Origin: Micrococcus terreus
Lineage (GTDB): Bacteria; Actinomycetota; Actinomycetes; Actinomycetales; Micrococcaceae
Assembly (NCBI RefSeq): GCF_900116905.1
Contig: NZ_FPCG01000007.1
Coordinates: 1 to 64,000, forward strand
Reading direction: 5' to 3'
DNA: 64,000 bases
Below the pieces are notes generated by a model, which saw only the letters and a list, made by a program, of their open reading frames with translations, did not search any database and was not told where the DNA came from. The position numbers and the translations under genes were made by a program. This document shows positions 1 through 64,000 of the stretch, piece by piece. The first letter of the stretch is position 1. Every line of letters starts with the position of its first letter.

Positions 1-52
1 GATCCCACTGCTCGTCCGTGAACACCCGATACCGCGATCCCGTTGACCTCAC
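1..52 (-). CDS. Transposase N-terminus (partial)
   Basis: A GTG start at 52 opens a frame reading MRSTGSRYRVFTDEQWD before the window ends. The RYRVFTDEQW pattern is the usual beginning of IS5-family DDE transposases, which start with a short basic stretch and then (F/L)TDEQW. A GGGGCAGG stretch upstream could serve as ribosome binding site. Only 17 codons are visible, so neither the catalytic core nor the integrity of the gene can be judged. Confidence 0.5.
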   Translation of the reverse strand, partial: MRSTGSRYRVFTDEQWD

Positions 53-100
53 CCGACCAGCCTGCCCCGAGCCTCATCACCGATAAGGGAGACACGCCCT
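1..100 (-). mobile_element. Cut end of an insertion sequence (IS5-like)
   Basis: The first 100 bases look like one terminus of an insertion sequence that continues beyond the window. Read on the minus strand, the end begins GGGCGTGTCTCC, typical of an IS terminal inverted repeat, and a transposase start follows about 50 bases inside. CTAG at 99-102 at the outer edge could be the target duplication, as seen for some IS5-family groups. It sits about 100 bp beyond the end of hsdR. Family assignment is an inference from the end sequence and the short N-terminus only. Confidence 0.5.
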
Positions 101-127
101 AGTTGACCTGCTCTGGTCGTGGGCGAA

Positions 128-150
128 CCCACGTAGTCGCACCACGTGGG
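128..150. terminator. Hairpin downstream of hsdR
   Basis: CCCACGT (128-134) and ACGTGGG (144-150) form a 7-bp stem with a 9-nt loop between the end of hsdR and the IS end. It could end the minus-strand hsd transcript. No T-run follows, which is common in high-GC actinobacteria. Confidence 0.4.
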
Positions 151-199
151 GGGCACCTGTTGCGCCGTCTTTGCTAGTTTTGCGAGTTTTGCCAAGCCC

Positions 200-3100
200 T
201 CAAGCCTGCCGCTCCTGCTCCCTCACTGCGCCCGTGTTCCACGGTGACGAGTTCTCGCCGTCGTACTCCACCGCCACGGACCCTTCCGCGTAGTCGGCCT
301 CGCCCAGAGCCTCGTCCACGGTGCCACCGGTGGCCGCCCCGCCACCGCGCACCTTCCAGTACAGGTACTCGCCGATCGCCGCGACGATCATCTTCGACGG
401 GTCCCCGCCGCGCCCCACGATGTCCGTCATCTTCGCGAAGGCGTCCTCGTTCGCGTACACGGCGCCCATGGCGGACCGTTCCAGGTTGGGGCTGGCCAGG
501 AACTGCTCCAGCGAGTTCGCTCCGGCCTGGCCCAGCAGCTTCTCGTCCTCCATGAGCGGCGCCACGAGGGCACTGACCCACGCCTCCTGCTGGGACGGGG
601 AGGCGTCCACGCCTTCACCGGCGAAGATCTCGTTGATCTTCTCGATCACTTCCTCCAACGGACCGCGCTGCTTCTCCCGCACCTGCCCGCCACCCACAGC
701 GGTCGTCCCCTTCAGCGCGGCCCCACCGGTCAGCCCGATGTCCCCCGAGGACGTCTTCTTCTGCCGAATGCTCACCAGCTGCACATCACTCAGGTCAATC
801 AGCTCCTCACCGCCGGGCTGATCGCCCACGAGCTGCACCAGGTGCCGCAGGAACAGCGCCCGCTTGTAGTGCTCGGTGTCCCCGAACTCGTAGATCTGGG
901 AGAGGAAGTCGTAGAGGCTGACGAAGGACCGCATGTCCTTGCGCACCAGCACGAGCTCAGTCACGCGCGTCTCGTCCTGGTTCATCCGCGCATGCGCCAG
1001 CTCCTTGCGGAACCGGTAGGCCACGGGCTCCAGCGCGGCCTGCAGGCCCTCCTGCCCGCTCCCCGGCTTCCATGCCACCCACACGTCGGCGAACGCGTCG
1101 ACCTCGTCCCAGTCGTACAGGCCCGCGGCGTCGAGCTTCGTCCCCAGGTCATGGATCAGGTTCGGGTCCGTCACCGTCTCCAGCTTCGCGCCGGCGTAGT
1201 ACGGCTCGAAGGCGGCCTGGATGTCGTCTTCGGTGTTCACGAAGTCCAGCACGTAGGTGGTGTCTTTGCCGGGCGCCGCACGGTTCAGCCGGGACAGCGT
1301 CTGCACGGCCAGCACGCCGGAGAGCTTTTTGTCCACGTACAGGGCGCAGAGCTTCGGCTGGTCGAAGCCGGTCTGGTACTTGTTGGCCACGATCATCACC
1401 TGGTAGCCGTCCCCGTCGAACGCCTTCGCCAGGTCGCCGGTCACGGACGGGTTCATGGACCGCTCGGTGACCTTCTCGAGCCCGAACTCGTCGTCGGTGA
1501 TCTCACCGGAGAACGCCACCAGCGTGCCCACGTCCGTGTACCCCATGTCCTGGATGTACTGGTCCATCTGGCGCTTGTACCGGACGGCGGCGGCGCGGGA
1601 GTCGGTGACCACCATGGCCTTGGCCTGCCCGTCGAGCAGTCCGGCCACGTTGGCGCGGAAGTGCTCCACGATGATCTTGACCTTCTGCGCGATGTTCGTC
1701 GGGTGCAGCTTGACCCACCGCATAAGCTTCTTGCTCGCCTCGGTCTGGTCCACTTCGGTGGTCAGCTTCCCGACGGCGGCCCGGTCGCCTTCCGGACGGA
1801 ACTCGCCCTTCTGTCCGGCCAGGGCCAGCTTGAAGGCGGTGTCATAGTTGGTGAAGTTCTTCAGCACGTCGAGGATGAACTCCTCCTCGATGGCCTGCTG
1901 CATGGTGTACCGGTGGAAGGATGCCGGGATCTCCTGGCCCTTCTCGTCGTACTCGCCGGAGGGGCGGCCGAACATCTGCAGGGTCTTGTCCTTCGGGGTG
2001 GCGGTGAAGGCGAAGAAGCTGATGTTCTCCGGGCGCCCCGTGGCGGCGACCTCGGCGGCGAGGATGGACTCGGTGTCCACTTCTCCCCCGTCGGCGAGGT
2101 CGGCCTGCTCGTCCGGGGTGAGCACACGCTTGAGCTTGGCTGCGGCGGAGCCGGTCTGGGAGGAGTGCGCCTCGTCCGCGATCACCGCGTAGGTGCGGCC
2201 GGCGAGCGTCGAGTCACCTTTGAGGAGCTCGAGCACGGCGGGGAAGGTCTGCAGTGTCACCACGATGATCCGGTTGCCCTGCAGCAGCGTCTGCTTCACC
2301 AGGGCGGACTTGCTGGTGGCCTCTCCCCCGAGGTTCTTGCGGTCCACGGCCACCACGGTGCCGGAGGTCCGCTCGATCTGCCGGACGGCCTCCTGAAGCT
2401 GGTCGTCCAACACGGTGCGGTCGGTGACCACGATGACCGAGTCGAACACCCGCTGCTCGTCCGCCCCGTAGGTGGAGAGCAGCCGGTGGGCGGTCCAGGC
2501 GATGGTGTTGGTCTTGCCGGAGCCCGCGGAGTGTTCGATCAGGTAGGACTGCCCGGCGCCCTCTTCGCGGACGGCGGCGAGCATCGTGGTGACGGCCTCC
2601 CACTGGTGGAAGCGCGGGAAGATCAGCGTGGACTTCCGGCGCGAGCGGCCATGTTCGTCCTCCACGGTCTCTTTCTTGAGGAAGACGAACTTTTGGAGGA
2701 TCTCGAGCCAGGTGTCCCGCTGCAGGATCCGTTCCCACAGGTAGGCCGTGGAGGAACCGCCGTTCGGGTTGAGCGGGTTGCCGGCACGGCCGTTGTCGCC
2801 CTGGTTGAACGGCAGGAAGAAGGTGTCCTTCCCGGCCAGCTTGGTGGTCATCCAGACCTCGCGGTTGGAGACGGCGAAGTGGACCACGGCGCGGGTGCCG
2901 AAGCCGAACAGCGGCGTGGCCTTCGGGTTGCGCTCGCGGTACTGCTTCTTCGCGTGGCCGATGGACTGGGTGGAGTCGGTCTTCAGCTCGATCGTCGCCA
3001 CGGGCAGGCCGTTGACGAACAGCACCAGGTCCACGGACTGGTTGGTGGCCGGGTTGAAGTGCACCTGACGCATCACGCGCAGCCGCATGCGCTCGTAGGA

Positions 3101-3478
3101 GGCGACGGCGGCCGGGTTCAGGTTCGTGGCCGGCCGCGGCTCGGCCATGCGCAGGGTGGCGGAGGTGCCGACCTTGAAGCCCTTGCGAAGCACGTTGAGC
3201 GTGCCGCCGACGCCGGTGTCCTGCGGCTTGTTCAGTACGTCGATCAGACGGGTGGTGATCTGGTCCCGCTGCGCCTGCTGGGCAGAGGCCGGGGCATCCG
3301 CCTTCACGATGCGCCCGTAGTCCTCCGGCTGGTTCTCGGCCAGCCAGGCGTGGACGTCCTCGGGGAAGATCGCGTTCTTGCGGTCGTAACCGTCATCGTT
3401 GGCCGAGTAGAGCCAGCCGTGCTGCTCCAGGTACTCGCAGATGTAGGTCTCGAGCTCGCTCTCGTTGTGGATGGCCAT
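200..3478 (-). CDS. hsdR: Type I restriction enzyme, R (motor/endonuclease) subunit
   Basis: This 1092-aa protein translocates and cleaves foreign DNA in complex with HsdM and HsdS. Around residues 149-165 a nuclease core is visible (a D in SVDLVLF, then IELK), matching the PD-(D/E)xK RecB-like domain of HsdR. Walker A SAGSGKT lies near residue 320, the DEAH box (IADEAHSSQTG) near 433, and FTATP follows as helicase motif III. Length is normal for the family and the frame is intact. It is the last gene of an hsdM-hsdS-hsdR operon and starts 5 bp after the hsdS stop. An IS end lies just beyond its 3' end, but the coding region looks undamaged. DNA specificity cannot be told from this subunit. 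Confidence 0.95.
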   Translation of the reverse strand: MAIHNESELETYICEYLEQHGWLYSANDDGYDRKNAIFPEDVHAWLAENQPEDYGRIVKADAPASAQQAQRDQITTRLIDVLNKPQDTGVGGTLNVLRKGFKVGTSATLRMAEPRPATNLNPAAVASYERMRLRVMRQVHFNPATNQSVDLVLFVNGLPVATIELKTDSTQSIGHAKKQYRERNPKATPLFGFGTRAVVHFAVSNREVWMTTKLAGKDTFFLPFNQGDNGRAGNPLNPNGGSSTAYLWERILQRDTWLEILQKFVFLKKETVEDEHGRSRRKSTLIFPRFHQWEAVTTMLAAVREEGAGQSYLIEHSAGSGKTNTIAWTAHRLLSTYGADEQRVFDSVIVVTDRTVLDDQLQEAVRQIERTSGTVVAVDRKNLGGEATSKSALVKQTLLQGNRIIVVTLQTFPAVLELLKGDSTLAGRTYAVIADEAHSSQTGSAAAKLKRVLTPDEQADLADGGEVDTESILAAEVAATGRPENISFFAFTATPKDKTLQMFGRPSGEYDEKGQEIPASFHRYTMQQAIEEEFILDVLKNFTNYDTAFKLALAGQKGEFRPEGDRAAVGKLTTEVDQTEASKKLMRWVKLHPTNIAQKVKIIVEHFRANVAGLLDGQAKAMVVTDSRAAAVRYKRQMDQYIQDMGYTDVGTLVAFSGEITDDEFGLEKVTERSMNPSVTGDLAKAFDGDGYQVMIVANKYQTGFDQPKLCALYVDKKLSGVLAVQTLSRLNRAAPGKDTTYVLDFVNTEDDIQAAFEPYYAGAKLETVTDPNLIHDLGTKLDAAGLYDWDEVDAFADVWVAWKPGSGQEGLQAALEPVAYRFRKELAHARMNQDETRVTELVLVRKDMRSFVSLYDFLSQIYEFGDTEHYKRALFLRHLVQLVGDQPGGEELIDLSDVQLVSIRQKKTSSGDIGLTGGAALKGTTAVGGGQVREKQRGPLEEVIEKINEIFAGEGVDASPSQQEAWVSALVAPLMEDEKLLGQAGANSLEQFLASPNLERSAMGAVYANEDAFAKMTDIVGRGGDPSKMIVAAIGEYLYWKVRGGGAATGGTVDEALGEADYAEGSVAVEYDGENSSPWNTGAVREQERQA

Positions 3479-3483
3479 GGCGG

Positions 3484-4731
3484 TCAGTCCTCCGTGGGGA
3501 TCTCGATCTGGCCGGTGACGGCGGCGGTGATGAGCGCGGCACGACGCTCCTGGGCGAGCTCGATGAAGCGTTCGGCCTTGGCGATGAGCGCGTCGATCTT
3601 CGCGGTCTCACGTTCCCAGCGCAGGACGATGTTGGCTCGAACGTCGGGGGCGGGCACCGCGATCGGCAGCTGCGCGGCAACCGTCGTATTCATGCGTTGG
3701 CGCGTCGATCCGTGCGCCAGCTGGAGCACCATCTCACGAGTCTGCGGAGCGTTCAGCGCGATCACCATGTAGCGGGGATCCGCTCCCGGCCGAAGTCGCA
3801 AGCGGAAGCAGTCCGCCTTATTGATCGCCGGACCAAGCCCGTCTGGGACTACGGCGGTTCGACCGAGTGGGACGCTAGAGTCCCCGAGCCCAGCCATGAC
3901 GAGGTCGCCAGGGCGGACCGAGTACCGCTTCAGCCGCTCGCCATACTCCGGGGAGATATAAGCTTCGTCCTCGTTTTTAAAAACGCCAGCTCCGATATTG
4001 CCCAGACGGATGACGCGCACGCCCCCATCGGTGTAGTGGGCAGAAGTAAGCGCAGAGCCAAACGGGCCGTCCGAGATGGCATAGACATGACGCTTCAGCG
4101 GCAATGGAGGCACCGTCTCAAGAACTGTGGCGTAGATTTTCCGCCACGACGCCTCCATGCGCTCTCGCAGTCCCGCGATGAGATGCCGTTGTTTCTCGAT
4201 CAGGGCGTCGATCGTGGCGGTCTCGCGGTCGAGGTAGTCCGCGATTCGTTGCTGCTTTGCGAACGCAGGCACCGGAATCGACATTCGACGGAACTTGCTC
4301 GCGCTGAAATTGTCGATGGTGGAGCGGACTGCCCCCAGCTCCAATTGATCGAGGTGGTCGCGCGATTGCGTCCACCAAGCCACGTAACGCGGGTGGACTT
4401 TCGTGGTGTCTGGCCGGAACCTGACGAGATAACCGGCAAAGCAGATCTCTTGGCCAGCAGGGACTAGATAGCTGGTGCCAAGCGAACCTGCAGCAGTCAT
4501 GAGCAGGTCACCAGTTGAAGCCATGGCTGCACTCGCGATCTCAGCAGGAAGCCCCATAGCTTTCGACTCGTCGAGAGTAAACAAGCCGCTGATGTCTGTC
4601 GTCCGAACGTAACGAACCGATCCTTCGTCGAGCCCCTGGGCTGCTTCACCTAGGCCGTTCGCTATGGGCACTTTGCTTACGTACCCGAGATGTACACGCG
4701 GCGTTTTTTCAGGTTCAGATCGCGTACTCAC
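3484..4731 (-). CDS. hsdS: Type I restriction-modification specificity subunit
   Basis: HsdS recognises the bipartite DNA target for both methylation and restriction. The 415-aa protein has the usual layout of two target recognition domains (about residues 15-180 and 205-375), each followed by a conserved helix: KQQRIADYLDRETATIDALI mid-protein and ETAKIDALIAKAERFIELAQ near the C-terminus. The GTG start overlaps the hsdM stop by 4 bp, implying translational coupling. Base composition dips inside the gene (for example the AT-rich stretch around 3950-3990), unlike hsdM and hsdR. This fits the frequent exchange of recognition domains between strains. The recognition sequence cannot be predicted from inspection. 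Confidence 0.93.
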   Translation of the reverse strand: MSTRSEPEKTPRVHLGYVSKVPIANGLGEAAQGLDEGSVRYVRTTDISGLFTLDESKAMGLPAEIASAAMASTGDLLMTAAGSLGTSYLVPAGQEICFAGYLVRFRPDTTKVHPRYVAWWTQSRDHLDQLELGAVRSTIDNFSASKFRRMSIPVPAFAKQQRIADYLDRETATIDALIEKQRHLIAGLRERMEASWRKIYATVLETVPPLPLKRHVYAISDGPFGSALTSAHYTDGGVRVIRLGNIGAGVFKNEDEAYISPEYGERLKRYSVRPGDLVMAGLGDSSVPLGRTAVVPDGLGPAINKADCFRLRLRPGADPRYMVIALNAPQTREMVLQLAHGSTRQRMNTTVAAQLPIAVPAPDVRANIVLRWERETAKIDALIAKAERFIELAQERRAALITAAVTGQIEIPTED

Positions 4732-6689
4732 CGCTCCACCTCCTGCAACAGCTGGATGATCTCGGCGGTGAGCTGCTTGAGCTCGGCGTCGATTTCCTCG
4801 AGCGGACGTGGCGGCACGTACCTATAGAACAGTCGGGTGAAGGGGATCTCGTAGCCGATCTTCGTCTTGGACTCGTCGATCCAGGCGCCGGGCACGTGGG
4901 GGACGACCTCGGCCTCGAAGTACTCGTGGATGTCCCGGCCGAAGGGCACGAGTTCGGTGTCGCGCAGCGAGGTGTCCGGCTCCGGCTCGCCCTTCCCGTT
5001 CTTCACGACCTCCGCCTCGGGGTCGTGCACACCGATCGCCCCGGTCAGGGCCTTCACCAGCGGGGCGCCGGCGGTCACGCCGTGCTCCTTCAGCGCCTTC
5101 TTCAGGTCGATCACGAAGGTGGGCTGGTGGTTCCAGTCCCGGCCACGCAGGGAGGCGAGGGCGGTTTCGAGAGCCGAGCGGCCGTCGTCGGGAAGCTTGT
5201 CCACCGGCTTGGTGGCGAGCGCCGCCGCGATGGTGGCGTCCTCCACCTCGAAGCGCAGCTGCAGCGGGCGCTCCACGGTGATCTCCCGGTAGCCGAAGTC
5301 CTGCGCGGTGAGGACCTTGGAGAATTCGGCGTTGGCCTCGGACTGGGCGTCGAAGTCTCGGTAGATGTCCAGCACACGCTGGCGGTCCGCCTTGGACAGC
5401 TCCTTGTTCTTCGAGCCCACGTTGCGGCGCAGCTTGGTGAAGAACGTGCGGGCGTCGATCAGCTGCACTTTGCCGCGGCGGTCTGCCGGCTTGTTGTTGT
5501 CCAGCACCCACACGTAGGTGGCGATGCCGGTGTTGTAGAACATGTCCGTGGGCAGCGCGACGATCGCGTCCACCAGGTCCGACTCCAACAGCCAGCGGCG
5601 GATCTCGGACGGGCCCGAGCCCGCCCCGCCCGTGAACAGCGGGGAGCCGTTCAAGACGATGCCGGCCCGACCGCCACCCTCCGAGACCGGACGGAGCTTC
5701 GAGGCCACGAGCTGGAGGAACAGCATCTGGCCATCGCTGATGGCGGGGGTGCCGCCCGGGAAGCGGTTCGTGGCGCCACCGGCGGCGATCTCCTTCTCCA
5801 CCGCGGTGCGGGAGGCCTTCCAGTCGCCGCCATAGGGCGGATTGGAGAGGACGTAGTCGAAGCGTTCAGTCAGGTGGGCGTCATTCTTGAGGGTGTCCCC
5901 GCGGGCGATGCCGTCCGCGTCCTGACCCTTGCCGAGCAGCTCGGACTTGCAGATGGCGTAGGACTGGTCGTTGAGCTCCTGCCCGAACAGGCGAACCTCC
6001 GCGTTCGGGTTCATGCGGCGCAGCCGCTCGTCCAACAGGGACAGCATGCCGCCGGTGCCGGCCGTGGGGTCATAGACGGTGCGGACCGGGTAGCCGGTGA
6101 GGACGTCGTCGTCGTTGGCCGTGAGCAGGTCCACGAGGAGCTTCACCGCGTCGCGCGGGGTGAAGTGCTCACCGGCGGTCTCATTGGAGGCGGCGGCGAA
6201 GCGGCGGATCAGGTCCTCGAAGAGGGTCCCCATCTCCGCGTTGGACACGGTCTCCGGGGAGAGATCGATGGAGGCGAACTGCTGCAGGACCAGGAAGAGG
6301 CGGTCGTGCTCGTCCAGCTTGGCGACCGTCTTGTCGAATTCGTAATAGGTGAACAGGTCCGCCACGTTCTGGGAGAACCCGTCCACGTAGGCCAGCAGGT
6401 TCGTGCGGAGCAGGTCCGGCTCCTGCAGGATGCGGTCCAGGGTGAAGGGGCTGAGGTTGTAGAACGTCAGGCCCGTGCGGGACTCCACCAGGTTGTCCAG
6501 GACGAAGTCCGGATGACCCTTGGCCGCCAGCTCCGCGAAGAACTCCCGGTGCGGGTCCATGACCGCCTCCATACGGCGCAGGATCGTCATGGGCAGGACG
6601 AGGGTGCCGTATTGGTTCGGCTTGAACACGCCACGCAGCTGATCCGCGATCCCCCACACGAAGTTCGAGAGGTTCTGGGGAGAGGGCAT
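4728..6689 (-). CDS. hsdM: Type I DNA methyltransferase subunit
   Basis: HsdM (653 aa) is the N6-adenine methyltransferase subunit that protects host DNA and forms the M2S core. The SAM-binding motif I, DPTAGTGGM, lies near residues 204-213, and the catalytic motif NPPYG near 280-284. The N-terminus (NFVWGIADQLRG) is the helical domain typical of HsdM. It is longer than the classical 520-aa enzyme because of an extended C-terminal region, which is common in this subfamily. It is the first gene of the operon. A TAAGAAT -10-like box is seen about 45 bp upstream. Confidence 0.95.
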   Translation of the reverse strand: MPSPQNLSNFVWGIADQLRGVFKPNQYGTLVLPMTILRRMEAVMDPHREFFAELAAKGHPDFVLDNLVESRTGLTFYNLSPFTLDRILQEPDLLRTNLLAYVDGFSQNVADLFTYYEFDKTVAKLDEHDRLFLVLQQFASIDLSPETVSNAEMGTLFEDLIRRFAAASNETAGEHFTPRDAVKLLVDLLTANDDDVLTGYPVRTVYDPTAGTGGMLSLLDERLRRMNPNAEVRLFGQELNDQSYAICKSELLGKGQDADGIARGDTLKNDAHLTERFDYVLSNPPYGGDWKASRTAVEKEIAAGGATNRFPGGTPAISDGQMLFLQLVASKLRPVSEGGGRAGIVLNGSPLFTGGAGSGPSEIRRWLLESDLVDAIVALPTDMFYNTGIATYVWVLDNNKPADRRGKVQLIDARTFFTKLRRNVGSKNKELSKADRQRVLDIYRDFDAQSEANAEFSKVLTAQDFGYREITVERPLQLRFEVEDATIAAALATKPVDKLPDDGRSALETALASLRGRDWNHQPTFVIDLKKALKEHGVTAGAPLVKALTGAIGVHDPEAEVVKNGKGEPEPDTSLRDTELVPFGRDIHEYFEAEVVPHVPGAWIDESKTKIGYEIPFTRLFYRYVPPRPLEEIDAELKQLTAEIIQLLQEVER

Positions 6690-6734
6690 GGCGGCGGGGC
6701 CTTTCGGAGCACGGCGGGGTGGTCTGTTCCGGCC

Positions 6735-6741
6735 ATTCTTA
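6735..6741 (-). promoter_or_regulatory. Candidate -10 box for the hsd operon
   Basis: TAAGAAT on the minus strand about 45 bp upstream of the hsdM start matches the actinobacterial -10 consensus. No convincing -35 is seen at the expected spacing, so the call is tentative. Confidence 0.35.
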
Positions 6742-6943
6742 CACTGACAGGCCGTCCACCCCGGTGTCTTGGACTGAGTTGAGTCCCTCGGCGCCTCACC
6801 GCGGCGCGGAACCTCTACCTACAGTTCTTGTACGCATCGCTGACCGGCAGAGGCGATCTTCACGCGAAGAACGCATCCGTCCTGCAGAGCGCCTCCGGAC
6901 GCTGGGACATCCCTCGCCCGCCCTGTCCGTCATTCCGGTCTGC

Positions 6944-6949
6944 CACAAT
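6944..6949 (+). promoter_or_regulatory. Candidate -10 of a leaderless promoter
   Basis: CACAAT lies exactly 6 nt before the GTG at 6956. This is the spacing at which transcription would start at the initiation codon. It supports the GTG over start codons further upstream in the same frame. Confidence 0.45.
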
Positions 6950-6955
6950 GGGGCC

Positions 6956-8008
6956 GTGCCCCTGACGTCCCCGCTGCCCGTGCGCAACGGGGTCAATGCC
7001 ACCCGGCTGCGCCTGCCGGACACCGGCTGGGACACCGCACTGGACTACGTGCTGCACCGGTTCGGGCACGTGGACCCGGAGGGCATCCGCCGCCGCTTCC
7101 GCACCGGGGAGGTCCGTGCCGCTGACGGCACCGCCCTCACCGAGACCACGCCGCTGGGCGTCCACGAGTTCCTCTGGTACTACCGTGAGGTCCCGCACGA
7201 GGACCCCATCCCGGGTGAGCTGACCATCCTGCACCAGGACGAGCACCTGCTGGCCGTGGACAAGCCGCACTTCCTGCCCACCACCCCCGGCGGCCGGTTC
7301 ATCCAGCAGTCCGCCCTGGTCCGGCTGCGCAACGAGCTCGGCCTGGACCACCTGGTGACCATCCACCGCCTGGACCGGGCCACCGCCGGCGTGCTGCTCT
7401 TCTCCACCAACACCGAGACTCGCGGGGCCTACCAGGTGATGTTCGAACGCCGCCACATCCACAAGGTCTATGAGGCGGTCTGCGCGGTCCCGCAGGCCCC
7501 GTCCCCCCACGGTCAGGAGCGTCCCGACGACGCCACGCACCCGGCGCTGGCACGGTTCCCCCTGGTCTTCCGCAACAGGATGGAGAAGACCAAGGGCGTG
7601 CTGACCGCCCAGGTCATGGAGTACTCCGCGCAGGACTCCGGCCGCTCCCCCGGCGGAGCGGCCCGTTCCGGACGGAAGACGAACCGGCCGCCGGTGGGGG
7701 CGAACGCCGAGACCCGGATGGAACTGATCCGAGCGGGTGTCTCCGCGGGCACCTGGGAGGGGGCCGCCGTCGGGCATGTCAGGCTCTTCCCCCGCACCGG
7801 CAAGACCCACCAGCTGCGCGTCCACCTGGCCGCGCTGGGACTGGGGATCCTGGGCGATCCGTTCTATCCCGTCCTGCAGGATGTGGCGCCGGATGACCAC
7901 TCTCGGCCGTTGCAACTGCTGGCCCGCTCGATCGGGTTCACGGACCCGCTGAGTGGTCAGGAACGGGAGTTCACCTCTGGACTGGAGCTGCAGGAGCGGC
8001 CTCGGTGA
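6956..8008 (+). CDS. RluA-family RNA pseudouridine synthase
   Basis: This 350-aa enzyme converts uridine to pseudouridine in rRNA or tRNA. The family signature HRLDRATAG carries the catalytic Asp (near residue 140), preceded by AVDKPHFLPTTPGG and followed by KTHQLRVHLAALGLGILGD, the usual C-terminal fold of RluA/RluC/TruC proteins. An N-terminal S4-like region (LDYVLHRFGHVDPEGIRRRF) is present. The frame is open further upstream, but that part is not conserved-looking and a -10 box sits 6 nt before this GTG. It overlaps the next gene by 4 bp. Which RNA position it modifies cannot be told. Confidence 0.88.
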   Translation: MPLTSPLPVRNGVNATRLRLPDTGWDTALDYVLHRFGHVDPEGIRRRFRTGEVRAADGTALTETTPLGVHEFLWYYREVPHEDPIPGELTILHQDEHLLAVDKPHFLPTTPGGRFIQQSALVRLRNELGLDHLVTIHRLDRATAGVLLFSTNTETRGAYQVMFERRHIHKVYEAVCAVPQAPSPHGQERPDDATHPALARFPLVFRNRMEKTKGVLTAQVMEYSAQDSGRSPGGAARSGRKTNRPPVGANAETRMELIRAGVSAGTWEGAAVGHVRLFPRTGKTHQLRVHLAALGLGILGDPFYPVLQDVAPDDHSRPLQLLARSIGFTDPLSGQEREFTSGLELQERPR

Positions 8009-8613
8009 GCGGTGAGTCGCTGGACCCGGCGTGGGTCGAGTCCCTGGGCTGGTGGTTCCACGCCCTGACCGCCCTGCTGGTGGCCCTGGATGCGCCCATC
8101 CCGCCGGTGCCCAGCGAGCTGTTCGTGATCGGCTCCGGGGCGCTGGCGCTGAACGGGTCCCTCGGGCTGGTGCCGTCGGTGCTGGCGGCCTGGCTGGGCT
8201 GCTGGGCCGGGGATGTGGGTCTCTACGCCCTGTTCCGGCACCGGCTGACCGGACTGCTGGACCGCGCCTCCTGGGGCCAGCGGATCCACCGCGGGATCCT
8301 GCGCCTGCTGGACAAGGCCGGACCCGCCCCGAGCTACGCCCTGCTGTTCGTGCTGCGCTTCGTCTCCGGGGGTCGGACGGCGTCCATGGCCGCGGCCGGG
8401 ATCGCCGGGATCCCCTGGCGGCCGTTCCTGTTGCTCTCCGGCGTGGGTTCCCTGGTGTGGGCGGTGTACATGGTGGGCCTGGGATGGTTGACGGGCTCGG
8501 CGACAGGCCTGCCGTTCTGGGTCAGCGCACTGATCGGGATGGGTTTGGGTACTCTTGCAGGGTTGATGATCGCGGGGATCATCGCGGTACGACGACGCTC
8601 CCGGGAGGCCTGA
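8005..8613 (+). CDS. DedA-family membrane protein
   Basis: A 202-aa integral membrane protein of the DedA/SNARE-associated (VTT) family, implicated in lipid flipping and membrane homeostasis. The family pattern is visible: a first re-entrant hydrophobic region (APIPPVPSELFVIGSGAL), a charged loop, then FVLRFVSGGRTASMAAAGIAG, which resembles the conserved F.R..P..R....AG motif, followed by two C-terminal membrane helices. The GTG start overlaps the stop of the pseudouridine synthase gene. The next gene begins immediately after its stop, so the three genes probably form one operon. Confidence 0.8.
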   Translation: MSGESLDPAWVESLGWWFHALTALLVALDAPIPPVPSELFVIGSGALALNGSLGLVPSVLAAWLGCWAGDVGLYALFRHRLTGLLDRASWGQRIHRGILRLLDKAGPAPSYALLFVLRFVSGGRTASMAAAGIAGIPWRPFLLLSGVGSLVWAVYMVGLGWLTGSATGLPFWVSALIGMGLGTLAGLMIAGIIAVRRRSREA

Positions 8614-10410
8614 GTGACGGACGAGCAGTCCACCTCCTCTGCCGCGCTGGAACGCATGAAGGCGGCGGCCGAGGCACGGTCCGCACCGGCGAACCCGGTG
8701 GCGGAGCCCCGGACGAGCGCGCCCTCCGGCAGCTCTGCCCCCGTTGAAGCAGCCCCGACCGGTGAACCAGCCCCGCAGACCACCCGGCCCGCACCCCCGG
8801 CCTCTCAGCCCACGCGCTCGCCCAGCTCCGTCACGCGACTGCGCCACGCCCGGCTCGAGGAGCAGCAGGACACCCGCACCCAGGTGAACCGGTGGCTGGA
8901 CTCCCTGGGCGGACCGGACTGGGACGAGGTCTCGGACGCGATCTATGAGTCGCCGGCACGCACCCGCGAGGCCCTGAGACAGGCCCGCGAACGCCGAGTG
9001 GAGAACCAGCGCCGCCGGGCTGAGGAGAAGGAACGTCTGGCCGCCGAGCGTGCGCGCGAGGCCGAGGAGCGGGCCGACCGCGAAGCCCGGGAACGCGCTC
9101 AGGCCGAGGCGGATCGCCGTGAGGCTGAACGCCTGGCGGCCGAACATGCGCGTGAAGAGGAGCTGCGCCGTGAGGCCGAGGCGATCCTGGAGCAGCAGCG
9201 CGCCGAAGAGCAGGCCCTGCGTGAGGAGATGGAGCGCGAGGAGGCGGCGGCCGCCCTGGTCCGTCAGCAGGAGCGCGAGACTGCCGCCCTGCGCCAGGCC
9301 GCTCGCGAGGAGGACGGTTCCGACCACGTCCCCCCGGCCCACCGCCGCCCCATGCTGCAGCAGCCCGGTGAGGACCTGACCGACGCCGAGCTGCTGGCAC
9401 GTGCCCGCGAGTCCCTGCCCGAATGGCGCCGACGTGACCGGATCGTGGAGAAGGCCCAGGCGATCGAGGCCGCCACTCAACGGCATCAGAGTGCCCTGGC
9501 AGCCCCCGTCTCCGAGCCGATGCACGAGCCTGCGCCCCGGGCCTACATCCCCCCGTACAACCTGCCCTCCACCGATCCGGACCCGGAGCCCACCAGCGGT
9601 GACCTGCTCCGGCGGATCGCGGTGACCCTGGCCTGGGCCGGGTTCGTGGTGGCCGGCATGTGGAGCCTGGGCATGCTGGGCGAACGCCCGATGCTGCACG
9701 AGCTGGCAGACGGCCGCTACGGCTCCGACGTCTCCATGCTGTCCATGGCCAGCTGGCATCTGGCGATCTGGCCCATCCTGTGGCTGGCCCTGGGTGTCCA
9801 TGTGATCCACCAGTGGCTGCCCTCCCAGATCTCGGCGGACCGGCAGCGCACCACCGGCTGGAGGCTCACCGCCGCGATGGCCGGAGTGGGCCTCTGGCTG
9901 CTGCTGACCCGGCTGGGCCTGGCCTGGTTCGACGTCTTCGTGTGGCTGGCGATCGGGTACCTGCTGGTGGACACCGTCCATCAGCTGAACCTCTACACCG
10001 CGCGGACACGCACCGAGCGCGTCATCACCGACGGCATGATCGGGCTGTTCACCGGCTGGGCGATCGTCTTCACCGCCTCGGTGGTCTCCACCTGGCTCCA
10101 GCGCGCCGGGGTGGACATCCTCTGGATCCCCGGGTCCCTCTGGGCCGTGCTGACCCTGGTGGTGGTCATCTGGGGCACCGCCATGCTGACCATGACCGAG
10201 CGCGGCCGCATCACCATCGCCCTGGGCCTGGCCTGGGGTCTGGCCGCCATCCTGGGCACGCGCCTGATCGGCCCCATGCAGTCGGTGTGGGTGGCGATCG
10301 TGGCGGCCATGGGCGCGTTCATCGTCCTGCTGGCCACCGAGAGCCGGCGGTACCGGATCAACCACGCCGAGCACCGGGCCGCCCTGGGCCACGAGGTCGA
10401 GGACTTCTGA
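8614..10410 (+). CDS. Large coiled-coil plus multi-helix membrane protein, unknown function
   Basis: A 598-aa protein I do not recognise. Residues 1-75 are Ala/Pro/Ser-rich and probably disordered. About 95-250 is a highly charged Arg/Glu/Ala coiled coil (many AEERA, EAERL, REEL repeats). A Pro-rich linker (around 300-325) is followed by about seven hydrophobic segments between roughly 335 and 580 that look like a membrane domain. The C-terminus is short and cytosolic-looking. The GTG start abuts the dedA-like stop directly, suggesting coupled translation. The architecture suggests a membrane-anchored scaffold, but this is inference. Confidence 0.75.
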   Translation: MTDEQSTSSAALERMKAAAEARSAPANPVAEPRTSAPSGSSAPVEAAPTGEPAPQTTRPAPPASQPTRSPSSVTRLRHARLEEQQDTRTQVNRWLDSLGGPDWDEVSDAIYESPARTREALRQARERRVENQRRRAEEKERLAAERAREAEERADREARERAQAEADRREAERLAAEHAREEELRREAEAILEQQRAEEQALREEMEREEAAAALVRQQERETAALRQAAREEDGSDHVPPAHRRPMLQQPGEDLTDAELLARARESLPEWRRRDRIVEKAQAIEAATQRHQSALAAPVSEPMHEPAPRAYIPPYNLPSTDPDPEPTSGDLLRRIAVTLAWAGFVVAGMWSLGMLGERPMLHELADGRYGSDVSMLSMASWHLAIWPILWLALGVHVIHQWLPSQISADRQRTTGWRLTAAMAGVGLWLLLTRLGLAWFDVFVWLAIGYLLVDTVHQLNLYTARTRTERVITDGMIGLFTGWAIVFTASVVSTWLQRAGVDILWIPGSLWAVLTLVVVIWGTAMLTMTERGRITIALGLAWGLAAILGTRLIGPMQSVWVAIVAAMGAFIVLLATESRRYRINHAEHRAALGHEVEDF

Positions 10411-10476
10411 TCGCCTGAGGTGACCGGCCGTCGTCGGGACCCTCTGTGCACAGCCTGATCGGCCGCACTCAGCGGC

Positions 10477-10785
10477 TCAGCTGACCGGTTCCCAGCGGCC
10501 CCTGCTGCGGCGCAGGATCTCCAGCCGCCCCGTGGTGGCGACCTCCTGCACGGCCTCTCGCATCCGGTGCGCGGCGCCGATCGCGTCCCGGGCCTCGCCC
10601 TGCCAGGTGGACTCCGGCACCGTGAACCGCAGCACGATCCGCGGCACCCGGGCCACCACCTCGATGTCCTTGGCCTCCACGGTGTGCGTGGCGGCGACGG
10701 CGAGCTCGGCCTGTTCCATCACCTCGGGAGGGGTGTGGCCGGGCAGCAGGTCGCCGATCTGGAGTCGGGCGCGGAAGGAGGGCAT
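10477..10785 (-). CDS. Small conserved-type hypothetical protein
   Basis: A 102-aa soluble protein without a motif I can name (begins MPSFRARLQIGDLLPGHTPP). Mixed alpha/beta composition with an internal VEVVARVPRIVLRF-like beta pattern. A TAGACT box lies exactly 6 nt before the ATG, supporting both the start and expression. It is transcribed against the preceding membrane-protein gene and divergently from the DUF1684 gene. Confidence 0.6.
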   Translation of the reverse strand: MPSFRARLQIGDLLPGHTPPEVMEQAELAVAATHTVEAKDIEVVARVPRIVLRFTVPESTWQGEARDAIGAAHRMREAVQEVATTGRLEILRRSRGRWEPVS

Positions 10786-10791
10786 GGGTCC

Positions 10792-10797
10792 AGTCTA
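10792..10797 (-). promoter_or_regulatory. -10 box of a leaderless promoter
   Basis: TAGACT on the minus strand, 6 nt upstream of the ATG at 10785. Confidence 0.55.
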
Positions 10798-10819
10798 GGA
10801 ATCGGGGCAGACTGGGGGC

Positions 10820-11683
10820 ATGCCTGAGACCGCACCGCGCACCGGACCGTACACCGCCGAGGAGACCGCCGCCTGGGAGGACTTCCGGCGGCAGCGGTGG
10901 GAGGGTCTGGCCGTGCGCCACGGGTGGCTGTCCCTGACCGGGTTCCAGTGGCTGGCCGAGCAGCCTGCTGCCCTGACGGTGGACGGTGAGGACCTGCCGG
11001 GCCGCTGGTGGACCCAGGACGGTCAGGCGGTGCTGGAGGCCGCTGCCGCTGACGGCTGGGTGCTGCGCGAGAGCGGTGAGCCCGTGGACGGCCAGGTGCG
11101 GGTGGGTGCCCAGGAGAACGGCTCGGTGATGTGGGTGGAGCGGGGCGCCCTGCTGGTAGAGGCCGGTCTGCGGGATGGCCGGTGGATGCTTCGCGTGCGC
11201 GACGGCGGCGCCGACCTCCAGCGGTTCGCTCCCCTTCCGGTGTGGCCGGCCGAGGGTCCGTGGCGGCTGCCAGCACGGTGGGAGCCGTGGGAGCGGCAGC
11301 AGACCCGACGGATCGGGACCATCCGCCCGGACACCGGCGGCTGGGCGACCCTGGACGGGGAGCTGGTGCTTCAGGTGGACGGTGTGGAGCACCGACTGGC
11401 CGGCAGTGCTGGCGGCGTGGAGGCGGACGGGACGTATGACCGGGTCACCGTGACCTTCCACGACCGCACGAACGGGGTGAGCTCCGCGGCATGGCGGTTC
11501 CTGACCGTGGAGCTGGACGAGCGCGCGCGGCCGGGCGGTCCGGCGGTGAGTGCCGTGGCGGACTTCAACCGGAGCCTGAACTACCCCATGGCGTTCAGCC
11601 CGCACGCCACCTGCCCAGCGCCCGTGCCGGAGAACCGGCTGCCCTTCGAGGTGTCAGCCGGTGAGAAGGCCGTCCGCCGCTGA
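10820..11683 (+). CDS. DUF1684 family protein
   Basis: A 287-aa protein matching the DUF1684 family: an N-terminal (W..FR..R...L....GWLSLTGFQWL) region and the C-terminal family signature DFNRSLNYPMAFSPHATC followed by PENRLPFEV. The family is widespread in actinobacteria and bacteroidetes; its biochemical role is not established. There is no signal peptide. A strong hairpin lies directly downstream (11694-11740), suggesting the transcript ends there. Confidence 0.85.
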   Translation: MPETAPRTGPYTAEETAAWEDFRRQRWEGLAVRHGWLSLTGFQWLAEQPAALTVDGEDLPGRWWTQDGQAVLEAAAADGWVLRESGEPVDGQVRVGAQENGSVMWVERGALLVEAGLRDGRWMLRVRDGGADLQRFAPLPVWPAEGPWRLPARWEPWERQQTRRIGTIRPDTGGWATLDGELVLQVDGVEHRLAGSAGGVEADGTYDRVTVTFHDRTNGVSSAAWRFLTVELDERARPGGPAVSAVADFNRSLNYPMAFSPHATCPAPVPENRLPFEVSAGEKAVRR

Positions 11684-11693
11684 TCCGTCAGAC

Positions 11694-11740
11694 CCTCTGC
11701 GACTCATCAGGGCGGATGCCGACCTGATGAGTCGCAGAGG
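11694..11740. terminator. 18-bp perfect palindrome downstream of the DUF1684 gene
   Basis: CCTCTGCGACTCATCAGG (11694-11711) is repeated inverted at 11723-11740 with an 11-nt loop. It follows the stop codon of the DUF1684 gene by 11 nt. The perfect, long stem makes an intrinsic terminator likely, although a dispersed palindromic repeat is possible. Confidence 0.6.
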
Positions 11741-11812
11741 CTGAGACGGACGGACCGGACGGTGCTGCCTGCGCTCGGAATAGCGCACGGGGCCTGCGGG
11801 GTTGTGCCGGGC

Positions 11813-12964
11813 ATGACCAAGCTCTTCGATCCCGTGTCCCTCGGCGCCCTGACCCTGCGCAACCGTCTGATCCTGCCGCCCATGTGCCAGTACACCGTGG
11901 CCGCCAAGGACGGCGTGCCGGTACCGTGGCATCTGGCCCACCTCGGTGCGCGTGCCGCCGGCGGGTTCGGGATGGTGGTGGCCGAGGCGACCTCGGTGAC
12001 CCCGGAGGGCCGGATCTCCGACCAGGACACCGGCCTGTGGAACGAGGCGCAGGCGGACGCCTGGAAGCCCGTGACCGAGTTCATCCGCTGGCAGGGTGCC
12101 GTGGCCGCCGTGCAGATCGCCCACGCCGGCGCCAAGGCCTCCACTCCCGCAGATCACCCCGGCAATTCCCGCCAGCCCCTGCCCGTGGGTGAGGGAGGCT
12201 GGGAGACCGTGTCGCCGTCGGGAATCCACCCGGTCTCCGGGCTGGGACCCACGCGCGCGCTGACCGATGACGGCGTGGAGAAGCTCATCGGCGCCTGGGG
12301 CGAGGCCGCACGCCGGGCGGTGGAGGCCGGGTTTCAGGTGGTGCAGATCCACGCCGCGCACGGCTACCTGATCCACCAGTTCCTCTCCCCCGTGACCAAC
12401 CGGCGCACCGACCGGTGGGGTGGCTCCTGGGAGAATCGGACCCGGTTCCTGAAGCGGATCGTGGACGCCGTGGTGGACGCCGTCCCGGACGAGGTGCCCG
12501 TGGGCGTCCGGTTCTCCGGCTCGGACTGGCTGCAGGACAGCTGGGGCATCGAGGACACCGTGGCCCTGGTGCGCGAACTGGTGCCGGCCGGGGTGCAGTG
12601 GGTGGACCTGTCCTCCGGCGGGATCGGGGACACCTATCAGGGTCCGAAGGGGCCGGGCTACCAGGTGCCGCTGGCCGAGCAGGTCAAGCGCGAGACCGCC
12701 GATCTGCGCACTGTGGCCGGACAGCCCCTGCTGATCTCCGCCGTGGGATCCATCACCGATCCGCAGATGGCCGCCGACGTGGTGGAGGAGGGCCGCGCGG
12801 ACGCCGTGGGGATCGGACGGGCGGCCCTGGTGCGCCCGAACTGGCCCGTGGAGGCCGCTCAGGCACTGGAGGACGAGCGCTACCGCGAGCAGATGGCCCC
12901 GGAGTACCACCGCGGTGTGTGGGGCCGGCTGGACCGCCCTGCGGAGGCCCTGGCCTCCCGCTGA
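11813..12964 (+). CDS. Old yellow enzyme-type NADH:flavin oxidoreductase
   Basis: A 383-aa FMN-dependent ene-reductase of the YqjM/XenA class. It starts with the typical TKLFDPVSLGALTLRNRL, then PMCQYTV with the Cys that tunes FMN in class III enzymes. Further family elements are QIAHAGAKAS, the barrel motif VVQIHAAHGYLIHQFLSP followed by NRRTDRWGG, and the C-terminal phosphate-binding GIGRAALVRPNWP. The ATG at 11813 is preferred over one 51 nt upstream because the family consensus begins here. Likely substrates are alpha,beta-unsaturated carbonyls, and the physiological role is unknown. It appears monocistronic. Confidence 0.9.
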   Translation: MTKLFDPVSLGALTLRNRLILPPMCQYTVAAKDGVPVPWHLAHLGARAAGGFGMVVAEATSVTPEGRISDQDTGLWNEAQADAWKPVTEFIRWQGAVAAVQIAHAGAKASTPADHPGNSRQPLPVGEGGWETVSPSGIHPVSGLGPTRALTDDGVEKLIGAWGEAARRAVEAGFQVVQIHAAHGYLIHQFLSPVTNRRTDRWGGSWENRTRFLKRIVDAVVDAVPDEVPVGVRFSGSDWLQDSWGIEDTVALVRELVPAGVQWVDLSSGGIGDTYQGPKGPGYQVPLAEQVKRETADLRTVAGQPLLISAVGSITDPQMAADVVEEGRADAVGIGRAALVRPNWPVEAAQALEDERYREQMAPEYHRGVWGRLDRPAEALASR

Positions 12965-13040
12965 CCTGCGGGGCACCCCTGGTGCACCGTCATGCTCAGG
13001 TGGGGGCCGTCGTCGGGAACTGCGCATGTCCTGCCCGGAT

Positions 13041-13046
13041 TAGGCT
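13041..13046 (+). promoter_or_regulatory. -10 box of a leaderless promoter
   Basis: TAGGCT, 6 nt upstream of the GTG at 13053. Confidence 0.55.
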
Positions 13047-13052
13047 GGATCC

Positions 13053-13829
13053 GTGCTCCCCTTCCTGCTGATCCAGACCCGCTCCGACGACTCCGCCGCG
13101 GCCGATGAGCTGCGTTCCACCACCGAGCTGGGCGGGTTCGCGGAGGGGCAGCTGGCGGCGCTGCGGCTGGACCAGGAAATGGCCCCGCATGTGGGTGATC
13201 CCGGCACGGACCAGCGGCCCGGGTACGACTGGTCCGCCCTGCTGGCCGAGCATTCCGGGGTGATCCTGTGCGGCAGCCCCTACAACTCCTCGGACCCGGA
13301 CGAGCTGAAGTCCGACCTGCAGCTGGCCGTGGAGGCGGAGCTGCGGCGGATGCTGGACGTGGTGGTGGAGCAGGACGTGCCGTTCATGGGGGCCTGCTAC
13401 GGCGTGGGGACGCTGGGGCTGCATCAGGGCGCCACCGTGGACGGCACCTACGGGGAACCGGCGGGCGTGGTGTCCGTGAGCGTGACCGAGGCCGGGTCTG
13501 CAGACCCGCTGCTGGAGGGCTTGGACCCCGTGTTCGATGCCTACGTGGGCCACAAGGAGGCGGTGAGTCGGCTGCCCGAGCACGCCGTGGTGCTGGTGCG
13601 CGGAGAGAGCTGCCCGGTGCAGATGTTCCGGATCGGGCAGAACATGTACGCCACCCAGTTCCACCCCGAACTGGACCAGGAGGGGCTGCTGCACCGGCTG
13701 GAGGTCTACGCGGACCGCGGGTACTTCGACCCCGCCGAGGCCGATCAGCTGTTCGCCTCCATCCGCGCCTCCGTGGTCACCCAGCCCCAGCGCGTGCTGT
13801 CCAACTTCGTGCGCCGCTACGCGCAGTAA
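13053..13829 (+). CDS. Class I glutamine amidotransferase-like protein
   Basis: A 258-aa stand-alone GATase1 domain. The nucleophile elbow GACYGVG holds the Cys, and QFHPELD near residue 210 supplies the His-Glu pair. The oxyanion region ILCGSPYNSSD fits GMP-synthase-like amidotransferases. No synthetase domain is fused and no partner gene adjoins, as in other stand-alone GMP-synthase-like proteins whose substrate is unclear. It could hydrolyse gamma-glutamyl compounds. GTG start supported by the -10 box 6 nt upstream. Confidence 0.85.
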   Translation: MLPFLLIQTRSDDSAAADELRSTTELGGFAEGQLAALRLDQEMAPHVGDPGTDQRPGYDWSALLAEHSGVILCGSPYNSSDPDELKSDLQLAVEAELRRMLDVVVEQDVPFMGACYGVGTLGLHQGATVDGTYGEPAGVVSVSVTEAGSADPLLEGLDPVFDAYVGHKEAVSRLPEHAVVLVRGESCPVQMFRIGQNMYATQFHPELDQEGLLHRLEVYADRGYFDPAEADQLFASIRASVVTQPQRVLSNFVRRYAQ

Positions 13830-13894
13830 GGGTCTGCCCCGGCCAGTTCTGCGTCCCCACGGTCCGGCGGCGTGACCGTGTCCGTGGACTCGGG

Positions 13895-13900
13895 TAGAAC
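13895..13900 (+). promoter_or_regulatory. -10 box of a leaderless promoter
   Basis: TAGAAC, 7 nt upstream of the ATG at 13908; it decides this start over an in-frame GTG at 13872. Confidence 0.45.
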
Positions 13901-13907
13901 AGAGGGC

Positions 13908-14447
13908 ATGAGCGTGCGCACCCCTGACCCGAATCCCGGGTGGCTGTCGGAAGAGGATCTCTATGAGGCCCGACGCCGCCTGCCCATGGTCTACGTGGAG
14001 GCGCTGCCCGTGCGGCTGGACGCCCTCGGGTACGTCTCGGAGATCGGCCTGCTGTACGTGGCGGACACGGACGGCCACTTCTGCCGCACCTTCGTCTCCG
14101 GTCGCGTGATGTACCGCGAGACCATCCGCGCCGCCCTGATGCGCCACCTGGAGAAGGACCTCGGCCCCTTCGCCCTGCCCCAGCTGCCGCCCTCGATCAC
14201 CCCCTTCACTGTGGCCGAGTACTTCCCGGCACCGTCCGAGACCGGGCTGACCGATGACCGTCAGCACGCCGTCTCCCTGGCCTACCTGGTCCCGGTGGCC
14301 GGTGAGTGCAGCCCCCGCCAGGACGCCCTCGAGCTGACCTGGCTGACCCCGGAGGAGGCTCTCAGCCCAGAGATCCAGTCCGAGTTCATCGGCGGCCGCG
14401 GGAACCTGGTGCGCCAGGCCCTGGCCCACGTGGGCTGGGGGCGCTGA
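13908..14447 (+). CDS. DUF4916 / Nudix-like protein
   Basis: A 179-aa protein of the actinobacterial DUF4916 group, a Nudix-fold family. Diagnostic stretches are PGWLSEEDLYEARRRLPMVY near the N-terminus, RHLEKDLGPFALPQLPPS, PFTVAEYFP, and VPVAGECSPRQDALELTWLT. A canonical Nudix box (GX5EX7REUXEEXGU) is not visible, so hydrolase activity is uncertain. It is followed after 3 bp by the next gene, so the two are almost certainly cotranscribed. Confidence 0.8.
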   Translation: MSVRTPDPNPGWLSEEDLYEARRRLPMVYVEALPVRLDALGYVSEIGLLYVADTDGHFCRTFVSGRVMYRETIRAALMRHLEKDLGPFALPQLPPSITPFTVAEYFPAPSETGLTDDRQHAVSLAYLVPVAGECSPRQDALELTWLTPEEALSPEIQSEFIGGRGNLVRQALAHVGWGR

Positions 14448-14450
14448 GAC

Positions 14451-15377
14451 ATGGCAGAGTCACCTTCCCGTCAGTCCGCTTCGCGCCGTCCCGACGGCGG
14501 CGGAGACTACCTGAGGTCAGTCCGGGCCGCGCAGGTCCAGGCAGGCGATCGCTTCCTCACCCGGCAGGGTGATCCCTCGGCCCCGGTGGAGTCCGTGCGG
14601 ACCACCCGGGACGACTTCGGCACCCCCGCCCTGGTGGTGGCCACGCTCTCGGACGGACGCGAGGTCCGGATCGCCTATGGCTCCACCATCCGCGTGCGCA
14701 CCGCCCGGCCGGCCGCCGCGCTGGATGCCGCCACCGACCTGGCCGAGGTGGAGGAGGGTTCGCCGGAGGCCGTGATCGTGCAGATCGCCCAGCGGCATCC
14801 GGATGAGCAGCGGGTGCTGGGACTGGCCGCCAAGCTCTCCCGCGGGATCAACATGCGCTCGGGGTCCCAGCTGGAGGACATCGACACCCTGGCCAAGTAC
14901 CTGTTCACCGACCTGGACGACTCCGACGGTGCTCTGCAGGCCACCGAGCTGCTCACGGACCTGCCGTTCGACGGTGCCATGGGCCGCTGGAAGTCGATCG
15001 AGTCCGCCCTGGCTCTGGCCGCGAACATCCACCACCACCGCGGCGAGGACGAGATGGCACGTGCGTTCGGCTCCCGCCTGGCCGAACCGGATGAGGCGGA
15101 GACGGACCACCTCAAGGCCAAGCTCACCGCGGAGTTCCGACAGCGCCAGCTCAACGAGCCGAACCTGTACGACCGGGAGATCGCCCGCGCCCACGCCATG
15201 GGCGATCTGGAGACCGAGCGCAGCTGGCGCGACCAACGCCTGGCCACCCTGATGTACCTGCGGGCCCGCGGCGGCTCCGAGACGCTGAGTGACGAGGAAC
15301 TGGACCGCCGGGTGAACCGCGAGGTCGCTGCGGTGCGTGAGCTGGCCCAGCGCATCGCCGCCCAGAACCAGGGCTGA
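14451..15377 (+). CDS. Uncharacterised actinobacterial protein linked to the DUF4916 gene
   Basis: A 308-aa soluble protein with no recognised catalytic motif. Residues 1-85 look like a small beta-rich domain (GDRFLTRQGDPSAPVESVRT, then SDGREVRIAYGSTIRVR). The rest is helical and rich in acidic and basic residues, resembling TPR-like helical repeats. It starts 3 bp after the upstream Nudix-like gene. A palindromic repeat lies immediately downstream at 15394-15451. A function cannot be assigned. Confidence 0.7.
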   Translation: MAESPSRQSASRRPDGGGDYLRSVRAAQVQAGDRFLTRQGDPSAPVESVRTTRDDFGTPALVVATLSDGREVRIAYGSTIRVRTARPAAALDAATDLAEVEEGSPEAVIVQIAQRHPDEQRVLGLAAKLSRGINMRSGSQLEDIDTLAKYLFTDLDDSDGALQATELLTDLPFDGAMGRWKSIESALALAANIHHHRGEDEMARAFGSRLAEPDEAETDHLKAKLTAEFRQRQLNEPNLYDREIARAHAMGDLETERSWRDQRLATLMYLRARGGSETLSDEELDRRVNREVAAVRELAQRIAAQNQG

Positions 15378-15393
15378 GCATCTCCCTTCCACG

Positions 15394-15451
15394 TTGACCC
15401 AGAAGTCGTGGTGACCATCAGAGGCCATGGTCACCACGACTTCTGGGTCAA
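15394..15451. repeat. Palindromic repeat family 1, copy A
   Basis: Two perfect 25-nt arms (15394-15418 and 15427-15451, beginning TTGACCCAGAAGTCGTGG) around an 8-nt loop. Two related but diverged copies lie at 16513-16570 and 17790-17846. They share the pattern TTGANCCAGAA at the outer edge and TGGTCACCAC next to the loop. It could also act as a terminator for the gene ending at 15377. Confidence 0.75.
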
Positions 15452-15562
15452 GAGAGACCCGCACCCCGGCGGCTCCTGCACAGCCGCCCCTGCGTGCCTC
15501 GTTCTCCACAGTCCGCTCAGTCATCGCTGACCTGACGGCGCAACGCGGGACAGGGTGGAGCC

Positions 15563-16516
15563 ATGCCCTCACGCCCCACCCCACTTCCCGACGATGCGCC
15601 GCAGACCGTGCTGAGCACGCGGCGTGCGAAGCGGATGGGCCTCTCCCGCAGCCGAACTCGTGCCTCTGACATGGATCAGCTCGGACGGGGTCTGAGGCTG
15701 CGCGCTGGCACGGTGCCGGACGAGTTCGAACTGCTCACAGCACTCCAGGAGCTGTACCCCCAGGCCGTGTTCTCGCATGAGACGGCGGCGCGTCTCTGGG
15801 GCATGTGGCTGCCCTCGAACGGCCCGCGTCCGAGGCCTCACCTCTCCCGAACCCGCAGTCGTGGAGGAACGGTCCGCAGCCCCCACGCCATCGGCCACGA
15901 GCTGTCGGATGCGGCACCGGTCCTGGAGCACCGGGGCCTCAGGGTCACCTCACCGGCCTGGACCTGGACTGACCTGGCCCATCCCCTTCCCACGGTCCAT
16001 GACCTCGTCGCAGCAGGGGACAGTCTCCTCCAACGTCAGGACGGTCCCTCGGGGCAACGCCACGTCGGCATGCACCCGCTCTCGCAGCTCGACGACCTGC
16101 ACCGACTGGTGTCCACTCGACGACGTTTCAGAGGACGCCGGGCAGCACTGGATGCGTTGCCACTGCTGGTTGAGAACGTCGATTCAGCCGCCGAGACGTC
16201 CACTCGGCTCATGGTGGTCGAGGCCGGGTTCCCTCCGCCCCTGGTCAATCCGCAGCTTCGGTTGGATGACGGGACCTGGTTCCGTCCAGACCTGGCCTGG
16301 CCGGATCTGAAGATCTGCATCGAGTACGAGGGAGACCATCACCGCACCGACCGTGACCAGTTCCGCAGAGACATCAGCCGAGACCGCCGGATGAGGGTGA
16401 ACGGCTGGATCCAACTCCGAGTCACGGGCGCCATCTTCACCCACTACGGCCAGCAGCAGTTCCTGAAAGACCTGCGGGCCGCCTTCCGACAAGCCGAGTC
16501 AGGCTCACGTCCTTGA
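15563..16516 (+). CDS. Vsr/DUF559-type endonuclease-domain protein with AbiEi-like N-terminus
   Basis: A 317-aa protein of a type common in actinobacteria. The N-terminal part (around residues 70-90, HETAARLWGMWLP) resembles the winged-helix region of AbiEi-type proteins. The C-terminal part (around 235-300) resembles the Vsr/DUF559 nuclease fold: FRPDLAWPDLKICIEYEGDH, with an Asp and the E-x-E pair in the places of a PD-(D/E)xK active site, then RRDISRDRRMRVNGW. The target is unknown. It is bracketed by copies A and B of a palindromic repeat and codes alone. A weak CAGGGT -10 lies 6 nt before the ATG. Confidence 0.7.
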   Translation: MPSRPTPLPDDAPQTVLSTRRAKRMGLSRSRTRASDMDQLGRGLRLRAGTVPDEFELLTALQELYPQAVFSHETAARLWGMWLPSNGPRPRPHLSRTRSRGGTVRSPHAIGHELSDAAPVLEHRGLRVTSPAWTWTDLAHPLPTVHDLVAAGDSLLQRQDGPSGQRHVGMHPLSQLDDLHRLVSTRRRFRGRRAALDALPLLVENVDSAAETSTRLMVVEAGFPPPLVNPQLRLDDGTWFRPDLAWPDLKICIEYEGDHHRTDRDQFRRDISRDRRMRVNGWIQLRVTGAIFTHYGQQQFLKDLRAAFRQAESGSRP

Positions 16517-16570
16517 GCCAGAACCAATGGTGGGCATCAGAAGTGAAGGTCACCACTGGTTCTGGATCAA
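16513..16570. repeat. Palindromic repeat family 1, copy B
   Basis: Imperfect inverted repeat: TTGAGCCAGAACCAATGGTG at the left and the complementary CACCACTGGTTCTGGATCAA at the right, around a loop of roughly 9 nt. Begins within the last codons of the endonuclease-domain gene and lies between convergent genes. Confidence 0.7.
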
Positions 16571-16604
16571 CAGGGGGGCTAGGGCTGCGTGCGTCAGCGG
16601 CGTG

Positions 16605-17724
16605 CTACGGCAGCTCGCGGGCAGGGTCTGGGGAGCGGCGGACCCACTTGCGCCAGGCCCAGGGATAGAGCACGCACACCATGCCGACCACAGCACCGAT
16701 CACCGTCTCCACCGCACGGTCGTAGATCAGGCCACCCCGGTCCACACCCAGACCCGGCACCCCAGCCTCTGCCGCAGCGCCTGCAGAGGCCAGCACGGTG
16801 GAGAGAAGCGCCAACGGCGTGACCACCATCTGCGCCAGCACGTACTGCCGCGCGATGTACATCTCCGCCAGGAACTGCAGCAGCGCGATCAGCACCACCA
16901 CGGCCCACAGCGGCGGGTCCAGCCACAGCACCACGGCCAGCACCCCGAGGCCCAGGAACGTCCCGATGATGCGCTGCAGACCACGGTTGACGCGGTACCG
17001 CGTGGAGTGGCCCACCAGGGGCACCACGGCGGCCACCATCGCCCAGTAGGAGTGCCCGATCCCCAGCACCGGTCCCAACAGGGTGGCCAGCACACCGGCC
17101 ACACCGGCGGCGATCACGTACCACATGGCCTCCAGGCGGATCAGCCGCCATCGACCCGCCGGAAGGGGTTCGCGTTCAGGCCAGTGGAATGGCGCACGCC
17201 GGGACGGCAGGACCCGGGAGGACATCCCCACGAACACCGAGAACGCCACCACCAGCACTGCCGTCAGCATGGCCTGGCCCAACGGCGGCTGATACGGGAC
17301 GGAGGCCACCGCGGCGAACGCGAAGATGTGGAACAGCGAGCCCGCAGGCCGCTGGTCCCAGTACGCCGCGAGCACGGCGCAGACGCCGGCCACCACGGTG
17401 GCCCAGGCGACCAGGGCCCAGGGGGCGCGTGGCATCCGCCCACCCGGCGCGGGCCACCAGGGTCCCAGCCAGCAGCACCGCGACCATCAGTCCCCCGCCG
17501 CGCAGCTGCGAGCGGAGGCGCAGCCCATGCGGCTGGTTCCGCCCGTAGATGGCGGTGAACGCACCGAACGAGGCGAATACCGCCAGGTCCACCCGGTCCA
17601 GCACCAGCAGCAGGATCAGTGGGACGAACACAGAGACCGCACACCGCACGCCGACCTCGTGGTCGCGGTTCGCCGGGGCGATGGTGAACAGCGAGGGGAT
17701 CGGGTTCACATCAGCCAGTCGCAT
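16605..17724 (-). pseudogene. FUSC-type membrane exporter, frameshifted
   Basis: Two overlapping reading frames together encode one FUSC-family (aromatic acid exporter/YccS-like) protein of about 370 residues. The N-terminal part starts at 17724 behind a good AGGAAGG site and reads MRLADVNPIPSLFTIAP then about three membrane helices up to LVARAGWADATRP. The remainder continues in another frame from PWALVAWATVVAG through QRIIGTFLGLGVLAVVL to the end at 16605. The switch lies at a run of five C (minus strand) near 17421-17425. Removing one C joins the frames as ATRPWALVAW. Either a real slippage mutation or a sequencing error in the homopolymer. Confidence 0.8.
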
Positions 17725-17789
17725 GCTCCGTCACCTTCCTGTACACCGTGTCGTCATCGGTCGTCTGCTGCCCGCCCACGAGCACCTGG

Positions 17790-17846
17790 TGATCCAGAAC
17801 CAGTGGCGAGCATCAGCTCTGATGGTCACCACGACTTCTGGTTCAA
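17790..17846. repeat. Palindromic repeat family 1, copy C
   Basis: TGATCCAGAACCAGTGGCGA at the left and GGTCACCACGACTTCTGGTT at the right form an imperfect hairpin. The left arm resembles copy B and the right arm copy A, as if copies recombined. Lies upstream of tgt. Confidence 0.65.
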
Positions 17847-17911
17847 CGGGGGGTGGGGAGGTTCAGGGCCAGCCCGGTCAGCCCCGGTCACCATCAGGCC
17901 CGTCCGATACA

Positions 17912-17917
17912 TACCAT
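17912..17917 (+). promoter_or_regulatory. -10 box of a leaderless promoter
   Basis: TACCAT, 7 nt upstream of the ATG at 17925; favours that ATG over the one at 17916. Confidence 0.45.
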
Positions 17918-17924
17918 GGAGACC

Positions 17925-19340
17925 ATGCCCTCAGAACAGCCCTCGGCCCCCACTGTGACCGATCAGACGCCCGGATCCACGCTCGGCGAACCCGGCCCGG
18001 CACCTGCCGCCGCCTCACCGCGGGACTTCAGCTTCGCCGTCGGGAAGCGCCTGACCGGACCTGACGGGAGCCCGCGCCTGGGTCGGACCGGGACCATCAC
18101 CACACCCCACGGGCAGATCCAGACCCCGGCGTTCATCCCGGTGGCCACCCAGGCCACGGTCAAGGCGGTGCTGCCGGAGGCCATGTCCGCCCTGGGGGCA
18201 CAGGCACTGCTGGCCAACGCGTACCACCTGTACCTGCAGCCCGGCGCGGACCTGCTGGACGAGGCCGGCGGGCTGGGCGCGTTCATGAACTGGCGCGGGC
18301 CCACGTTCACGGACTCGGGTGGGTTCCAGGTGATGAGCCTGGGCTCGGGGTTCAAGAAGGTGATCGACATGTCCGGACCGAAGGCGCCAGAGGGCCAGGG
18401 TGCGGACGACGCCGTGGCTCCGGGCAAGGAGCGCCTGGCGAACGTGGACGAGGACGGGGTCTGGTTCACGTCGCACCTGAACGGGGACCGGCACCGGTTC
18501 ACCCCGGAGGTCTCGGTGGGGATCCAGCATCAGCTCGGCGCGGACATCATGTTCGCCTTCGACGAGCTGACCACCCTGCACAACTCGCGCGGCTACCAGG
18601 AGGAGGCGCTGGAGCGGACCCGGAAGTGGGCCCAGCGCTGCCTGGACGAGCACGCGCGGCTGACCCAGGAGCGCGCCGGCAAGCCGTACCAGGCGCTGTT
18701 CGGGGTCATCCAGGGCGCCCAGTACGAGGATCTGCGCCGCAAGGCCTGCCAGGACCTGGCGGGGATGCGCACCGAGTTCTCGGTGGACCAGGCAGGGCTT
18801 CCCGACGACGGCCAGTCCACTCCCAGCGCGGCGTCCGGCACCCTGGAGAACGGCTTCGACGGCTACGGGATCGGGGGCGCGCTGGAGAAGGAGAACCTGG
18901 GGACCATCGTGGGCTGGTGCTGCCAGGAGCTGCCCGAGGACAAGCCCAAGCACCTGCTGGGCATCTCGGAACCGGATGACATCTTCACCGCCGTGGAGAA
19001 TGGGGCCGACACCTTCGACTGCGTCTCCCCCACCCGGGTGGCCCGCACCGGCGCGTTCTACACCTGGGACGGCCGCTTCAACCTGCCCGGGGCCAAGTAC
19101 AAGCGCGACTTCGGCCCGCTGATGGAGGGCTGTGACTGCTACACGTGTGCGCACTACTCCCGGGCGTACATCCACCACCTGATCAAGGCCAAGGAGATGG
19201 TGGCGCACACGCTGATGTCCATCCACAACGAACGGTTCACGGTGAACCTGGTGGACCGGGTGCGCGCGTCCATCCAGGACGGGACGTTCTACGAGCTCAA
19301 GGACGAGGTCCTGGGGCGGTACTACGCGGCCAAGGCGTGA
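17925..19340 (+). CDS. tgt: tRNA-guanine transglycosylase
   Basis: Tgt exchanges guanine 34 of GUN-anticodon tRNAs for a 7-deazaguanine on the way to queuosine. Family motifs are clear: TPAFIPVATQATVKAV, FTDSGGFQVMSLG (substrate pocket), GVIQGA, and TFDCVSPTRVARTGAFYT carrying the nucleophilic Asp. The zinc site is CDCYTCAHYSRAYIHHL. At 471 aa it is longer than the E. coli enzyme (about 375 aa), with an N-terminal extension and an insertion around residues 145-175. A queuosine-precursor transporter lies 11 kb away at 30555-31247. No de novo queuosine genes are in the window, so base salvage is plausible. Confidence 0.95.
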   Translation: MPSEQPSAPTVTDQTPGSTLGEPGPAPAAASPRDFSFAVGKRLTGPDGSPRLGRTGTITTPHGQIQTPAFIPVATQATVKAVLPEAMSALGAQALLANAYHLYLQPGADLLDEAGGLGAFMNWRGPTFTDSGGFQVMSLGSGFKKVIDMSGPKAPEGQGADDAVAPGKERLANVDEDGVWFTSHLNGDRHRFTPEVSVGIQHQLGADIMFAFDELTTLHNSRGYQEEALERTRKWAQRCLDEHARLTQERAGKPYQALFGVIQGAQYEDLRRKACQDLAGMRTEFSVDQAGLPDDGQSTPSAASGTLENGFDGYGIGGALEKENLGTIVGWCCQELPEDKPKHLLGISEPDDIFTAVENGADTFDCVSPTRVARTGAFYTWDGRFNLPGAKYKRDFGPLMEGCDCYTCAHYSRAYIHHLIKAKEMVAHTLMSIHNERFTVNLVDRVRASIQDGTFYELKDEVLGRYYAAKA

Positions 19341-19379
19341 TCCGCGGCTGCACCGAGCCGGACTGGTGCCCTCCTGCGG

Positions 19380-20135
19380 TCAGGACAGCGCCTTGCGGAC
19401 GGCCTCCACGATCTGCTCGCGGTCGGCGTGCTCGCCCACCAGCGTCACCACGGCCACGGGGCGCTGGGGGGCTTCCTCGATGGTTGACCGGGCCGCGTCC
19501 GGCCCGGCGGCATAGCCCTGCAGGAGGACCTGGATGAGCTTCTGTGCCTGCTCGGAGAGCTCGTCCACCACACCGTCCTGAGGGTCGCGGATCCAGCGGC
19601 GCAGGCAGGCGTTGTGCAGGGCCACCCCGGCTCCGGCCAGCGAGGCTGAGAGCGCCTCGGCATCGGCGGGACCCAGGCGCGGACCGCGCAACGAATCCTG
19701 CTCCAGCCGGCCGCGCAGCCACCGACGGAACACCCGTTCGTACCCGTGGGAGGTCAGCAGCTCACGGTTGCGCAGCGCCGGGGACTGACGCAGGAGACGA
19801 TGCCGGACCTGCGTGCGATCCCGGTCCTCCAGGTGGTGGCGGAACACCAACAGCAGTCCCTGCCGCAGGGCGGAGGCGGTGTCATGGTCCGTGGTGGAGA
19901 GGTAGGCCTCGAGCTGCTCGAGCATGGTCTCGTGGTCCAGGAACACCAGGTCCTCCTTCCCCCCGAAGGTGCGGAAGAAGGTCGCCCTGCTCATGCCGGC
20001 CTCACGGGCCAGCTCGTCCACGGTGGTGGCATCCCACCCCTGAGTGTCCAGGCGTTGGAGCAGCGCGGTCAGGTGCTGATCCACCAGGGCTCGCTGACGC
20101 GTCCTGGCCAGCTCACTCATCGCAGTGGCCTCCAT
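19380..20135 (-). CDS. TetR-family transcriptional regulator
   Basis: A 251-aa one-component repressor-type protein. The N-terminal helix-turn-helix is clear (TVDELAREAGMSRATFFRTF, about residues 38-57), with an all-helical ligand domain after it. It is divergent from an acyl-CoA dehydrogenase and acyl-CoA ligase, so an acyl-CoA or fatty acid is the likely inducer. A palindrome lies in the spacer of the divergent promoter. Two starts are possible. The first has GAGGAGG 6 nt upstream and was kept; ATG at 20120 also has GGAGG. Confidence 0.85.
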   Translation of the reverse strand: MEATAMSELARTRQRALVDQHLTALLQRLDTQGWDATTVDELAREAGMSRATFFRTFGGKEDLVFLDHETMLEQLEAYLSTTDHDTASALRQGLLLVFRHHLEDRDRTQVRHRLLRQSPALRNRELLTSHGYERVFRRWLRGRLEQDSLRGPRLGPADAEALSASLAGAGVALHNACLRRWIRDPQDGVVDELSEQAQKLIQVLLQGYAAGPDAARSTIEEAPQRPVAVVTLVGEHADREQIVEAVRKALS

Positions 20136-20185
20136 GGCACGCCTCCTCGGTCCGAACTGCCCTGCCCCTCATGATACTCAATACC

Positions 20186-20215
20186 TTGACATGAGACTCG
20201 GTCTCACCGCACAGT
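20186..20215 (+). promoter_or_regulatory. Promoter with embedded TetR-type operator
   Basis: A perfect -35, TTGACA (20186-20191), is followed 18 nt later by a weak -10, CACAGT (20210-20215). The spacer contains the inverted repeat TGAGAC-TCG-GTCTCA (20192-20206). A bound repressor would block RNA polymerase. The adjacent TetR protein is the obvious candidate to bind here. Confidence 0.6.
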
Positions 20216-20260
20216 AGGGGAAGTTCCACCTGCCGTACCGATCACTCACAGGGAGACTCC

Positions 20261-21472
20261 ATGAGCGCGCAGCACCCCACCGCCGAACCTGACTACCAGG
20301 TCAGCGACGCCCTCGACACCGATGCCTACGGCATCTACGCCGGGCTGACCGCCGAGGACCGGGCCGTGGCCGACCGGGTGCGCGCCTTCCTCACCCCGGA
20401 GGTGCTCGGTGAGATGCGCCAGGCCTGGGACCGAGCCGAGTACCCCCTCTCAGTGGTCCAGCAGATGGGGCAGCAGGACCTGCTGCGCGACGGCGTTCCC
20501 GTGGAGGGCATGCCCGAGGTCTCCCGCGTGGCCGCCGGCCTGGCCACCATGGAGATGGCCCGGGGTGACGGCTCCCTGGCCACCGTCATCGCCGTGCAGG
20601 GCGGTCTGGCCATGCGCTCCATCCAGCTGTGCGGATCCGAGGAGCAGAAGCAGAAGTACCTGCCCCCGATGGCCCGCGGCGAGCTGCTCGGCGCCTTCGC
20701 CCTGACCGAGCCCACGCACGGCTCGGACGCCGTGGGCCTGGAGACGACGGCGGACCGCACCGACGGCGGCTGGGTGATCAACGGACACAAGAAGTGGATC
20801 GGCAACGGCTCCGCCGGTGGCATCACCGTGGTGTGGGCCCGCTCCACCGAGGACCAGAAGGTCCGCGGGTTCATCGTCCCCCAGGAGTCCGAGGGATACA
20901 GCGCCAGCCCGATCCTGGGCAAGGTCTCCCTCCGGGCCATCCACCAGGCCGACATCGAGTTCCGCGACGTGTTCGTCCCCGAGGAGAACGTGCTGCCGGA
21001 GGCCACCTCCTTCCGGGACACCTCCCGCGTGCTGTTCTCCACCCGCGTGGGCGTGGCCTGGTCCGCCATGGGCCTGGCCCTGGGCTGCTTCGAGTCCGCC
21101 CTGCAGTACGTCCAGCAGCGTCAGCAGTTCGGCCGCCCGCTGGCCGCCTCCCAGATCGTCCAGGAGCGCCTGGCCCGCATGCTCTCCGAGCTGACCCAGG
21201 TCCAGCTGCTGGTGCTGCGCGCCGCCCAGCTGGAGGAGCGTGAGGAGCTCACCGGCGCCCAGGCCTCCCTGGCCAAGTACTCCGCCACGCGCGCAGCCCG
21301 CTCGATCGCCCAGAACGCCCGAGACCTGCTGGGCGGCAACGGCATCCTGCTGGAGCACCGCGTGGGACGGCACTTCGCCGACATCGAGGCCCTGCACACC
21401 TATGAGGGCACCGAGACCGTCCAGGCCCTGATCATCGGACGCGACCTGACCGGACACTCCGCCTTCGCCTGA
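20261..21472 (+). CDS. Acyl-CoA dehydrogenase (glutaryl-CoA dehydrogenase-like)
   Basis: A 403-aa FAD enzyme that oxidises an acyl-CoA to its enoyl-CoA and passes electrons to ETF. Motifs: FALTEPTHGSDAVGLET (FAD/substrate loop), GHKKWIGNGSAGG, RQQFGRPLAASQIVQERLA, NARDLLGGNGILLEHRVGRH. HTYEGTETVQALIIGRDLTG carries the catalytic Glu in the position used by glutaryl-CoA and related dehydrogenases. Good GGGAGA ribosome site. It is probably cotranscribed with the acyl-CoA ligase downstream. ETF is encoded at 60.6-62.5 kb. Substrate could be glutaryl-, branched or other acyl-CoA. Confidence 0.9.
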   Translation: MSAQHPTAEPDYQVSDALDTDAYGIYAGLTAEDRAVADRVRAFLTPEVLGEMRQAWDRAEYPLSVVQQMGQQDLLRDGVPVEGMPEVSRVAAGLATMEMARGDGSLATVIAVQGGLAMRSIQLCGSEEQKQKYLPPMARGELLGAFALTEPTHGSDAVGLETTADRTDGGWVINGHKKWIGNGSAGGITVVWARSTEDQKVRGFIVPQESEGYSASPILGKVSLRAIHQADIEFRDVFVPEENVLPEATSFRDTSRVLFSTRVGVAWSAMGLALGCFESALQYVQQRQQFGRPLAASQIVQERLARMLSELTQVQLLVLRAAQLEEREELTGAQASLAKYSATRAARSIAQNARDLLGGNGILLEHRVGRHFADIEALHTYEGTETVQALIIGRDLTGHSAFA

Positions 21473-21557
21473 TCCGCCCGCCGAACCCCACAACGGCCCA
21501 GCCCTGGCCCGCCGACGGCCAGGAGCCCCGCGGCACACACCCCGAGAGGAACGGACC

Positions 21558-23204
21558 ATGACCGCTGAGCAGCAGCCCACACCCCCGACCGACCAGGACC
21601 CGCCGCTGCAGGCCCAGCACGAGGCCCTGACCCCGCTGGCCTTCCTGGGGCGCTCGGCGGCCGTGTTCCCCGACCGTGAGGCCATGGTCTACGGAGACCG
21701 CCGCTCCACCTACCGCGAGTTCGGAGAGGAGGTCCAGCGCTTCGCCCGCGCCCTGCAGACCCACGTCCAGCCCGGTGCCACCGTCACCGTGATCGCCCCG
21801 AACATCCCCGAGATGCTGATGGCCCACTTCGCCGTGCCTCTGGCCGGCGGAGTGCTCAGCCCGCTGAACCCACGGCTGACCTCCCGGGAGCTGGCGTACA
21901 TCCTGGACCACTCCGAAGCCGCCGTGGTCCTCGCTGATGGTGAGGTCTACGCCTCGGTGCGCGACGTCGTCGGGACACTGGACCGTGAGGTCCTGCTGGT
22001 GGAGATCGTGGACGAGCAGGCCGGGCAGAGTGCCACCGAGGGTGCCCTGACCTACACCGACTTCCTGGCCCAGGCGCCCGAGGGCCCGGAGCTGCCCTGG
22101 CGGGTGGCGGACGAGCAGGCCTCGATCAGCCTGAACTACACCTCCGGGACCACCGGTCCACCCAAGGGTGCCCTGTACACCCACCGCGGTGCGTACCTGG
22201 CCGCGCAGAGCTCGGTGTTCCACAACGGCTACACCGGCCAGACCCGCTATCTCTGGACCCTGCCGATGTTCCACTGCAACGGCTGGTGCACCCCGTGGGC
22301 GGTGACCTCCGCCGCCGGCACCCATGTCTGCCTGCGCGCGGTCCGTGAGGACGCCGTGTGGGATGCCTTCGACCACGAGGGCATCACCCACCTGTGCGGT
22401 GCACCGATCGTGTGCGCCATGGCCGTGGAGTCCCCGCGCGCCCACCCGCTGGACCGCCCCGTGCGGATGACCACCGCCGGGGCCGCACCGCCACCGAGCG
22501 TGATCGAGGGTCTGGAGGCGCTGAACATCACCCCCGTGCACGTCTACGGGCTCACCGAGGTGTACGGTCCCTTCACCATCTGCGAGCCGCAGGAGGACTG
22601 GGCTCAGCTGCCGGCCCAGGAGCGCGCGGTGCTGATGGCCCGGCAGGGCGTGCCGATGGTGCACGCCGGCCAGGTGGGCATCATGGACCCGGGCGGTCAG
22701 CTGCTGCCGGCCGATGGGCAGTCCCTGGGCGAGGTGGTGCTGCGCGGCAACGGGGTGATGAAGGAGTACTTCAAGAACCCGGAGGCCACGGCGGAGGCGT
22801 TCCGCGGCGGCTGGTATCACACCGGGGATCTGGGGGTGATGTTCCCCGACGGCTACATCAAGCTGATGGATCGGCTCAAGGACATCATCATCTCCGGCGG
22901 AGAGAACATCTCCTCGATCGAGGTGGAGTCCGTGCTGCACGCCCATCCGCAGGTGACCGACGCCGCCGTGGTGGGGGTCCAGGACGACAAGTGGGGTGAA
23001 CGGCCGGTCGCCTTCGTGGTGTGCGAGGCCGGCTCCGGGCTGACCTCCGACGCTCTGCGCGCGCACTGCAAGGAGAGCCTGGCCGGGTTCAAGGTGCCGG
23101 ACCGGATCGAGTTCGTGGACGAACTCCCCCGCACTGCCACCGGCAAGATCCGCAAGAACTCGCTGCGCTCGCTGCAGCAGGGTGGGCAGACGCAGGGCGC
23201 CTAG
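21558..23204 (+). CDS. Acyl-CoA synthetase (AMP-forming, FadD-like)
   Basis: A 548-aa ANL-superfamily ligase that activates a carboxylic acid to its CoA thioester through an acyl-AMP. Signature sequences: LNYTSGTTGPPKGALYTHRG (phosphate loop), VYGLTEVYGP, GWYHTGDLGVMFPDGYI, then DRLKDIIISGGENISSIEVE. The C-terminal RTATGKIRKN carries the adenylation Lys. The pattern resembles medium/long-chain ligases of the DMSP/AlkK-type group. RBS GAGAGGA. It lies 85 bp after the acyl-CoA dehydrogenase gene and is likely under the same TetR control. Confidence 0.92.
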   Translation: MTAEQQPTPPTDQDPPLQAQHEALTPLAFLGRSAAVFPDREAMVYGDRRSTYREFGEEVQRFARALQTHVQPGATVTVIAPNIPEMLMAHFAVPLAGGVLSPLNPRLTSRELAYILDHSEAAVVLADGEVYASVRDVVGTLDREVLLVEIVDEQAGQSATEGALTYTDFLAQAPEGPELPWRVADEQASISLNYTSGTTGPPKGALYTHRGAYLAAQSSVFHNGYTGQTRYLWTLPMFHCNGWCTPWAVTSAAGTHVCLRAVREDAVWDAFDHEGITHLCGAPIVCAMAVESPRAHPLDRPVRMTTAGAAPPPSVIEGLEALNITPVHVYGLTEVYGPFTICEPQEDWAQLPAQERAVLMARQGVPMVHAGQVGIMDPGGQLLPADGQSLGEVVLRGNGVMKEYFKNPEATAEAFRGGWYHTGDLGVMFPDGYIKLMDRLKDIIISGGENISSIEVESVLHAHPQVTDAAVVGVQDDKWGERPVAFVVCEAGSGLTSDALRAHCKESLAGFKVPDRIEFVDELPRTATGKIRKNSLRSLQQGGQTQGA

Positions 23205-23214
23205 GGGCTCCTGA

Positions 23215-23538
23215 TCAGTCCTCGATCTGCAGCTCGCCCATCTGGTCCCAGTCCTCGCCGTCCACCTGGCGGGAGATGATCTGCGGGGTCTTGACCAGCA
23301 GCGGGCGCATGGCCTCCAGCCCGGCCTGGAAGTGCTCGCTGCTCACGTGGGCCTCGGCGGCATCGTCCTTGAAGGCCTCCAGGAGCACGAACACCTGGGG
23401 GTCCTCCGGGGAGCGGTACCAGTCGAACCACAGGTTGCCCTCCTCGGCGCGGGTGGCCTGGGTGAACTCGGCCACCTCGTCCAGGAACCGCCCTTCGGCG
23501 TCGGGCTTGACGGTGAACTTCACGTTGATCAGGATCAT
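23215..23538 (-). CDS. Antibiotic biosynthesis monooxygenase (ABM)-domain protein
   Basis: A 107-aa dimeric ferredoxin-like fold protein of the ABM/YgiN type (MILINVKFTVKPDAEGRF, TRAEEGNLWFDWYRS, VFVLLEAFKDDAAEAHVSSEHF). Such proteins act as quinol monooxygenases or have unknown roles. It is the last gene in a minus-strand cluster of flavin monooxygenases. However, a CAGGCT box lies 6 nt upstream of its ATG, so it may have its own promoter. Confidence 0.8.
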   Translation of the reverse strand: MILINVKFTVKPDAEGRFLDEVAEFTQATRAEEGNLWFDWYRSPEDPQVFVLLEAFKDDAAEAHVSSEHFQAGLEAMRPLLVKTPQIISRQVDGEDWDQMGELQIED

Positions 23539-23588
23539 GTCTCCAGCCTGTCAGGGGTGCGGCTGGGCTGCAACGTGGCCCCGGCCGA

Positions 23589-24860
23589 TCAGCCGCCCAC
23601 GCGGTAGTGCCGGCTCGGCGGGACGGCGTTCACCTCCCAGTCGCCCAGGATCCGCGCCCGGTAGATCAGCGGATTGTGGTTGGCCAGCACTCGGGCATTG
23701 CGCCAGTGCCGGTCCAGCCGCCGGGTGCCACTCACCGCGGATGCCCCACCCACCTCGAACCAGGCTGAGGCGATCTCCAGCACCTGCTGCGCGATCACCT
23801 GCTGGGCCTGGTAGACCCGCACGTAGACCTCGTTCAGCTCCGCCTCGGGGATCTCCACCCCCACGCGTTCCCCCGCCGCCTCACGGTCCAGCAGCCCGGC
23901 CAGCAGCGGCAGCACCGCATCGAACGCCGCCCGTGCGCCGAACGCACCGGCGGAGACCTCCCCCACCACCTGCAGCACCTGCGGGTCCTCGCGCGGCAGC
24001 CCACCGGCGCCGTGGCTGAACGAGCGCGTCCGCGAGCGCACGTACTGCACCGCATCCCGCACCACCGCCTGCCCGATCCCGGCCAACGTCCCCAGGTGCA
24101 CCCACTGGGCGATCGCCTGACCGCCCACCACACTGGCCCCGTTGTCCAGTGGACGCTGGGAGACCTCCTCCGGGTCCACCGCCACGTCCTCGAACACCGT
24201 GGTCCCGGAGGCCGTCAGCTGCTGCCCGAACCCGTCCCAGTCATCCAGCAGCCGCACGCCCGGAGTATCGGCGCGCACCGTCACGGCGATCTCCTCGCCG
24301 GCCTCATCCACCGCGGAGACCATGATCCAGTCCGCGTACAGCGAGCCGGTGGAGTAGAACTTCGTCCCGTTCAGCCGCAGCGTCCCCGCCGCGTCCCGGG
24401 TCAGGCGGGTGCCGGAGGTCCCCACCGCATTGCCCACCTCGGTGATGGCATTCCCGACGACGGCTCCCTCACCGATGCGGCGCAGCCATCGGTCCCGCTG
24501 AGGTGAGGCCGGAGAGGTCAGCACGCCCTCCAGGTGCAGCAGGTGGGCGCGCAGCGCCTGGGCCAGGTTGGAGTCGGCGGCACCCAGGTCCACGAGCAGG
24601 GCCGAGGCCTGCACGAAGTCCAGCCCCGAACCGCCGAACTCCACGGGCACTCTGGCCGCGGTGTACCCGGCGTCCACGAGCGCACGCACGGCGTCCCGGT
24701 CCAGATGCCGGTCGGCCTCCCGTGCGGCCGCCCCCGCGGCGATCCGCTCGAACACGGGGGTGAGCCGTTCCCGCAGCCGAGCGAAGCGCTCGGCGCCGGA
24801 CCCGTGGCACGGGCCGGCCGTCGTCGTGGTGTCTGAGGTGGGGTGGGTGGTGGTGGTCAT
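23589..24860 (-). CDS. DszC/SfnB-type flavin-dependent monooxygenase (acyl-CoA dehydrogenase fold), paralogue 1
   Basis: A 423-aa member of the acyl-CoA-dehydrogenase-like monooxygenases (DszC, SfnB). These use FMNH2 from a separate reductase to oxidise sulfur compounds or related substrates. Visible features: RVPVEFGGSGLDFVQASALL, VGNAITEVGNAVGTSGTRL, LNGTKFYSTGSLYADWI, and the C-terminal RRLDRHWRNARVLANHNPL, a hallmark of the acyl-CoA dehydrogenase type 2 C-terminal domain. The catalytic Glu of true dehydrogenases is not evident. The start overlaps the stop of its paralogue by 4 bp. The exact substrate is unknown. Confidence 0.8.
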   Translation of the reverse strand: MTTTTHPTSDTTTTAGPCHGSGAERFARLRERLTPVFERIAAGAAAREADRHLDRDAVRALVDAGYTAARVPVEFGGSGLDFVQASALLVDLGAADSNLAQALRAHLLHLEGVLTSPASPQRDRWLRRIGEGAVVGNAITEVGNAVGTSGTRLTRDAAGTLRLNGTKFYSTGSLYADWIMVSAVDEAGEEIAVTVRADTPGVRLLDDWDGFGQQLTASGTTVFEDVAVDPEEVSQRPLDNGASVVGGQAIAQWVHLGTLAGIGQAVVRDAVQYVRSRTRSFSHGAGGLPREDPQVLQVVGEVSAGAFGARAAFDAVLPLLAGLLDREAAGERVGVEIPEAELNEVYVRVYQAQQVIAQQVLEIASAWFEVGGASAVSGTRRLDRHWRNARVLANHNPLIYRARILGDWEVNAVPPSRHYRVGG

Positions 24861-26140
24861 GACTGGTCCTTCCGGTCTGCCGGAGTGGCCTCGGAGGTGC
24901 GGATGGTCATCGGCGGCACGGTGCCGCTGATTCGGTGGTCCCCGACGGCGCGCAGCCGGTAGGCCACCGGGGAGTGGGAGGCCACCGTGCGGGCATTGCG
25001 CCAGTGCCGGTCCAGCTGGTGGGCGGCGTCCAGCACCGAGGCGCCCCCGACGTCGAACACCTCGGTGGCCGCTGCCAGGGACAGATCCGCCACCACGGAA
25101 TAGGCCTCGCTGACCGCCACATAGGCTCGCGCGTACTGCTCCGTGAAGGCGGGGTCGGTCAGGTCGGAGATGCCGCGGGTGGATTCGAAGGCCTCTGCCA
25201 GCGTGGCGGCGGTGGAGACCACGATCGCCCGGGCGGCGGAGGCCTTCGCAGAGATCTGTCCCACGGACTGCTGCATCAGCGGATCCTGCGCCGTGGAGGA
25301 GCCGGAGGCGTGCTCATAGGTGCGGGTCCGTCGTCGGGCGAAGGAGGCGGCGTCCTCCGCAGCCGCCCGGGCGATCCCGGCACCGGTGGCGGCCAGGATC
25401 AGCCAGACGAAGGAGAAGCCGAGCAGGTTGGCGGGAACGGCCATGGTCATCAACCGCTCCGCGGGTGCGGTGGCCCCGTGCAGGCGGGTGGTGCCGGAGG
25501 CGGTGAGCCGCTGGCCGATCCCGTTCCAGTCGTCCACCAGCTCCACGCCCTCATCCAGGGTGCCCAGGATCAGGGCAACCCGCTCCGGCGTCTGCGGGTC
25601 GGATCCGGCCAGCACCCCCTCAACCAGCACGTGGTCCGAGAGCAGAGTGCCGGTGGAGTAGAACTTGTCCCCCGTGATCCGGTAGGAGCCGTCCTGCAGA
25701 GGCTCGATCACCGCCGGCCGGGCACCGGTGCTGGCCGGCTTCTCCACGATCGCGTTGCCGAACACCTTCCCCGCGGCCACCTCGGAGAGCCACCAGTCGG
25801 TCAGGGCACCCTGACTCTGGTGCTGGTGGGTCTCGGTGAACAGGAAGTGCCCGTGCAGGGCCTGCGGCAGGTTGGAGTCGGCTTGGCCCAGGTCCACCAG
25901 CAGCTCGATCAGCTGCGGCAGGGTGGCGCCGAGCCCGCCGTGCTCCACGGGCAGGCGCACCCGGGTGAAACCGGATTCGGAGAGCAGCCGCACGGCCTCA
26001 TGGCCCAGGGTGCGGTCCCGTTCGCGGTCCCGGGAGCCCTCGGCGATCCGGGCGAACACCGGGGCGAATCGCTGCTTGAGCTCAGCGGTGGTGGGGTGAG
26101 TGGTGGTCCGTGCAGGCGGGGCGAGGGTGAGTGTGGTCAT
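24857..26140 (-). CDS. DszC/SfnB-type flavin-dependent monooxygenase, paralogue 2
   Basis: A 427-aa close paralogue of the overlapping downstream gene, with the same block order: FTRVRLPVEHGGLGATLPQL, VFGNAIVEKPASTGARP, YRITGDKFYSTGTLLSDHVL, and QLDRHWRNARTVASHSPVAY near the end. RBS GAAAGGA. It lies 129 bp after the LLM monooxygenase gene; a palindromic element occupies the gap (26177-26241). Tandem duplication followed by divergence is likely, giving either two substrates or a hetero-oligomer. A flavin reductase gene is not seen nearby. Confidence 0.8.
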   Translation of the reverse strand: MTTLTLAPPARTTTHPTTAELKQRFAPVFARIAEGSRDRERDRTLGHEAVRLLSESGFTRVRLPVEHGGLGATLPQLIELLVDLGQADSNLPQALHGHFLFTETHQHQSQGALTDWWLSEVAAGKVFGNAIVEKPASTGARPAVIEPLQDGSYRITGDKFYSTGTLLSDHVLVEGVLAGSDPQTPERVALILGTLDEGVELVDDWNGIGQRLTASGTTRLHGATAPAERLMTMAVPANLLGFSFVWLILAATGAGIARAAAEDAASFARRRTRTYEHASGSSTAQDPLMQQSVGQISAKASAARAIVVSTAATLAEAFESTRGISDLTDPAFTEQYARAYVAVSEAYSVVADLSLAAATEVFDVGGASVLDAAHQLDRHWRNARTVASHSPVAYRLRAVGDHRISGTVPPMTIRTSEATPADRKDQS

Positions 26141-26176
26141 GGGAGGTCCTTTCGCGGACAGAGGTGGAGGAACGCA

Positions 26177-26241
26177 GGATCACGTGCACGACAACTGCGG
26201 TCTGGCACGGCGTGTCGCCCGAGATAGAGCGCACGTGATCC
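26177..26241. repeat. Palindromic repeat family 2, copy D
   Basis: GGATCACGTGC and GCACGTGATCC (11-bp arms) enclose 43 nt that include GGCACGGCGTGTCGCC. A second copy lies at 30446-30510 with the same arms and a nearly identical core. It sits inside the probable monooxygenase operon. Confidence 0.65.
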
Positions 26242-26269
26242 CAAGGGGGAGCGAGGTGAGGCGGAGGGG

Positions 26270-27685
26270 TCAGACCCCGACGGCGGCCGGGGCCTGGCGC
26301 TCGACGCTCGCCTCGGCGAAGGCACCGCGGTAGCGCGCGGCCGGGTGGGTGTCCGGCAGGCGGTCGCGGCCGAAGAGCTTCTGCCGCAGCGTGCCCGGCC
26401 GGTACTCGCTCTGGGCCAGTCCGCGCTCGCGCAGCACCGGCAGGACCTTCTCGGCGAACTCCTCGAAAGAGCCCGGGATCACCCAGTTGATGACGTTAAT
26501 CCCGTCCACCCCGGCGTCCTGCCAGAGCTGCAGCTGATCGGCGATCTGCTCCGGTGTGCCCACCAGGCGGTTGTTGCGGTGACTGCGCCAGGCCACATCC
26601 GCCACCACGGGCTCACGGTCGGTGATGGCCTTGGAGACCCACTCGGTGAAGCCCTTCTGCGTGTTGGTGTCCACTGCGGAGAGCGGGGTGTCCGGCGGGT
26701 AGACGCGGCCGTCGGGGTCCACCAGGGCGGCGTGGGCCAGGTAGCCGTCCACCGAGGCGAACTGCTCGGCCTCCGCCAGCTTGGCCTGCGCCTCCTCCTC
26801 GGTGTCCCCGATGATGAAGCTGAGCCCCTGGAAGAACTTGATGTCCTCCGGTGCGCGGCCGGCCTCCACCGCACGGCGGCGGGTGTCCTCGATCTGTTGC
26901 CGGGCGATCTCCGGGGTGGCCGCGATGATGAACACGGCCTCGGCGTTGCGGGCGGCGAAGTCCCGGCCGGACGCGGAGGAGCCGGCCTGGTAGAGCAGCG
27001 GGGTGCGCTGCGGCGAGGGTGAGGGCAGGTGCGGTCCTTCCACGGTGTAACGGTGGCCCACGTGGCGGATCTTGTGCACCTTGGCCGGGTCCGAGTAGCG
27101 CGAGCCCTCGCGGTCCTTGACCACGGCGCCCTCATCCCAGGATCCCTCCCAGAGCTTGTAGGTCACGTCCACGTACTCCGCGGCCCAGGCGTACCGCTCG
27201 GCGTGGTCGGTCAGCCGGGGCAGGCCGAAGTTGCGGGAGCCGTTGTCCTGGGTCCCCGTCACGATGTTCCACGCGATCCGCCCGTTGGAGATGTGGTCCA
27301 GGGTGGAGAGCTGACGGGCGAACTGGAAGGGGTGGGACTGGAAGACGTTGGAGGTGGTGGCCAGGCCGATGTTCTCGGTCACCACGGCCAGGGCACCCAG
27401 CAGCACGGTGGGGTCGTTGGAGGGAATCTGCAACCCCTCGTTGACGTAGACGGAGTAGTCGGCGTCCGCGTCCCCGTAGTGGCCCACCACGTCCGCGAAG
27501 AACATGGCGTCGAACTTCGCTGCCTCCAGGGTCTGAGCCAGCTCGATCCAGGTGTTCACATCGGTGAACTCGGTCTGCCCGGCATCCTCGCGGCGCCACT
27601 GACCGTGGTGGATGTGGCTGGTGGTGTTCATGACGAACGCGTTGAAGTGCAGCGGCGTGGGCGAGGACTGGTGCGGCTGGGCCAT
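26270..27685 (-). CDS. LLM-class flavin monooxygenase (DszA/NtaA/SnaA family)
   Basis: A 471-aa bacterial-luciferase-fold monooxygenase using reduced FMN. Family features: LHFNAFVMNTTSHIHHGQWR, FDAMFFADVVGHYGDADADY, TTSNVFQSHPFQFARQLSTL, HISNGRIAWNIVTG, and PLLYQAGSSASGRDFAARNA. Known members degrade dibenzothiophene sulfone, nitrilotriacetate, dimethyl sulfide or other organosulfur/amino compounds. It is the first gene after a SAM-IV-like riboswitch, which argues for sulfur acquisition rather than carbon catabolism. RBS GAAAGG. Probably cotranscribed with the two DszC/SfnB-like genes. The substrate is unknown. Confidence 0.88.
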   Translation of the reverse strand: MAQPHQSSPTPLHFNAFVMNTTSHIHHGQWRREDAGQTEFTDVNTWIELAQTLEAAKFDAMFFADVVGHYGDADADYSVYVNEGLQIPSNDPTVLLGALAVVTENIGLATTSNVFQSHPFQFARQLSTLDHISNGRIAWNIVTGTQDNGSRNFGLPRLTDHAERYAWAAEYVDVTYKLWEGSWDEGAVVKDREGSRYSDPAKVHKIRHVGHRYTVEGPHLPSPSPQRTPLLYQAGSSASGRDFAARNAEAVFIIAATPEIARQQIEDTRRRAVEAGRAPEDIKFFQGLSFIIGDTEEEAQAKLAEAEQFASVDGYLAHAALVDPDGRVYPPDTPLSAVDTNTQKGFTEWVSKAITDREPVVADVAWRSHRNNRLVGTPEQIADQLQLWQDAGVDGINVINWVIPGSFEEFAEKVLPVLRERGLAQSEYRPGTLRQKLFGRDRLPDTHPAARYRGAFAEASVERQAPAAVGV

Positions 27686-27802
27686 GGCGGCGAACCTTTC
27701 GATCGCAGCGCGCCGCAGGACCAGCCGGGCAGGACACAGCAGATCGGTGACATTCGCATCTGGTGCCCACGGGAGCGCTGTACTTGCCGGTCACGTTCGT
27801 GC

Positions 27803-27893
27803 CGGCCGAATCATCACCTGGAGCACCCCGCTACAGCGAGAGGGTTGCTGTCCGGCCAGCCAGGGCTTCGCACCGGAACTCGTGATTCTGTGC
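27803..27893 (-). promoter_or_regulatory. SAM riboswitch (SAM-IV-like)
   Basis: Read on the minus strand, a closing stem GAATCA/TGATTC (outer positions 27888 and 27808) encloses the conserved pieces of actinobacterial SAM-binding RNAs: ATCACGAGT, AAGCCCTGGCT, CAGCAACCCTC and GGGGTGCTCCAGGTGATGA. The order and spacing fit SAM-IV. It lies about 115 nt upstream of the DszA-like gene start and would switch the cluster off when SAM, and thus sulfur supply, is high. Assigned by eye; a covariance-model search would settle the subclass. Confidence 0.8.
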
Positions 27894-27978
27894 CTGACCC
27901 TAGGCGCGCCCGGCGAGGGGTGTCCAGTGGGCCACGTCACGGGCCGTCATGTTCGCCGCGTCCTCCGCGGGGACGCGC

Positions 27979-28380
27979 TCAGCGCAGGTCGAACAGGTCC
28001 CGCAGCTCGTCCAGCGACCCCGGCACCACCGAGTAGTGCGCCCAGCGCCCGCGCTGCTCCCGGGTGAGCAGCCCAGCTTCCACGAGCTTCTTCAGGTGGT
28101 GAGAGACAGTGGGCTGGGAGAGCCCGACGTCGGCCCCCAGGTCACAGGAGCAGACCTCGCCACAGCCTCGGCTCGTCAGATGCGAGAGCAGCTGGAGCCG
28201 GGACGGATCCGCCAGCGCCTTGAGCTTGACGCTGAGCCGTTCGGCATCGGGCCGCCCCAGCGGCGTCCTGCCCAGGCAACAGCCGCCCTCCGAGGACCTC
28301 TCGTCAGCTGCTTCGTCACCTGCGCAGCACGGAGGCGGACCCTTCAGCGGAAGGTGCGTGGCCGTCGTCGTGGTGGTCAT
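27979..28380 (-). CDS. arsR: ArsR-family arsenic-responsive repressor
   Basis: A 133-aa winged-helix repressor. The metalloid-binding motif is at GCGEVCSCDLGADVGLSQPT (the ELCVCDL-type helix), followed by the recognition helix SQPTVSHHLKKLVEAGLL. The N-terminal tail carries extra Cys pairs (PPCCAGDE and GGCCLG), unusual for ArsR and possibly a second As(III) site. ATG at 28380 is chosen because TATGGT lies 6 nt upstream, making the mRNA leaderless. It is divergent from acr3-arsC, with a palindromic operator between. Confidence 0.9.
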   Translation of the reverse strand: MTTTTTATHLPLKGPPPCCAGDEAADERSSEGGCCLGRTPLGRPDAERLSVKLKALADPSRLQLLSHLTSRGCGEVCSCDLGADVGLSQPTVSHHLKKLVEAGLLTREQRGRWAHYSVVPGSLDELRDLFDLR

Positions 28381-28386
28381 CACCTC

Positions 28387-28409
28387 ACCATACATTGACG
28401 ACCATCAAT
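28387..28409. promoter_or_regulatory. ars divergent promoter and ArsR operator
   Basis: TATGGT (minus strand, 28387-28392) is a -10 box 6 nt before arsR. Next to it ATTGA-N6-TCAAT (28394-28409) is an ArsR-type inverted repeat covering the arsR promoter and the region upstream of acr3. Confidence 0.6.
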
Positions 28410-28460
28410 ATGTCAGGCATCCTGAACCTGCCCCGCTCCCGCCCACCGAAGGCCCACCAG

Positions 28461-29612
28461 ATGACCACCGCACCCCCGCAGCCTGCGCCCACGCACACCC
28501 CGGTGGCCGCACGGATGTCCTTCCTCGACCGTTACCTGGCGGTCTGGATCCTGCTCGCCATGGGCGCCGGACTGGCGCTGGGCGCCCTGATCCCCGGTCT
28601 GGACCAGGCGCTGGAGTCGGTCCAGGTGATGGGGATGTCCCTGCCGATCGCCGTCGGTCTGCTGGTGATGATGTACCCCGTGCTGGCCAAGGTGAGGTAC
28701 GACGAGACCCACCGCGTGACCGGGGACAGGCGACTGCTGGCCCTGTCCCTGGTGCTGAACTGGATCATCGGCCCGGCACTGATGTTCGCCCTGGCCTGGG
28801 CGTTCCTGCCGGATCATCCCGAGTACCGGACGGGACTGATCATCGTGGGCCTGGCCCGGTGCATCGCCATGGTGCTGATCTGGAACGATCTGGCCTGCGG
28901 GGACCGGGAGGCCGCGGCCGTGCTGGTGTTCATCAACTCGGTGTTCCAGGTGATCGCGTTCTCCGGGCTGGGCTGGTTCTACCTGCAGGTGCTGCCGGGC
29001 TGGCTGGGACTGCCCACCACCGGCGTGGACTTCAGCGTCTGGGCGATCTTCCTCTCGGTGCTGGTGTTCCTGGGCATCCCGCTGCTGGCCGGGTTCCTCA
29101 CCCGCACGGTCGGTGAGCGCGCGAAGGGACGGACCTGGTACGAGGAGCGGTTCCTGCCGCGGATCGGCCCGTGGGCGCTGTACGGACTGCTGTTCACCAT
29201 CGTGATCCTCTTCGCCCTGCAGGGGGATGCGATCCTGTCCCAGCCGTTGGACGTGGGTCGGATCGCGATCCCGCTCGTGATCTACTTCGTGGTGATGTTC
29301 CTGGGCTCGCTGTTCGCCGCGCGGGCGGCCGGCGTGGACTACGCCCGTTCCACCACGGTGGCCTTCACCGCCTCCGGCAACAACTTCGAGCTGGCCATCG
29401 CGGTGTCCATCGCCACCTTCGGGGTGACCTCAGGCCAGGCGCTGGCCGGCGTGGTGGGCCCGCTGATCGAGGTGCCGATCCTGGTGGGCCTGGTCTACGT
29501 GGCCCTGTGGCTGGCCCCGAAGCTGTTCCCCGGCGATCCCAGTGTGCCTGGCACCGCCACCTCATCCGCCCCTCCCCACACCGCCCGCACCGATCGAGAG
29601 GCCGCCCGATGA
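28461..29612 (+). CDS. ACR3-family arsenite efflux transporter
   Basis: A 383-aa membrane protein with ten predicted helices that exports As(III). The N-terminus MSFLDRYLAVWILLAMGAG and the stretch MYPVLAKVRYDE are typical of Acr3. The conserved Cys in GLARCIAMVLIWNDLACGD and the TASGNNFELAIAVSIATFG helix (essential Glu) are present. The ATG at 28461 was chosen because the family begins here; a frame extension upstream overlaps the operator. The stop overlaps the arsC start (ATGA), showing coupling. It is divergent from arsR. Confidence 0.93.
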   Translation: MTTAPPQPAPTHTPVAARMSFLDRYLAVWILLAMGAGLALGALIPGLDQALESVQVMGMSLPIAVGLLVMMYPVLAKVRYDETHRVTGDRRLLALSLVLNWIIGPALMFALAWAFLPDHPEYRTGLIIVGLARCIAMVLIWNDLACGDREAAAVLVFINSVFQVIAFSGLGWFYLQVLPGWLGLPTTGVDFSVWAIFLSVLVFLGIPLLAGFLTRTVGERAKGRTWYEERFLPRIGPWALYGLLFTIVILFALQGDAILSQPLDVGRIAIPLVIYFVVMFLGSLFAARAAGVDYARSTTVAFTASGNNFELAIAVSIATFGVTSGQALAGVVGPLIEVPILVGLVYVALWLAPKLFPGDPSVPGTATSSAPPHTARTDREAAR

Positions 29613-30448
29613 CCGGCACGCTGCTCTTCATCTGCAACTCCAATGCCGGCAAGTCCCAGATGGCCGGCGCACTGGCCAGGCAGCAGGCCGCCGAGCGGGG
29701 GCTGGCCATCGCGGTGCACACCGCCGGCGCCCAGATCTCTCCGGGCAATCCGGACGGCACCACTCTGAACACCGAGGCGGCGGCCTCCCTCAAGGCGGTC
29801 GGGGCCTCGTTGGACGGCGAGCACCCCAAGCACATCGACCCGGAGATCCTGCGCTGCGCAGACCGTGTGATCGTGGTCGGTCCGGCCCAGGTGGAGCCGG
29901 TGGATGGGATGAGGGCCGAGATCGAGGTCTGGGGCACCGACGAGCCGAGCCTGCGGGGGATCGAGGGCCAGGAACGGATGACGATGATCCGGGACGAGAT
30001 CTCCCGTCGCGTGTCCGGACTGCTGGACGAGTTCGACACCCGCCCCACCGTCCTGTTCGTCTGCGTGCACAACGCGGGCCGTTCGCAGATGGCCGCCGGC
30101 TACCTGCAGCATCTGGCCGGCGACCGCATCCAGGTGCTCTCGGCCGGATCCGCCCCGGCCGCGTCGGTCAACCCCTCGGCCGTGGCGGTGATGGCCGAGG
30201 AGGGGATCGACATCTCCGCCGAGCAGCCCAAGGTCCTCACCACGGACTCGGTGCGCGCCTCGGACGTGGTCATCACCATGGGCTGCGGGGACACCTGCCC
30301 GATCTTCCCGGGCAAGCGGTACGAGGACTGGGAGCTGGACGACCCGGCCGGCCAGGGCGTGGAGGCCACCCGCCTCATCCGCGACGACATCAAGTCCCGC
30401 ATCCAGCGCCTCATCGCCGAGCTGGACGCCACCGTTCCACAGCCATGA
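29609..30448 (+). CDS. arsC: Two-domain arsenate reductase (tandem LMW-phosphatase fold)
   Basis: A 279-aa fusion of two low-molecular-weight phosphatase-like domains. The C-terminal domain (from about residue 145) has the proper P-loop CVHNAGRS (Cx5RS) plus GCGDTCPIFPGKRYEDWELD, the Cys-containing loop and catalytic Asp of arsenate reductases. The N-terminal domain (about 1-130) has CNSNAGKS in the same place, with Lys instead of the catalytic Arg. So the first domain is probably inactive or altered in role. It reduces As(V) for export by Acr3. The start overlaps the acr3 stop. Confidence 0.88.
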   Translation: MTGTLLFICNSNAGKSQMAGALARQQAAERGLAIAVHTAGAQISPGNPDGTTLNTEAAASLKAVGASLDGEHPKHIDPEILRCADRVIVVGPAQVEPVDGMRAEIEVWGTDEPSLRGIEGQERMTMIRDEISRRVSGLLDEFDTRPTVLFVCVHNAGRSQMAAGYLQHLAGDRIQVLSAGSAPAASVNPSAVAVMAEEGIDISAEQPKVLTTDSVRASDVVITMGCGDTCPIFPGKRYEDWELDDPAGQGVEATRLIRDDIKSRIQRLIAELDATVPQP

Positions 30449-30510
30449 TCACGTGCGCGCCACCTCGGCTCCGGCCCGGCGTGTCGCCACAGTTGGCGTG
30501 CACGTGATCA
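30446..30510. repeat. Palindromic repeat family 2, copy E
   Basis: TGATCACGTGC and GCACGTGATCA (11-bp arms) enclose a core with GGCCCGGCGTGTCGCC, nearly identical to that in copy D (26177-26241). It begins within the arsC stop region and lies between convergent arsC and the transporter gene, so it may also terminate transcription. Confidence 0.65.
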
Positions 30511-30554
30511 CTGCTGGGTGTCAGGTGAGGTGGTTCCCGACGACGTCACGCGGC

Positions 30555-31247
30555 TCAGGCAGTCGCCTCGCCATAGTGGGGCTCGGCTCGCTTGACCAGT
30601 CCCATCACCCACATGGTCACGGGCGAGAGGATGATCTCCACGGCGGACTTGAACAGGAAGCCGACCAGAACGTAGTTCAGGAAGTCGGGCAGGCCGGTGA
30701 TCCCGATGACCCCGGCGGCGATCGAGCAGAACACCAGGGTGTCCACGAACTCCCCGGCCAAGGTGGACAGGGCGATGCGGCCGAACAGCAGCCTCTCGCC
30801 CGAGCGGCGCTTGAGCCGGACCATGGACCAGGCGTTGGTCAGCTGGCCGGCCAGGAAGCCCAGCAGCGAGGCGAGCACGATCATCGGCACCGGGCCCAGC
30901 GTGCGGGCCAGCGCCTCCTGTCCGTCGTACCACTCGGCGCCGGGCAGGGCGATGATGATCCAGTAGCAGATGGCGGCGAACGCGGAGAGGGCGAAGGTGG
31001 TCAGGATCGCCCGGCGGGAGGCCTTCAGGCCGTAGACCTCGGAGACCACATCGCCCACGATGTAGGCCAGCGGGAACAGGAAGAACCCGCCGTCGGTGAT
31101 GATCGGTCCGAAGGTCACCCCCTTGGAGGCACCGATGTTAGAGAGCAGCAGCACCACGGCCATCACGGCCACGAAGATCGCGTAGAGACCGGTGCCGGTG
31201 GGAGCGAAGTGGGCGCGCTCGGGCGCGCGGGAGACAGATTCAGTCAC
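30555..31247 (-). CDS. Queuosine precursor transporter (YhhQ/VUT family)
   Basis: A 230-aa membrane protein with about six helices of the VUT/ECF-like YhhQ family, which imports 7-deazaguanine precursors of queuosine. Signature regions: VLLLSNIGASKGVTFGP, FLFPLAYIVGDVVSEVYGLK, GQLTNAWSMVRLK, and GEFVDTLVFCSIAAGVIG. The GTG start at 31247 is preferred because AGAGGA lies at the right distance and the upstream frame is not conserved-looking. Together with tgt it suggests queuosine by salvage. Confidence 0.88.
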   Translation of the reverse strand: MTESVSRAPERAHFAPTGTGLYAIFVAVMAVVLLLSNIGASKGVTFGPIITDGGFFLFPLAYIVGDVVSEVYGLKASRRAILTTFALSAFAAICYWIIIALPGAEWYDGQEALARTLGPVPMIVLASLLGFLAGQLTNAWSMVRLKRRSGERLLFGRIALSTLAGEFVDTLVFCSIAAGVIGITGLPDFLNYVLVGFLFKSAVEIILSPVTMWVMGLVKRAEPHYGEATA

Positions 31248-31492
31248 GGTGGGTTCCTCTGGGGGTGGTTCGCCGGACCCGGGGGTCGGCTGTATTAGCA
31301 CGTCCAATGGCTCCGGCCGCTGCGGTGGAACGGCCTCGACGGCCCCGCAGACACCTGCTGCCCCAGGTGGCGGTGGAACCCAATGATTCTCCCACAGTCG
31401 GGGGTCCTGGAGCTCCTCCACCGCCCCCAAAATGGCCAGAGCGCGTGCGGATCTCCGTCTCCGGGCGGATCCCTTGCGGGCCCGCTGGTCCG

Positions 31493-31498
31493 TAGGCT
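31493..31498 (+). promoter_or_regulatory. -10 box of a leaderless promoter
   Basis: TAGGCT, 6 nt upstream of the ATG at 31505. Confidence 0.55.
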
Positions 31499-31504
31499 CA
31501 GAGC

Positions 31505-32449
31505 ATGATCCCTGGAATACCTTCCCGCTACCGCGACCTGTCCCCCACCTCTGAGACCATCGCCTCCACCCCCGCCTTCGGTGCACTGTCCGCCGCGGCC
31601 GTGGCGGGCCTCACCCTGGTCGAGCACCGGAACCTGGGCCCCGTGGCCAAGGCCGCCTACCGCCTGGCCTACGCCGGGTTCGCCGGAGTCTACGGCGCAG
31701 CCATCACGCAGCAGCAGAACGTCGTGTCCACTGCCAAGGCACTGTTGATCGAGGACGAGCCGTTCCCCCCGGAGTCCATCCGTCCGAGCGTGGTCGGCCC
31801 CTTGGCCGCCGGGGCCACCCTGGGGCTGGCCGAGCTGAACGAAGCGATCGACGGGAAGCTCGTGGACTGGATCGGCAACCGCGGTGTCTCCCACCCTCGT
31901 GCACTGCTGGCCGGCGTGGGCGCGGCGCTGATGGGCGCGATGTGGTTCACCGACCGCCGCGAGACCCTGCAGATGACTCATGACCTGGATGCTCAGGAGA
32001 TAGAGCCGGGCCCCTCTCAACCGTTGGACCGCAGGGTGATCGCCATCCTGGAGCGCCTGCTGCGTGATGACCTGCCCGGTGCTGTTGCCCTGCGGCAGCA
32101 GCTGGACAGCGTCCTGCAGCTGCACCCGGAGCTGTCATCGGACACCGACCTGGAACTGGAGGTGGACGAGGACGCACCGCGCGCGGTTCCCTACACCCAG
32201 GTCTGGCCAGTGCAGGGCCGTTTCACCCGGGACGGAGAGGAACTGGCCATTGAGCTTCAGATCCACCAGGGCCGCCTGTCGATGATCTCCCTGATGGTCC
32301 CGGATGCGCCCTGGGGTGCGGACCGCGACGAGGAGGACACTGACTACGCCGAAGGTTCCGAGCAGGAGCGTGCGCATACCATCCTGGAGGAGATGACCGA
32401 GTGGCCGGAGGTCACCGAGGTCCGTTTCGTCCTGGACGGCGAGAGCTGA
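31505..32449 (+). CDS. Hypothetical membrane-associated protein
   Basis: A 314-aa protein I do not recognise. The first ~160 residues hold four weakly hydrophobic, Ala/Gly-rich segments (such as FGALSAAAVAGLTLVEH and ALLAGVGAALMGAMWF) that may be membrane helices. The C-terminal half is soluble and acidic (LELEVDEDAPRAV, then DRDEEDTDYAEGSEQE). It appears monocistronic and converges on the DUF4126 gene across a hairpin. Confidence 0.65.
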   Translation: MIPGIPSRYRDLSPTSETIASTPAFGALSAAAVAGLTLVEHRNLGPVAKAAYRLAYAGFAGVYGAAITQQQNVVSTAKALLIEDEPFPPESIRPSVVGPLAAGATLGLAELNEAIDGKLVDWIGNRGVSHPRALLAGVGAALMGAMWFTDRRETLQMTHDLDAQEIEPGPSQPLDRRVIAILERLLRDDLPGAVALRQQLDSVLQLHPELSSDTDLELEVDEDAPRAVPYTQVWPVQGRFTRDGEELAIELQIHQGRLSMISLMVPDAPWGADRDEEDTDYAEGSEQERAHTILEEMTEWPEVTEVRFVLDGES

Positions 32450-32468
32450 CCAGAGCTGTCCGCTGACC

Positions 32469-32535
32469 GACGGCTCGGTGAGCCCCGTTGAGGCTACGCC
32501 GCGAAGCGGCGGTCCTCCGGGCTCAGCGAGCCGTC
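32469..32535. terminator. Hairpin between convergent genes
   Basis: GACGGCTCGGTGAGCC (32469-32484) pairs with GGCTCAGCGAGCCGTC (32520-32535) with one mismatch. A smaller CCGC-GAA-GCGG hairpin lies inside. It overlaps the 3' end of the DUF4126 gene and probably terminates both convergent transcripts. Confidence 0.5.
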
Positions 32536-33117
32536 TCTGCGTCCACGTCCGAACAGCCGGCGGGCCAGGTACCACAGCCCCACCAGAGCGCCGATCAGCA
32601 GGATCACCACGAGCACCGGCAGGAACACGGCGGCCAGTGCCAGCGAGGTGGAGGCGGCGTCCTCGACCGTGGAGAGCACCGGGGCAGCCGCGCCCGCCGT
32701 CACGGTGTTGGCACCGGCACGCGTGGTCGCCTTGAACAGGTGCACCAGCAGGGCCATGCCGGCACCGATCACCACCGGAACCCAGGCCTCTCCGGCGAAC
32801 AACGACCCGGGGTCCTGCACCGTCACGGTCTCCGATCCCATGCCGGAGGCAAAGGTGATGCCGCCAGCCGCCGGTCGAATGACGGTCTGCACGGCGTCGT
32901 TGACGCTGTCCAGCACAGGGATCTTGTCCGCCACCACTTCCAGCACCAGCAGACCGCCGATGATCCAGAGGGTGACGTCAGCCGAGAGCCAGGCCCAGGC
33001 GGACGGGAGCTCCACGAAGGAGGTGAACCGGTCCATCAGGCCCAGCACGAGCATGGGGATGTAGGCGTTCAGCCCAGCGGCACTGGCCAGGCCGGTGCCG
33101 GTGAGGAATTCGAGCAT
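32494..33117 (-). CDS. DUF4126 family membrane protein
   Basis: A 207-aa protein matching DUF4126: LEFLTGTGLASAAGLNAYIP at the start, then about four membrane helices. Also present are DKIPVLDSVNDAVQT, typical of the family, and a basic C-terminal tail (RRLFGRGRRDGS). The function of DUF4126 is unknown. ATG at 33117 fits the family start; an upstream extension is poor in conserved features. Confidence 0.8.
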   Translation of the reverse strand: MLEFLTGTGLASAAGLNAYIPMLVLGLMDRFTSFVELPSAWAWLSADVTLWIIGGLLVLEVVADKIPVLDSVNDAVQTVIRPAAGGITFASGMGSETVTVQDPGSLFAGEAWVPVVIGAGMALLVHLFKATTRAGANTVTAGAAAPVLSTVEDAASTSLALAAVFLPVLVVILLIGALVGLWYLARRLFGRGRRDGSLSPEDRRFAA

Positions 33118-33299
33118 GGTGCACCCGGTCTTCTGCAGCGCACCGTCGTCCCGCGGTTCGGATCCGTCCTCTCGGCGCCCTGCACTGCACATTCAACACC
33201 CATGGGGCCGCAACGCGTCCCGGATAGACTGAGGCGGCCCGTTCTGTGCCGTCCCGCACGCCGGGCTCAGCCCGATCCCCACCCCTTGGAGTCCTCCTC

Positions 33300-33821
33300 A
33301 TGACCACGCCCATCCCGGAGAAGCCCTCACGTCGCCAGCGGGCTCGTGTCCAGGATGCCGAGCGCCCACGGCTGCGGCTGGGGCTGATGGGCTTCCTGGT
33401 GGCGTGGTTGCTGCCCAACCTGGTGATGGCCGTCGTCGTCATGGTCCTGGGCCTGATCCCGGACCTGCAGGTCTACGGCTCGCTCTCCCCGCTGCTGACC
33501 GTGGTGGGGGTGGCCGGCCTGGTGATCGGCCTACCGCTGTGCCTGCTGGTGAATTGGGTATTCCGGCACCAGCTCAACCAGTGGGTGCACGTGATGGGCT
33601 ACGCCCTGGTGGGCATGCTCTACGGTCTGGCCGTGCTGCTCTATGGCGGCTCGGGCCTGCTGCCCATGCTCATCCCGCTGATCGGCTTCCCGGCTGCCGT
33701 GCTGATGGCCCTGGGACGCACCCTGGCCCGCCCGCTGGCCCACGTCGTGGACGCTGAGGGCGAGCCGATCGAGACAGACCTGGACGAGCCGGCCCCCTCC
33801 CCGTCGAACAGCACTGACTGA
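33300..33821 (+). CDS. Small membrane protein, unknown function
   Basis: A 173-aa protein with a basic N-terminal tail (residues 1-25), about four hydrophobic helices (such as GLMGFLVAWLLPNLVMAVVV and LLPMLIPLIGFPAAVLMALG) and an acidic, Pro/Ser-rich C-terminal tail. No motif recognised. ATG at 33300 was chosen over an upstream GTG at 33246 because the sequence before it lies near the putative promoter (ATAGACT around 33223). Confidence 0.65.
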   Translation: MTTPIPEKPSRRQRARVQDAERPRLRLGLMGFLVAWLLPNLVMAVVVMVLGLIPDLQVYGSLSPLLTVVGVAGLVIGLPLCLLVNWVFRHQLNQWVHVMGYALVGMLYGLAVLLYGGSGLLPMLIPLIGFPAAVLMALGRTLARPLAHVVDAEGEPIETDLDEPAPSPSNSTD

Positions 33822-33871
33822 GCCGAACGGGGCTGTGCGCGTGCACAGCAGAAGCACCTCGCGGGCAGGAG

Positions 33872-33877
33872 TACCAT
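33872..33877 (+). promoter_or_regulatory. -10 box of a leaderless promoter
   Basis: TACCAT, 7 nt upstream of the ATG at 33885; it favours this start over the ATG at 33876, which lies within the -10 box. Confidence 0.45.
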
Positions 33878-33884
33878 GGTCGGC

Positions 33885-34733
33885 ATGTCCAGCCCTGATG
33901 CCCGCACTCCCGGCCAGCCCTACGATCTCTCCTCCCCCGCCCTGGCGCTGACGATCGCCGGATCGGAGGCCACCGGCGGCGCCGGCGCCCAGGCCGATCT
34001 GAAGACCTTCCAGGAGCTGGGAGTCTTCGGCATGGTCGCCCTGACCTGCATCGTCTCCTTCGACCCGAAGAACGACTGGGGCCACCGGTTCGTGCCCGTG
34101 GAGGCCCAGGTGATCGCCGACCAGCTCGAGGCCATCCAGGGCGACTATGCCGACCAGCTGACCACCACCAAACTGGGCATGATGGGCTCCCCCGCCACCA
34201 TCTCCACGGTGGCGACGGCGCTGAAGAACCAGCAGTGGCAGAACATCGTGCTGGACCCGGTGCTGATCTGCAAGGGTCAGGAGCCCGGCCACGCCCTGGA
34301 CACCGATCAGGCCCTCAAGGCCGAGCTGCTCCCGCTGGCCACCTTCACCACCCCCAACCACTTCGAGGCCGAGCAGCTCTCCGGCATGAGCATCTCCTCG
34401 GTGGAGGACCTGCTGCAGGCCGCCCGGCGCATCCATGAGGTCTCCGGAGCCGCCGTGCTGGCCAAGGGCGGCATCCGTCTGGACGGCCCGGATGCCGTGG
34501 ACGTGTTCTACGACGGCACCACCGAGGAGATCCTCTCGGTGCCCAAGATCGGTGAGCACGCGGTCTCCGGCGCCGGCTGCTCCCTGGCCGCGGCCGTGAC
34601 TGCCGAACTGGCCAAGGGCGCCACCCCCGTGGAGGCGGCACGTCGCGCCAAGGAGTTCGTCACCGCCGGCATCCATCAACGGGTGGCCGGCAACACCCCG
34701 TTCGATGCCCTCTGGCAGGGCGGACTGCGGTGA
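33885..34733 (+). CDS. pdxK: Pyridoxal/pyridoxine kinase of the Gram-positive (Cys) type
   Basis: A 282-aa ribokinase-fold kinase that phosphorylates B6 vitamers (ThiD-like subgroup). Residues: AGSEATGGAGAQADLKTFQE near the start, TKLGMMGSPATIS, NIVLDPVLICKGQEPGHA, TPNHFEAEQLSG. The active-site loop reads VSGAGCSLAAAVTAELAKGA, with Cys where most ribokinases have Asp. This is typical of Bacillus/Staphylococcus-type PdxK rather than ThiD. The 3' end overlaps the FrnE-like gene by 4 bp. A hydroxymethylpyrimidine kinase role cannot be excluded. Confidence 0.82.
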   Translation: MSSPDARTPGQPYDLSSPALALTIAGSEATGGAGAQADLKTFQELGVFGMVALTCIVSFDPKNDWGHRFVPVEAQVIADQLEAIQGDYADQLTTTKLGMMGSPATISTVATALKNQQWQNIVLDPVLICKGQEPGHALDTDQALKAELLPLATFTTPNHFEAEQLSGMSISSVEDLLQAARRIHEVSGAAVLAKGGIRLDGPDAVDVFYDGTTEEILSVPKIGEHAVSGAGCSLAAAVTAELAKGATPVEAARRAKEFVTAGIHQRVAGNTPFDALWQGGLR

Positions 34734-35476
34734 GGATCGAGATCTTCTCGGACGTCGGCTGCCCATGGTGCTTCATCGGCAAACGGCGTTTCGAACGGGC
34801 GCTGGCCCAGTTCCCCCACCGAGACCAGGTGGAGGTGGAGTGGAAGAGCTATCAGCTGGATCCGTCCCTGCCCGAACATGATGCCCGCTCGGAGGTCGAG
34901 TACCTGACTCAGGCCAAGGGGATGCCGGAGGGCCAGGTGCGCCAGATGCTCGGTCACGTCACCGCCCAGGCCCTGGACGAGAACCTGCACTACGACTTCG
35001 ACTCCCTGGTGGTGGCCAACTCCTGGAAGGCCCACCGTCTCATCCAGCGCGCCAAGGCGGTCTCACTGGCCGCAGCGGAGGAGCTGGAGGAGCAGCTGTT
35101 CTCCGCCCACTTCGAGCGCGGCGAGGACATCGGCTCGGAGCAGGTGCTCGCGGAGCTCGGCCAGGCGGCCGGGCTGACTGCCGAGCAGGTCGGGGAAGCG
35201 CTCTCGGACTCCAGCTGGGAGGACCGGGTCCGCGCGGACCTGCAGGAGGCCCGGGCCCTGGGTGTGACCGGGGTGCCCTTCTTCGTCCTGGACCGGAAGT
35301 ACGGCATCTCCGGGGCGCAGCCCACCGAGCTGTTCGCCCAGGCACTGGAGCAGGCCTGGGCTGAACACCAGCCCCTGCAGATGGTCTCCCCCACGGCCGG
35401 TCCCGGCCAGGGTCCCGACGACGGCCCCCAGGCTGGTCTGGATGGTCAGGTCTGCGGCCCCGAGGGATGCGACTGA
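34730..35476 (+). CDS. FrnE-like DsbA-family thiol oxidoreductase
   Basis: A 248-aa cytosolic thioredoxin-fold protein (no signal peptide). The CPWC active site is near residue 11 (SDVGCPWCFIGKRRFE). A helical insertion with NSWKAHRLIQRAK follows, and the cis-Pro loop GVTGVPFFVLDRKYGISGAQ occurs near 180-200, as in FrnE/HCCA isomerase-like proteins. The C-terminus ends with an extra Cys pair (VCGPEGCD). The GTG start overlaps the pdxK stop. Role in redox or stress physiology is inferred from family. Confidence 0.85.
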   Translation: MRIEIFSDVGCPWCFIGKRRFERALAQFPHRDQVEVEWKSYQLDPSLPEHDARSEVEYLTQAKGMPEGQVRQMLGHVTAQALDENLHYDFDSLVVANSWKAHRLIQRAKAVSLAAAEELEEQLFSAHFERGEDIGSEQVLAELGQAAGLTAEQVGEALSDSSWEDRVRADLQEARALGVTGVPFFVLDRKYGISGAQPTELFAQALEQAWAEHQPLQMVSPTAGPGQGPDDGPQAGLDGQVCGPEGCD

Positions 35477-35517
35477 GCACCGTCACTCCGGGCCCCCGCA
35501 GCAGGGGTCCCAGCGCC

Positions 35518-36759
35518 TCAGTCAGTGTGCCGGAAGTCCAGCCCCAGTCGGCGGGCCCCGAGGAAGCGCACCGCCAGCGCGATGCCGATCAGTGAGGCGG
35601 CCAGCGTCATGGTCCAGGACAGACGCCACCCTCCGCTCGCCGTGGCGATCGCGGCGAGGATGATCGGCCCGACCAGATTGGCCGCGTTGTAGATCTGCTG
35701 CATCAGCCCCATCACGGCCGCCGGCGATCCGTCCTCGGGTGCCACGTCCACCGCGATCCGCGTCAGAGTGGCCGGGATCAGGGCACCCACCCCGGAGAAG
35801 AGGGTGACGGCCACGATCTGCACCACCAGTCCACCGGGCACGGACGTCCAGTCCGGGGCGAAGGTGACCACCGTGGTGACGGCCATGGTGATCAGTCCGA
35901 TCAGCAGCAGCGGCAGGGCCGAGACGCCCCGCTGATGGAGTCGGCCGGAGAGGATGTTGCCCACCGCGTTCATTCCGCCCACCACGGCGGTGACCACCCC
36001 CGGCCAGAGTCCACCCACACCGGCTTCGCGGAAGATGGTGGGCAGGAAGCCGATCACCGCTCCCCACTGCAGGGTGTAACAGGCGAAGACGATGCCGGCG
36101 ATCCACGGCGTCAGGGTGGCCACGGTACGGCGGATGCGGACGACGGCGGCGCCCACCTGGGGCGGTCCGGTGTCCGGATCCGCAGGGACACAGGCGAGGA
36201 TGAGCGGGACGGTGATCGCGGTGATCACGGCCATGATGATCCACCAGGTGTTCCACCTGACGCTGGTCAGCAGCAGCGTGGAGGCCAGCACCGCCAGAAA
36301 CGTGGCCATGCCCTGGAAGCCGGCCCACCAGCCCATCGCGATGTTCGCAGAGGCCGGGTGCGCCACCCGGCGGATGAGGGCCGGTGCCACCACCCCGGCC
36401 ATCAGGAAGCCCACGCCCTCAAGCATGCGGGTCAGCATCAGGAACCAGGTCTCCGTGGCGAAGGCACCGGCCAGAGAGCCCACGGCGAGCAGGACCATGC
36501 CGACCACCAGGGTTCGGCGCAGCCCCCAGATCTCCGAGAACAGGGAGGCGGCCAGCCCGAGCAGCATGGAGCCGACCTGCACGATGCCCAGCAGCACACC
36601 GGAGTCCACGAGGGACAGGCCCAGATCGGCTCGGATGAAGTCCAGGGCGCCGGGCAGCTTCCAGATGTGCATGGCCGAGGCGACTCCTGCGACCACGACG
36701 ATGATCCAGGCACGTGATCCGCCAGAGGCCGTGGCGCATTGCGGGGCCGAAGGGGGCAT
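35518..36759 (-). CDS. MFS transporter (CynX/NimT-like)
   Basis: A 413-aa major facilitator permease with 12 predicted helices. The first helices (AWIIVVVAGVASAMHIWKLP), loop SEIWGLRRTLVVGMVLLAVG and the second half starting near residue 215 are typical. The arrangement resembles cyanate/nitroimidazole-type (CynX) permeases, but the substrate cannot be told. A TAGGGT -10 box lies 6 nt before the ATG. A strong hairpin at 36818-36851 isolates the promoter from upstream transcription. Confidence 0.82.
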   Translation of the reverse strand: MPPSAPQCATASGGSRAWIIVVVAGVASAMHIWKLPGALDFIRADLGLSLVDSGVLLGIVQVGSMLLGLAASLFSEIWGLRRTLVVGMVLLAVGSLAGAFATETWFLMLTRMLEGVGFLMAGVVAPALIRRVAHPASANIAMGWWAGFQGMATFLAVLASTLLLTSVRWNTWWIIMAVITAITVPLILACVPADPDTGPPQVGAAVVRIRRTVATLTPWIAGIVFACYTLQWGAVIGFLPTIFREAGVGGLWPGVVTAVVGGMNAVGNILSGRLHQRGVSALPLLLIGLITMAVTTVVTFAPDWTSVPGGLVVQIVAVTLFSGVGALIPATLTRIAVDVAPEDGSPAAVMGLMQQIYNAANLVGPIILAAIATASGGWRLSWTMTLAASLIGIALAVRFLGARRLGLDFRHTD

Positions 36760-36765
36760 GTCGAC

Positions 36766-36771
36766 ACCCTA
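36766..36771 (-). promoter_or_regulatory. -10 box of a leaderless promoter
   Basis: TAGGGT on the minus strand, 6 nt upstream of the ATG at 36759. Confidence 0.5.
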
Positions 36772-36817
36772 GTGGGACACGACACGACAGTGGCGTGCGC
36801 ACCGGCCCGTTAACGGC

Positions 36818-36851
36818 CTGAGAGGCGGCAGCCGTGGCTGCCGCCTCTCAG
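36818..36851. terminator. Strong hairpin downstream of the histidine kinase gene
   Basis: CTGAGAGGCGGCAGCC (36818-36833) and its perfect complement (36836-36851) separated by GT, effectively a 15-bp stem with a tetraloop. It lies between the kinase gene and the MFS gene on the same strand and probably terminates the peptide-kinase transcript. The rest of 36760-37006 shows no gene. Confidence 0.65.
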
Positions 36852-37006
36852 CGGATCTGGATCAGTGGAGCCCGCATCCCCCCGGGCTGATTCCATCTGA
36901 TCTGTTCCGTCGCACCGTCTCATGGGGCTCTTTCAGAGTAGTCAGCGCACAGTCTGCACAGGTAGTGGACCTTTGGACAGACTTTCTGCCCCGAGTGTGG
37001 TCCACA

Positions 37007-38230
37007 TCACATCCGACGGGAGGAGTGCCCGTTCGAGGGGATCGGGACCCCCGCACGCACCCACCACCAGTCCTTCTCTCGACCGGAGGTGAAGGTCCCT
37101 CCGAAGGCCCTCACGCGGTCCCTCATCCCGATCAGCCCATGACCGGAGGACATCCAGGCACCTCGTCCGCGCGGTGTCATGCCCAGACTGTTGCCCACGG
37201 CCAACCGCACCTCCTGGTCATCGGCGTCGAGCTCGATCACCGCTTCGCTGCCACCTCCGGCATGCTTGGCCACATTGGTCACCGCCTCCTGCATGACCCG
37301 GTACAGGGCGGTCTGGACACTCTGGGAGATGCCTTCGGACAGGCCCTCCGTCCTGACGGCCGTGGAGATCCCCAACGATTCCAGGCCCCGCCCGAACTTC
37401 ACCGCTCCATGTTCGAGGTCCAGAGCCGAGGCCCCGTCCTGCGCGTCGGTCTCGGAGGCGTTGGCGGGATCGGCCACCAGGCCCTCGGCCTGCAGCAGCG
37501 TCAGCATCCGGCGCAGGTCGCCCAGCGCCTCCTTGGCAGAATCGCCGGCCACCTGCACCGCCATCCGAGCCGCCTCGTCCGTCCCCACGAACTGTGCCGT
37601 CCTGGTCTGCATGGCGATGATGGTCAGGTTGTGCGCCACGATGTCATGCAGGTCCCGGGCCAGCAGTCTCCGCTCCTCCTGGGCCGCCTCAGCGGCACGG
37701 CGCGTGGCCTCGGCGACGCGGCGCAGGTCCCGCTCACGGCGAGCCAGGCTCTGCTGGATGAAATGTCCGATGGTCCAGCCCCCGGCCAGCAGAGGCACCA
37801 CCACCCACAGGCTGCTGGAGTCCTCGGGCGTGGTGATCGGGATGGACGCCGCCCAGGAGATCGAGACGGCCAGGGCGAACAGGCTGAACGGGAGATTCGC
37901 CGACGCCGCCACCAGCACCAGGATCACGGGCAGCAGCAGTGACGGTGAGACGTGCAGCCCGAAGACGTGGCTGGCGATCAGCCCCGGGATCAAGGCGGTG
38001 AAGGCCACGGTGCTGCGGATCCACAGCAGGAAGAAGGGGATGCCCGTCAGCAGGGTCAACAGCACGTTGGGGGCACGGTCACCCTGAGTCCAATCGCCCA
38101 GGACCATGTCCGAGACCATGGACGCGCCCATGAACACGGTGATCAGGATGAGCACGACCCGGTTCAGGGGCCGCGCACGCCAGAAGTCGCCTGACCTCTC
38201 CAGGAGATCAGGCGACGCCGGTGCCGTCAT
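37007..38230 (-). CDS. Sensor histidine kinase (NarL/LiaS-type)
   Basis: A 407-aa membrane kinase. About five hydrophobic segments occupy residues 25-165 with only short loops, so the input is probably membrane or small-molecule signals. A coiled linker (RRERDLRRVAEATRRAAEAA) leads to the HisKA_3 motif ARDLHDIVAHNL with the phospho-acceptor His near 194. The ATPase N box (MQEAVTNVAKHA) and GLIGMRDRVRAFGG follow. It lies 18 bp after the small secreted-peptide gene on the same strand, and the cognate response regulator is divergent at 38559. No clear RBS; coupled translation from the peptide gene is likely. Confidence 0.9.
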   Translation of the reverse strand: MTAPASPDLLERSGDFWRARPLNRVVLILITVFMGASMVSDMVLGDWTQGDRAPNVLLTLLTGIPFFLLWIRSTVAFTALIPGLIASHVFGLHVSPSLLLPVILVLVAASANLPFSLFALAVSISWAASIPITTPEDSSSLWVVVPLLAGGWTIGHFIQQSLARRERDLRRVAEATRRAAEAAQEERRLLARDLHDIVAHNLTIIAMQTRTAQFVGTDEAARMAVQVAGDSAKEALGDLRRMLTLLQAEGLVADPANASETDAQDGASALDLEHGAVKFGRGLESLGISTAVRTEGLSEGISQSVQTALYRVMQEAVTNVAKHAGGGSEAVIELDADDQEVRLAVGNSLGMTPRGRGAWMSSGHGLIGMRDRVRAFGGTFTSGREKDWWWVRAGVPIPSNGHSSRRM

Positions 38231-38248
38231 GCGATGGAAAGACCTGAC

Positions 38249-38461
38249 TCAGCCGCAGAAGATGCCGAAGACCTTGCACAGCCACTTGCCTCCAGCGGAG
38301 GTCACGCCAGTGGGGCTGGCGGTCTCCGGAAGAGTGACCGACACGGAGGGGCCAGGGGCCACCGGGGCAGGCGAACCCGCGGGCGTGGCCGCAGCCGGGG
38401 AGGCGATCAGGGCGACAGAGGCGGCCACAGCGGCCAGGGAGGTGTAGACAGTCCGTTCCAT
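38249..38461 (-). CDS. Small secreted Cys-containing peptide precursor
   Basis: A 70-aa precursor with a clear signal peptide: basic METRV-like start (MERTVYTS), hydrophobic core AAVAASVALIA and an ASPAAA signal peptidase site near residue 26. A Pro/Ser/Thr linker follows, ending TSAGG. The last 12 residues, KWLCKVFGIFCG, are amphipathic with two Cys seven apart and follow a Gly-Gly. This looks like a secreted signalling or antimicrobial peptide. It lies directly upstream of a histidine kinase gene. AATACT sits 6 nt before this ATG, supporting it over the ATG at 38479. Function is inference. Confidence 0.65.
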   Translation of the reverse strand: MERTVYTSLAAVAASVALIASPAAATPAGSPAPVAPGPSVSVTLPETASPTGVTSAGGKWLCKVFGIFCG

Positions 38462-38467
38462 GACACC

Positions 38468-38473
38468 AGTATT
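38468..38473 (-). promoter_or_regulatory. -10 box of the peptide-kinase operon
   Basis: AATACT on the minus strand, 6 nt before the peptide ATG at 38461. Upstream, GTCTGGGTCA (around 38513-38522) and the related TGACACCCAGTCAGAC (38461-38495 region) form a spaced inverted pair that could bind the response regulator. Confidence 0.4.
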
Positions 38474-38546
38474 CCGCATGACACCCAGTCAGACCAGAGG
38501 TGCAGGTCACCGTCTGGGTCACTCTCCGTGCGGCACTGCGGCCCGG

Positions 38547-38552
38547 TACGCT
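38547..38552 (+). promoter_or_regulatory. -10 box of the response regulator gene
   Basis: TACGCT, 6 nt upstream of the ATG at 38559; leaderless arrangement. The same TACGCTGAC string precedes the gene at 52828. Confidence 0.55.
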
Positions 38553-38558
38553 GACGCC

Positions 38559-39281
38559 ATGGTGCAGACTCCTCCCGCGATGACTCCGGCTCCCGGGCAC
38601 AGCCGCCCCTTGACGGTGCTGGTGGTGGACGATCAACCCCTGATGAGCGGGGCTCTGAAGACGCTGATCGGTTCGGCACCGCACATGGAATGCGTGGGGG
38701 TGGCCGCCAACGGCGAGGAGGCGGTCGAAGCCTGCATCGCGGTGCGGCCGGACGTGGTCCTGATGGACATGCAGATGCCGGTCATGGGCGGCGTGGAGGC
38801 CACCGCCCGAATCACCGAGGCCTGCCCGGACACCCGGGTCCTGGCCATCACCACCTTCACGTCCGAGCAGTACCTGGTCCCGGCCCTGCGTGCCGGTGCC
38901 GCCGGCTACCTGCTCAAGGATGCCGAGCCCACGGTCATCCTCGGGGCGATCTGGGGTGTCCACCGCGGTGAGTCCGTGCTGGCCCCGGCGGTCACCGCCA
39001 AGCTGCTGGCCTCCATCGAGCATGACCGTCCCGTGGTGGGACGGGCCCAGCTCAAGCCCGGGGATCCGGACGGTTCCGATCTGACCCCGCGGGAACGGGA
39101 GATCCTGCAGCTGCTGGCCCGGGGCCGGTCCAACCCGGAGATCGCCCAGTCGCTCTCCCTCTCCGAGTCCACGGTCAAGGCCAACCTCACACGGATCATG
39201 GACAAGCTCGAGGTGCGCGACCGCGTCCAGGTGATCATCCGCGCCGCCCAGCTGGGGCTGGTGACCCTCTCGCTCGACTGA
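38559..39281 (+). CDS. NarL/LuxR-family response regulator
   Basis: A 240-aa two-component regulator. Receiver: LTVLVVDDQPLMSGALKTLI, phospho-acceptor Asp near residue 70 in DVVLMDMQMPVMGG, and the switch Thr/Lys region ITTFTSEQY and GYLLKDAEP. The C-terminal LuxR-type HTH reads LTPREREILQLLARGRSNPE then LSESTVKANLTRIMDKL. It is divergent from the peptide-kinase pair and most likely phosphorylated by that kinase. The shared 97-bp intergenic region is the probable target. Confidence 0.92.
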   Translation: MVQTPPAMTPAPGHSRPLTVLVVDDQPLMSGALKTLIGSAPHMECVGVAANGEEAVEACIAVRPDVVLMDMQMPVMGGVEATARITEACPDTRVLAITTFTSEQYLVPALRAGAAGYLLKDAEPTVILGAIWGVHRGESVLAPAVTAKLLASIEHDRPVVGRAQLKPGDPDGSDLTPREREILQLLARGRSNPEIAQSLSLSESTVKANLTRIMDKLEVRDRVQVIIRAAQLGLVTLSLD

Positions 39282-39291
39282 GCTCCGCGGA

Positions 39292-40602
39292 TCAGGCCCG
39301 GACCACCGGTACCTCGGCGAACCGGGTGGTGTACTGCGGGGAGGCGAACTCCCGCCGCATGCTCCATTGGCCCTGTTCCACCAGCCCGCCCTGGCCCAGA
39401 CCGATCGCCCCCGCGCCGAAGCGGCCTCGGACCGCCCCGAGCACGTCCTCCACATGCCGATCCGGTTCTGCCGACTCGAACACCTCCAGCATGGGATTCT
39501 GCTGGGCGGCGGACTCCAGGCCGGAGAGCATCACCCCGGCACGGTTGTAGGGGATGCCCTCACTCATCACCGAACGCATGGCGGCGGCCGCGGCACGGGT
39601 GATGGCGACCGGATCCGCCGTGGCCCGGTCCAGGGCGACCGTCCGGGCCACGGATCCGTCCTCGCCGGTGAACCGGGAGGTCCCCGCCGTCACGGTCAGC
39701 ACGCGTGCCCGCTGGCCCTGAGCGGCCATGCGGGCCGCAGCGCGCTGGGCGTAGACGTTCATCACCTCGGCCATCTCGGCCTGGGTGGTGACCGGGCGGG
39801 AGAAGGACCGGGAGAAGATGACCTGGGCCGGACCGGCGCTCTCATCCACGTCCGGCACGCAGGGGGTGCCCCTCAGCTCCAGGACCGTGCGCTCGAGCAC
39901 CACGGAGAATCGAGACCGGATCCACCCCGGATCGGCATCGCGCAGGTCAGCGATCGAGTGGATCCCGAGCTGCTCCAGCCGGGCCGAGGTCTTGCGTCCC
40001 ACACCCCACACCTCCCCCGCTGGAAGACGGCGCAGCAGCGCCTCCACCGACCCGCGGGGCACACTGTCCCAGGCCATCACCCCACCCAGCCGGCCGTCGT
40101 CGGGATTGTGCTTGGCCACATGGTTGGCGAACTTGGCCAGCGTCTTGGTGGGGGCGATGCCCACACACACCGGCAGTCCCACATGCCGGGCCACGGCCTC
40201 CCGCAGCTGCCGTCCGGTGGCCTGCAGCCGCTCAGCATCGCCCTGCAGTCCCAGGAACGACTCGTCGATCGAGTACACCTGCTGCCAGGTGCCGAACCGG
40301 CCCAGCAGCTCCATCACCCGGGCGGACATGTCCCCGTAGAGCTCGTAGTTGGACGAACGGGCCACCAGGCCCCAGCGTTCGGCTTGCCGGGCGATCTGGA
40401 ACCAGGGAACGCCGGTCTTCAGTCCCAGGGCCTTGGCCTCCGGGGAGCGGGCGACCACGCAGCCGTCGTTGTTGGAGAGCACCACCACGGGACGGCCTTC
40501 GAGGGAGGGGTCGAAGGCCCGCTCACAGGAGACGTAGAAGTTGTTCACGTCCACCAGGGCGATCCGGTCCAGCGTGGCAGGACGGGACCCGACGCCGGGC
40601 AT
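39292..40602 (-). CDS. umuC: Y-family DNA polymerase (UmuC-like, Pol V catalytic subunit)
   Basis: A 436-aa translesion polymerase. [20 protein letters not shown] opens the catalytic palm with the first Asp; [11 protein letters not shown] has the Asp-Glu pair; the HhH region follows ([20 protein letters not shown]), and a little-finger domain to the end. Similarity is to UmuC rather than DinB, including the [19 protein letters not shown] stretch. ATG at 40602 lies 5 bp after the umuD stop and is preferred over an upstream ATG at 40644 that would overlap it. No SOS (LexA) box is visible upstream of the operon. Confidence 0.92.
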
Positions 40603-40607
40603 CGCGC

Positions 40608-41009
40608 TCACAGCCGGTGCAGGCAGCAGGTGGCCACGCCCCACACCTGCAGCCGATCAGGATCCTCCAGGACCAGCGGCGCAGCGCCGTCCTCCGTGGC
40701 CAGGGCGACGGCGCGCTCGCCCCCGCGCACCTCCAGCAGGAGCCGACGCACCAGCAGCTCCCCGTCCACCACGGCCACCACCACGGAGCCGTCCTGGGGC
40801 ACGGCGGCCCGGTCCACGATCAGCTCGTCGCCGTCGCTGATCCCCGCCCCGGACATGGCCTGTCCGGCCACGCGCAGGATGAAGGTGGAGGTGCGGTCCC
40901 GGATCAGCTCTCGGTTCAGATCGATCCCGCCGTCCAGGTAGTCCCGGGCCGGGGAGGGGAAGCCGTGGGCGCGAGGAGACTGTCCTGCTCCGGCGGGCTG
41001 GACGGTCAT
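40608..41009 (-). CDS. umuD: UmuD-like protein with degenerate protease active site
   Basis: A 133-aa S24/LexA-fold protein. [20 protein letters not shown] and [13 protein letters not shown] closely match E. coli UmuD. However, the catalytic Ser of the GDSM motif is Ala here (GQAMSGAG, residue 51), and the catalytic Lys (K97 of E. coli) is Arg (LLVRRL, residue 88). The cleavage site position reads His-Gly (15-16). Thus RecA-stimulated self-cleavage appears impossible. The N-terminal arm is about ten residues shorter than in E. coli. Located between the SNase-like gene and umuC in one operon. Confidence 0.88.
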
Positions 41010-41016
41010 GCTCGCC

Positions 41017-42225
41017 TCACTCGTCCTCGTCCTCGTCTTCATCCGGGGACGGCGACGGGGAGGGCGAGCTCGACTCGGTGGGGCTCGGCGAGGGCGACGC
41101 ACTGGACTCTGTGGCGCTCGGCGAGGGCGAAGGGCTCTCGGACGGAGACTCGCTGGGCGAGGCGGAGGCACTGGGTGAGGGGCTGGGCGAGGCGGAGGCG
41201 CTGGCCTGGTCTCGGCGGCGGGCCTCCTCCTGGCGGCGCTGCTCCTCAGCGGCCCGCTGCCGAGCGGCCTCCTGCTGGCGAGCGATCTCCTGCTGACGCG
41301 CGATCTCCTGTTGGCGGGCGATCTCGCGCTGCCGTGCGATCTCGGCCTGACGAGCCTCTTCGGCTCGGCGGGCCTCCTCCTCGCGCTGACGCTGCTCGGC
41401 AGCCAGCAGAGACTCCTGGGTGTTCTCCAGGGAGACCATGCGGGCTTGGGCCTGGGAGAGTGTCGTACCCAGGCGCTCCTGCAGTCCCTCCTTGTCTGCG
41501 GCCCAGGCCAGCGAGCTGAGGGTGGAGCCCTCGTCCGGCACGGCGGCGATCATCTTCTGTGCTGCGGTGCCCCGCTCGAGCAGTGCCGCCAGCTCCGCGA
41601 TCTCCTCACTGGCGGCAGCTGATGTGCCCGGCTGGACGCTCTCCAGTTCCTCCAGCTCCTGCACCGTGGGCAGCACCTGCCCGGGCAGGGTGCACTCGTA
41701 CCCCGCCGAGTACAGACCCTTCTTGGCGGACCGGGCCTCGGCCTGGGCAGCGCGCACGGACTCCCCCAGCTCGGCGAGCGGCTGCTCCCGGACGGGGACG
41801 GCCAGTCCTTGCTCGACCTGCTGGACATTGACGATCTGCCCGGCATGGTGGACCTGCGCCAGCAGTGTCCCGTGGGGTCCGGTGCGCTGGTCCGGGAACT
41901 CCAGGCGGACGGAGTCGCCGGGTTCGAGCACCGCGCGCAGCTGGTCGACGGACTCCTGAGCCAGGCACTGCTCCGGCCCCGGCTCCTCGCCCTCCCCGGC
42001 GAGCACGGGCGCCATGATCCCGGCCAGACGCACCGTCTCCTCATTCCCGTTGAAGTTGACCACCACCGTCTGGCCGTCCTGCACGGAGATGACCTGACCG
42101 GCCGACTCAACCGTCCGGATGTCCTTGAGCGCGCTGAGCACGGCAAGGGTCAGCAGCAGCGCAGCGAGCGCCAGGAAGGCGATGGTTCCGATGAGCGGGA
42201 ACCGGCGGCTGGTGGACTCGGACAT
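41017..42225 (-). CDS. Membrane-anchored SNase-like protein with coiled coil and Ser/Pro tail
   Basis: A 402-aa protein starting MSESTSRRFP with one membrane helix (about 11-34). A thermonuclease/SNase-like beta-barrel domain (about 42-180) follows: VISVQDGQTVVVNFNGNEET then VRLAGI, ESVDQLRAVLEPGDSVRLEF, AKKGLYSAGYECTLPGQV. The Arg/Glu pair of active staphylococcal nuclease is not clearly conserved. Residues ~265-335 form a charged coiled coil with IARQQE repeats. The tail is Ser/Pro/Ala-rich and ends DEDEDEDE. It lies 7 bp upstream of umuD, so it probably leads the umuDC operon. ATG at 42225 has an AGGA site. Confidence 0.75.
   Translation of the reverse strand: MSESTSRRFPLIGTIAFLALAALLLTLAVLSALKDIRTVESAGQVISVQDGQTVVVNFNGNEETVRLAGIMAPVLAGEGEEPGPEQCLAQESVDQLRAVLEPGDSVRLEFPDQRTGPHGTLLAQVHHAGQIVNVQQVEQGLAVPVREQPLAELGESVRAAQAEARSAKKGLYSAGYECTLPGQVLPTVQELEELESVQPGTSAAASEEIAELAALLERGTAAQKMIAAVPDEGSTLSSLAWAADKEGLQERLGTTLSQAQARMVSLENTQESLLAAEQRQREEEARRAEEARQAEIARQREIARQQEIARQQEIARQQEAARQRAAEEQRRQEEARRRDQASASASPSPSPSASASPSESPSESPSPSPSATESSASPSPSPTESSSPSPSPSPDEDEDEDE
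41262..41345 (-). repeat. 18-nt tandem coding repeat
   Basis: About four consecutive near-identical 18-nt units encode IARQ(Q/R)E in the SNase-like protein. The units differ at few positions, which suggests recent slippage expansion of the coiled coil. Confidence 0.6.
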
Positions 42226-42317
42226 CTGATTCCTGGAGTGAGGGGTGCCGAAGGGCGGGTGGCCGACGGGCCGGTCTGGGGTCACCCGATCCTATCAAGC
42301 ACGCCGCTTCGGCCGAC

Positions 42318-43547
42318 TCAGCGCTCGCGCTGATAGAACGGCAGCTCCACCACGGTGAACGCCTCCGGGCGTCCTCGCAGGTCCACCTGCAGAGCGGTGC
42401 CCACGGCGCTGTGCCGGGCGTCCACGCGAGCCAGGGCCACGGGGTGCCCCAGGGTGGGGCTGGGCGCCCCGGAGGTGACCTTCCCGACGACGGCTCCGTC
42501 ACCGTCCAGCACCGGGTAGCCGGAGCGGGCGGCACGGCGGCCCTCGCCCTGCAGCCCGACCAGGACCTGACGGGTGTCCGTACCTTCGGCGGCCTCCGTC
42601 TCGGCGCGTTCGCGTGCGGCCTCCAGGGAGGCTCGGCCGACGAAGTCGCCCTCCTTCTTGTAGGCGACCACCGGGCCGACACCGGACTCTGCGGGCAGGT
42701 GCTCCAGGTCCAGTTCGTTGCCGTACAGCGGCATGCCGGCCTCCAGGCGCAGGGAGTCACGGCTGGCCAGCCCGCACGGGAGCAGATCGGCCCCGCACTG
42801 CTCGGCGGCGGAGACCAGTGCGTTCCAGACGGCGGTGGCCTGCGCGCTGAGCTGCTCAGCGTCCGGCTCCGGTCCGATGATCAGCTCGAAGCCGTCCTCC
42901 CCGGTGTAGCCGGTGCGGGCCACCAGGACCGGCACCTCGCCCTGCTCGGTGCGGACCGTGGACTCCAGCGCGGAGTAGTACTTCATCTCGACGATCTCCA
43001 CAGCGGCGGACTCCACCAGGGCACCGGTGAGGATCCGGGCGGCCTCCGGACCCTGCACGGCCACCAGGGCGGACTGAGCGGACTCATCCGTCACGGTGGC
43101 CTCGAACTGGGAGGCCCGCTCACTCAGCGCCGCCGCCACGGCTGAGGCGTTGCCGGCGTTGGGCACCACCAGGAACTCCGTCCCCGGGTCCACCACACCG
43201 TCCGCGTCCGGCTCGGCGGCGTCCAGGCGGTAGACGATGACATCGTCCAGCACGGTCCCGGCCTCGGTGCAGACCAGGGAGTACTTGGCCTTGCCCGGCT
43301 TGACGGCGGAGATCTTCCCGACCAGGGCGTAGTCCAGGGCCGCTGCGGCCTCGGGCCCGCTGACGCGCACCTCGCCCATGTGGGAGAGGTCGAACAGGCC
43401 TGCCGAGGTGCGTACGGCCTGGTGCTCGGCCAGCTCCGAGCCGTACTTCAGGGGCATCAGCCAGCCGCCGAAGTCGGTGAAGGAGGCACCGGCCTGTTCG
43501 TGGACCTGGTGCAGGGGGGTGGTCCGCTGGGACGGGGTGGTGGTCAT
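42318..43547 (-). CDS. gcvT: Glycine cleavage system T protein (aminomethyltransferase)
   Basis: A 409-aa tetrahydrofolate-dependent enzyme that releases ammonia and transfers the methylene from the aminomethyl-lipoyl H protein. Features: DFGGWLMPLKYGSELAEHQA, VRTSAGLFDLSHMGEVRVSG, then ARTGYTGEDGFELIIGPE and PCGLASRDSLRLEAGMPLYG, which is the conserved R-D-x-L-R-x-E segment. RBS AGGAG. It follows gcvP by 37 bp and is under the same glycine riboswitch. gcvH is not in this locus. Confidence 0.95.
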   Translation of the reverse strand: MTTTPSQRTTPLHQVHEQAGASFTDFGGWLMPLKYGSELAEHQAVRTSAGLFDLSHMGEVRVSGPEAAAALDYALVGKISAVKPGKAKYSLVCTEAGTVLDDVIVYRLDAAEPDADGVVDPGTEFLVVPNAGNASAVAAALSERASQFEATVTDESAQSALVAVQGPEAARILTGALVESAAVEIVEMKYYSALESTVRTEQGEVPVLVARTGYTGEDGFELIIGPEPDAEQLSAQATAVWNALVSAAEQCGADLLPCGLASRDSLRLEAGMPLYGNELDLEHLPAESGVGPVVAYKKEGDFVGRASLEAARERAETEAAEGTDTRQVLVGLQGEGRRAARSGYPVLDGDGAVVGKVTSGAPSPTLGHPVALARVDARHSAVGTALQVDLRGRPEAFTVVELPFYQRER

Positions 43548-43584
43548 CTCAGACTCCTGTGTGCTCGATCGGTACCGCCGGGGC

Positions 43585-46533
<2,949 letters not shown>

Positions 46534-46575
46534 GGCTTCTCCCATGCTGAGGCGGACAACGGTGCGGCAACGTTC

Positions 46576-46803
46576 ATCCTCCCCGCTCTGTCATGGACCT
46601 GAGAGATTTCGACTGTCAGGTCCTGTGGCGGCGTGCGCCCGGGGCCGGAGGTCGTTGCACCGTCGGTGGTCGCGGCTGGCTGCCGTGACGCTTTCCAGAG
46701 ACGCCTTCCCGCACGGTTCTGGGGCCTGAGAGATTCCTGGGGAGGAGTTGCTCCTTCGGCGTCCGATCCGGCCGGTGTCCGACCCGATCAGCACTCTCCC
46801 GTG
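46576..46803 (-). promoter_or_regulatory. Tandem glycine riboswitch upstream of gcvP
   Basis: On the minus strand the first aptamer shows GGGAGAGTGCTG, then GCCGAAGGAGCAACTCCTCC and ATCTCTCAGGCCC, then a TCTCTGGAAAGC turn. A second aptamer has AATCTCTCAGGTCC before the gcvP leader. These are the conserved elements of tandem glycine-binding RNAs that turn on gcv genes. The rest of the 445-bp gap (46534-46978) shows no gene. Confidence 0.85.
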
Positions 46804-46978
46804 CGGGGACAGTGGCGTGCCTCCCAGTGTGTCACACCGCACGTGCCCGGTCACCCGCGTTCACCTGGACGTAGCCCAGGACCACCGGTTCCGTCACGTG
46901 AAGACCACCGGGGATTCGCCCGGGCGGGGCATGCTGTGTTCGCTCTGCCCCACCCCCCGGACCATGAAGGACTCAGCC

Positions 46979-48949
46979 ATGACCGCACCGCACCCCACTG
47001 CCCGCAGCCGTCGCCGCCCTGTCCGCGGCCTCCGGCCGCTGCTGGCGACCGCCGTCATCACCGGAACCCTCGTGGCCACGCCCGCGGCCGCCGTCGGGCC
47101 CTCCGTCACGCTGCCTGCGGCCCCGCAGACCGACGCCTCCCCGGCTCCTGCACCCCAGGACGGGTTCCGGGTGCTGCCGTACCTGATGGAGCCCACTGCA
47201 GACTCGATGGACCTGGTCTGGTTCTCCGAGACGGACCAGCCCGGCACCGTCCAGGTCTCCGGCCCGGGCCTGGGCGGCGGGAAGGGCAAGGGCAACGACG
47301 CCGGCCGCTACACCTCGGATCCTCAGTACCGCCCGTTGCTGGAGTACACGGACAAGGAGCTGGACCAGTCCATCACCGGCCTGGTGAAGGGCTCCTGGCT
47401 GAAGGCCGACTCGAACTACCGGCACCGGGTCTCCATCACCGGGCTGAAGCCGGGCAAGACCTACCGGTACACGGTCATCCAGGGCGGACAGACCCGCTCC
47501 GCCAGCTTCGAGACCGCCCCGAAGGCCAACTCCTGGGACGAGATCCGGATCATCGCCTTCTCCGACTCCGAGACCGAGCCCTACGGCCGGGTGGAGCACC
47601 GCGAATGGGAGCTCTCCCCCGTCAACGGCTACACCGAGGACTCGCTGCCGCGCCCGGGCGAGGGCTCGGCATGGGACCGGATCTTCGGCCACACCACCCG
47701 GTACGGGCAGTTCACCCTGCGCTACCCGCTGAGCCAGGACACGGCCATGCGGGAGAACATGAAGCACATCGAGGCCGCGGACCCGGACCTGATGATGATC
47801 GCGGGGGACCTGTCCCAGGGCTCGGGGTACCAGCCGGCGTGGGATGAGTTCTGGCGGTACTTCGCCGGGGAGCACGGCACGCTGGCCTCCACCACTCCCC
47901 TGCTGACCGCGCTGGGCAACTGGGAGACCTAAGCGGCGCTGAACGGGGGCTACGGGACCCCGCAGGACCAGTCCCCGGCCGTGATCAGCCGCAACAAGTA
48001 CCACGAGTACTTCGAGCGCACCGGGGAGGGCACCGATCAGGCGAACCCCCAGTACCGGGGCTCCTACTACCGCACGGACCACGGGCCGGTCACCGTGCTG
48101 ACCCTGGACTCCACCAACGGCCTGCCGGATGAGAACACCAAGACCGGGACCCTGTCCGGACCGGTGTTCTCCGGGGACGACACGAACCTGACCGAGGAGA
48201 GCCTCTCCACGGACACCCAGGGCGAGTTCACCCGCGAGGACTATGACCGTGCGTTCACCGAGGTCTTCCCCGGCACCACCACCGCAGACTCGGATCTGCC
48301 CAACGTCAACGAGGGCACCGCTCAGTGGGAGTGGGCCCAGGAGCAGCTGGCCGACGCCCGGGAGAAGGGGCAGATCGTGCTGGTGCAGTTCCACCACGCG
48401 GCCTACTCCAACGGCGTCCACGGCACTCCGCCGAACCACGAGCACGCCGACAACCAGTCCGGTGTGGCCATGCGCGCCTACACCCCGATGTTCGAGGAGT
48501 ATGGCGTGGCCGCGGTGATCTCCGGGCACGACGAGATGTTCGAGCGTTCCTGGGTGGACACCGACGGGGACGGACGGGGCTTCCACTCCTACGACGTGGG
48601 CGTGGCCTCGGACGGACTGCGCGGCGAGCAGCTGGCCCGGAACGAGGACGGGGTCTACGAGCCGATCCGCTTCAACTCCCACTCCGAGTGGATGGCCGCG
48701 GCGGACGAGCCCGAGCACTGGGAGGACATCGACGGGGTGCGCCAGCTGGTGGACGGCGGCCTGCACTACGGCCACCTGCAGATCGACATCACCCGTCAGG
48801 GTCAGGGCGCCGAGCTGACCCTCACCCCCGTCTACGTGTTCCCGGTGCTGGACGAGGACTACGAGCTGGTGCGCACCGAGCGCCGGGAGTACGACGACGT
48901 CATCACCTTCTCCGTGGACCGCAACGGCCTGCCCCAGCAGCAGGGCTGA
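46979..48949 (+). pseudogene. Secreted purple-acid-phosphatase-like metallophosphoesterase with in-frame stop
   Basis: A continuous frame of 656 codons is interrupted only by TAA at 47930-47932. The first part has a signal peptide (basic RSRRRP then ATAVITGTLVATPAAA) and a fibronectin-like phosphatase N-domain. Metal-site motifs are FSDSETEP, MIAGDLSQGSG and LTALGNWET. Downstream of the stop the same frame continues AALNGGYGTP and holds the remaining metal motifs VQFHHAAYSNGVHG and ISGHDEMFERSW. In homologues a Tyr would fit the stop position, so a TAC-to-TAA change explains it. The truncated product would lack half of the active site. Start has GAAGGA. Confidence 0.82.
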
Positions 48950-48956
48950 GACCGGT

Positions 48957-48982
48957 GGGACCGTCATGATCGTGACGGTCCC
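48957..48982. terminator. Intrinsic terminator-like hairpin
   Basis: GGGACCGTCA and TGACGGTCCC (10-bp perfect stem, 6-nt loop) follow the phosphatase stop codon by 7 nt. Confidence 0.6.
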
Positions 48983-49098
48983 CACGAGCGTTTCAGCGGA
49001 CGGCTGAAGCCGGTCGACACGCGGGTGACAGGGGCGGGGAGACTTTCCTAGGGTCGAAGGACAGCACGATCCCATCTGATCCCCACCGAGAGGAATGC

Positions 49099-49473
49099 AT
49101 GTTCACCCGTACCCGCGAACAGTCCGAGACCGTCGACTGGGGAAGCGGCACGAGTGACCGACTCCTGGTCGCTGACGACAACATGGGCTTCGCCGTCGCC
49201 CACACTGTGGTGAAGGCGGGCACCTCGTCCAAGCTGCAGTACACCAACCACCTGGAGGCCTGCTACTGCATCGCCGGCTCCGGCTCCGTGGTCGAGGAGG
49301 ACGGCACCGTCCACGAGATCACCCCGGGCACCATCTACGTCCTGGACGAGCACGACGCCCACGACCTGCGCGGCGGCGAGGACGAGGATCTGGTCCTGGT
49401 CTCCATCTTCAACCCGCCGATCACCGGCAACGAGAAGCACACCCTGTCCGAGGACGGCTACTCCGGATACTGA
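49099..49473 (+). CDS. ectC: Ectoine synthase-like cupin
   Basis: A 124-aa protein matching EctC, which cyclises N-gamma-acetyl-diaminobutyrate to the osmoprotectant ectoine. Diagnostic parts: LVADDNMGFAVAHTVVKAG, YTNHLEACYCIAGSGSVVEE, TPGTIYVLDEHDAHDLRGGE, VSIFNPPITGNEKH. The length is normal. RBS GAGAGGA. ectA and ectB are not adjacent; the flanks are a broken phosphatase gene and an SDR gene. Solitary EctC can occur apart from ectAB, or use imported precursor, or have another role. Confidence 0.88.
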   Translation: MFTRTREQSETVDWGSGTSDRLLVADDNMGFAVAHTVVKAGTSSKLQYTNHLEACYCIAGSGSVVEEDGTVHEITPGTIYVLDEHDAHDLRGGEDEDLVLVSIFNPPITGNEKHTLSEDGYSGY

Positions 49474-49580
49474 TCCTGCGTCCGGCTCCCCCGGACCAGC
49501 ACTTTCCCGACGACGGCCACCCCGGCATCTGCCAGGGTGGCCGTCGCGCTGTGGTCACCGGCGCATAGGGTGTCCGTCAG

Positions 49581-49631
49581 AGGTCGGTCCTCGTTCGAGG
49601 ACAGTCCGCGTCCTCGAACGAGGACAGACCT
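49581..49631. terminator. Palindrome between convergent ectC and SDR genes
   Basis: Arms 49581-49602 and 49610-49631 (core GTCCTCG..CGAGGAC) pair with one mismatch around a 7-nt loop. Each arm is itself partly self-complementary (CCTCGTTCGAGG). It overlaps the SDR stop codon and probably ends both transcripts. Confidence 0.6.
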
Positions 49632-50536
49632 CAGAACACGGGCATGCCCCCGGTCACGCCGAGCACTGACCCGCTGACGTAGCTGGCCTCTGCGGGGCAG
49701 GCCAAGAACACGTAGGCCCCGGCCAGCTCCGCTGGCTGGCCGATCCGTCCCAGTGGAGTGTCAGCACCCATGTGGGACACTGCTCCAGGCTCCTTGGTGG
49801 CCGGCTGCAGCGGGGTCCACACCGGCCCGGGGGCCACAGCGTTGACCCGAATGCCCTTCTCCCCCAGCTCGCCGGCCAGGTTCGCGGTGACGTTGTTCAG
49901 CGCGGCCTTCGTGGCGGCGTAGTCCACCATCGTCTCCGAGGGCTCGTAGGCCTGCACCGAGGTGGTGTTGATGATGCAGTCCCCGGCAGACAGGTGCGGC
50001 ACGCAGGCCCGGGTCAGCCACAGCGTCCCGTAGAGGTTGGTCCGCACCGCGCGGTCCAGGTCCTCGGTGCGCAGCCCCTCGATCCCCGCTTCGCCGCGCG
50101 CCCAGTGGTAGCCGGCGTTGTTGACCAGGATGTTCAGCCCGCCCAGTCCGTCCACCGCCTCCTGCGCGATCCGCGCACAGGTGTCCTCATCCCGCAGGTC
50201 ACCCGGGATCAGCACCGCGGTCCGCCCGGCCTTCTCGATCCACCCGGCGGTGTCCTGGGCGTCCTCAGCCTCCTCCTCCAGGTAGTTGATCGCCACGTCG
50301 GCCCCTTCGCGGGCGAAGGCGATCGCCACGGCCCGCCCGATCCCGGAGTCACCGCCGGTGATCAGCGCCTTCAGGCCCTCAAGCCGTCCACGTCCCACCC
50401 AGCTGGACTCACCGTGGTCCGGCACCGGGTCCATCTGCGCGGTCAGTCCGGGCGGCTCCTGCTGCTGGGCGGGCATGGTCCCGTCCGCGTCGGTCATCGA
50501 CTCGGCGTGCCGTTGCACTTCAGGCTGGTCGTTCAT
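49631..50536 (-). CDS. Short-chain dehydrogenase/reductase (YghA/YhdG-like)
   Basis: A 301-aa NAD(P)-dependent oxidoreductase with a long polar N-terminal extension (residues 1-48). Rossmann motif ITGGDSGIGRAVAIAFAREG, NNAG in ILVNNAGYHWARG, catalytic Tyr-Lys in VDYAATKAALNN, and PGPVWTPLQPA after it. The extension with PPGLTAQMDPVPDHGE is typical of the stress-related YghA/general-stress-protein-39 group. ATG at 50536 has AGGAGA; upstream frame is not needed. Substrate unknown. Confidence 0.88.
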   Translation of the reverse strand: MNDQPEVQRHAESMTDADGTMPAQQQEPPGLTAQMDPVPDHGESSWVGRGRLEGLKALITGGDSGIGRAVAIAFAREGADVAINYLEEEAEDAQDTAGWIEKAGRTAVLIPGDLRDEDTCARIAQEAVDGLGGLNILVNNAGYHWARGEAGIEGLRTEDLDRAVRTNLYGTLWLTRACVPHLSAGDCIINTTSVQAYEPSETMVDYAATKAALNNVTANLAGELGEKGIRVNAVAPGPVWTPLQPATKEPGAVSHMGADTPLGRIGQPAELAGAYVFLACPAEASYVSGSVLGVTGGMPVF

Positions 50537-50663
50537 GACGTTCTCCTTGCTCTGGCGCCGCGCCGGGGTGTGAGGCGCGTGCTGACGCTGACACCACCCT
50601 AGGAACCCGGGCCCGCCCGCACCAGGGGCGTGCCAGCCTCCACGCCGGAAGCAGAACGCACGC

Positions 50664-51629
50664 TCATCGGGGCCGGGGAGCCTCACCCCGGGCGATGCGC
50701 AGCAGGTCTCCGGCCAGCCCGATCGGCTCGCGCACCCCGTACCAGACAGCCCGCAGCTCCCGGCCGAGCTCGCCCCCGGCCACCGGGACGCGCAGCAGAC
50801 GCCCGTCCTGCAGGACCTGACGCACGGCCAGTTCGCTGAGGACCGCTGGGCCCAGCCCGGCGGCCACCGAGTTCAGGATGGCGGCGTTGCCGTTCAACTC
50901 GGCCACCGGTTCAGCGCGCACCGTCCCGGGAAGTCGAGCCGCCAGCACCGCCTCGTAGGCGGCCCGCGTGCCCGACCCTGCCTCACGCTCCACCAAGGGG
51001 GTCCGGGCCAGCTCGTCCAGCGAGAGCGCACCACCGCGGTCTGCCCACGGGTGCCCAGGGGCGACCACCACCACCAGCTGGTCATGACGCACCAGGGTGC
51101 TGCGCACATCCCCGGGGATCTCCGGGGTCTCCACGAACCCCAGCGGCACGGCGCCCTGGCGGACCTTGGCGATCACGTCCCTCGAGTTGGAGATCTCCAG
51201 CACGGGGTGCACACCGGGGTGGGTGTGGGTGAGCTGGCTGATCCACTCGGGCACCAGGTACTCGGCCACCGTCATGGAGGCGCCCACCCGGAAGAGCTCA
51301 CCGCCGCTCGGAGCCGTCGCCGTCAGCGCCGCCACGGCAGCGTCCATCTGATCCACTGCGGAGAGCACCGTCCGCGCCCACTCCACCGTGAGCGCGCCCT
51401 CGGTGGTCAGCGCCGACCCCTGCGGCGAGCGCACCAGCAGCGGGTACCCGAGCCGACGCTCCATCAGCGCGATGGACCGCGACGCATTGGACTGCGCCAC
51501 CCTCTGGGCCCGCGCTCCTGCTCCCAGGCTCCCCTCATCGGCGATCGAGACCAGCAGCCGCAGGGTGGGGATCTGCACCCATCGAGCCAGTGATGCCCCA
51601 CGCGCCGCCCGAGGTGTCTCAGATGTCAT
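50664..51629 (-). CDS. LysR-family transcriptional regulator
   Basis: A 321-aa regulator with N-terminal winged HTH (LRLLVSIADEGSLGAGARAQ then VAQSNASRSIALMERRLG) and a LysR substrate-binding domain. It is divergent from a YeiH-type exporter, an arrangement seen for YeiE/YeiH, so it probably controls that gene. TATGCT lies 6 nt before the ATG at 51629, defining the start. The 70-bp intergenic region also contains ATATCGTCAGCATAT, which could be a LysR box (T-N11-A). Confidence 0.88.
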   Translation of the reverse strand: MTSETPRAARGASLARWVQIPTLRLLVSIADEGSLGAGARAQRVAQSNASRSIALMERRLGYPLLVRSPQGSALTTEGALTVEWARTVLSAVDQMDAAVAALTATAPSGGELFRVGASMTVAEYLVPEWISQLTHTHPGVHPVLEISNSRDVIAKVRQGAVPLGFVETPEIPGDVRSTLVRHDQLVVVVAPGHPWADRGGALSLDELARTPLVEREAGSGTRAAYEAVLAARLPGTVRAEPVAELNGNAAILNSVAAGLGPAVLSELAVRQVLQDGRLLRVPVAGGELGRELRAVWYGVREPIGLAGDLLRIARGEAPRPR

Positions 51630-51635
51630 ATCGTC

Positions 51636-51641
51636 AGCATA
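51636..51641 (-). promoter_or_regulatory. -10 box of a leaderless promoter (lysR gene)
   Basis: TATGCT on the minus strand, 6 nt upstream of the ATG at 51629. On the opposite strand a weaker TGGACT (51688-51693) sits 6 nt before the exporter ATG at 51700. Confidence 0.5.
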
Positions 51642-51699
51642 TCCCCCCATGTGCCGTGGGAGTCTCCCCACTCCGCAGGATGGCGGGTGGACTCGGATC

Positions 51700-52773
51700 A
51701 TGTCCGCTCCCTCTGACACCGGCTCTGCCCGCACGCCCGATGCCGTCCGCACCCACTGGTGGCAGAAGGTGCCCCAGCTGTTGCCGGGCATCGTGGTGTC
51801 CTTCATCGGCGCCGGCCTCGCCTGGGGCATCGCCCAGCTGGTGCCCGGGCTGAGCACCCTGCTGGTGGCGATCCTGCTCGGTGTGATCTGGTGCAACCTC
51901 GCCCCCGTGCCCGCCGCGCTCAAGCCCGGCACCGCCTTCTCCGCCCGGCACATCCTGCGGGCCGGGATCATCCTGCTGGGCCTGAAGCTCTCCCTGGGTG
52001 CCATCGCCGAGCTGGGCGTGGGCGTGATCGTGGTGGTGGTGGCCGCCGTCGGGATCACCTTCGGCGTGACCGTGCTGGTGGGCCACTGGCTGAAGATCCC
52101 CACCCCGCTGACCCTGCTGGTGGCCTCTGGCTTCTCCATCTGCGGTGCCGCCGCCGTGGCCGGCGCCGAAGGCGTGCTCAAGGCCAAGAAGGAGCACGTG
52201 GCCGCGGCCATCGGGCTCGTGGTGCTCTTCGGCACCCTGATGATCCCCACCATCCCGTTCCTGGTCTCGCTGTTCGGGCTGGACGAGGAGGCCGGCGGGC
52301 TCTGGGCCGGCGCCTCCGCGCACGAGGTCGCCCAGGCCGTGGCCGCCGGCGGCATCATCGGCAGCAGCGCGCTCGCCGTGGCCGTCACCGTCAAGCTGGC
52401 CCGCGTGCTGATGCTCGCCCCGGTGATGGCCGGCATGGCGTGGTGGATGCGCCGCGCCGCCACCCTGGAGACCGCCACCCACAGGTCTGACGCCGAGGGT
52501 GGCAGGACCAAGCTGCCCCCGATCGTCCCTGGGTTCGTGCTGGGCTTCCTGGCAATGGTGCTGCTGCGCACCTTCGGGCTGGTCCCGGAGGCCCTGCTGG
52601 GACCGGCAGACGTCCTTCAGAGCCTGCTGCTGACCGCCGCGATGTTCGCCCTGGGGCTGGGCGTGCACCTGCGCACCCTGACCCAGGTCGGCCCTCGCCC
52701 GGTGCTGCTGGGCGTGATCTCCACGGCCGTGATCCTGACCATCGGCGGGCTCGGCGCGGTCCTGGTGGGCTGA
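51700..52773 (+). CDS. YeiH/UPF0324 family putative exporter
   Basis: A 357-aa membrane protein with about ten helices. Family markers: PGIVVSFIGAGLAWGIAQLV, ILRAGIILLGLKLSLGAIAE, SGFSICGAAAVAGAEGVLKA, GASAHEVAQAVAAGGIIG. Members are annotated as putative sulfate exporters; transport has been little studied. Divergent from a LysR regulator. ATG at 51700 is chosen because upstream codons overlap the lysR coding region. Confidence 0.88.
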   Translation: MSAPSDTGSARTPDAVRTHWWQKVPQLLPGIVVSFIGAGLAWGIAQLVPGLSTLLVAILLGVIWCNLAPVPAALKPGTAFSARHILRAGIILLGLKLSLGAIAELGVGVIVVVVAAVGITFGVTVLVGHWLKIPTPLTLLVASGFSICGAAAVAGAEGVLKAKKEHVAAAIGLVVLFGTLMIPTIPFLVSLFGLDEEAGGLWAGASAHEVAQAVAAGGIIGSSALAVAVTVKLARVLMLAPVMAGMAWWMRRAATLETATHRSDAEGGRTKLPPIVPGFVLGFLAMVLLRTFGLVPEALLGPADVLQSLLLTAAMFALGLGVHLRTLTQVGPRPVLLGVISTAVILTIGGLGAVLVG

Positions 52774-52815
52774 GCCCCAGCCTGCTGAACCCGTGGGCCA
52801 CTGAGCTCCAGGCCG

Positions 52816-52821
52816 TACGCT
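52816..52821 (+). promoter_or_regulatory. -10 box of a leaderless promoter
   Basis: TACGCT, 6 nt upstream of the ATG at 52828. Confidence 0.55.
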
Positions 52822-52827
52822 GACTCC

Positions 52828-53325
52828 ATGCGCATCTGGAGCCTGCACCCGTCCCTGTTGGACCAGAAGGGTCTGGTGGCGTGCTGGCGGGAGACCCTGC
52901 TGGCCCAGAAGGTGCTGCAGGGCCGGACCTCCGGGTACCGGAACCACCCACAGCTGGAGCGGTTCCGCGCGCATCCGGATCCGCTGGCGGCGATCGGCTC
53001 CTACCTCTCCGGGGTGGCCGACGAGGCCGATGCCCGCGGGTACCGCTTCAATCGGGACCTGATCGTGTGCCCGCCTCAGCAGTCGTCAGGGACCGACGAC
53101 GGCCCCGCGCCGATCGCTGTCACCACCGGTCAGCTGGACCTGGAGTTCCGCCACCTGCTGGCCAAGCTCGAAGTCCGCGATCCGGACCGCCATGCCCGCC
53201 TGAGGAAGGCACCTGCCGGTGCGACGTCGTCGGGAAGGCCTGGCCCTGAAGGCACCCTGTGCGCCCATCCGCTGTTCACCGTGGCTCCCGGCCCCGTGGA
53301 GAGCTGGGAGCGGAACGAAGGCTGA
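52828..53325 (+). CDS. Pyrimidine dimer DNA glycosylase (PF03013-type)
   Basis: A 165-aa protein of the T4 endonuclease V-related family in actinobacteria. Typical sequence: MRIWSLHPSLLDQKGLVACW then RETLLAQKVLQGRTSGYRNH and PQLERFRAHPDPLAAIGSYL, with RGYRFNRDLI. Such proteins excise UV pyrimidine dimers (some members are annotated only as DUF). The C-terminal 30 residues are more variable. It is monocistronic, leaderless, and converges on carD across a strong hairpin. Confidence 0.82.
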   Translation: MRIWSLHPSLLDQKGLVACWRETLLAQKVLQGRTSGYRNHPQLERFRAHPDPLAAIGSYLSGVADEADARGYRFNRDLIVCPPQQSSGTDDGPAPIAVTTGQLDLEFRHLLAKLEVRDPDRHARLRKAPAGATSSGRPGPEGTLCAHPLFTVAPGPVESWERNEG

Positions 53326-53334
53326 GCACACAGC

Positions 53335-53373
53335 ACGGGGCGGGACCGACCGTGATGGTCCGTCCCGCCCCGT
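53335..53373. terminator. Bidirectional terminator hairpin
   Basis: ACGGGGCGGGAC (53335-53346) and GTCCCGCCCCGT (53362-53373) form a 12-bp stem; GACC/GGTC extends pairing inside the loop. Located between the convergent glycosylase and carD genes. Confidence 0.65.
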
Positions 53374-53412
53374 ATTGCGGTGCTGCTGTCCGCTCGGTGA
53401 GGAGCTCCCGGA

Positions 53413-53949
53413 TCAGACCAGGGCGGCGTCCTCGTTCTCCTCGCTGAAGCCGAACTCGGTCAACGGGGTGCCGGTGGCGACCAGCTCCAGGATCTCGGTG
53501 GCGCGGTCCTGGTCGACTTCCAGGGCCAGCGCGACCTCGGCGACCAGCGGGGACTGGGCGTCGCGGAACAGGTCCTTCTCGGCCATGGACAGGCCCTTGG
53601 AGTCGCGGCGGCGGCCCAGGTCACGGACCACCTCGGCCACGCGCTCCAGCTCACCGGTGGCGATCTTCTCCTGGTTGGCCTTCATCCGGCGGGACCACTG
53701 CTGCTCCTCGGAGGTGGTGGGCTCCTGGATGATCTCCAGCAGGCGGCGCAGTCGGACGCGGTCGCAGACCTCGCGCACGCCGACCTCCTCCGCCTTGGAC
53801 TCCGGAATGGAGATCGTCAGATCCTGATGATGGATCTGGAGCGTGATGTAGGCCACGTCATCCCCCTTGACCTTGCGCACCTTGCGGTCGGCGATGGTCG
53901 CCGGACCGTGGTGGGGGTGGACAACGAGCTGGCCTGGAGTGAACTGCAT
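53413..53949 (-). CDS. carD: CarD-family RNA polymerase-binding regulator
   Basis: A 178-aa protein resembling the essential mycobacterial CarD that stabilises RNA polymerase open complexes. N-terminal Tudor-like RID domain: FTPGQLVVHPHHGPATIADR and DDVAYITLQIHH. The helical C-terminal DNA-binding domain includes WSRRMKANQEKIATGE, the VAEVVRDLGRRRDSKGLSMA segment and AEKDLFRDAQ. The sequence is full-length. RBS AGGAAGG gives the start. Transcribed from a 301-bp upstream gap without other genes. Confidence 0.95.
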   Translation of the reverse strand: MQFTPGQLVVHPHHGPATIADRKVRKVKGDDVAYITLQIHHQDLTISIPESKAEEVGVREVCDRVRLRRLLEIIQEPTTSEEQQWSRRMKANQEKIATGELERVAEVVRDLGRRRDSKGLSMAEKDLFRDAQSPLVAEVALALEVDQDRATEILELVATGTPLTEFGFSEENEDAALV

Positions 53950-54250
53950 GAATCTGGACCTTCCTGACGACGGGCACCACCCTCGACGACACCGGGCCCG
54001 GCGGGGCGCTCACGCACTCCCCCACTGGTTCGGGGACAGTCATCCCGAGACAGCTGCCCGTGTCAGCAGTCTCAGGCACGCTGTGACCGGTCAGCCCCGT
54101 CATGAGGCGGTGGCGACCATGCGATCTCAGCGAGTTGGCTCACACCATTTTCTCACACGTTGCTCAGATGGTTCGCTCTGAGTGGATTCGCATGTAGGCT
54201 TCGCCCCCTTGACAACGGCGGGAACATCCTCCCCGACGGCGCCACGCCCC
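53950..54250. other. Intergenic region upstream of carD
   Basis: No gene found in this 301-bp gap. It must hold the carD promoter: a GAGAAAAT -10-like element is visible on the minus strand near 54150. CTCAGA-N8-TCTGAG (54163-54182) is a possible regulator site near it. Confidence 0.4.
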
Positions 54251-55741
54251 TCATCCGGGCAGGTCACCTTGCAGATCGACCTGGTCCTGGGCCTGCAGGA
54301 ACTCGAAGACCTCCACCTCGTCCACCCCGGGGAAGGCCCCGGAGGGCATGGCCGCCAGCAGGTGGGCGTTGGCGCGGGCGGCCGGCCAGGCATGGCCTCC
54401 CCAGGCGGCCTCCAGTTCGGCGTTGGGCTGACGGCAGCAACTGGGGTCAGGGCACCGGGAGATCGAGCGGGAGGTGGTCTCCTTGCCCCGGAACCAGCGC
54501 GCGGAGTCGAAGGGCACGCCGATGGAGAGCGAGTAGAACCCGGAGGAGTGCCCCTCCACCACGGCGGTGCACCAGAACGTCCCGGCGGGGGTGTCGGTGT
54601 ACTGGTTGAAGGCGCGGAAGCCGTCGCCGACGTCGAAGACCTCACGGGAGGTCCAGTAGCGGCAGACCTGCTGCCCCTCGATCGCCCCGGTGTGGTCGGC
54701 GGGGAAGGAGACGCCGTCGTTCTCGTAGGCCTTGTGGATGACCCCGGACTCGTGCACCTTCTGGAAGTGGCAGGTGATGCCCAGGTGCTCGGTGGCCAGG
54801 TTGGTGAAGCGGTGCGCGGCTGACTCATAGGAGACCCCGAACGCATCGCGGATGTCCTCGATCGCCAGATCCCGCTCGGCCTTGGCGCTCTTGAGAAACT
54901 TCACGGTCTCCTTCTGCGGCATCATCAGGGCCGCCGCGAAGTAGTTGGTGTAGACCCGCTGGCGCAGGAAGTCCGAATAGTCCGTGGGCTCACCGTGGCC
55001 CAGCACATAGGAGCCGATGGCCCCCAGCAGGACCGACCGGGCGTCATGGTCCGGGTGCCGAGACCGAGCCAGGTAGAACCGGCGGTTCTTCAGGTCGGTC
55101 ACCGAACGGGTGGAGTGGGGCAGATCGGAGACGAAGCGCACGCTGAAGCCCAGATGTTCAGCCAGGCCGGCCGCCGCACGGTGGCTCAACGGTCCGCCGG
55201 AGTGGCCCACGGCGTCCAGCAGCTCCTGCGCACGGCGCTCCAGCTCGGGGTAGTGGTTGTCCCGCTCCTTCATCTCCTGACGCAGCTCGGCGTTGGCACG
55301 GCGGGCCTCCTCCGGCGTGGCCGCCTGCTCCTCCAGACGACGGCGCAGCTCCCCTTCCAGCCCTGCGATCACCTCCAGCACCTCGGTGGGGGTGCGCGGG
55401 GTGATCTTGATCTGGGGCAGGCCCAGGGTGGCGTAGTGGGCACCGCGTTGGGCCTTCTCCACCGCGATCTCCAGGGCGGCTCGGCGGCTGGGCGCCTCCG
55501 CGGAGAGCAGGTCCTCCAGCGTGGTTCCCAGGGCGGACGCCAGTCGGGTGAGCAGGCTGATGCGCGGCTCGCGCTTGCCGTTCTCGATCAGGGACAGGTG
55601 GGACGGGGTGGCCTCCACCGCTGCGGCCAGTTGGTCCAGGGTCCGGCCGGTCTGCTTGCGCAGATGCCTCAACCGCCGGCCCAGCACCACGGGATCCAGT
55701 GCGGGGACGGTCTCGGGGCCTGCCGAGGTTCGATCTGCCAT
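54251..55741 (-). CDS. ramB: RamB-like regulator of acetate/glyoxylate metabolism
   Basis: A 496-aa actinobacterial regulator. XRE-type HTH near residues 20-70 (LRKQTGRTLDQLAAAVEATP, HLSLIENGKREPRISLL). An ImmA/IrrE-like middle domain and a C-terminal domain follow; the C-terminal domain holds SRCPDPSCCRQPNAE, a Cys cluster typical of RamB. In Corynebacterium and Mycobacterium RamB controls aceA/aceB and acetate activation. Here aceA starts 8 kb away (63732). TAGCAT lies 6 nt before the ATG, indicating a leaderless mRNA. Divergent from the thioesterase gene. Confidence 0.9.
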   Translation of the reverse strand: MADRTSAGPETVPALDPVVLGRRLRHLRKQTGRTLDQLAAAVEATPSHLSLIENGKREPRISLLTRLASALGTTLEDLLSAEAPSRRAALEIAVEKAQRGAHYATLGLPQIKITPRTPTEVLEVIAGLEGELRRRLEEQAATPEEARRANAELRQEMKERDNHYPELERRAQELLDAVGHSGGPLSHRAAAGLAEHLGFSVRFVSDLPHSTRSVTDLKNRRFYLARSRHPDHDARSVLLGAIGSYVLGHGEPTDYSDFLRQRVYTNYFAAALMMPQKETVKFLKSAKAERDLAIEDIRDAFGVSYESAAHRFTNLATEHLGITCHFQKVHESGVIHKAYENDGVSFPADHTGAIEGQQVCRYWTSREVFDVGDGFRAFNQYTDTPAGTFWCTAVVEGHSSGFYSLSIGVPFDSARWFRGKETTSRSISRCPDPSCCRQPNAELEAAWGGHAWPAARANAHLLAAMPSGAFPGVDEVEVFEFLQAQDQVDLQGDLPG

Positions 55742-55747
55742 GCACGC

Positions 55748-55753
55748 ATGCTA
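55748..55753 (-). promoter_or_regulatory. -10 box of a leaderless promoter (ramB)
   Basis: TAGCAT on the minus strand, 6 nt upstream of the ATG at 55741. Confidence 0.55.
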
Positions 55754-55817
55754 GTCAAGAACGTCGGGATTTTCGCCCGCACTGCCGTTCTGCTCTCCGG
55801 GCAGCCAGAAGGGGCGG

Positions 55818-55823
55818 TAGATT
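55818..55823 (+). promoter_or_regulatory. -10 box of a leaderless promoter (thioesterase)
   Basis: TAGATT, 6 nt upstream of the GTG at 55830. Confidence 0.5.
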
Positions 55824-55829
55824 GCTGCG

Positions 55830-56729
55830 GTGACCTCTGCTGACGATGCCTTCCATGATCGCCCTGCACCCGGCGCCCGCGGTCCGCTCGGACACGTTCT
55901 GGGCCGAACGGAACGGCTCCTGCGGGTCCGGCTGTTCCGCGATCCGCTCGACGGCGTCCAGGGCGCACGCACCGGCCTGATGACCACCGGGCCCTGGGTG
56001 CTGGACCCGGACGGACGTCCCACCGGTGCCGCTGCCTCGGTCATCATGGACAACACCCTGGCCACGTCCCTGCACGCCGCAGAACCGGCCCTGCAGTGGC
56101 TGGTCACCACCGAGCTGCAGCTGAACGTCCTGCGTCCGCTCCCCCAGGACGGTGCCCAACTCGAAGCTTGGACCCGCACGCGGGTGGCCGACCACGGCGG
56201 CGGGCTGGCCACCGGGACCCTGATGGGCACGGACGGCACCGAGTACGTCCAGGCCTCGGGCTGGTTCCAGTCGGTCGGTGAGAGCCCGGCACAGGCCCTG
56301 CGCGACTTCGAGCAGGCGGCTCAGTTGCCGCTGGGACCGGAGACCGAGTCACCGCTCGGGATGCTGCTCGGCCTGGACTCCGACTCTCTGACTCCCCCGG
56401 GCGCGGACCGCCCCGCTGTCACCGATCAGTTCCAGGACGGACTGCGGTTCCAGGAGCTGCCGCAGCTGCGCAATCCCCACGGGGCGGTGCACGGCGGGGC
56501 GATGACAGCCATGGCCGCCCTGGCGGCGCAACAGGCCATGCCGGACCGGCTGGACTTCGACCTGCAGTCCCTGCGGGTGGTGTTCCTGCGCCCCGCCGGT
56601 GGCCCCATCACGGCCCGGACTCGCGTCCGGCACGCGGGCCGGTCGCTGCGCGTGGTGGAGGTCGAACTGATCGGAGTGGCCGGCAAGCCGTTCATCCACA
56701 CCGAATCGGTCTTCCGCACCACCCGTTGA
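55830..56729 (+). CDS. Double-hotdog acyl-CoA thioesterase-like protein
   Basis: A 299-aa protein with two hotdog-fold halves. The first half has VIMDNTLATSLHAAEPALQW with the helix of a PaaI-like domain. The second half has NPHGAVHGGAMTAMAALAAQ, the HGG motif of PaaI thioesterases, followed by the beta-strands TARTRVRHAGRSLRVVEVEL. It probably hydrolyses acyl-CoA thioesters. The gene is divergent from ramB and converges on the enoyl-CoA hydratase genes, fitting fatty acid/acyl-CoA metabolism. GTG start backed by a -10 box. Confidence 0.8.
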   Translation: MTSADDAFHDRPAPGARGPLGHVLGRTERLLRVRLFRDPLDGVQGARTGLMTTGPWVLDPDGRPTGAAASVIMDNTLATSLHAAEPALQWLVTTELQLNVLRPLPQDGAQLEAWTRTRVADHGGGLATGTLMGTDGTEYVQASGWFQSVGESPAQALRDFEQAAQLPLGPETESPLGMLLGLDSDSLTPPGADRPAVTDQFQDGLRFQELPQLRNPHGAVHGGAMTAMAALAAQQAMPDRLDFDLQSLRVVFLRPAGGPITARTRVRHAGRSLRVVEVELIGVAGKPFIHTESVFRTTR

Positions 56730-56747
56730 CGGGGCGCCCCCGACGGC

Positions 56748-57560
56748 TCAGCGGTGGGTGAAGTCCGCCTCGCGCTTCTCCACGAAGGCCGCCATGCCCT
56801 CGCGCCGGTCCTCCAGGGCGAAGCAGGCGAAGTTCAGGCGGCGCTCCAGGCGGACACCCTCGGCCAGGGAAGACTCGTAAGCGGCGTCCACGACTTCCTT
56901 GGCGAGCATGGCGACCGGCCGGGACATGGAGGCGATGGCGGTGGCCATCTCCAGGGCCGTCTGCTGCAGCTCGGCCAGGGGCACCACGCGTGCCACCAGT
57001 CCGCTGCGCTCGGCCTCCTCAGCCTTCATGGTCCGGCCGGTCAGCACCATCTCCATGGCCTTGGACTTGCCGATGGCGCGGGTCAGGCGCTGAGAGCCGC
57101 CCATGCCGGGGATCAGGCCCAGCTTGATCTCGGGCTGGCCGAAGGAGGCGTTGTCCGCGGCGAGGATGATGTCGCACATCATCGCCAGCTCGCAGCCGCC
57201 GCCCAGGGCGTGCCCGGACACCGCGGCGATCACCGGGATGCGCGTGGCGGCGAAGCGGTCCCAGAGGCCGAACAGGTCCTCTGCGTAGACCTGGGCGAAG
57301 TCCTTGGAGGCCATCTCCTTGATGTCCGCTCCGGCGGCGAAGGCCTTGTCCGAACCGGTGAGGATGATCGCCCCGATGTTCTCGTCGGCGTCGAAGGCGG
57401 CCGCAGCCTGGACCACCTCGCGGCAGAGCTGGCTGTTCAGGGCGTTCAGCGCCTTCGGACGGTCCAGCTGGATGATGCCCACCCGGCCCTCGGTGCGGAC
57501 CTGGATGGTCTCGTAGCCGGTGTCGCTGCTGGTCTCGCCGTGCGTCTGCTGATCGGTCAT
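56748..57560 (-). CDS. Enoyl-CoA hydratase (crotonase family)
   Basis: A 270-aa hydratase that adds water to trans-2-enoyl-CoA. Oxyanion hole segments: [16 protein letters not shown] and [20 protein letters not shown]; catalytic Glu region [20 protein letters not shown]. The C-terminal helix ends with [18 protein letters not shown] at 57560 has an AGGAG site. It follows the HIBCH-like gene with a 73-bp gap and is probably cotranscribed, suggesting branched-chain amino acid (valine) or beta-oxidation use. Confidence 0.92.
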
Positions 57561-57633
57561 GCGGAAGGCTCCTGCGTCGTCGTCGTGGTGTGTCTGTGTG
57601 GTCCGGTCTTGCTGGTGCTGGTCAGGGCGCTGT

Positions 57634-58674
57634 TCAGGCACGCAGCCCGAGGTCTCCCCCGGCAGGCTCGGCGAAGTAGGAGTCCACCGTCTCGGCGGAG
57701 ACCTCCTCCAAGGTGGCGGGGCTCCACTGCGGGTTCCGGTCCTTGTCCACCAGCTGGGCGCGAATGCCCTCGGGCATGTCCTGCCCGCGCATCATGTGGT
57801 GGGTGAGGCGGTACTCCACGTTCAGCGCCTCCTGCAGTGAGCGCAGGCCCCGGGCGCGACGGATGGCGGCCAGGGTGACCTTCACCGAGGTGGGGGACTT
57901 GGACAGGATGGTCTCGGCGGCCTTCTGGGCGGCGGGATCCTCGTGGTCCTGCAGGGCTGCGACGATCTTCTCGGCCGTGTCCTGCGCATAGGCGGAGTCG
58001 ATCCAGGGGCGGTGCTCCCACAGCTCGGAGGGCGGTGCCTGCTCAGCCACGGCGACGATCGCCTCGTCCGCCGGGGTGGTCTCCAGCGCCTGAGCCAGCT
58101 CGTCCAGGCGGTCCGAGGGGACGTAGTGGTCGGCCAGGCCCAGCGCGCAGGCGTCCGCCCCGGAGATGTGCTCGCCGGTCAGGCCCAGGTGCAGGCCGAA
58201 CTGCGAGGGCGTGTGAGAGAGCAGCCAGGTGCCGCCCACATCCGGGAAGAACCCGATCCCGGTCTCCGGCATGCCCATCCGGGTCCGCTCGGTGACGATC
58301 CGGTGGGAGCCGTGCGCCGAGACGCCCACGCCGCCGCCGAGCACCAGTCCGTCCATGAACGCCACGTAGGGCTTGGGGAACTGCGAGATCAGCGAGTTCA
58401 TGGTGTACTCCGTGCCGAAGAACTCGTCAGCCTCCTCCGGGCGGCCCTCCAGAGCCGAGGTGCGCACCGAGAGGACATCGCCCCCGGCGCACAGGCCACG
58501 CTCCCCCGCACCGCTGACCAGCACGGTCTGGACGGAGTGGTCGTCCTTCCAGGCCTCGAGCCGGTCCTTGATCTCTTCGACCATCTGCCGGGTCAGCGCG
58601 TTCAGGGCGCGGGGCCGGTTCAGGATCAGGTGGCCCAGACGGCCCTGCTGACGGACGATGATCTCCTCGGTCAC
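57634..58674 (-). CDS. 3-hydroxyisobutyryl-CoA hydrolase (HIBCH-like)
   Basis: A 346-aa crotonase-fold protein of the HIBYL-CoA hydrolase group, an enzyme of valine degradation. Features: [75 protein letters not shown], and the C-terminal domain [20 protein letters not shown] then [20 protein letters not shown] and [13 protein letters not shown], specific to HIBCH. GTG start with AAGGAGT. Followed by the enoyl-CoA hydratase gene. Confidence 0.9.
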
Positions 58675-58733
58675 GGCATGACTCCTTCACCGGGTTCGGG
58701 ACAGGGGTGGCGAGACGGGGTGTGGTGCGCGTC

Positions 58734-60569
58734 TCAGTTCTTGGTCACAGTACCGGTCTTCTGTGCCAGGGGTGCGGTGAAGACCGGGCGGGTGAGGAAC
58801 CAGGCGGCGGCGATCACGGCCACTGAGCCCAGGAAGATGATCAGTCCCCACCAGTCGGTGACGTCCCGGGAGGTGTACATGTGGTTCAGGTTGCGCAGGG
58901 CACCGGTGAAGAAGACCAGGAACACGTGCACCAGGGTGAACCCCACGAAGTAGAGCATCACCGGGAAGTGCAGGGCCCGGGCGGCCTCAATGGGGAAGAC
59001 CCGGTTCAGCCCGGTGGCCTTCTGCGGCCACCACGTGGACATCCGCAGCCCAGTGAGGATGGCCAGCGGGGCGGCGATGTACACGGTGATGAAGTAGGCC
59101 ATCACCTGCAGGGCGTTGTAGTGGATCCACCCGTTCTCGGTGGGCCAGTCCAGGGAGGCGTACTGGATGGCCACCGAACCTATGTGCGGGAAGATCTCCC
59201 AACTGGTGGGCACGATCCGCGCCCAATGCCCGGTGATCGCCAGCAGCACGATGAACACCGCACCATTGGCCACCCAGGCCACATCCAGCACCTGGTGCAG
59301 CCACTGGGAGAGCGAGACCTTCTTGACCGTGTTGCCCTTCGGGGAGAAGAACCCGCCCTGCTTGGGCTTCCAGTACCCCGGAGGACGCTTCTCCATCCGC
59401 ACCTGCAAACCCGTCCGGACGATCAGCACGATGAAGAACATGTTCAAGAAGTGCTGCCAGCCCAACCAGGCCGGGATCCCCTCCGGCGTGCCCTGCGGCT
59501 GCGGGGCATGCCCGTCATAGGTGGCGATGAACTCCTGCACCCCCGGCATGGTCCTGGCCCACCGGGCCAACAGCACCATCACCAGAGCGGCCAGCACCGC
59601 AACGCCCACCCCGACGACGGCCCGCTTCCACAGCGGCCACGGCACCTTCTCCTCAGGCTCGGTCTCAACGCCACCAGCGGCGGCAACCGGCTTCTGGACG
59701 GCGGCAGCGGCCGGCTTCGGCGCGGCCGGGGCCTGCTCCTGTTCCTGCTCCGAGGGGCTCGGCACAGCAACCGGGGCCGATGAGGCGGTGTCGGCCGAGC
59801 CCGCAGCAGCGGCCGGGGCGGAGGCCTGCGCGGCTGAGGGGGCAGCAGGTGCCCCCATCCGCCGGGGCTGTCCGCCCATCCGCTGCTTCGCCGGCGCCGG
59901 GGCAGCCTGGTCGCTGGCCGGGGCCGCAGCGGGGCTGGACTGCTCGGCGGCCGAAGTGGAGTCCATCGCCGCCGGCGGCACGGACTGAGCTGCGGGCGCG
60001 GTGGTCTGCGCTGTCGCCGCGGTAGCCGGTGCCTGCTGTGTGCGCAGGGGCGTGTACCCGGCCATGCGCTGTTTCTGCACCGCAGGAGCGGACGGTGCCG
60101 CCTGGGCAGGAGCCGGTGGGGCCTGCGTTGCAACCGGAGCAGGGTCCGAGGACGCCTCCTGCCTGGCTGCTGTGCCCTCGGTGGCGGCCTGTACCGCAGG
60201 GGCGGTGGTGGTCGACTGTTCGGCGGCCGGCGCCGGCGCCGCTGCGGCGGTGCCCGGGGTGCTCGGGGCGCTGGTGCCACCGCGCAGCGGGGTGTACCCG
60301 GCCATGCGCTGCTTCTGCACGGGGGCGGCCGGGGCTGCCGCTGCGGCCGGGGCGGTCTCCGCTGTTGTCGAGGACTCCACCGGCGCCGCAGAGTCCATCG
60401 TGGTCTCCACGGGCGCTGACGCCGTAGCCGAGCCCTCCTGCGGGAGGTGTGTGGCCGTCGTCGGGACCTGCTGGGGGCGGGCCTGGTGGGCCAGGGTGTC
60501 CGACTCCTGTTCAGGGGCCTGGGGCGCGCCCCGCAACGGCGTGTAGCCCGCCATGCGCTGCTTGGCCAT
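58734..60569 (-). CDS. Cytochrome b-like membrane protein with repeated N-terminal peptide
   Basis: A 611-aa protein of two parts. Residues 1-310 are Ala/Pro/Thr-rich and probably disordered, but carry [12 protein letters not shown] at 3-14 and 86-97, nearly the same at 166-177, and a degenerate copy ([12 protein letters not shown]) at 228-239. Residues 313-600 are a six-helix membrane domain resembling cytochrome b561/formate-dehydrogenase-gamma-type proteins, with His in helices and loops (H373, H425, H448, H534, H548) as candidate haem ligands. It lies 53 bp after etfA, so it is probably the membrane partner of ETF. Function is inference. Confidence 0.75.
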
Positions 60570-60622
60570 GTGTTGTCTCCTGATGCTCGTTCAGCGGAAG
60601 GCTGGGCTCGGTGGGGTCTGGA

Positions 60623-61645
60623 TCAGCCGGAGCGGCGGGCCTGGATCTGCTCGATCACAGCCGGGACCACCTCGAAGGCATCCCCGACCACCCCGAAGTC
60701 GGCGATCTCGAAGATCGGGGCGTCCGGGTCCTTGTCGATCGCCACGATCGTCTTGGCCGTCTGCATGCCCGCCCGGTGCTGGATGGCACCGGAGATCCCC
60801 AGGGCCACATACAGGTCCGGGGTCACCGAGACACCGGTCTGACCCACCTGCAGCTCCGGGGCGGCATACCCGGCATCCACCGCGGCACGGGAGGCACCCA
60901 CGGCGGCACCGAGGACATCGGCCAGCTGCTCGGCCAAGCCGAACCCCTCGGCCGAACCCAGGCCGCGACCACCGGAGACCACGGTCTTGGCCCCGCGCAG
61001 CGCCGGACGATCCCCAGCCGGAGCGTGCTCGGAGACCTCACGGATCTGGGCACCGGCGGCACCCTGGGACAGCTCCAGCGTGGCGGTGTGGATCTGCGGG
61101 GCCTGCACCGGCTGGGCACGCTGGGAGATCGAGCCCGGGCGCACGGTGATGATCCGGGGCCCGCCCTCCACGGTGGACTCAGAGGTGAAGTCACCGCCGA
61201 ACACCGAATGCTGGGCAATCACCTCCTCATCGGCCCAGCGCAGTCCCACCGCATCGGCGCAGACCGCACCGTTCACCCGCACCGCCAGACGGCCGGCCAC
61301 CGCGCGGGACTCCGGAGTGTTGGGCACCAGCACCGCCTCCGGAGAGAACTGCCCCACGCCTGCGGCCAGCGCGGCCACCTGCACCGAGCCCAGCTGCGCA
61401 CCGGCCTGCTCGGACTCAGCCACCAGCACCTGGGTGGCACCCAGAGCACCGAGCTGCTCAGCCACACCCTGACCAGCACCCGGAGCGGCCGTCACCACCG
61501 CCACCGGCACTCCCACCAGGGATGCCGCACCCAGCAGTTCAGCGGCCATGCTGGACGGGCGGCCATCAGCCACCGCCTCCACCAACACCAGGATCGGTGC
61601 GGCGCTGGCGGTGCTCTGCCGGTTCTGCTCGTTCTGTTCAGTCAT
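60623..61645 (-). CDS. etfA: Electron transfer flavoprotein alpha subunit
   Basis: A 340-aa FAD-binding ETF subunit accepting electrons from acyl-CoA dehydrogenases. The FAD domain at the C-terminus has [60 protein letters not shown], and [20 protein letters not shown]. Full-length. It is between etfB (upstream, 53 bp gap) and the cytochrome b-like gene (downstream, 53 bp gap), so one operon is likely. Confidence 0.95.
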
Positions 61646-61698
61646 CGTCCTACTCCAGTCTTCTCAGGTCGCTCAGATACAGGGGCGCGGCAGTCGGC

Positions 61699-62478
61699 TC
61701 AGACCAGACGCTGGGCGGCCAGGAACTCCACCAGCTGAGCTGCGGCCGTGCCGTCATCAGTCACCTTCGGCCCGGCCTGCTTCTCCGGGCGGGCCTGAGC
61801 CGAGACCATCACCGAACGCACACTGGCCTGCTCCGGACCGGCCTGAATGCCCAGATCCGACAACGACCAGCTCTCCAACGGCTTCTTCTTCGCGGCCATG
61901 ATGTTCTTGAAGTTCGGGAACCGCGGCTCAGCGGCCTTCTCCGTCACGCACGCCACCGCCGGCAGCGGGGCCGCCACGCTCAGCGCACCGGACTCGGCCT
62001 GCACCACACCACTCACCTCAGAGGCGCTGATCTCCACGTGATCCACCGAGGGCAGCACCGGGATCCCCCGCAGCTCCGCGATCATCGCCGGCACCACACC
62101 ACCACGGCCATCCGTGGCCTGATCTCCGGCCAGCACCAGATCCGCACCGATCCGCTCCACCGCCGCGGCCAGCACCTGCGCGGTCTGGACCACATCCGAA
62201 CCAGCCAACACCGGATCAGTCACCAGCACCGCCGAATCCGCCCCCATCGAGAGCATCTTCCGCAACGTCTTGGTCGCATCCTCCGGCCCCATGCTCACCG
62301 CCACCACCTCAGTGTCAGCGTGGGCATCCTTGAACTGCAGAGCCACCTCCATGGTCCGCTCACTGATCTCATCCGGCACCGGCTCCGAGACAGCACGATC
62401 CAACATGCCCGTCTCCAGATCCAGCTTCCGGTCCGACCAGGTGTCCGGAACCTGCTTGGCCAACACGACGATCTTCAC
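61699..62478 (-). CDS. etfB: Electron transfer flavoprotein beta subunit
   Basis: A 259-aa ETF subunit. Starts MKIVVLAKQVPDTWSDRKLD, then AKQVPDT-type ETF beta features: VVAVSMGPEDATKTLRKMLS, SAVLVTDPVLAGSDVVQTAQ, LVLAGDQATDGRGGVVPAM (AMP site), and ACVTEKAAEPRFPNFKNIMA with KKKPLESWSL, the recognition-loop region. GTG start with AAGGACC. First gene of the etfB-etfA-cytochrome b operon. Confidence 0.95.
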   Translation of the reverse strand: MKIVVLAKQVPDTWSDRKLDLETGMLDRAVSEPVPDEISERTMEVALQFKDAHADTEVVAVSMGPEDATKTLRKMLSMGADSAVLVTDPVLAGSDVVQTAQVLAAAVERIGADLVLAGDQATDGRGGVVPAMIAELRGIPVLPSVDHVEISASEVSGVVQAESGALSVAAPLPAVACVTEKAAEPRFPNFKNIMAAKKKPLESWSLSDLGIQAGPEQASVRSVMVSAQARPEKQAGPKVTDDGTAAAQLVEFLAAQRLV

Positions 62479-62637
62479 TCGGGGGTCCTTCCGTGGGCGG
62501 CATGGGGTCAGTGCGTCACTGCATGTCTCTGCCAGTCCACGTTACCCGCGGGTCGGCTCCGGCGTCAGGGGACGCGTGGGTGCGGCTGTGCCGTGGCTGG
62601 CTATCCTCAGGGGAGGCCAGCGATCAAGGAGACAGCA

Positions 62638-63414
62638 GTGAGCCGTTCCGGACAGGACCACCACCACGACGACGGCCCCCCACCGGTGCGTCCGGCCGCC
62701 ACCATCCTTCTGGTCCGGCCGGTGGAGACACCCGAGCGCCCCGGGCTGGAGGTGCTGACCCTCACCCGGTCCACGCAGCTGGTGTTCAGTGCCGGAGCCA
62801 CAGCGTTCCCCGGCGGACGGATCGAGGACACCGACCCCTCACCGGAGTATGCGGCGGTGCGGGAGACGTTCGAGGAGACCGGCGTGCTGCTGGCCGTGCG
62901 CCCGGACGGCTCCCCCGCGGACGTGGACCTGGCGGTGCTCCCCGCGCAGACGCAGGGCCAGATCGAGGAGGACGCGGCGCGCTTCAGCCCGTTCTTGACA
63001 GATCTGGGCGTCCAGGCCGATGTGTGGAGCATGCATCTGATCTCCCGGTGGGTCACCCCGGAGGATCAGCCGCGGCGCTATGACACCCGGTTCTATGTGG
63101 CCGCCGTCCCCGCCGGGCAGGAGCCGCGCCAGCTCAGCTTCGAGTCCGTCTCCTGGCAGTGGCTCACCCCCGAACAGGCACTGAGCGACTTCCGGGCGGG
63201 CGAGCGGTTCCTGATGCCCCCCACCTGGGCCCAGCTGCGGCTGCTCGCCCAGGCCGCCACGGTGCAGCAGGCCCTGCACCTGCCCGGTCAGGAAGAACCC
63301 GTCACGCCGCGCTCCGAGGGTGGGACGCCGCGGCGGATCGTGGACTTCCCGGACCATGAGGTCTATGCACTGGACCTGGAGCAGTTCCACGCGCATCGCC
63401 CTCGCTCCGCCTGA
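62638..63414 (+). CDS. Nudix hydrolase
   Basis: A 258-aa Nudix protein. The Nudix box is visible: GGRIEDTDPSPEYAAVRETF then EETGVLL, with an insertion of a few residues relative to the strict consensus. The preceding AGATAFP-like strand is AGATAFPGG. This is typical of actinobacterial NUDIX proteins of the NudL/CoA pyrophosphatase-like size class. Extra N-terminal His/Asp-rich tail (HHHDDG). GTG at 62638 has AAGGAGA; the frame upstream is shadow. Divergent from etfB with a short gap; its substrate is unknown, and CoA or acyl-CoA diphosphate hydrolysis is one option. Confidence 0.82.
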   Translation: MSRSGQDHHHDDGPPPVRPAATILLVRPVETPERPGLEVLTLTRSTQLVFSAGATAFPGGRIEDTDPSPEYAAVRETFEETGVLLAVRPDGSPADVDLAVLPAQTQGQIEEDAARFSPFLTDLGVQADVWSMHLISRWVTPEDQPRRYDTRFYVAAVPAGQEPRQLSFESVSWQWLTPEQALSDFRAGERFLMPPTWAQLRLLAQAATVQQALHLPGQEEPVTPRSEGGTPRRIVDFPDHEVYALDLEQFHAHRPRSA

Positions 63415-63731
63415 GGCCGATCCTGCCGCCGTCACCATCACGCCACCGACGACCCCACCCTGAATTGTCATGTTCACCATTTTTTGCAACCAGAGGGCGC
63501 CATCTGACGGGCGCAGGTGCGAACGCTTGCCACTAGACGACGTTTCTTGACTGGTGTCATCTCTGGGTGATCTTTTCCTCTGAAACCGGCCTGCGCGGCG
63601 CCGGACGAGTGAAGACTTGAGGGCAACGGAGCAGCACCACCGCTCCACCCGCCCCTCAGACCTGCGGACCCCGGCACCTTGCCGGGCCGCCCCGGACCAC
63701 TCCGGGTCACACCATCAGCAAGGAGTCGATC
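63415..63731. promoter_or_regulatory. aceA upstream region with RamB-type motif
   Basis: No gene found in this 317-bp gap. TTTTTTGCAACC (63480-63491) resembles RamB sites of Corynebacterium (TTTGCAA core). TTGACT (63547-63552) is a candidate -35 for aceA. Two GC-rich inverted repeats lie in the leader (around 63670-63710), and AAGGAG is at 63719-63724. Confidence 0.45.
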
Positions 63732-64000
63732 ATGACCGAGCAGACCACGCACACTCCCGCTTCCGCCGAGCAGCTCCAGCACGACTGGGACCACAACCCG
63801 CGCTGGGCCGGCATCGAGCGCACCTACACCGCCGAGGACGTCGTCAAGCTGCGCGGCCGGGTCCAGGAGGAGCACACCCTGGCCAAGCGCGGAGCTGAGA
63901 AGCTCTGGAACCAGCTGAGCTCCGAGCACGCCGAGGGCGCGTTCACCAACGCCCTGGGCGCCCTGACCGGCAACATGGCCGTCCAGCAGGTCAAGGCCGG
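63732..64000 (+). CDS. aceA: Isocitrate lyase (5' part)
   Basis: The first 89 codons of isocitrate lyase, the glyoxylate-shunt enzyme that splits isocitrate into succinate and glyoxylate. The start MTEQTTHTPASAEQLQHDWD followed by NPRWAGIERTYTAEDVVKLR and RGAEKLWNQL matches actinobacterial AceA. ATG has AGGAG 7 nt upstream. The gene runs off the window; catalytic KKCGH lies beyond. RamB and its candidate site suggest acetate-responsive control. Confidence 0.93.
   Translation, partial: MTEQTTHTPASAEQLQHDWDHNPRWAGIERTYTAEDVVKLRGRVQEEHTLAKRGAEKLWNQLSSEHAEGAFTNALGALTGNMAVQQVKA

Follow-up and report, generated by a model that had tools for sequence, protein, structure and literature searches.

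A conserved secreted-type peptide with a C-terminal cysteine pair, encoded between a DesK-type kinase and a divergent NarL-type regulator, points to a putative signalling module in Micrococcaceae

A 70-aa secreted-type ORF in the window (by which we mean the whole 64-kb stretch of DNA analysed here) raises the question of whether members of this family produce a peptide that is read by the histidine kinase (HK) encoded next to it. The original prediction, which proposed such peptide sensing, described the ORF as followed on its own strand, after a gap of 18 bp, by a kinase gene, with a divergent LuxR/NarL-type response regulator (RR) gene 97 bp away, and our annotation agrees with this layout (Table 1). 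Our results support the proposed reading, in which the sensing of the peptide by the kinase is putative.

Table 1. Coordinates of the features discussed; positions outside the window refer to the sequence named in the second column.
Feature	Sequence	Position	Strand	Basis or content
70-aa secreted-type peptide precursor gene	Window	38249..38461	-	ATG at 38461, stop ends at 38249; conservation and dN/dS
Signal-peptide-like segment, residues 1-25	Window	38387..38461	-	Sequence and alignment, crude script only
Conserved C-terminal core, residues 50-70 (PTGVTSAGGKWLCKVFGIFCG)	Window	38252..38314	-	Alignment, 44 sequences
DesK-type histidine kinase, 407 aa, six predicted membrane helices	Window	37007..38230	-	Pfam, AlphaFold2 (AF2), Foldseek
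Divergent intergenic region between peptide and regulator, 97 bp	Window	38462..38558	.	Window sequence
NarL/LuxR-type response regulator, 240 aa, divergent	Window	38559..39281	+	Pfam Response_reg 86.1 bits, GerE 68.2 bits
Second own-genome module (L357), peptide	G000:C9:68000-84000	7361-7612	-	
Second own-genome module (L357), HK	G000:C9:68000-84000	6014-7318	-	
Second own-genome module (L357), RR	G000:C9:68000-84000	7691-8434	+	
M. luteus-type locus (L364)	G147:C1:2330000-2349000	8498-14467		57-aa leaderless-like ORF, two bPH_2, short second kinase, RR, Cys-pair peptide, kinase
Tandem small ORFs (L366)	G210:C214	7171-7965		Three small ORFs, two (58-59 aa) like the M. luteus leaderless-type ORF

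By itself, the peptide ORF would not stand out, since a crude search for secreted-type ORFs that carry a Cys pair at the C terminus returned two in the 64 kb and zero to three in each of ten Markov-2 random sequences. About two such ORFs per 64 kb are expected by chance, as one would anticipate if this were a fortuitous frame in a GC-rich intergenic region. That explanation, to which we give practically no credence, is refuted by the conservation of the ORF at one place in five genera and by a dN/dS of 0.12-0.23, and these two observations are what make the ORF more than a chance frame. The 70-aa ORF is a real gene. An alternative in-frame ATG at 38479 would extend the product to 76 aa; the alignment of the relatives begins at the 38461 start.

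We found purifying selection on the peptide codons, as the original prediction had anticipated: the pooled dN/dS of 17 pairs, with some loci used twice, was 0.13 for the signal part, 0.23 for the spacer and 0.12 for the C-terminal core, which is under purifying selection. The signal-peptide-like segment would probably be cleaved after AAA. Four positions (M1, G52, C62 and C69) do not vary across the 44 aligned precursors, and G66 is conserved in at least 90% of them; the core typically follows the pattern [WFLY]-x-C-x3-G-x2-C, and the window peptide ends in ...SAGGKWLCKVFGIFCG. The original prediction had suggested that the last 12 residues could be the signal. This came close, the conserved part spanning about 20 C-terminal residues with two invariant Cys. 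Neither the window peptide nor the 44 family members met the cutoff of any Pfam model, and the same was true of nine peptides compared with NCBIfam. The AlphaFold2 model of the precursor (mean pLDDT 58) has a helix at residues 51-65 that ends at Gly66, and its last 20 residues reach a pLDDT of 69-81; given the low overall confidence of the model, the helix is only suggestive.

The two partner genes are of recognisable types. The kinase matches HisKA_3 (50.5 bits) and HATPase_c (26.7 bits), and its AF2 model (mean pLDDT 86, pTM 0.60) consists of six membrane helices joined by short loops and followed by the kinase part, with a sensor that lacks a large outer domain. DesK gave the best structural matches of the kinase part in Foldseek. 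When inspected by eye, the intergenic alignments revealed no operator motif conserved between genera.

The locus occurs in five genera of the same family, being present in at least 51 of the 395 genomes searched. The profile search of these 395 genomes returned matches in 195 at E<=0.05, from which 50 loci were fetched; 47 were accepted, one (L093) was set aside as divergent and two (L094 and L095) were dropped as spurious. Three further members (G187, G161 and G210) were reached via the regulator, and the total includes the window. Within its genus (38 genomes), the divergent candidate L093, from G179, has a relative in one other genome. The order RR<- peptide-> HK-> is present in all 48 tabulated loci (the window and L046-L092), with identities to the window proteins of 42-78% for the RR and 31-58% for the HK. 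We tested six genes flanking the module in the window (MFS, UmuC, UmuD, nuclease-like, GcvT and DsbA-like) in the relatives. The six same-genus loci have most of them, the Micrococcus-type genus has two, and none lies within about 4 kb of the locus in the other three genera. Because the tested flanking genes change between genera, the three genes are a unit that is kept together.

On the regulator side of the window, at 39292-41171, lie a UmuC-like (IMS) gene and an S24-peptidase gene. A UmuC homologue adjoins the regulator in five of the six same-genus loci and is absent in L049; we found no link between these UmuC-like and S24-peptidase genes and the signalling module.

The original prediction staked itself on the peptide being retained in relatives that keep its partners, and it passed this test for close orthologues of the regulator. 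Starting from the regulator in 11 chosen genomes, we found the peptide ORF beside all six other RRs of at least 67% identity; three of these six peptides had escaped the peptide profile. The best regulators of G006 and G094 reach 51-52% identity, and neither genome yielded a window-type peptide; in G006 the 51% regulator is accompanied by a different peptide (...VVCHWWSFFC). Outside the family, the peptide-profile search of 396 order-level and 296 class-level genomes produced no clear member, the weak matches being judged from the table by their long frames and low scores. A scan of contigs with a profile of the regulator alignment gave, among the matches listed, one useful locus, L144 (Arthrobacter sp. 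C2); candidates turned up in six of its other 79 loci (crude scan), and none survived inspection by eye, all being judged antisense or out of frame.

This locus is one of a wider class of divergent HK/RR modules. Five genomes contain 38 HisKA_3 loci, 30 of which could be classified with our profiles. A secreted-type ORF with a Cys pair at its C terminus lies within each of the seven divergent HK/RR pairs, as against 2 of 23 co-oriented rows, both of which represent one M. luteus locus. The eight unclassified loci had given no peptide candidate in an earlier scan, and a candidate at L294 was dismissed on inspection as antisense or out of frame. A second module lies in the window's own genome, on contig C9, with a peptide ending in ...LLCKAFPRACPKKR, and the genome of M. 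luteus (G147, which we take to be Micrococcus luteus NCTC 2665) carries two. The ClpX-like ORF of G147 is found at the position that PMC8467076 gives for the clpX mutations. Both the sequence and the length of the Cys loop vary widely between modules, from C-x4-C to C-x7-C.

Searching 248 genomes of the order with the regulator gave 30 loci. We scanned 29 of them, 26 from other families, and two of these 26, which represent two other families, keep the arrangement and a Cys-pair peptide: L331 (...RWACKRLGLFC) and L332 (...LNCFFFKRC). More distantly related divergent HK/RR pairs with no peptide detected between them were found at L327, L329 and L330, from family f19, and at the in-family locus L328; these four pairs may respond to another signal, or their peptide may be invisible to the scan. 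Script candidates at L344, L346 and L353 were likewise rejected by eye, being antisense or out of frame.

Some of the paralogous modules are linked to bacteriocin genes. In G187, such a module adjoins an ABC ATPase gene and a circular-bacteriocin precursor gene (PF09221, 26.8 bits, cutoff 23.6), the product of which falls below the cutoff of the NCBIfam model (25.2 against 30.7). A PF09221 search of 197 family genomes gave a match in seven, six of them over the cutoff. Near three of the seven loci (G187, G210 and G033) there is a divergent RR/HK pair, and each pair encloses an ORF ending in a Cys pair; the 39-aa ORF of G033, which has no clear charged N-terminus, was found by eye after being missed by the script. 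In G210, about 4 kb separate the bacteriocin gene from the peptide module, and a co-oriented HK/RR pair without a peptide is nearer. No HK or RR match was found near four of the seven loci. The PF09221 loci that have no HK/RR match of this type are L378, L379, L381 and L383, from other genera of the family, L383 being the one below the cutoff.

Type-B modules adjoin bPH_2 proteins in three genomes (M. luteus, G210 and G179). Beside those of M. luteus and G210 are Trp-containing, cationic ORFs of 57-59 aa that look like leaderless bacteriocins and resemble aureocin A53; the small ORFs of G210 adjoin two bPH_2 proteins and the peptide-HK-RR module. None of three leaderless-like ORFs scanned with Pfam was recognised. 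We saw no bacteriocin gene beside the window's own module. The linkage observed for the paralogous modules fits the role of a pheromone or inducer. Downstream of the kinase of the second own-genome module are membrane-protein-like ORFs and an ORF of 80 aa, hydrophobic and cationic (in frame 5538-5879). The latter matches no family at the cutoff and has no relative in 12 other genomes, so we do not claim a bacteriocin there.

If the peptide is read by the kinase, the core and the sensor domain might be expected to vary together. In a partial Mantel analysis (n=47) of the peptide core against the kinase sensor or catalytic domain, the core-sensor partial correlation across genera was weak (r 0.17-0.18, p 0.001) and the core-catalytic one larger (0.33-0.49). 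Permutation within genera gave no core-sensor signal (p 0.54-0.60), and the partial values per genus were 0.59, 0.57, -0.15 and -0.06. Divergence within genera was 1.4-2.2 times as high in the sensor domain as in the catalytic domain.

Considering the known peptide-signalling systems, Agr combines a peptide bearing a ring-forming Cys near its C terminus with a six-helix kinase, the kinase being of the AgrC type and the regulator of the LytTR type. The module shares with it the Cys near the peptide C terminus and the six-helix kinase, and differs in having a HisKA_3 kinase and a GerE regulator. The AgrB protease (PF04647) was found in none of the seven genomes searched; the control search gave a match, below the cutoff, in 1 of 14. 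Three-component regulation of bacteriocins in lactic acid bacteria likewise relies on an inducing peptide, an HK and an RR, with a double-glycine leader and HPK10/LytTR proteins. It is matched here by the small peptide gene, the HK and the RR; proximity to bacteriocin genes was seen for some paralogous modules and not for the window's own. The signal-peptide-like N-terminus, the DesK-type HisKA_3 kinase and the NarL-type GerE regulator of the module have no place in it.

In ComQXPA, the regulator is a LuxR-type RR. Passages of PMC4008528 describe its kinase as containing PF07730 and PF02518 with a multi-TM sensor, and its precursor as variable, 52-73 aa long and with a Trp near the C terminus. 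Our module is similar in its HisKA_3 (PF07730) kinase with a multi-TM sensor and its LuxR/NarL-type RR. On the other hand, the ComX family (PF05952) did not match the window peptide and was not among the 12 families matching any of the 44 members to E=1, and no ComQ isoprenyl transferase was seen among the six window ORFs scanned. Moreover, the four ComQXPA genes lie on one strand, whereas the RR of the module is divergent in 48 of 48 loci, and the module peptide has a signal-peptide-like N-terminus and an invariant Cys pair. By analogy, the module resembles ComXPA or the bacteriocin inducers; since it lacks defining features of ComQXPA, Agr and the lactic acid bacteria systems, we file it under none of them.

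The leaderless bacteriocins of Actinomycetota, as presented in PMC11580447, occur with PH-domain proteins, and these clusters of core peptide and PH-domain proteins are like those beside our type-B modules. The main text of that article contains neither 'histidine kinase' nor 'two-component'; its passages considered here mention a response regulator and hypothetical short ORFs, and the peptide-HK-RR module is not described in those passages.

On balance, we regard a peptide-signalling module as the most likely identity of the three genes, a view that we hold with some reserve. The precursor would leave the cell through Sec, with cleavage by signal peptidase, and its last 20 or so residues would fold into a short helix, with a disulfide between Cys62 and Cys69 closing the loop. 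We propose that the DesK/ComP-type kinase recognises this hydrophobic loop with its six-helix membrane domain and would then phosphorylate the divergent NarL-type regulator. The paralogous modules that carry different loops near circular-bacteriocin or leaderless-bacteriocin-like genes probably induce those genes.

Two other explanations deserve to be weighed. The small secreted protein could be an accessory subunit of the kinase that reports membrane, envelope or redox state in cis rather than a diffusible signal. We consider this unlikely, although several points favour it: in 48 of 48 loci the kinase gene follows the peptide gene immediately in the same orientation, the kinase part resembles DesK, a sensor of membrane state, the Cys pair could report the redox state, and no signal of sensor-core coevolution was seen within genera. 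The wide variation of the loop, as would suit pheromone specificity, and the bacteriocin genes linked to some modules argue instead for a signal. It is less probable still that the peptide is itself an antimicrobial, with the kinase-regulator pair sensing it, or the damage it causes, for immunity. A small, hydrophobic peptide capable of a disulfide would suit this role, some paralogous modules do sit inside bacteriocin clusters, and one Glutamicibacter-type peptide resembles lactococcin 972, although below the cutoff (18.8 bits, cutoff 32.1) and possibly because of its signal peptide. However, those clusters contain a separate bacteriocin or bacteriocin-like gene, which makes the peptide an extra, regulator-linked gene, and none of the tested flanking genes of the window accompanies the three genes in every genus.

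We found no description of this peptide-HK-RR system among the papers listed by searches of the open-access literature, and it looks like an undescribed bacterial signalling system, with putative sensing of the peptide by the kinase. More tentatively, and at somewhat less than even chances in our judgement, the modules may represent an unrecognised class of actinobacterial pheromones: Sec-exported Cys-loop peptides and DesK/ComP-type six-helix kinases in portable modules of three genes (one to three modules in each genome looked at), every module having a loop of its own and some inducing circular and leaderless bacteriocins, with two in Micrococcus luteus, where density-dependent competence has no known signalling peptide. 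To our knowledge, peptide quorum sensing via membrane kinases is known mainly from Bacillota. We saw no dedicated export or maturation gene beside the module. If our reading is true, this conserved minimal version made of precursor, kinase and regulator would be a pheromone language of the actinobacteria's own, in Micrococcaceae, and would provide a handle on unexplored bacteriocin clusters. According to a 2026 article (PMC12849477), competence in M. luteus varies with the density of inoculation, and neither a signalling peptide nor a two-component system is currently supported there by evidence. With its two modules, M. luteus would offer a direct test of the signalling reading.
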